A DNA stretch of 11,997 nucleotides from an uncultured Erysipelotrichaceae bacterium. Its GTDB lineage: Bacteria > Bacillota_I > Bacilli_A > Erysipelotrichales > Erysipelotrichaceae. Each line of letters opens with the position of its first letter. Positions within the stretch are counted from its first letter, which is position 1. The stretch spans positions 1 to 11,997 of the forward strand of contig CALBGK010000032.1 of the NCBI GenBank assembly GCA_937893115.1, in the 5' to 3' direction. The notes under the pieces are model-generated. The model saw only the letters and a list, made by a program, of their open reading frames with translations, was not told where the DNA came from and did no database searches. Of the stretch, positions 1-11,997 are shown piece after piece. A program made the translations under genes and the position numbers.

Positions 1-121
1 CCAGAGTCATCACTATAGGTCCAAAGGCAGGCAGAGAACCAAGTGGGGTAAAACAGAAGATAAATTCTATTCCTAATAGAATAGCGAATAAAGTCATTTT
101 TTTAATTTTCATATTTCTCAT
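1..121 (-). CDS. ECF transporter S component, N-terminal fragment
   Basis: Only the first 40 codons lie in the window; the gene runs off the left edge. The peptide starts MRNMKIKKMTLFAILLG and continues through a hydrophobic stretch to FTPLGSLPAFGP. This is the pattern of the first membrane helix and following loop in ECF-type vitamin/micronutrient transporter S components, which bind a substrate in the membrane and dock on a shared energising module. The substrate cannot be told from this fragment. The start at 121 overlaps the stop of the upstream gene as ATGA, which favours coupled translation; a second in-frame ATG at 112 is possible. No strong ribosome binding site is visible, which fits coupling. 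Family identity is inferred from a short stretch, so confidence is moderate. Confidence 0.6.
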   Translation of the reverse strand, partial: MRNMKIKKMTLFAILLGIEFIFCFTPLGSLPAFGPIVMTL

Positions 122-735
122 CTCAATAAAGTATCATTATCATTTCTAGGTGTCATATCTGCTTCATAGAAGTCGAGTGTTTCTTCTTTGGAGCGCTTAC
201 TGGCTATGACCCAAGCGTGGTAGGCAGTAGATAGATTAGACTTCTTTTGACGGTCAATCTTAGAAGGTAAAAGATAGCTGAATAGACAACCGAAGGCTGC
301 ACCGATTGCGGTATCGATGATTCTGGCTATGGTATAGGCAACATAATTGTCTTCAGGTTGTGTATACATGACGACAAAATATATTACGATGGCTGGCTGT
401 ATAGCGCCGCTTGATCCTAACAAGGTATTTAAATAGAGAAGCACCACAACGCCGATGGCCATATATATCTCAGGCAAGATATTTAATGGATTGGTCCAAT
501 AGATGTGGTACAAAGCCAAGATTACCAAACCACCAGTCAGTGTTCCTATGCTTCGATTAAAACCGTGACGAAAGCCTTCGTTGAATTGACTACCGCAAGA
601 AAAGGCAGCGCCTATGAGGGCAAAACAAGGATTACGTTTTAATAGATAGATGTAGATGATGCCTAAGATGAGGCATGCCAAGGATGTCTTAAGAGTTCTT
701 AGCCCTATTTTTGGTATAGATTTCCTTTTGTTCAT
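118..735 (-). CDS. FUSC / aromatic acid exporter-like (ArAE_1, DUF939 type) membrane protein, short form
   Basis: A 205-residue integral membrane protein. The N-terminus IGLRTLKTSLACLILG, followed by FALIGAAFSCGSQFNEGF and a G-rich RSIGTLTGGL stretch, is typical of the membrane half of ArAE_1/FUSC proteins, which include efflux proteins for aromatic acids. About six hydrophobic segments are visible between residues 15 and 160. The tail after residue 160 is polar and cytoplasmic in character. Many family members are longer and carry a C-terminal soluble domain that is absent here, so this is a membrane-only version. The start at 735 has an AAGGAA ribosome binding site eight bases upstream. The stop overlaps the start of the ECF S-component gene, so the two are probably co-transcribed. 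The transported compound is unknown. Confidence 0.7.
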   Translation of the reverse strand: MNKRKSIPKIGLRTLKTSLACLILGIIYIYLLKRNPCFALIGAAFSCGSQFNEGFRHGFNRSIGTLTGGLVILALYHIYWTNPLNILPEIYMAIGVVVLLYLNTLLGSSGAIQPAIVIYFVVMYTQPEDNYVAYTIARIIDTAIGAAFGCLFSYLLPSKIDRQKKSNLSTAYHAWVIASKRSKEETLDFYEADMTPRNDNDTLLR

Positions 736-761
736 AAAAATTATTCCTTAGTTGTATACAG

Positions 762-790
762 GAATATTCTAACATAAGGAAGGCATTATC
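762..790 (-). promoter_or_regulatory. possible extended -10 promoter for the FUSC-like gene
   Basis: On the minus strand, TGTTAGAAT (about 769-777) resembles an extended -10 element and lies about 35 bases upstream of the start codon. It follows the terminator of the preceding gene, where a new promoter would be needed. No good -35 hexamer is visible, so this is tentative. Confidence 0.35.
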
Positions 791-794
791 TAAT

Positions 795-819
795 TAAAAA
801 AGTCGTCATTATTGACGAC
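795..819 (-). terminator. intrinsic terminator after the DUF1622 gene
   Basis: On the minus strand GTCGTCA (819-813) pairs perfectly with TGACGAC (808-802) around a four-base loop and is followed by six T residues. It begins three bases after the stop codon of the upstream gene. Confidence 0.85.
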
Positions 820-821
820 AA

Positions 822-1208
822 TTAGTTTTTTGATTCTTCACTTCCGTGATGTTCGATATGCTCTAACTCACGTTGGAACTTAATCTTGTGCATTTTCTGT
901 TCTTGCTTAGATTCTATCTCGTGATTGATGATGATAGCTAAGAATATTCTAATCAGAATCAGGCAGCCGATGAAGAACATGTCCTCATATGATTGCACGA
1001 TGATAGTGTGTAATATTTCGCCGATCAACAAGAACTCAAGTGCTAAAGCTAATCCTTTGGATAATTGTAAGTGAACAGGTTCACCCTTTATATATGTTAT
1101 CAATCCTCTGATTCCACTATGTATCAAAACTGCTACACCTACGTATTCAAAAAAGAGAACACAATATTCGATGATGATATGTAAAATTTCGTTTCCAATT
1201 TCTAACAT
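822..1208 (-). CDS. DUF1622 family membrane protein
   Basis: A 128-residue protein with three predicted membrane helices (roughly residues 10-35, 47-70 and 76-93) and a charged, histidine-containing C-terminal tail. The central KGLALALEFLLIGEILHTIIVQSYEDM, read in two parts as LALALEFLLIGEIL and HTIIVQSYEDM, followed by an LIRIFLA helix and INHEIE, matches the DUF1622 pattern. The function of that family is unknown. The start at 1208 has a strong AAAGGAG ribosome binding site ten bases upstream. The gene appears to be a single transcription unit, with its own likely promoter upstream and a clear terminator straight after the stop. Confidence 0.75.
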   Translation of the reverse strand: MLEIGNEILHIIIEYCVLFFEYVGVAVLIHSGIRGLITYIKGEPVHLQLSKGLALALEFLLIGEILHTIIVQSYEDMFFIGCLILIRIFLAIIINHEIESKQEQKMHKIKFQRELEHIEHHGSEESKN

Positions 1209-1236
1209 TTAATCCTATCTCCTTTCAATCTAAAAC

Positions 1237-1265
1237 ATTGTACCATAGTTTTAATAAAATAAAAC
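1237..1265 (-). promoter_or_regulatory. probable promoter of the DUF1622 gene
   Basis: On the minus strand TGGTACAAT (1245-1237) is a good extended -10 element about 30 bases upstream of the start codon. The -35 region about 17 bases further up is only T-rich. Confidence 0.5.
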
Positions 1266-1587
1266 TTTTTTATCAAAAAGATAAAAATAAAAAAGATCAA
1301 TATAAAGCAGTCAAAAATGCTATAGGCAATAATATTTATACGTTCATTGATGATGTGAGGAGCGGAGAATTGATATAAACGTTTACTTGTTTTGCCATTC
1401 GATCAAAGATAATTTATCTCTGCATATCTAAAAAGAGATCATGTTATAGATTATTATATTGAAAGTTATATACCTTTATTCTTACAAACCAAGAATACAA
1501 TAAACTTTACTAATCATTTACATTAGTATGCTTATGATGCTGGGATGCGCTATCTCTCCACACATATCTTTTAATCTATAAAAAATA
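1246..1587. other. gap of about 340 bases with no supported gene
   Basis: This AT-rich stretch lies between the divergent DUF1622 and groES units. A plus-strand frame is open up to a TAA at about 1376 and could encode a short peptide containing YKAVKNAIGNNIY, but it has no ribosome binding site and no family I recognise. It could be a remnant of a lost gene. I see no RNA gene or repeat here. Confidence 0.4.
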
Positions 1588-1614
1588 TTAGCACTCTTAT
1601 TGACAGAGTGCTAT
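1588..1614 (+). promoter_or_regulatory. CIRCE operator (HrcA binding site) of groESL
   Basis: TTAGCACTC (1588-1596), nine spacer bases, then GAGTGCTAT (1606-1614). This is the CIRCE inverted repeat with one deviation in the last base. HrcA repressor binds this element in Gram-positive bacteria and releases it on heat or folding stress. The operator overlaps the -35 box and the promoter spacer, as expected for direct repression. Confidence 0.95.
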
Positions 1615-1627
1615 ATAAGTGTATAAT
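1600..1627 (+). promoter_or_regulatory. groESL promoter (sigma-A type)
   Basis: A consensus TTGACA (1600-1605) and a consensus TATAAT (1622-1627) are separated by 16 bases. Transcription should start near 1634, giving a very short leader of about 20 bases before groES. The -35 box falls inside the CIRCE spacer. Confidence 0.92.
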
Positions 1628-1652
1628 AAGTCTTAGTCAAGGAGGAAAATAT

Positions 1653-1937
1653 ATGATTAAACCATTATATAACAATGTTTTATTAAAAAAAGAAAAAGCC
1701 TTAAACGAGACTAAAAGTGGCATTATTTTAAGCCAAAAAGAGAAAGATGAAGATTATGCTGTGGTAGTTGCCGTCAGTGATTTAAAAGAAGTTAAAATCA
1801 ATGATAAAGTGTACACTATGCCTTTAAAAGCTGGTGACAAAGTAATGTATAAAAAGTATTCTGGCACTAATATCAAAGATAATGATGAAGAATATATCCT
1901 TATCTCAGCTGAGGATATACTAGCTATTGTAGAATAG
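1653..1937 (+). CDS. groES: GroES co-chaperonin (10 kDa chaperonin)
   Basis: A 94-residue GroES, the heptameric lid that caps the GroEL folding chamber in the cytoplasm. It begins MIKPLYNNVLLKKE, has a flexible mobile-loop region around ETKSGIILSQKEK (the hydrophobic GroEL-contact tripeptide is IIL here), and ends with the barrel-closing strand ISAEDILAIVE. The usual GDR after PL is replaced by YNN, so it is a somewhat diverged version of normal length. The ATG at 1653 is chosen because AAGGAGG lies just upstream. A longer frame beginning with GTG at 1608 would start inside the CIRCE operator and upstream of the transcription start, so it is not real. The gene is first in the operon, 12 bases ahead of groEL. 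Confidence 0.96.
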   Translation: MIKPLYNNVLLKKEKALNETKSGIILSQKEKDEDYAVVVAVSDLKEVKINDKVYTMPLKAGDKVMYKKYSGTNIKDNDEEYILISAEDILAIVE

Positions 1938-1943
1938 GAGTGA

Positions 1944-3545
<1,602 letters not shown>

Positions 3546-3564
3546 TAAGTAGTTGAGATATTGG

Positions 3565-3592
3565 CCCTAGACTTATTGTCTAGGGTTTTTTA
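3565..3592 (+). terminator. intrinsic terminator of groESL
   Basis: CCCTAGAC (3565-3572) pairs perfectly with GTCTAGGG (3578-3585) around a five-base loop, followed by six T residues. It lies 20 bases after the groEL stop codon. Confidence 0.93.
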
Positions 3593-3596
3593 TAAT
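3591..3596 (+). promoter_or_regulatory. candidate -10 box placing transcription start at the start codon of the 612-residue gene
   Basis: A consensus TATAAT immediately follows the groESL terminator T-tract. Transcription starting about seven bases downstream would begin at 3603-3604, which is the A of the ATG. There is no convincing -35 hexamer, because that position is occupied by the terminator stem, so the promoter is uncertain. Confidence 0.4.
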
Positions 3597-3603
3597 TTTT
3601 ACT

Positions 3604-5442
3604 ATGAGAATAAGTAATGGAAATTTAATTATTGAAAAGATAGAAGAGAATTATCATATCATTTTAGATGAACATCTCTATGAAGCTGATTTAAATCATC
3701 CATCAGCTATTAAAGTGGGTGAAGACATCATCCCTTTTAGTAGTCCTAGATATACAAGAATTATTAATTATAAAGACCATGAAGCGATAGAGACATATTA
3801 TGAAAATACGGCTGATACGAGTTTATGTTTAAAGACATTAGTATATATTGGCGATGATAATAAGGTCGAGTTTAGCTTTAATGTGCTTCGAGATGATGAA
3901 AGAGTGAGTGAGATATTATTTCCTAATGCCTTTAAGAATTTAAGCAGAGATGGTTATACTTATTTGCCTTATGGGCAGGGACTATATATTCCTAATGAAT
4001 ATGATTATGAATATAAAGATTTACATTTTGATGGCCAATTTGGAAGTTCAGCAGCCTACATGGCCATGTATGGACAATATGATAATGGCTATGGTTATTT
4101 GACTATCGTCAATACTTATTGGGATACAAAGTATGTGATATATCATGAAAGTACTAAGTTAGGAACAGGCATTCAATTAAGACACCTGCCATCTCTTGGC
4201 AAATATGCCTATTTGCGAAAAGCTACCTATTATTTTGAAAAGAACTTAGATTTTAATAGGGGTGCTAAGATATATCGAGAATATGTCAAAGAAAAGGGCA
4301 TCTATAAGTCCTTAAAAGAAAAAAGAACCTTACTGCCTAGTATCGATAAGCTCATAGGTGCTTCCCTGATTCATTTTGGTATTAAGACACATATCAATGA
4401 AGATTCTAGATTTTATGATAAATATGATATGTCTAAAAATGATAAGCTAGTTGCTTTTAAAGAGCGTTTAAATGAGATTAAAAAGATTAGAAGTGACTAT
4501 GATATTAAACTGGCTTGTCATCTTGATGGCTGGACTCATAGGGGATATGATAATGGGTATCCTGATGTTTTACCGGTTAACGAAGAAGCTGGTGGAGCAA
4601 GTGATTTGTGCTTATTGGCTGATGAGTTTTTTAAAAATGATGAGATCTTCATCTTGCATGATCAATATCGCGACTACTATTTAGACAGTGATGATCACAG
4701 CGAAAATAATGCCCTAGTCTTAAAGGACAAGTCTCTTTTTGAACAGGCAATATGGGCAGGAGGAAGACAAAATTACTTATGTGCTAGCTTGGCAAAAGAC
4801 TATGTCAAACGCAATGTCGATGCCTTGCTAAGTCAAGATATCAAGCTTGGTGGCTATTATCTTGATGTCTTTACCTGTAATGAATTAGATGAATGTTATT
4901 CAGATAGACATCCTATGACTAGAAAAGAATGTGCTGAATATCGTAAAGATTGTCTGAGATATCTTTTAACTAAGAATATCCTAGCAGCCAGTGAAGAAGT
5001 GAGTGATTGGGCTAATGAAGTTTTAGTTTTCGCTCATTATGCTCCTTATGAATTCATGCTTAAGGATAAGGGTGCTAAGCGTATGGGAAAAGCCATCCCT
5101 TTATTTAATTTAGTCTACCACGACTCTCTTATCATCCCTTGGCCTATGGAAGTATATGATGAAGATTATATGTTATATGCATTGTTAAATGCTGGTATTC
5201 CTTATCTAATTAGAGAAGGAGCTTATCCTAATACTGATGGTTTTTTCAAATCTAAAGATATCAGTTTTGCTGAAAAGGTTAAAAGGTCTAAGATAGTAGC
5301 AGACTTACATAATAAACTTGCCTATAGAGAGATGTTGTCATATACATTCTTAGATGATGAAGGACAAAGAGCCATCTATGAAGGTGGTATAAATATTAAT
5401 ATTTGGCCTAAACTAAATAAATATGAAATTATTGAAGAATAA
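3604..5442 (+). CDS. putative intracellular glycoside hydrolase, GH101/DUF5696-like TIM barrel
   Basis: A 612-residue protein with no signal peptide or membrane segment, so probably cytoplasmic. The N-terminal ~220 residues look like a beta-sandwich, rich in alternating beta strands with many Tyr and Asp. From about 245 on there is a barrel-like region with HLDGWTHRGYDNGYPDVLP (306-324), HDQYRDYYLDSD (from 352), GGYYLDVFT with Asp421, and AASEEVSDW with Glu464/465. An Asp at a strand end in YLDVF followed some 43 residues later by a Glu is the retaining-glycosidase arrangement I know from GH101-type enzymes; the catalytic assignment is inferred. The substrate is unknown, possibly an oligosaccharide taken up by the cell. 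The ATG at 3604 has no ribosome binding site, and no alternative start is near. The gene follows the groESL terminator and has its own short terminator-like hairpin downstream. Confidence 0.6.
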   Translation: MRISNGNLIIEKIEENYHIILDEHLYEADLNHPSAIKVGEDIIPFSSPRYTRIINYKDHEAIETYYENTADTSLCLKTLVYIGDDNKVEFSFNVLRDDERVSEILFPNAFKNLSRDGYTYLPYGQGLYIPNEYDYEYKDLHFDGQFGSSAAYMAMYGQYDNGYGYLTIVNTYWDTKYVIYHESTKLGTGIQLRHLPSLGKYAYLRKATYYFEKNLDFNRGAKIYREYVKEKGIYKSLKEKRTLLPSIDKLIGASLIHFGIKTHINEDSRFYDKYDMSKNDKLVAFKERLNEIKKIRSDYDIKLACHLDGWTHRGYDNGYPDVLPVNEEAGGASDLCLLADEFFKNDEIFILHDQYRDYYLDSDDHSENNALVLKDKSLFEQAIWAGGRQNYLCASLAKDYVKRNVDALLSQDIKLGGYYLDVFTCNELDECYSDRHPMTRKECAEYRKDCLRYLLTKNILAASEEVSDWANEVLVFAHYAPYEFMLKDKGAKRMGKAIPLFNLVYHDSLIIPWPMEVYDEDYMLYALLNAGIPYLIREGAYPNTDGFFKSKDISFAEKVKRSKIVADLHNKLAYREMLSYTFLDDEGQRAIYEGGININIWPKLNKYEIIEE

Positions 5443-5521
5443 AAATATTTTCACAATATTAACACAATTGGATGATTAAATATAAGCATAGTAATTTTTT
5501 CATTTAATTTTCCTAACGGAT

Positions 5522-5546
5522 AGAGCGTAATGCTCTTTTCTTTTTT
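5522..5546 (+). terminator. weak intrinsic terminator after the glycosidase-like gene
   Basis: AGAGC (5522-5526) pairs with GCTCT (5532-5536) around a five-base loop, followed by TTTCTTTTTT. The stem is short but the T-rich tail is good, and it lies just before the next promoter. Confidence 0.65.
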
Positions 5547-5552
5547 AGGTGA

Positions 5553-5581
5553 TTGACTTTTATTTTTAATCGTACTAAAGT
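5553..5581 (+). promoter_or_regulatory. promoter of the first T-box leader
   Basis: TTGACT (5553-5558) and TAAAGT (5576-5581) are separated by 17 bases. Transcription would start near 5588, just ahead of the T-box Stem I. Confidence 0.7.
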
Positions 5582-5587
5582 AATATC

Positions 5588-5840
5588 ATACACGAAAACG
5601 TTGAAGTGAAGTAGTAGGTAAAAACGATCGTGATAGAGAGGCTATGGTTGGTGGAAATAGCTACGTGACTTTTATTGAATTCCTCACGGAGTAGGGTATT
5701 TGAATTAGAAGTAGGATACCACGATTGACACCCGTTAAAGTGTTGTGGCCATGATGGTGGTCGCATGAGTCTAGTTTTTTACTAGAGAATAAAGGTGGTA
5801 CCGCGAGCAACAATCGCCCTTTGATTAGGGCGATTTTTTT
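5588..5840 (+). promoter_or_regulatory. T-box riboswitch leader, specifier UUC (Phe)
   Basis: A tRNA-sensing leader. The T-box core AAGGTGGTACCGCG (5792-5805) is present. The antiterminator can form by AAAGG (5791-5795) pairing with CCTTT (5818-5822), the seven-base bulge TGGTACC, and GCGA (5803-5806) pairing with TCGC (5814-5817). Stem I shows the AGAGAG and GGTTGGTG apical motifs (5634-5653). Around the specifier loop GTGA (5606-5609) pairs with TCAC (5684-5687) and GTAAAA (5618-5623) pairs with TTTTAT (5670-5675). This leaves AGTAGTAG opposite TGAA-TTC-C, so the specifier is TTC (5680-5682), phenylalanine. The bulge UGGU fits a tRNA with A73, as tRNA-Phe has. Uncharged tRNA-Phe is predicted to prevent termination and turn on the binding-protein gene that follows. 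Confidence 0.88.
5812..5840 (+). terminator. T-box-controlled terminator, Phe leader
   Basis: AATCGCCCT (5812-5820) pairs with AGGGCGATT (5827-5835) around a six-base loop, followed by a T run. Its 5' arm is the strand that also pairs with the T-box sequence in the antiterminator, so the two structures exclude each other. Confidence 0.92.
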
Positions 5841-5853
5841 ATGGAGGTGGAGT

Positions 5854-6837
5854 ATGAAGAAAGTTATTCTAATTCTATTAGCATTATTGATTATTACAGG
5901 ATGTAGTAGTGAAAATGTGGAAAGCAGTGATGATTCAACTATCAAGATTGGAGTCTTACAATTGATGGATCACGAATCATTAAATTCTGCCTATGAAGGA
6001 TTCAAAGACGCTTTAAAGGATAATGGTTATGATGAGACCAAAGTGAGCTTTGAATACCAAAATCCTAACAATGATAAGTCTGCATTAGCGACCATGGCTC
6101 AATTTTTAGTCAATCAAGAGTGTGAATTGATTTTAGCCATCGGTACAGGTGCTGCACAAGCTCTTCAACAGGAAACAGTTGATATTCCTATTCTAGGAAC
6201 AGCTATAACTGATTATGTCGATGTAGGTCTTGTAGCATCTAATGAAAATCCAGGGAGCAATATTTCCGGAAGTAGTGACTATGTAGATATGGCTATACAG
6301 ATGGATTTAATTGAAAGATTTATACCAAATGTTAAGACAGTTGGCTTGATTTATACTTCTAGTGAAGAAAATTCTATCATTCAAGCGGAAGCGATGAAGG
6401 AAGAATGTGCTAAAAGAGGTTGGACAGTTGTTGAAAAGACGATTTCAGATTTGACCATGGTCAATGATACGATGATGTCGTTTGTAGGTGAGATTGATGC
6501 CTTATATATTCCAACTGATAATCCTCTAGCTTCCTCTATGGCTAGTGTTGATATCGTCGCTAAAGAAAATAAGATACCAGTATTTGTCGGATGGGATTCT
6601 GGCGTTAGTGATGGAGCTTTAGCTTCTATCGGTATCAATTATTATGACTTAGGTTATAAGACTGGTGAAAATGCAGTAAAGATCTTAAATGGTGAAGTGA
6701 ATATCAGTGAAATGCCTGTATACTTCATGGATGGCGAAAGTGCTACTGTCTATTACAATAGTGAAACAGCTGAAAGTATAGAGATTGAGATTCCTGAGGA
6801 CATTTTGACAAAAGGATCTGATTTATCGCAAAAGTAG
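5854..6837 (+). CDS. ABC transporter substrate-binding lipoprotein (TrpX-like, ABC_sub_bind family), predicted phenylalanine binder
   Basis: A 327-residue lipoprotein: a hydrophobic signal ends in the lipobox ITGC with Cys17 as the lipid anchor, holding the protein at the outer face of the membrane. The mature part is a two-lobed type I periplasmic-binding fold of the ABC_sub_bind/TrpX family, with IKIGVLQLMDHESLN at the start of lobe one, FEYQNPNND, the YTSSEENS hinge-region motif and IPTDNPLASSMASVD. It is clearly paralogous to the second binding protein downstream. At the loop following IPVF it has GWDSGVSDG with Trp247, where the paralogue has GESNAVKNG, a plausible site of ligand discrimination. 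The ATG at 5854 follows GGAGGTGG; an in-frame TTG at 5821 lies within the terminator loop and is rejected. The Phe ligand is inferred from the T-box, not from the protein. Confidence 0.85.
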   Translation: MKKVILILLALLIITGCSSENVESSDDSTIKIGVLQLMDHESLNSAYEGFKDALKDNGYDETKVSFEYQNPNNDKSALATMAQFLVNQECELILAIGTGAAQALQQETVDIPILGTAITDYVDVGLVASNENPGSNISGSSDYVDMAIQMDLIERFIPNVKTVGLIYTSSEENSIIQAEAMKEECAKRGWTVVEKTISDLTMVNDTMMSFVGEIDALYIPTDNPLASSMASVDIVAKENKIPVFVGWDSGVSDGALASIGINYYDLGYKTGENAVKILNGEVNISEMPVYFMDGESATVYYNSETAESIEIEIPEDILTKGSDLSQK

Positions 6838-6866
6838 TTGACAAATAAAAAACCTTTAAATATCAT
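6838..6866 (+). promoter_or_regulatory. internal promoter of the second T-box leader
   Basis: A consensus TTGACA (6838-6843) begins at the base after the stop codon of the first binding protein, and TATCAT (6861-6866) follows at 17 bases. Transcription would start near 6873. This gives the second binding protein, permease and ATPase a promoter of their own. Confidence 0.75.
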
Positions 6867-6872
6867 TATTTC

Positions 6873-7136
6873 ATAGAAGAAATAAAAAAACGCCGTGAAC
6901 TGAAATAGTAATCTTTGAGCCTCAACTTGAAGCGAGACTGTGGCTGGTGAAAACAGTTAGTGAGTCAGGATGAATACATCAGCTAGTGGGACGCTTGAAT
7001 TATTAGTAGAGTGTCACGATTAACACCCGTTAAAGTGTTGGGCCATGATGGTGGCTTGCTGAGGCTGGTTTAGTAATAAACTGGTAAATAAAGGTGGTAA
7101 CGCGATAACTCGTCCTTTTGTGGGACGAGTTTTTTA
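6873..7136 (+). promoter_or_regulatory. T-box riboswitch leader, specifier UAC (Tyr)
   Basis: This leader has the same architecture as the first one. The T-box core AAGGTGGTAACGCG is at 7091-7104. The antiterminator forms from AAAGG (7090-7094) with CCTTT (7114-7118), the bulge TGGTAAC, and GCGA (7102-7105) with TCGT (7110-7113). At the base of the specifier loop CTGA (6900-6903) pairs with TCAG (6979-6982), and above it TCTT (6912-6915) pairs with AGGA (6967-6970). This leaves AATAGTAA opposite TGAA-TAC-A, so the specifier is TAC (6975-6977), tyrosine. The bulge UGGU matches A73 of tRNA-Tyr. Apical motifs GCGAGAC and GGCTGGTGAAAA are present. Uncharged tRNA-Tyr is predicted to permit transcription of the second binding protein, permease and ATPase. 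Confidence 0.88.
7107..7136 (+). terminator. T-box-controlled terminator, Tyr leader
   Basis: AACTCGTCC (7107-7115) pairs with GGACGAGTT (7123-7131) around a seven-base loop, followed by a T run. The 5' arm is shared with the antiterminator. Confidence 0.92.
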
Positions 7137-7162
7137 TTTCTCTAGGAAAGAGGGAGGTTTCT

Positions 7163-8149
7163 ATGAAAAAACTAATTACACTTATTTTAACTCTTGGATT
7201 ACTTGTAGCTTGTAGTTCAAATGATCCTCAAACAACTGATACTGGAGAAACTATGAAACATGTCGGTATTCTTCAACTGATGACCCACGATGCTCTAGAT
7301 GAATCAAGAAGAGGATTCATTGATGCCTTGAGCGATGGAGGCTATGTCGAAGGAGAGAACTTAGTTATCGATTACCAGAATCCTGAAGGTGATGCCAGCA
7401 ATCTTACAACGATGGCTGATTCTTTAATCGCTGGTAATCAAGATTTAATCTTAGCAATTGCGACAACACCTGTTCAGGCCTTACAAAATATCAATGTTGA
7501 TACACCAATTCTAGCTACAGCTGTAACCGACTTTGTCGAAGCGGGACTTGTAGAATCAAATGAAAATCCTGGTGGCTTAATCGCTGGTGTCAGTGATGGA
7601 TGCCCGATGAATGAACAACTAGATCTTTTATTAGAAGCTGTTCCAGATATTCAAAGTATTGGTATCATCTACACTTCATCTGAACCAAATTCAGAAATTC
7701 AAGCTAATCAGATGGTTGCCGAATGTGAAGAAAGAGGTATTGAAGCAGTTGTGGAAACAGTATCTGATAAGACGATGATAGATGATACATTACAAAGTTT
7801 TGTCGGTAAAATCGATGCCCTATATGTGCCTACTGACAACAATATCGCCTCAGCTATGGCCAGTGTTGATATCTTCGCTACTGAACATCAGTTGCCAGTA
7901 CTGTGCGGTGAAAGCAATGCAGTAAAAAATGGTGGTCTATTATCGCTTGGTGTTGATTACTACAAGATCGGCTACCAAACAGGAGAAATGGCAGTAGCTA
8001 TTCTAAATGGTGAAAAGACTATCAGCGATTTCCAAGTAGAATTCCAATCAGATATTCAAGTATATTACAATTCAAATACAGCTAGTAAGATAGGCATTAG
8101 TCTTCCTGATTCAATTATCGAAAGAGGAGAGGATGTCGCTAGCAATTAA
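7163..8149 (+). CDS. ABC transporter substrate-binding lipoprotein (TrpX-like, ABC_sub_bind family), predicted tyrosine binder
   Basis: A 328-residue lipoprotein with lipobox LVAC and anchor Cys17. It shares the fold and most motifs with the first binding protein: VGILQLMTHDALDES, DYQNPEGDAS, YTSSEPNSEIQANQM, VPTDNNIASAMASVD and DYYKIGYQTGEMAVAILNG. The loop after LPVL reads CGESNAVKNGG, closer to what I remember of TrpX proteins than the first paralogue. The start at 7163 follows GGGAGG five bases upstream; an in-frame TTG at 7118 lies inside the terminator hairpin and is rejected. The gene sits behind the UAC T-box and is followed after 21 bases by the permease. Tyrosine as ligand is inferred from the T-box. 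Cross-binding of other aromatic amino acids is possible. Confidence 0.86.
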   Translation: MKKLITLILTLGLLVACSSNDPQTTDTGETMKHVGILQLMTHDALDESRRGFIDALSDGGYVEGENLVIDYQNPEGDASNLTTMADSLIAGNQDLILAIATTPVQALQNINVDTPILATAVTDFVEAGLVESNENPGGLIAGVSDGCPMNEQLDLLLEAVPDIQSIGIIYTSSEPNSEIQANQMVAECEERGIEAVVETVSDKTMIDDTLQSFVGKIDALYVPTDNNIASAMASVDIFATEHQLPVLCGESNAVKNGGLLSLGVDYYKIGYQTGEMAVAILNGEKTISDFQVEFQSDIQVYYNSNTASKIGISLPDSIIERGEDVASN

Positions 8150-8170
8150 ATAAATAGAAAGGTTTAGAAA

Positions 8171-9082
8171 ATGTCGTCTTCAATATTAATTTCAGCTATA
8201 TCGCAAGGATTGCTATGGGCCATCTTAGCCATAGGCATCCATGTAACTTATCGTATCTTAGATATTTCCGACTTAACTAGTGAAAGTTCATTCACATTGG
8301 GTGCAGCGGTTACCGCATCAGCTATTGTGAATGGTGTTCCCCCACTTGTAGCTATCATCATGGCGACTATATCTGGCTCTTTAGCGGGTATGGTCACTGG
8401 CCTATTGCATACTAAATTACATATTCCTAGTCTATTGTCTGGTATCTTATCGATGACTGGTCTATATTCCATCAATTTAAGAATCATGGGTAAAGCCAAT
8501 ATTCCTCTCAATATGCATGATACTATTTTGACCAATATCAAAGACTTATTAGGACTGGCTAAAGATAGAGATGCCGCTATCATTCTAGGTATTATCGTAT
8601 GTATTATTGTCATCTTAGTACTAGTGTGGTTTTTCAATACTGAATTTGGCTTTGGTATTGTGGCTACCGGTAGTAACGACAAGATGATTAGAGCTAATGG
8701 TATTAACTCTGATATCACAAAGATTGCCGGACTAATGTTAGCGAATGCGCTAATCGCATTAAGTGGCTCTCTAGTATGTCAATATAATGGTTATGCCGAT
8801 GTCGGACAGGGTATAGGTGCTATTGTCATCGGACTAGCTTCCGTTATTATCGGTGAAGTTATCTTCAAAAGAAAGAATCTATTATTGAGTTTAGTAGGTA
8901 TAGTTTTTGGTTCTATTATTTATCGTCTGATTGTCGCTTTAGTAATCAATAGTGACTATGTATCAGCTAATGATATGAAATTGTTTACTGCTATTATCGT
9001 TGCTGCGGCACTTTATTTAGCCAATATTAATTTCAAGAAGAAAGGAGCTAAAAAAGATGTTAGAGATAAAGCACATATCTAA
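8171..9082 (+). CDS. ABC transporter permease, TrpY-like (BPD_transp_2 / LivH-type)
   Basis: A 303-residue polytopic membrane protein forming the translocation pore of the importer. It starts with SQGLLWAILAIGIHVTYRILDISDLT, read here as SQGLLWAILAIGIHV then TYRILDISDLT, followed by about eight to nine hydrophobic helices. The segment FGFGIVATGSNDKMIRANG leading to ITKIAGLMLANALIALSG is the cytoplasmic coupling region of LivH/LivM-type permeases that touches the ATPase. A GAAAGG ribosome binding site lies eight bases before the ATG. The 3' end overlaps the ATPase gene by 26 bases, indicating tight coupling. There is only one permease gene, so it presumably works as a homodimer and serves both binding proteins. 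Confidence 0.9.
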   Translation: MSSSILISAISQGLLWAILAIGIHVTYRILDISDLTSESSFTLGAAVTASAIVNGVPPLVAIIMATISGSLAGMVTGLLHTKLHIPSLLSGILSMTGLYSINLRIMGKANIPLNMHDTILTNIKDLLGLAKDRDAAIILGIIVCIIVILVLVWFFNTEFGFGIVATGSNDKMIRANGINSDITKIAGLMLANALIALSGSLVCQYNGYADVGQGIGAIVIGLASVIIGEVIFKRKNLLLSLVGIVFGSIIYRLIVALVINSDYVSANDMKLFTAIIVAAALYLANINFKKKGAKKDVRDKAHI

Positions 9083-9788
9083 GACCTTTAATGAAGGTAC
9101 GGTTATAGGTGGTAATGGTGCCGGTAAATCTACCCTTTTAAATCTCATATCGGGAACATATATGATAGATAGCGGAAATATAATATTAAATGGAGACGAC
9201 ATTTCTAAACAGAAAGAATATAAAAGAGCAGCGAGAATAGGTAGAGTCTTCCAAGATCCAATGACAGGGACTTGTGCAGATTTGACTATTGAAGAAAATT
9301 TCTCTATCGCTAAAAGAAGAGGTAAATTAAGAACTTTAAGGATGGGTCTAACTTCCAAAGAGAAGGAAGAATATCGCGACCTATTAAAATCATTAAATCT
9401 AGGCCTAGAAAATCGTTTGACTAGTAAGGTTGGTTTACTCTCTGGTGGTCAAAGACAAGCTCTGACACTATTGATGGCAACCTTAGTTAAGCCAGAACTC
9501 TTACTATTGGATGAGCATACAGCAGCTCTAGATCCTAAGACTGCAAGTCGTGTCTTGTCACTCACTGATGAGTTGGTGCGCAAAGATAATCTTACGACCT
9601 TGATGATTACTCATAATATGAAGGATGCCATCAAATACGGCAATAGATTAATTATGATGTCAGAAGGTAAGATAATATTAGATGTTCGTGATGAAGAAAA
9701 AGAAAAACTAACTGTCAGTGACTTACTATCAATATTTGAAAAAGAGACCGGCTTTGAAATGGCTAACGATAGAGCTCTGTTATCATAA
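9057..9788 (+). CDS. ABC transporter ATPase, TrpZ-like, with apparent internal deletion before Walker A
   Basis: A 243-residue ATP-hydrolysing subunit on the cytoplasmic side of the importer. Visible motifs: Walker A GGNGAGKST (18-26), Q-loop with Gln66, signature LSGGQ (128-132), Walker B LLLLDE with Glu153, D-loop ending at Asp159 and the switch His186. The N-terminus reads MLEIKHISKTFNEGTV and then goes directly into IGGNGAGKS. In the family, as I know it, about 20-25 residues containing two beta strands stand between these, so they appear to be missing here without loss of frame. All catalytic motifs remain, but the nucleotide-binding subdomain is shortened and activity is doubtful. AAAGGAG lies upstream of the ATG, inside the permease gene. 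Confidence 0.88.
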   Translation: MLEIKHISKTFNEGTVIGGNGAGKSTLLNLISGTYMIDSGNIILNGDDISKQKEYKRAARIGRVFQDPMTGTCADLTIEENFSIAKRRGKLRTLRMGLTSKEKEEYRDLLKSLNLGLENRLTSKVGLLSGGQRQALTLLMATLVKPELLLLDEHTAALDPKTASRVLSLTDELVRKDNLTTLMITHNMKDAIKYGNRLIMMSEGKIILDVRDEEKEKLTVSDLLSIFEKETGFEMANDRALLS

Positions 9789-9818
9789 AGGTGCGTATTA
9801 TACGCACCTTTATATATT
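9787..9818 (+). terminator. intrinsic terminator of the aromatic amino acid transporter operon
   Basis: AAAGGTGCGTA (9787-9797) pairs perfectly with TACGCACCTTT (9801-9811) around a three-base loop. The stem overlaps the stop codon of the ATPase gene and is followed by ATATATTTT. Confidence 0.85.
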
Positions 9819-9855
9819 TTAAGTTTGCTTTATTTGGGTAGTTAATTATATTTAG

Positions 9856-10659
9856 TTATAGTTCATAGTCTCTTGATTTATATGCAACTGATGATAAATA
9901 GATCAATATTAATGTAAACAACACAATAGTAATGAAAGAAATATACGTTTCATTAGATAAATTAAGTGCATTTGCTGGCGATAAAAGTTCAAACGGACTA
10001 AAATATTTTAAAAATTTTCCTTTATCTTCCAATATTTTTGCCAAATATCCAAGCATATAACTAAGCATTACAATGCCACTGCCTAAACCATTTGATGAGT
10101 ATTTGCCACCTATAGAAGATATCGCTAAACCAATAGATAAAAATATAAATGGGACAGTACCAGTAATTTTAATTATTTTGACCATATCTGTCAGTTTAAA
10201 TGTATCGTCTCCTACTAAAAAACCAAATATTATACCCGCTAATGATGTACTTAATACAACTATCAAAACAGCTATTAAAGACATCGAAACTTTTGCATAA
10301 AAAATTTGCTTTCTGGTTACAGCTAATGAATAAAGATATTCAATGGTTTTATTTTGTTTTTCTTTTCTAAGCGTTTGAACACCTAATGTCACCGCATAAA
10401 TAGAAATGATAATAATCAATATATTAAATATCATTCCAAAGAAAGTCACGTAATTGCTCATTTGTGATATGTCTTCAACCCCCATTAATTGTAGATATTC
10501 TTTTGGCAACATTTCAAATTTTACTTGCGCCATTTCTTGCATAGTAGAAAAGAAAAACATATACATCGACATAATTCCAAATAGCACTGCAGACCATATT
10601 GAAATAGACTTAATATTTGTCTTTAATTGAAAAACAAACAAAGTTTTAAAATTATTCAT
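9856..10659 (-). CDS. ABC-2 type exporter permease
   Basis: A 267-residue membrane protein starting MNNFKTLFVFQLKTNIKSIS, with six predicted helices. Between helices two and three it has TLRKEKQNKTIEYLYSLAVTRKQIF, read here as TLRKEKQNKTIEYLY then SLAVTRKQIF. This is the cytoplasmic coupling motif of permeases paired with BcrA/NatA-like ATPases. The substrate is unknown. I place the start at 10659 because AAGGAG sits seven bases upstream, although the reading frame is open far upstream into the damaged ATPase gene. The AAG GAG TAA end of the intact-frame ATPase doubles as this ribosome binding site, so the two genes were translationally coupled. Without a working ATPase the protein may be non-functional. 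Confidence 0.78.
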   Translation of the reverse strand: MNNFKTLFVFQLKTNIKSISIWSAVLFGIMSMYMFFFSTMQEMAQVKFEMLPKEYLQLMGVEDISQMSNYVTFFGMIFNILIIIISIYAVTLGVQTLRKEKQNKTIEYLYSLAVTRKQIFYAKVSMSLIAVLIVVLSTSLAGIIFGFLVGDDTFKLTDMVKIIKITGTVPFIFLSIGLAISSIGGKYSSNGLGSGIVMLSYMLGYLAKILEDKGKFLKYFSPFELLSPANALNLSNETYISFITIVLFTLILIYLSSVAYKSRDYEL

Positions 10660-10663
10660 ATGT

Positions 10664-11443
10664 TTACTCCTTATAATATTTAATGAATTCATCTTCCACC
10701 GTTGCATATTTAATACATTGATATCATCATTATTTTCAAATTTCTTTTCTACACCATCTTTAGTTTTATATGAAACAATTTGTTTGAAATTGGTCATTAT
10801 ATTATTCATATCTAGGTCATCTACAATTTTCCCGTCTTTTATAATCAGCACTCTGTCACAATATTTTTGAATTTCGCTCAAATTGTGAGAAGACAAGAAT
10901 ATAGTCATGCCTTCTTTTTTTAAATTTAAAAGTAGTTCAAAAAACTTGATTTGCATAAGCGGATCTAGCCCGCTGGTAGGTTCATCAAGGATTAATAATT
11001 CTGTATCTTTTAGCAGTGCTTGTATTATAGACACTTTTTTCTTGTTTCCTAAACTTAAATCTTTAATTTTTTTATTTTTATCAAGTTCGAAATACTTGCA
11101 AAGTACATCAATTTTTTCTTTAGATGTATTGGAAATATTGCAAGAAAGATTAAAAATATCATCAGAAGTTAAATTATCATAGAAACATGAGTCACTAGGC
11201 ATGTATCCTAAAAATTTTTTTATTTTGCTACTTTGATTTTTTGAATCCAAATTTTTTTATTTTAATAAGACCTGCGGTTGGCTTTAAAAAATCTAATATA
11301 CATCTTATGGTGGTTGTTTTTCCAGCACCGTTTTTCCCGACAAATCCAACGATGTTGCCTTTCTTGACATTGAATGATATATTTTCTACAGCAGTAAATT
11401 TTCCATATCTTTTTGTCAGATTATTAACCTCAATCATATTCAT
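10664..11443 (-). pseudogene. ABC exporter ATPase gene broken by two frame lesions
   Basis: The 5' part (from 11443) encodes MIEVNNLTKRYGKFTAV, Walker A GKNGAGKTTT and LKPTAGLIKI, then hits an A7 tract (11252-11258) and stops at TAG. Reading one A fewer gives GLIKIKNLDSKNQSSK and restores a frame with GYMPSDSCFYDNLT, signature-like LSLGN, Walker B LLILDEPTSGLD and the switch His in LSSHNLSE. Near 10705-10725 the frame breaks again: the expected C-terminus ATVEDEFIKYYKE followed by TAA (10666-10664) is in another frame, and the open frame instead runs on into the permease. The signature LSLGN differs from LSGGQ, which some of these exporters tolerate. The start at 11443 has AGGAGA seven bases upstream. 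A sequencing error could explain the first lesion, less easily both. Confidence 0.75.
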
Positions 11444-11460
11444 AAATATTTCTCCTCATA

Positions 11461-11800
11461 GATAGATTTTCGCTATATCTTCAGATAATTTTCTTACGAT
11501 TTAATTTTAATTTATTTTGAATTAAGATTCTTGATAGCATATAAATGTATCGTTTTTGTTTAATTACATTTATTCCATATTTAAAAATAAATGGTTTGCA
11601 TAATCAATATTATGATAACTTATTATTTGAATTTTTTTTCTCAATAATTGTAATCGTTGGAAGCAAGTAGCAATTGATTATCATGAAATTCAATTATTTG
11701 GAAAAATCGGTATTAGTAGATATTAATAATAGATGGGCAATAAATCGGTATATAAAAATAGTATTAAAAGTTACGTATCGCTATTTTCTTCAGAGGAAAA
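11461..11800. other. AT-rich gap with no supported gene
   Basis: The stretch upstream of the broken exporter genes carries no convincing gene. A ten-base direct repeat AAATCGGTAT occurs at 11704-11713 and 11742-11751. One 41-codon frame (11683-11808) lacks a ribosome binding site and runs into the promoter below. A promoter for the exporter genes should lie here on the minus strand, but I see no clear one. Confidence 0.4.
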
Positions 11801-11804
11801 GTAA

Positions 11805-11834
11805 TTGACAATTCGCTCATTTACAACTTAATAT
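11805..11834 (+). promoter_or_regulatory. promoter ahead of the tRNA-like region
   Basis: A consensus TTGACA (11805-11810) is followed after 18 bases by TAATAT (11829-11834). Transcription would start around 11841, about ten bases before the tRNA-like sequence, the usual spacing for a tRNA operon. Confidence 0.7.
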
Positions 11835-11851
11835 TATTGTAGTTTTTTAAT

Positions 11852-11927
11852 GCCTCCTTAGTTAAATGGATATAACAAACCCCTCCTAAGAGTTTGTTCC
11901 AACGTTTACCTTTTGGGCTAAGGTGAT
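11852..11927 (+). pseudogene. degenerate tRNA-Arg(CCT)-like sequence
   Basis: The 5' part follows tRNA numbering: acceptor GCCTCCT (11852-11858), TA, D-stem GTTA/TAAC around AATGGATA, then an anticodon arm AACCC-CTCCTAA-GAGTT with anticodon CCT (11885-11887), arginine. One pair of the anticodon stem is mismatched (C-A). Beyond 11895 the tRNA plan fails: there is no GTTCGA T-loop, the T-stem does not pair, and the 3' acceptor strand matches only in part. I read it as a tRNA-Arg gene that has lost its 3' third. A hairpin RNA unrelated to translation remains possible, since AACAAAC (11874-11880) also pairs with GTTTGTT (11892-11898). Confidence 0.5.
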
Positions 11928-11953
11928 CGTTGTATTGTCAATCTAAGCCCAAA
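11912..11953 (+). repeat. inverted repeat between the two tRNA-like sequences
   Basis: TTTGGGCT (11912-11919) pairs with AGCCCAAA (11946-11953), extendable to eleven pairs with one mismatch, and is followed by TTTT. It could act as a weak terminator or processing hairpin, but its 20+ base loop is long for a terminator. Confidence 0.4.
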
Positions 11954-11963
11954 TTTTCTAAGT

Positions 11964-11997
11964 GTCCATATAGCTCAGCTGGATAGAGCACACGCCT
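11964..11997 (+). tRNA. tRNA, 5' half, probably tRNA-Arg, cut by window end
   Basis: Acceptor GTCCATA (11964-11970), TA, D-stem GCTC (11973-11976) and GAGC (11986-11989) around AGCTGGATA, then the start of an anticodon stem CACGC and loop CT. The anticodon lies outside the window. The D-loop form AGCTGGATA, with A at position 20, is typical of bacterial tRNA-Arg, so arginine is likely but unproven. Confidence 0.8.

Follow-up and report, generated by a model that had tools for sequence, protein, structure and literature searches.

Two T-box leaders with phenylalanine and tyrosine specifiers, each before its own binding protein gene, in one ABC importer locus of an uncultured Erysipelotrichaceae bacterium

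T-box specifiers are used to guess the cargo of transporters whose cargo is unknown, and the protein itself seldom offers a way to verify such a guess. The stretch of DNA analysed here, 11,997 nucleotides long and called the window below (contig CALBGK010000032.1 of assembly GCA_937893115.1, from an uncultured Erysipelotrichaceae bacterium), carries an ABC importer locus in which two paralogous genes for binding proteins (SBPs) each lie behind a T-box leader of their own. A first-pass annotation read a phenylalanine specifier in one leader and a tyrosine specifier in the other. The locus raises the question whether a single importer can be supplied with two SBPs, each controlled by the tRNA of its own amino acid.

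Organization of the locus and its transcription units

All features lie on the + strand, and the order is leader 1, SBP1, leader 2, SBP2, permease and ATPase. By profile match, SBP1 (5854-6837) and SBP2 (7163-8149) are PF04392 lipoproteins (238.2 and 238.1 bits, respectively; cut-off 25.9), which share 50.5% identity and are followed by the genes for a PF02653 permease (8171-9082), common to both SBPs, and a PF00005 ATPase (9057-9788). Two promoter-like sites were found. P1 (TTGACT-17-TAAAGT, 9/12), at 5553-5581 before leader 1, is weak evidence and is poorly conserved in alignments with relatives, and P2 (TTGACA-17-TATCAT, 11/12) lies at 6838-6866 between SBP1 and leader 2. The promoter scan by itself was not significant (6 sites in the region against 6.2 expected by shuffling). 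TTGACA with a spacer of 17-18 bases precedes the second leader in all 14 loci tested, and 0 to 18 of 500 shuffles reach the same score at these second-cassette sites; the site before an unlinked Phe-leader SBP in genome G007 is weak (82 of 500 shuffles). Given P2 ahead of leader 2, the locus more probably comprises a pair of nested transcription units than a single simple operon. The stretch from SBP1 to leader 2 showed no terminator-like site, so that transcripts from P1 would also have to pass leader 2, and the shared core would then be gated by Tyr here and by Phe in loci with the reversed order. The first-pass annotation had each SBP controlled by its own amino acid within one operon; one leader per SBP and a shared permease and ATPase were indeed found, whereas P2 suggests nested units, with the permease and ATPase behind the Tyr leader.

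Specifiers, bulges and terminators of the two leaders

Leader 1 (5592-5824) and leader 2 (6886-7120) match the T-box model RF00230 with 137.4 bits (E 3.3e-31) and 115.8 bits (E 1.2e-25), respectively, both above the gathering score of 93 bits, and are 75.0% identical over 224 aligned bases. The specifiers were taken from model columns: UUC (Phe) at 5680-5682 in leader 1 and UAC (Tyr) at 6975-6977 in leader 2 share one column of the covariance alignment, flanked by two helices. This agrees with the first-pass annotation, which had put the two specifiers at the same place in Stem I and had proposed a covariance-model check; the columns hold these codons and no others, and the leaders of pheS and of one tyrS agree. 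The pheS leaders, found via PF01409, have GAA-UUC at the position of leader 1 in all three genomes searched (G001, G002 and G004) and a UGGU bulge like that of leader 1, at scores of 78.0-88.4 bits, below the Rfam cut-off. The tyrS leader L025 has GAA-UAC in the specifier column, and another tyrS leader (L027) aligns poorly, with UAC apparently in a shorter loop. Of the 16 predicted Stem I pairs, 13 show at least one change on both sides among 15 leaders, which supports the helices next to the specifier. A Stem I model (R1) was built from 15 leaders of the importer family and is biased towards them. The R1 column lies 1-2 bases off in leaders of ValS-like (L017), MetS-like (L034) and TyrS (L027) genes; the model was not applied to call other amino acids, and the leaders L051, L122 and L138 were left unread.

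Both leaders carry the bulge UGGU, at 5796-5799 in leader 1 and at 7095-7098 in leader 2, complementary to the ACCA end of tRNA-Phe and tRNA-Tyr, respectively. Among the tRNAs of G001 and G002 (read in 30 loci out of the 76 matches listed), tRNA-Phe(GAA) and tRNA-Tyr(GTA) end in ACCA and four tRNA-Ser sequences end in GCCA. The bulge base was also tried as a discriminator against Trp and failed, for Trp leaders show UGGC in some cases and UGGU in others. An intrinsic terminator is predicted at 5812-5835 for leader 1 (fold -14.5 kcal/mol, z -5.2) and at 7107-7131 for leader 2 (fold -15.2 kcal/mol, z -5.7), and each hairpin overlaps the 3' part of the Rfam match of its leader. The base 3' of the specifier is A in leader 2 and C in leader 1. 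A purine at this place is a usual but not absolute trait of T-boxes, according to the text available of PMC7583486, and the C after UUC is where the assignment of leader 1 to Phe is weakest.

Binding pockets and the leaders before them

Can the proteins be used to check the leaders? Among solved SBPs, CD0873 (6HNI) is a Tyr, VC_1101 (3LKV) a Phe and SP1069 (3LFT) a Trp protein; in the available portion of PMC6816091, CD0873 binds Tyr specifically among 20 amino acids, its Glu263 forms a hydrogen bond with the tyrosine hydroxyl and is replaced by Ala in both VC_1101 and SP1069, and its Tyr279 position is Gln in SP1069. By sequence, SBP1 and SBP2 belong to the fold family of CD0873 (6HNI: E 1.2e-68 and 3.5e-65, respectively). 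With the pocket numbering anchored by the distance between the two residues and by a Val-Pro pair in the alignment, the Glu263 position falls on Trp247 in SBP1 (codon 6592-6594) and on Glu250 in SBP2 (codon 7910-7912). Thus SBP2 has the Tyr-specific Glu of CD0873, unlike SBP1, where Trp stands in its place, and the second pocket position is Tyr in both. From these residues we infer phenylalanine as the ligand of SBP1 and tyrosine as that of SBP2.

The first-pass annotation had set this locus apart from the tryptophan importers of the TrpXYZ type. This is supported by the scores against NCBIfam TrpX (NF041285), which stay below the cut-off of 390 with 298.6 bits for SBP1 and 304.2 bits for SBP2, and by the pocket residues W and E, but judged from its sequence SBP1 may still bind tryptophan. 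In the wider survey of 162 distinct SBPs (66 preceded by a leader, of which 63 were read), all 24 SBPs with a UGG leader have Ala at the Glu263 position and Tyr, not the Gln of SP1069, at the second. Since these SBPs are all Ala, the absence of Glu cannot separate Phe from Trp.

Within the clade of the window, the pocket residue matches the leader in every one of the 30 SBPs, whichever cassette comes first: Glu is found in 17/17 SBPs behind a UAC leader, and the 13/13 behind a UUC leader have W (three SBPs), C (five) or V (five). The 30 SBPs are related and do not stand for 30 events; they amount to about four independent contrasts (the window's group, the G181 group, G007 and L008). A structure-free scan of 322 columns over the 30 SBPs of the clade whose leader was read, from which columns with more than 6 gaps were omitted, found four columns that fully separate the Tyr from the Phe sets (SBP1 residues 245, 247, 249 and 265). 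All four lie within 21 residues of each other at the pocket loop (chance for four random columns 0.0008), and only column 247, that of Glu263, is invariant in the Tyr SBPs and absent from the Phe SBPs. Because leader and pocket change together within the clade in both gene orders, the locus offers a natural test of cargo inference from specifiers. Outside the clade Glu stays while the leader flips, being present in 12/12 SBPs with a UUC leader and in 6/6 with a UAC leader, which marks where such inference fails. Because of these 12 UUC-leader SBPs, we rejected the view that Glu263 predicts the leader in general. In G075 and G096 both SBPs of the twin operon have Glu, so the protein gives no support there for a Phe/Tyr split.

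Distribution of the twin layout

Matches to PF04392 were obtained in 219 of 294 genomes of the order and in 71 of 392 of the phylum, and matches to SBP2 in 192 of 272 genomes of the family. A permease scan of genome contigs gave 8 loci (six from Erysipelotrichaceae, one from Firmicutes and one from Clostridiales), and nine duplicate loci (L011, L012, L019, L021, L022, L023, L029, L030 and L033) were set aside in one step. Both leaders occur in at least 13 loci, the window included, among those read from the matches listed; at least nine are Phe-first (the window, L001-L005, L081, L181 and L182) and at least four Tyr-first (L008, L186, L250 and L251). L185 has both SBPs on a contig that starts too near SBP1 to hold a first leader. 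In all 14 loci, that is the 13 twin loci and L185, the second SBP is followed by the permease and ATPase genes. A single SBP with a Tyr leader, not the twin layout, is present in L006, L252, L253 and L254. In G007 the Tyr-leader SBP and a permease share one contig; the Phe-leader SBP lies on a second contig, and the 7.5 kb fetched there contain no homologue of the permease or the ATPase.

The permease has one strong homologue in 9 of the 15 genomes searched (the close relative G001 and G002-G006, G008, G159 and G171), the next match reaching at most 46.6 bits. Six genomes have a second, more distant permease with 37-43% identity, namely G181, G163 and G201 (37-39%), G075 and G096 (41-43%) and G007.

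Evolutionary origin of the twin cassettes

Trees were built from 105 of the 162 SBPs (the Ala-type cut to three) and from 40 SBPs. The Phe and Tyr SBPs of one genome are each other's closest kin in G181, G163 and G201 (100/99), in G007 (100/100), in G096 (91/90; larger tree 100/97) and in G075 (95/90; 100/98), and those of the window's group fall into two sets. For the L008 pair, the AU test with 51 SBPs gave p 0.124 against keeping the two SBPs together, and the two L008 leaders are sisters (100/98). Ten of the non-Glu SBPs, nine of them behind a Phe leader and one with its leader cut off by the contig end, were also constrained to one clade in the same 51-SBP set; this arrangement, and with it a single origin, was rejected (AU p 7.35e-5). 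The leader tree (39 importer leaders and 5 synthetase leaders, duplicates dropped) is weaker: 16 of its 41 branches are starred, the leader pair of G181 stands at 92/60, that of G075 is not resolved, and the Tyr leader of G096 groups with a leader of G239 (96/87), unlike the G096 SBPs. The synthetase leaders group apart from those of the importers, on long branches that also meet, and this tree gives no support to the idea that the importer leaders were copied from pheS or tyrS.

We favour several separate Phe/Tyr duplications on these sequence relationships, and the relatives seem to have reached the twin layout more than once; the leader tree and the pockets of G075 and G096 support separate and split duplications less evenly. 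As TTGACA stands before the second leaders, the copied unit was probably promoter, leader and SBP together. We lean slightly towards an evolvable cassette of promoter, T-box and SBP, duplicated several times independently, in which one specifier base (UAC or UUC) separates the copies, the Phe copy has lost Glu in at least three lineages (the window's group, the G181 group and G007), and one channel has its cargo chosen by two tRNA sensors via the dosage of competing SBPs. The main rival history, which concerns the past of the locus and not its working mechanism, is one ancient duplication followed by gene conversion that spared the leader codon and the pocket, and thereby mimicked in-paralogs. 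The adjacency of the SBP pairs in 13 loci, the AU result for L008 and the G096 leaders, which unlike the G096 SBPs are not closest kin, would suit such conversion, but the G007 pair is sister at 100/100 while lying on two contigs, the non-Glu SBPs are rejected as one clade, and the residue at the site varies by lineage (W or C versus V). We consider conversion unlikely and continue with the separately duplicated cassettes.

Proposed mechanism and alternative readings

We think it probable that the locus works as a twin-cassette importer, where each cassette comprises a promoter, a transcriptional T-box leader and an SBP, and the second adds the shared permease and ATPase. The leaders and their specifiers, the fit with the tRNAs, the one permease and the co-segregation of leader and pocket within the clade are read directly from the sequences. 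On this basis, uncharged tRNA-Phe (anticodon GAA) would read UUC in leader 1 and pair its ACCA end with UGGU, which would prevent the terminator at 5812-5835 and allow SBP1, the putative phenylalanine catcher, to be made; uncharged tRNA-Tyr (GUA) would act likewise at leader 2 and give more SBP2, the putative tyrosine catcher, together with permease and ATPase. Starvation for either amino acid would then be expected to raise the corresponding SBP, from P1 or P2 as presumed start sites. Both SBPs would dock on the same permease and compete for one channel, and since the permease is common to them, the cell could pick the imported amino acid by the amount of each SBP. The model can be tested, and it suggests how a cell could tune a shared ABC channel, sensing each cargo separately and raising one capture protein. 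Against the model stand the C after UUC in leader 1, the Glu of the UUC-leader SBPs outside the clade, the Ala of the UGG-leader SBPs, the second permeases of G181, G163, G201, G075 and G096, the weakness of P1 and a 21-residue deletion in the ATPase of the window.

A different reading is that each SBP binds either amino acid, Phe or Tyr, to a similar extent, the leaders forming an OR-gate on a dual-specificity importer and the pocket differences being drift. It could draw on the Glu-type SBPs found behind either leader outside the clade and on nearly identical leaders that flip between UUC and UAC (L142 versus L134 and L141). In Clostridioides difficile, according to the part of PMC5951980 available, uptake of Tyr and also of Phe was lower when a related pair of SBP and ATPase had been lost, and this would account for operons with one SBP and a flipping leader codon such as these. 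We nevertheless judge the OR-gate improbable, as the pocket column tracks the leader throughout the clade in both gene orders and CD0873 is Tyr-specific (available text of PMC6816091). Very improbable indeed is that leader 1 senses tRNA-Ser, or another tRNA than tRNA-Phe. With C following UUC, UCC can be read one base on, and the TBDB rules permit frame shifts and G:U wobble, so that UGGU with GCCA is allowed (PMC7778990, as far as its available text goes); however, the serS leaders L010 and L035 have GAAA-UCC and GAAA-UCU, respectively, in a loop one base longer and UGGC bulges, the pheS leaders match leader 1 in GAA-UUC and UGGU, and the gene behind leader 1 encodes an SBP of the aromatic-amino-acid type. 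As to the ATPase, 63 bp are missing in frame relative to L001, with ACGGT at either end of the missing stretch and just before what we take to be the Walker A motif, and the importer might on this account be non-working in this strain and its leaders relics there. Against this, the remaining genes are open and close to those of L001 (permease 99%, SBPs 96-97% identity), and the deletion is absent from the loci compared (L001, and L007 and L008 by eye), so we regard a damaged importer as quite unlikely. An assembly error in the window is possible. Over these readings we retain the twin-cassette importer.

Comparison with known systems

Two paralogous SBPs of different preference on one permease are known from argT-hisJQMP of Salmonella and from livJ/livK with livHMGF of Escherichia coli; these differ from the window in having no T-box, SBPs of other families and no amino-acid sensor per SBP. 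The trpXYZ genes of Streptococcus suis lie behind a transcriptional Trp T-box that senses the imported amino acid (PMC9382623, in its available text). They resemble the window as the same transporter type behind a T-box that senses its cargo, but they have one UGG leader and one SBP, whereas the window has a UUC and a UAC leader, each with its own SBP. A twin-leader layout is not described for CD0873 in the available portion of PMC6816091. Tandem or double T-boxes are reported for trp, branched-chain amino acid (BCAA) and thrS genes (PMC12452182) and for his transporters (PMC9413887), and the two T-boxes of hom in C. difficile are presumed to read different tRNAs (PMC11477304). In the accessible parts of these sources two T-boxes likewise act on one gene set, in hom possibly with two tRNAs, but they stand in series before the same gene, while the two leaders of the window are separated by an SBP gene and a promoter-like site, and each has its own paralogue. 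A precedent for a duplicated T-box turning from Tyr to Phe for a transporter is found in the Bacillus cereus group, where an NSS transporter is preceded by a copy of the Tyr T-box of tyrS that has changed to Phe (PMC2494555, to the extent of its available text); there a single transporter gene has a tyrS-related leader, whereas in the window leader and SBP were apparently duplicated together and the tyrS and pheS leaders stand apart.

The first-pass annotation regarded a split Phe/Tyr importer as unusual. Phe and Tyr members of the family were already known (VC_1101 and CD0873; available text of PMC6816091), as were T-box importers and tandem T-boxes; the unusual feature is that SBPs with a common permease each have a leader to themselves. 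Among the open-licence PMC texts that the searches brought up, none describes such twin leader-SBP cassettes, and an earlier mention in subscription papers is possible.

Aromatic pathway enzymes in the relatives

Hits to chorismate synthase and prephenate dehydratase were absent in 7 of 11 relatives (G001, G002, G005, G006, G007, G159 and G171), and these relatives, whose genome completeness is not stated, are likely auxotrophic. G008 has only the first enzyme and G181 only the second, and both are present in G003 and G004. The twin layout occurs also where the pathway enzymes are present.

Variation among related leaders and binding proteins

The T-box leaders of three loci from relatives (L142, L134 and L141) are closely related, and one of them carries the Phe specifier UUC while the other two carry the Tyr specifier UAC. 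The PF04392 substrate-binding proteins (SBPs) encoded downstream are near kin of each other, and all are of the Glu type, keeping the glutamate that corresponds to Glu263 of C. difficile CD0873. This points to a switch of the specifier by one base, and a recent one. In genome G007, an SBP gene with a Phe T-box (L256:2007–3277) is unlinked, with no permease homologue found in the 7.5 kb of sequence retrieved around it; its product has Val in the Glu263 column and is the sister of the Tyr-leader SBP from the same genome. In L008, a twin locus with the Tyr unit first, the bulge is UGGA rather than UGGU in both leaders (5284–5534 and 6649–6901). Three SBPs stand in tandem at each of L071 (G235), L180 (G065) and L187 (G133), where the Stem I model, built from 15 leaders of the importer family, found no leader.

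The importer ATPase gene and other genes of the window

Compared with its counterpart in L001, the twin locus of a near relative, the ATPase gene of the window (9057–9788) lacks 63 bp, in frame, and the stretch absent has ACGGT at either end. This shortfall may be either a true deletion or an assembly error. A single frame on the minus strand (9856–11250) aligns first with positions 53–137 of the 137 in the ABC_tran profile, its later portion, and then with an ABC-2 membrane domain; it is a predicted exporter, fused or truncated. The 612-residue protein encoded at 3604–5442 matches DUF6259, GH129 and DUF5696, and its GH101 match is below the cut-off for that family. The window of the aromatic importer also holds a gene for a FUSC_2/ArAE_1-like protein (118–735, minus strand; Pfam match), these being aromatic acid exporter families according to Pfam.
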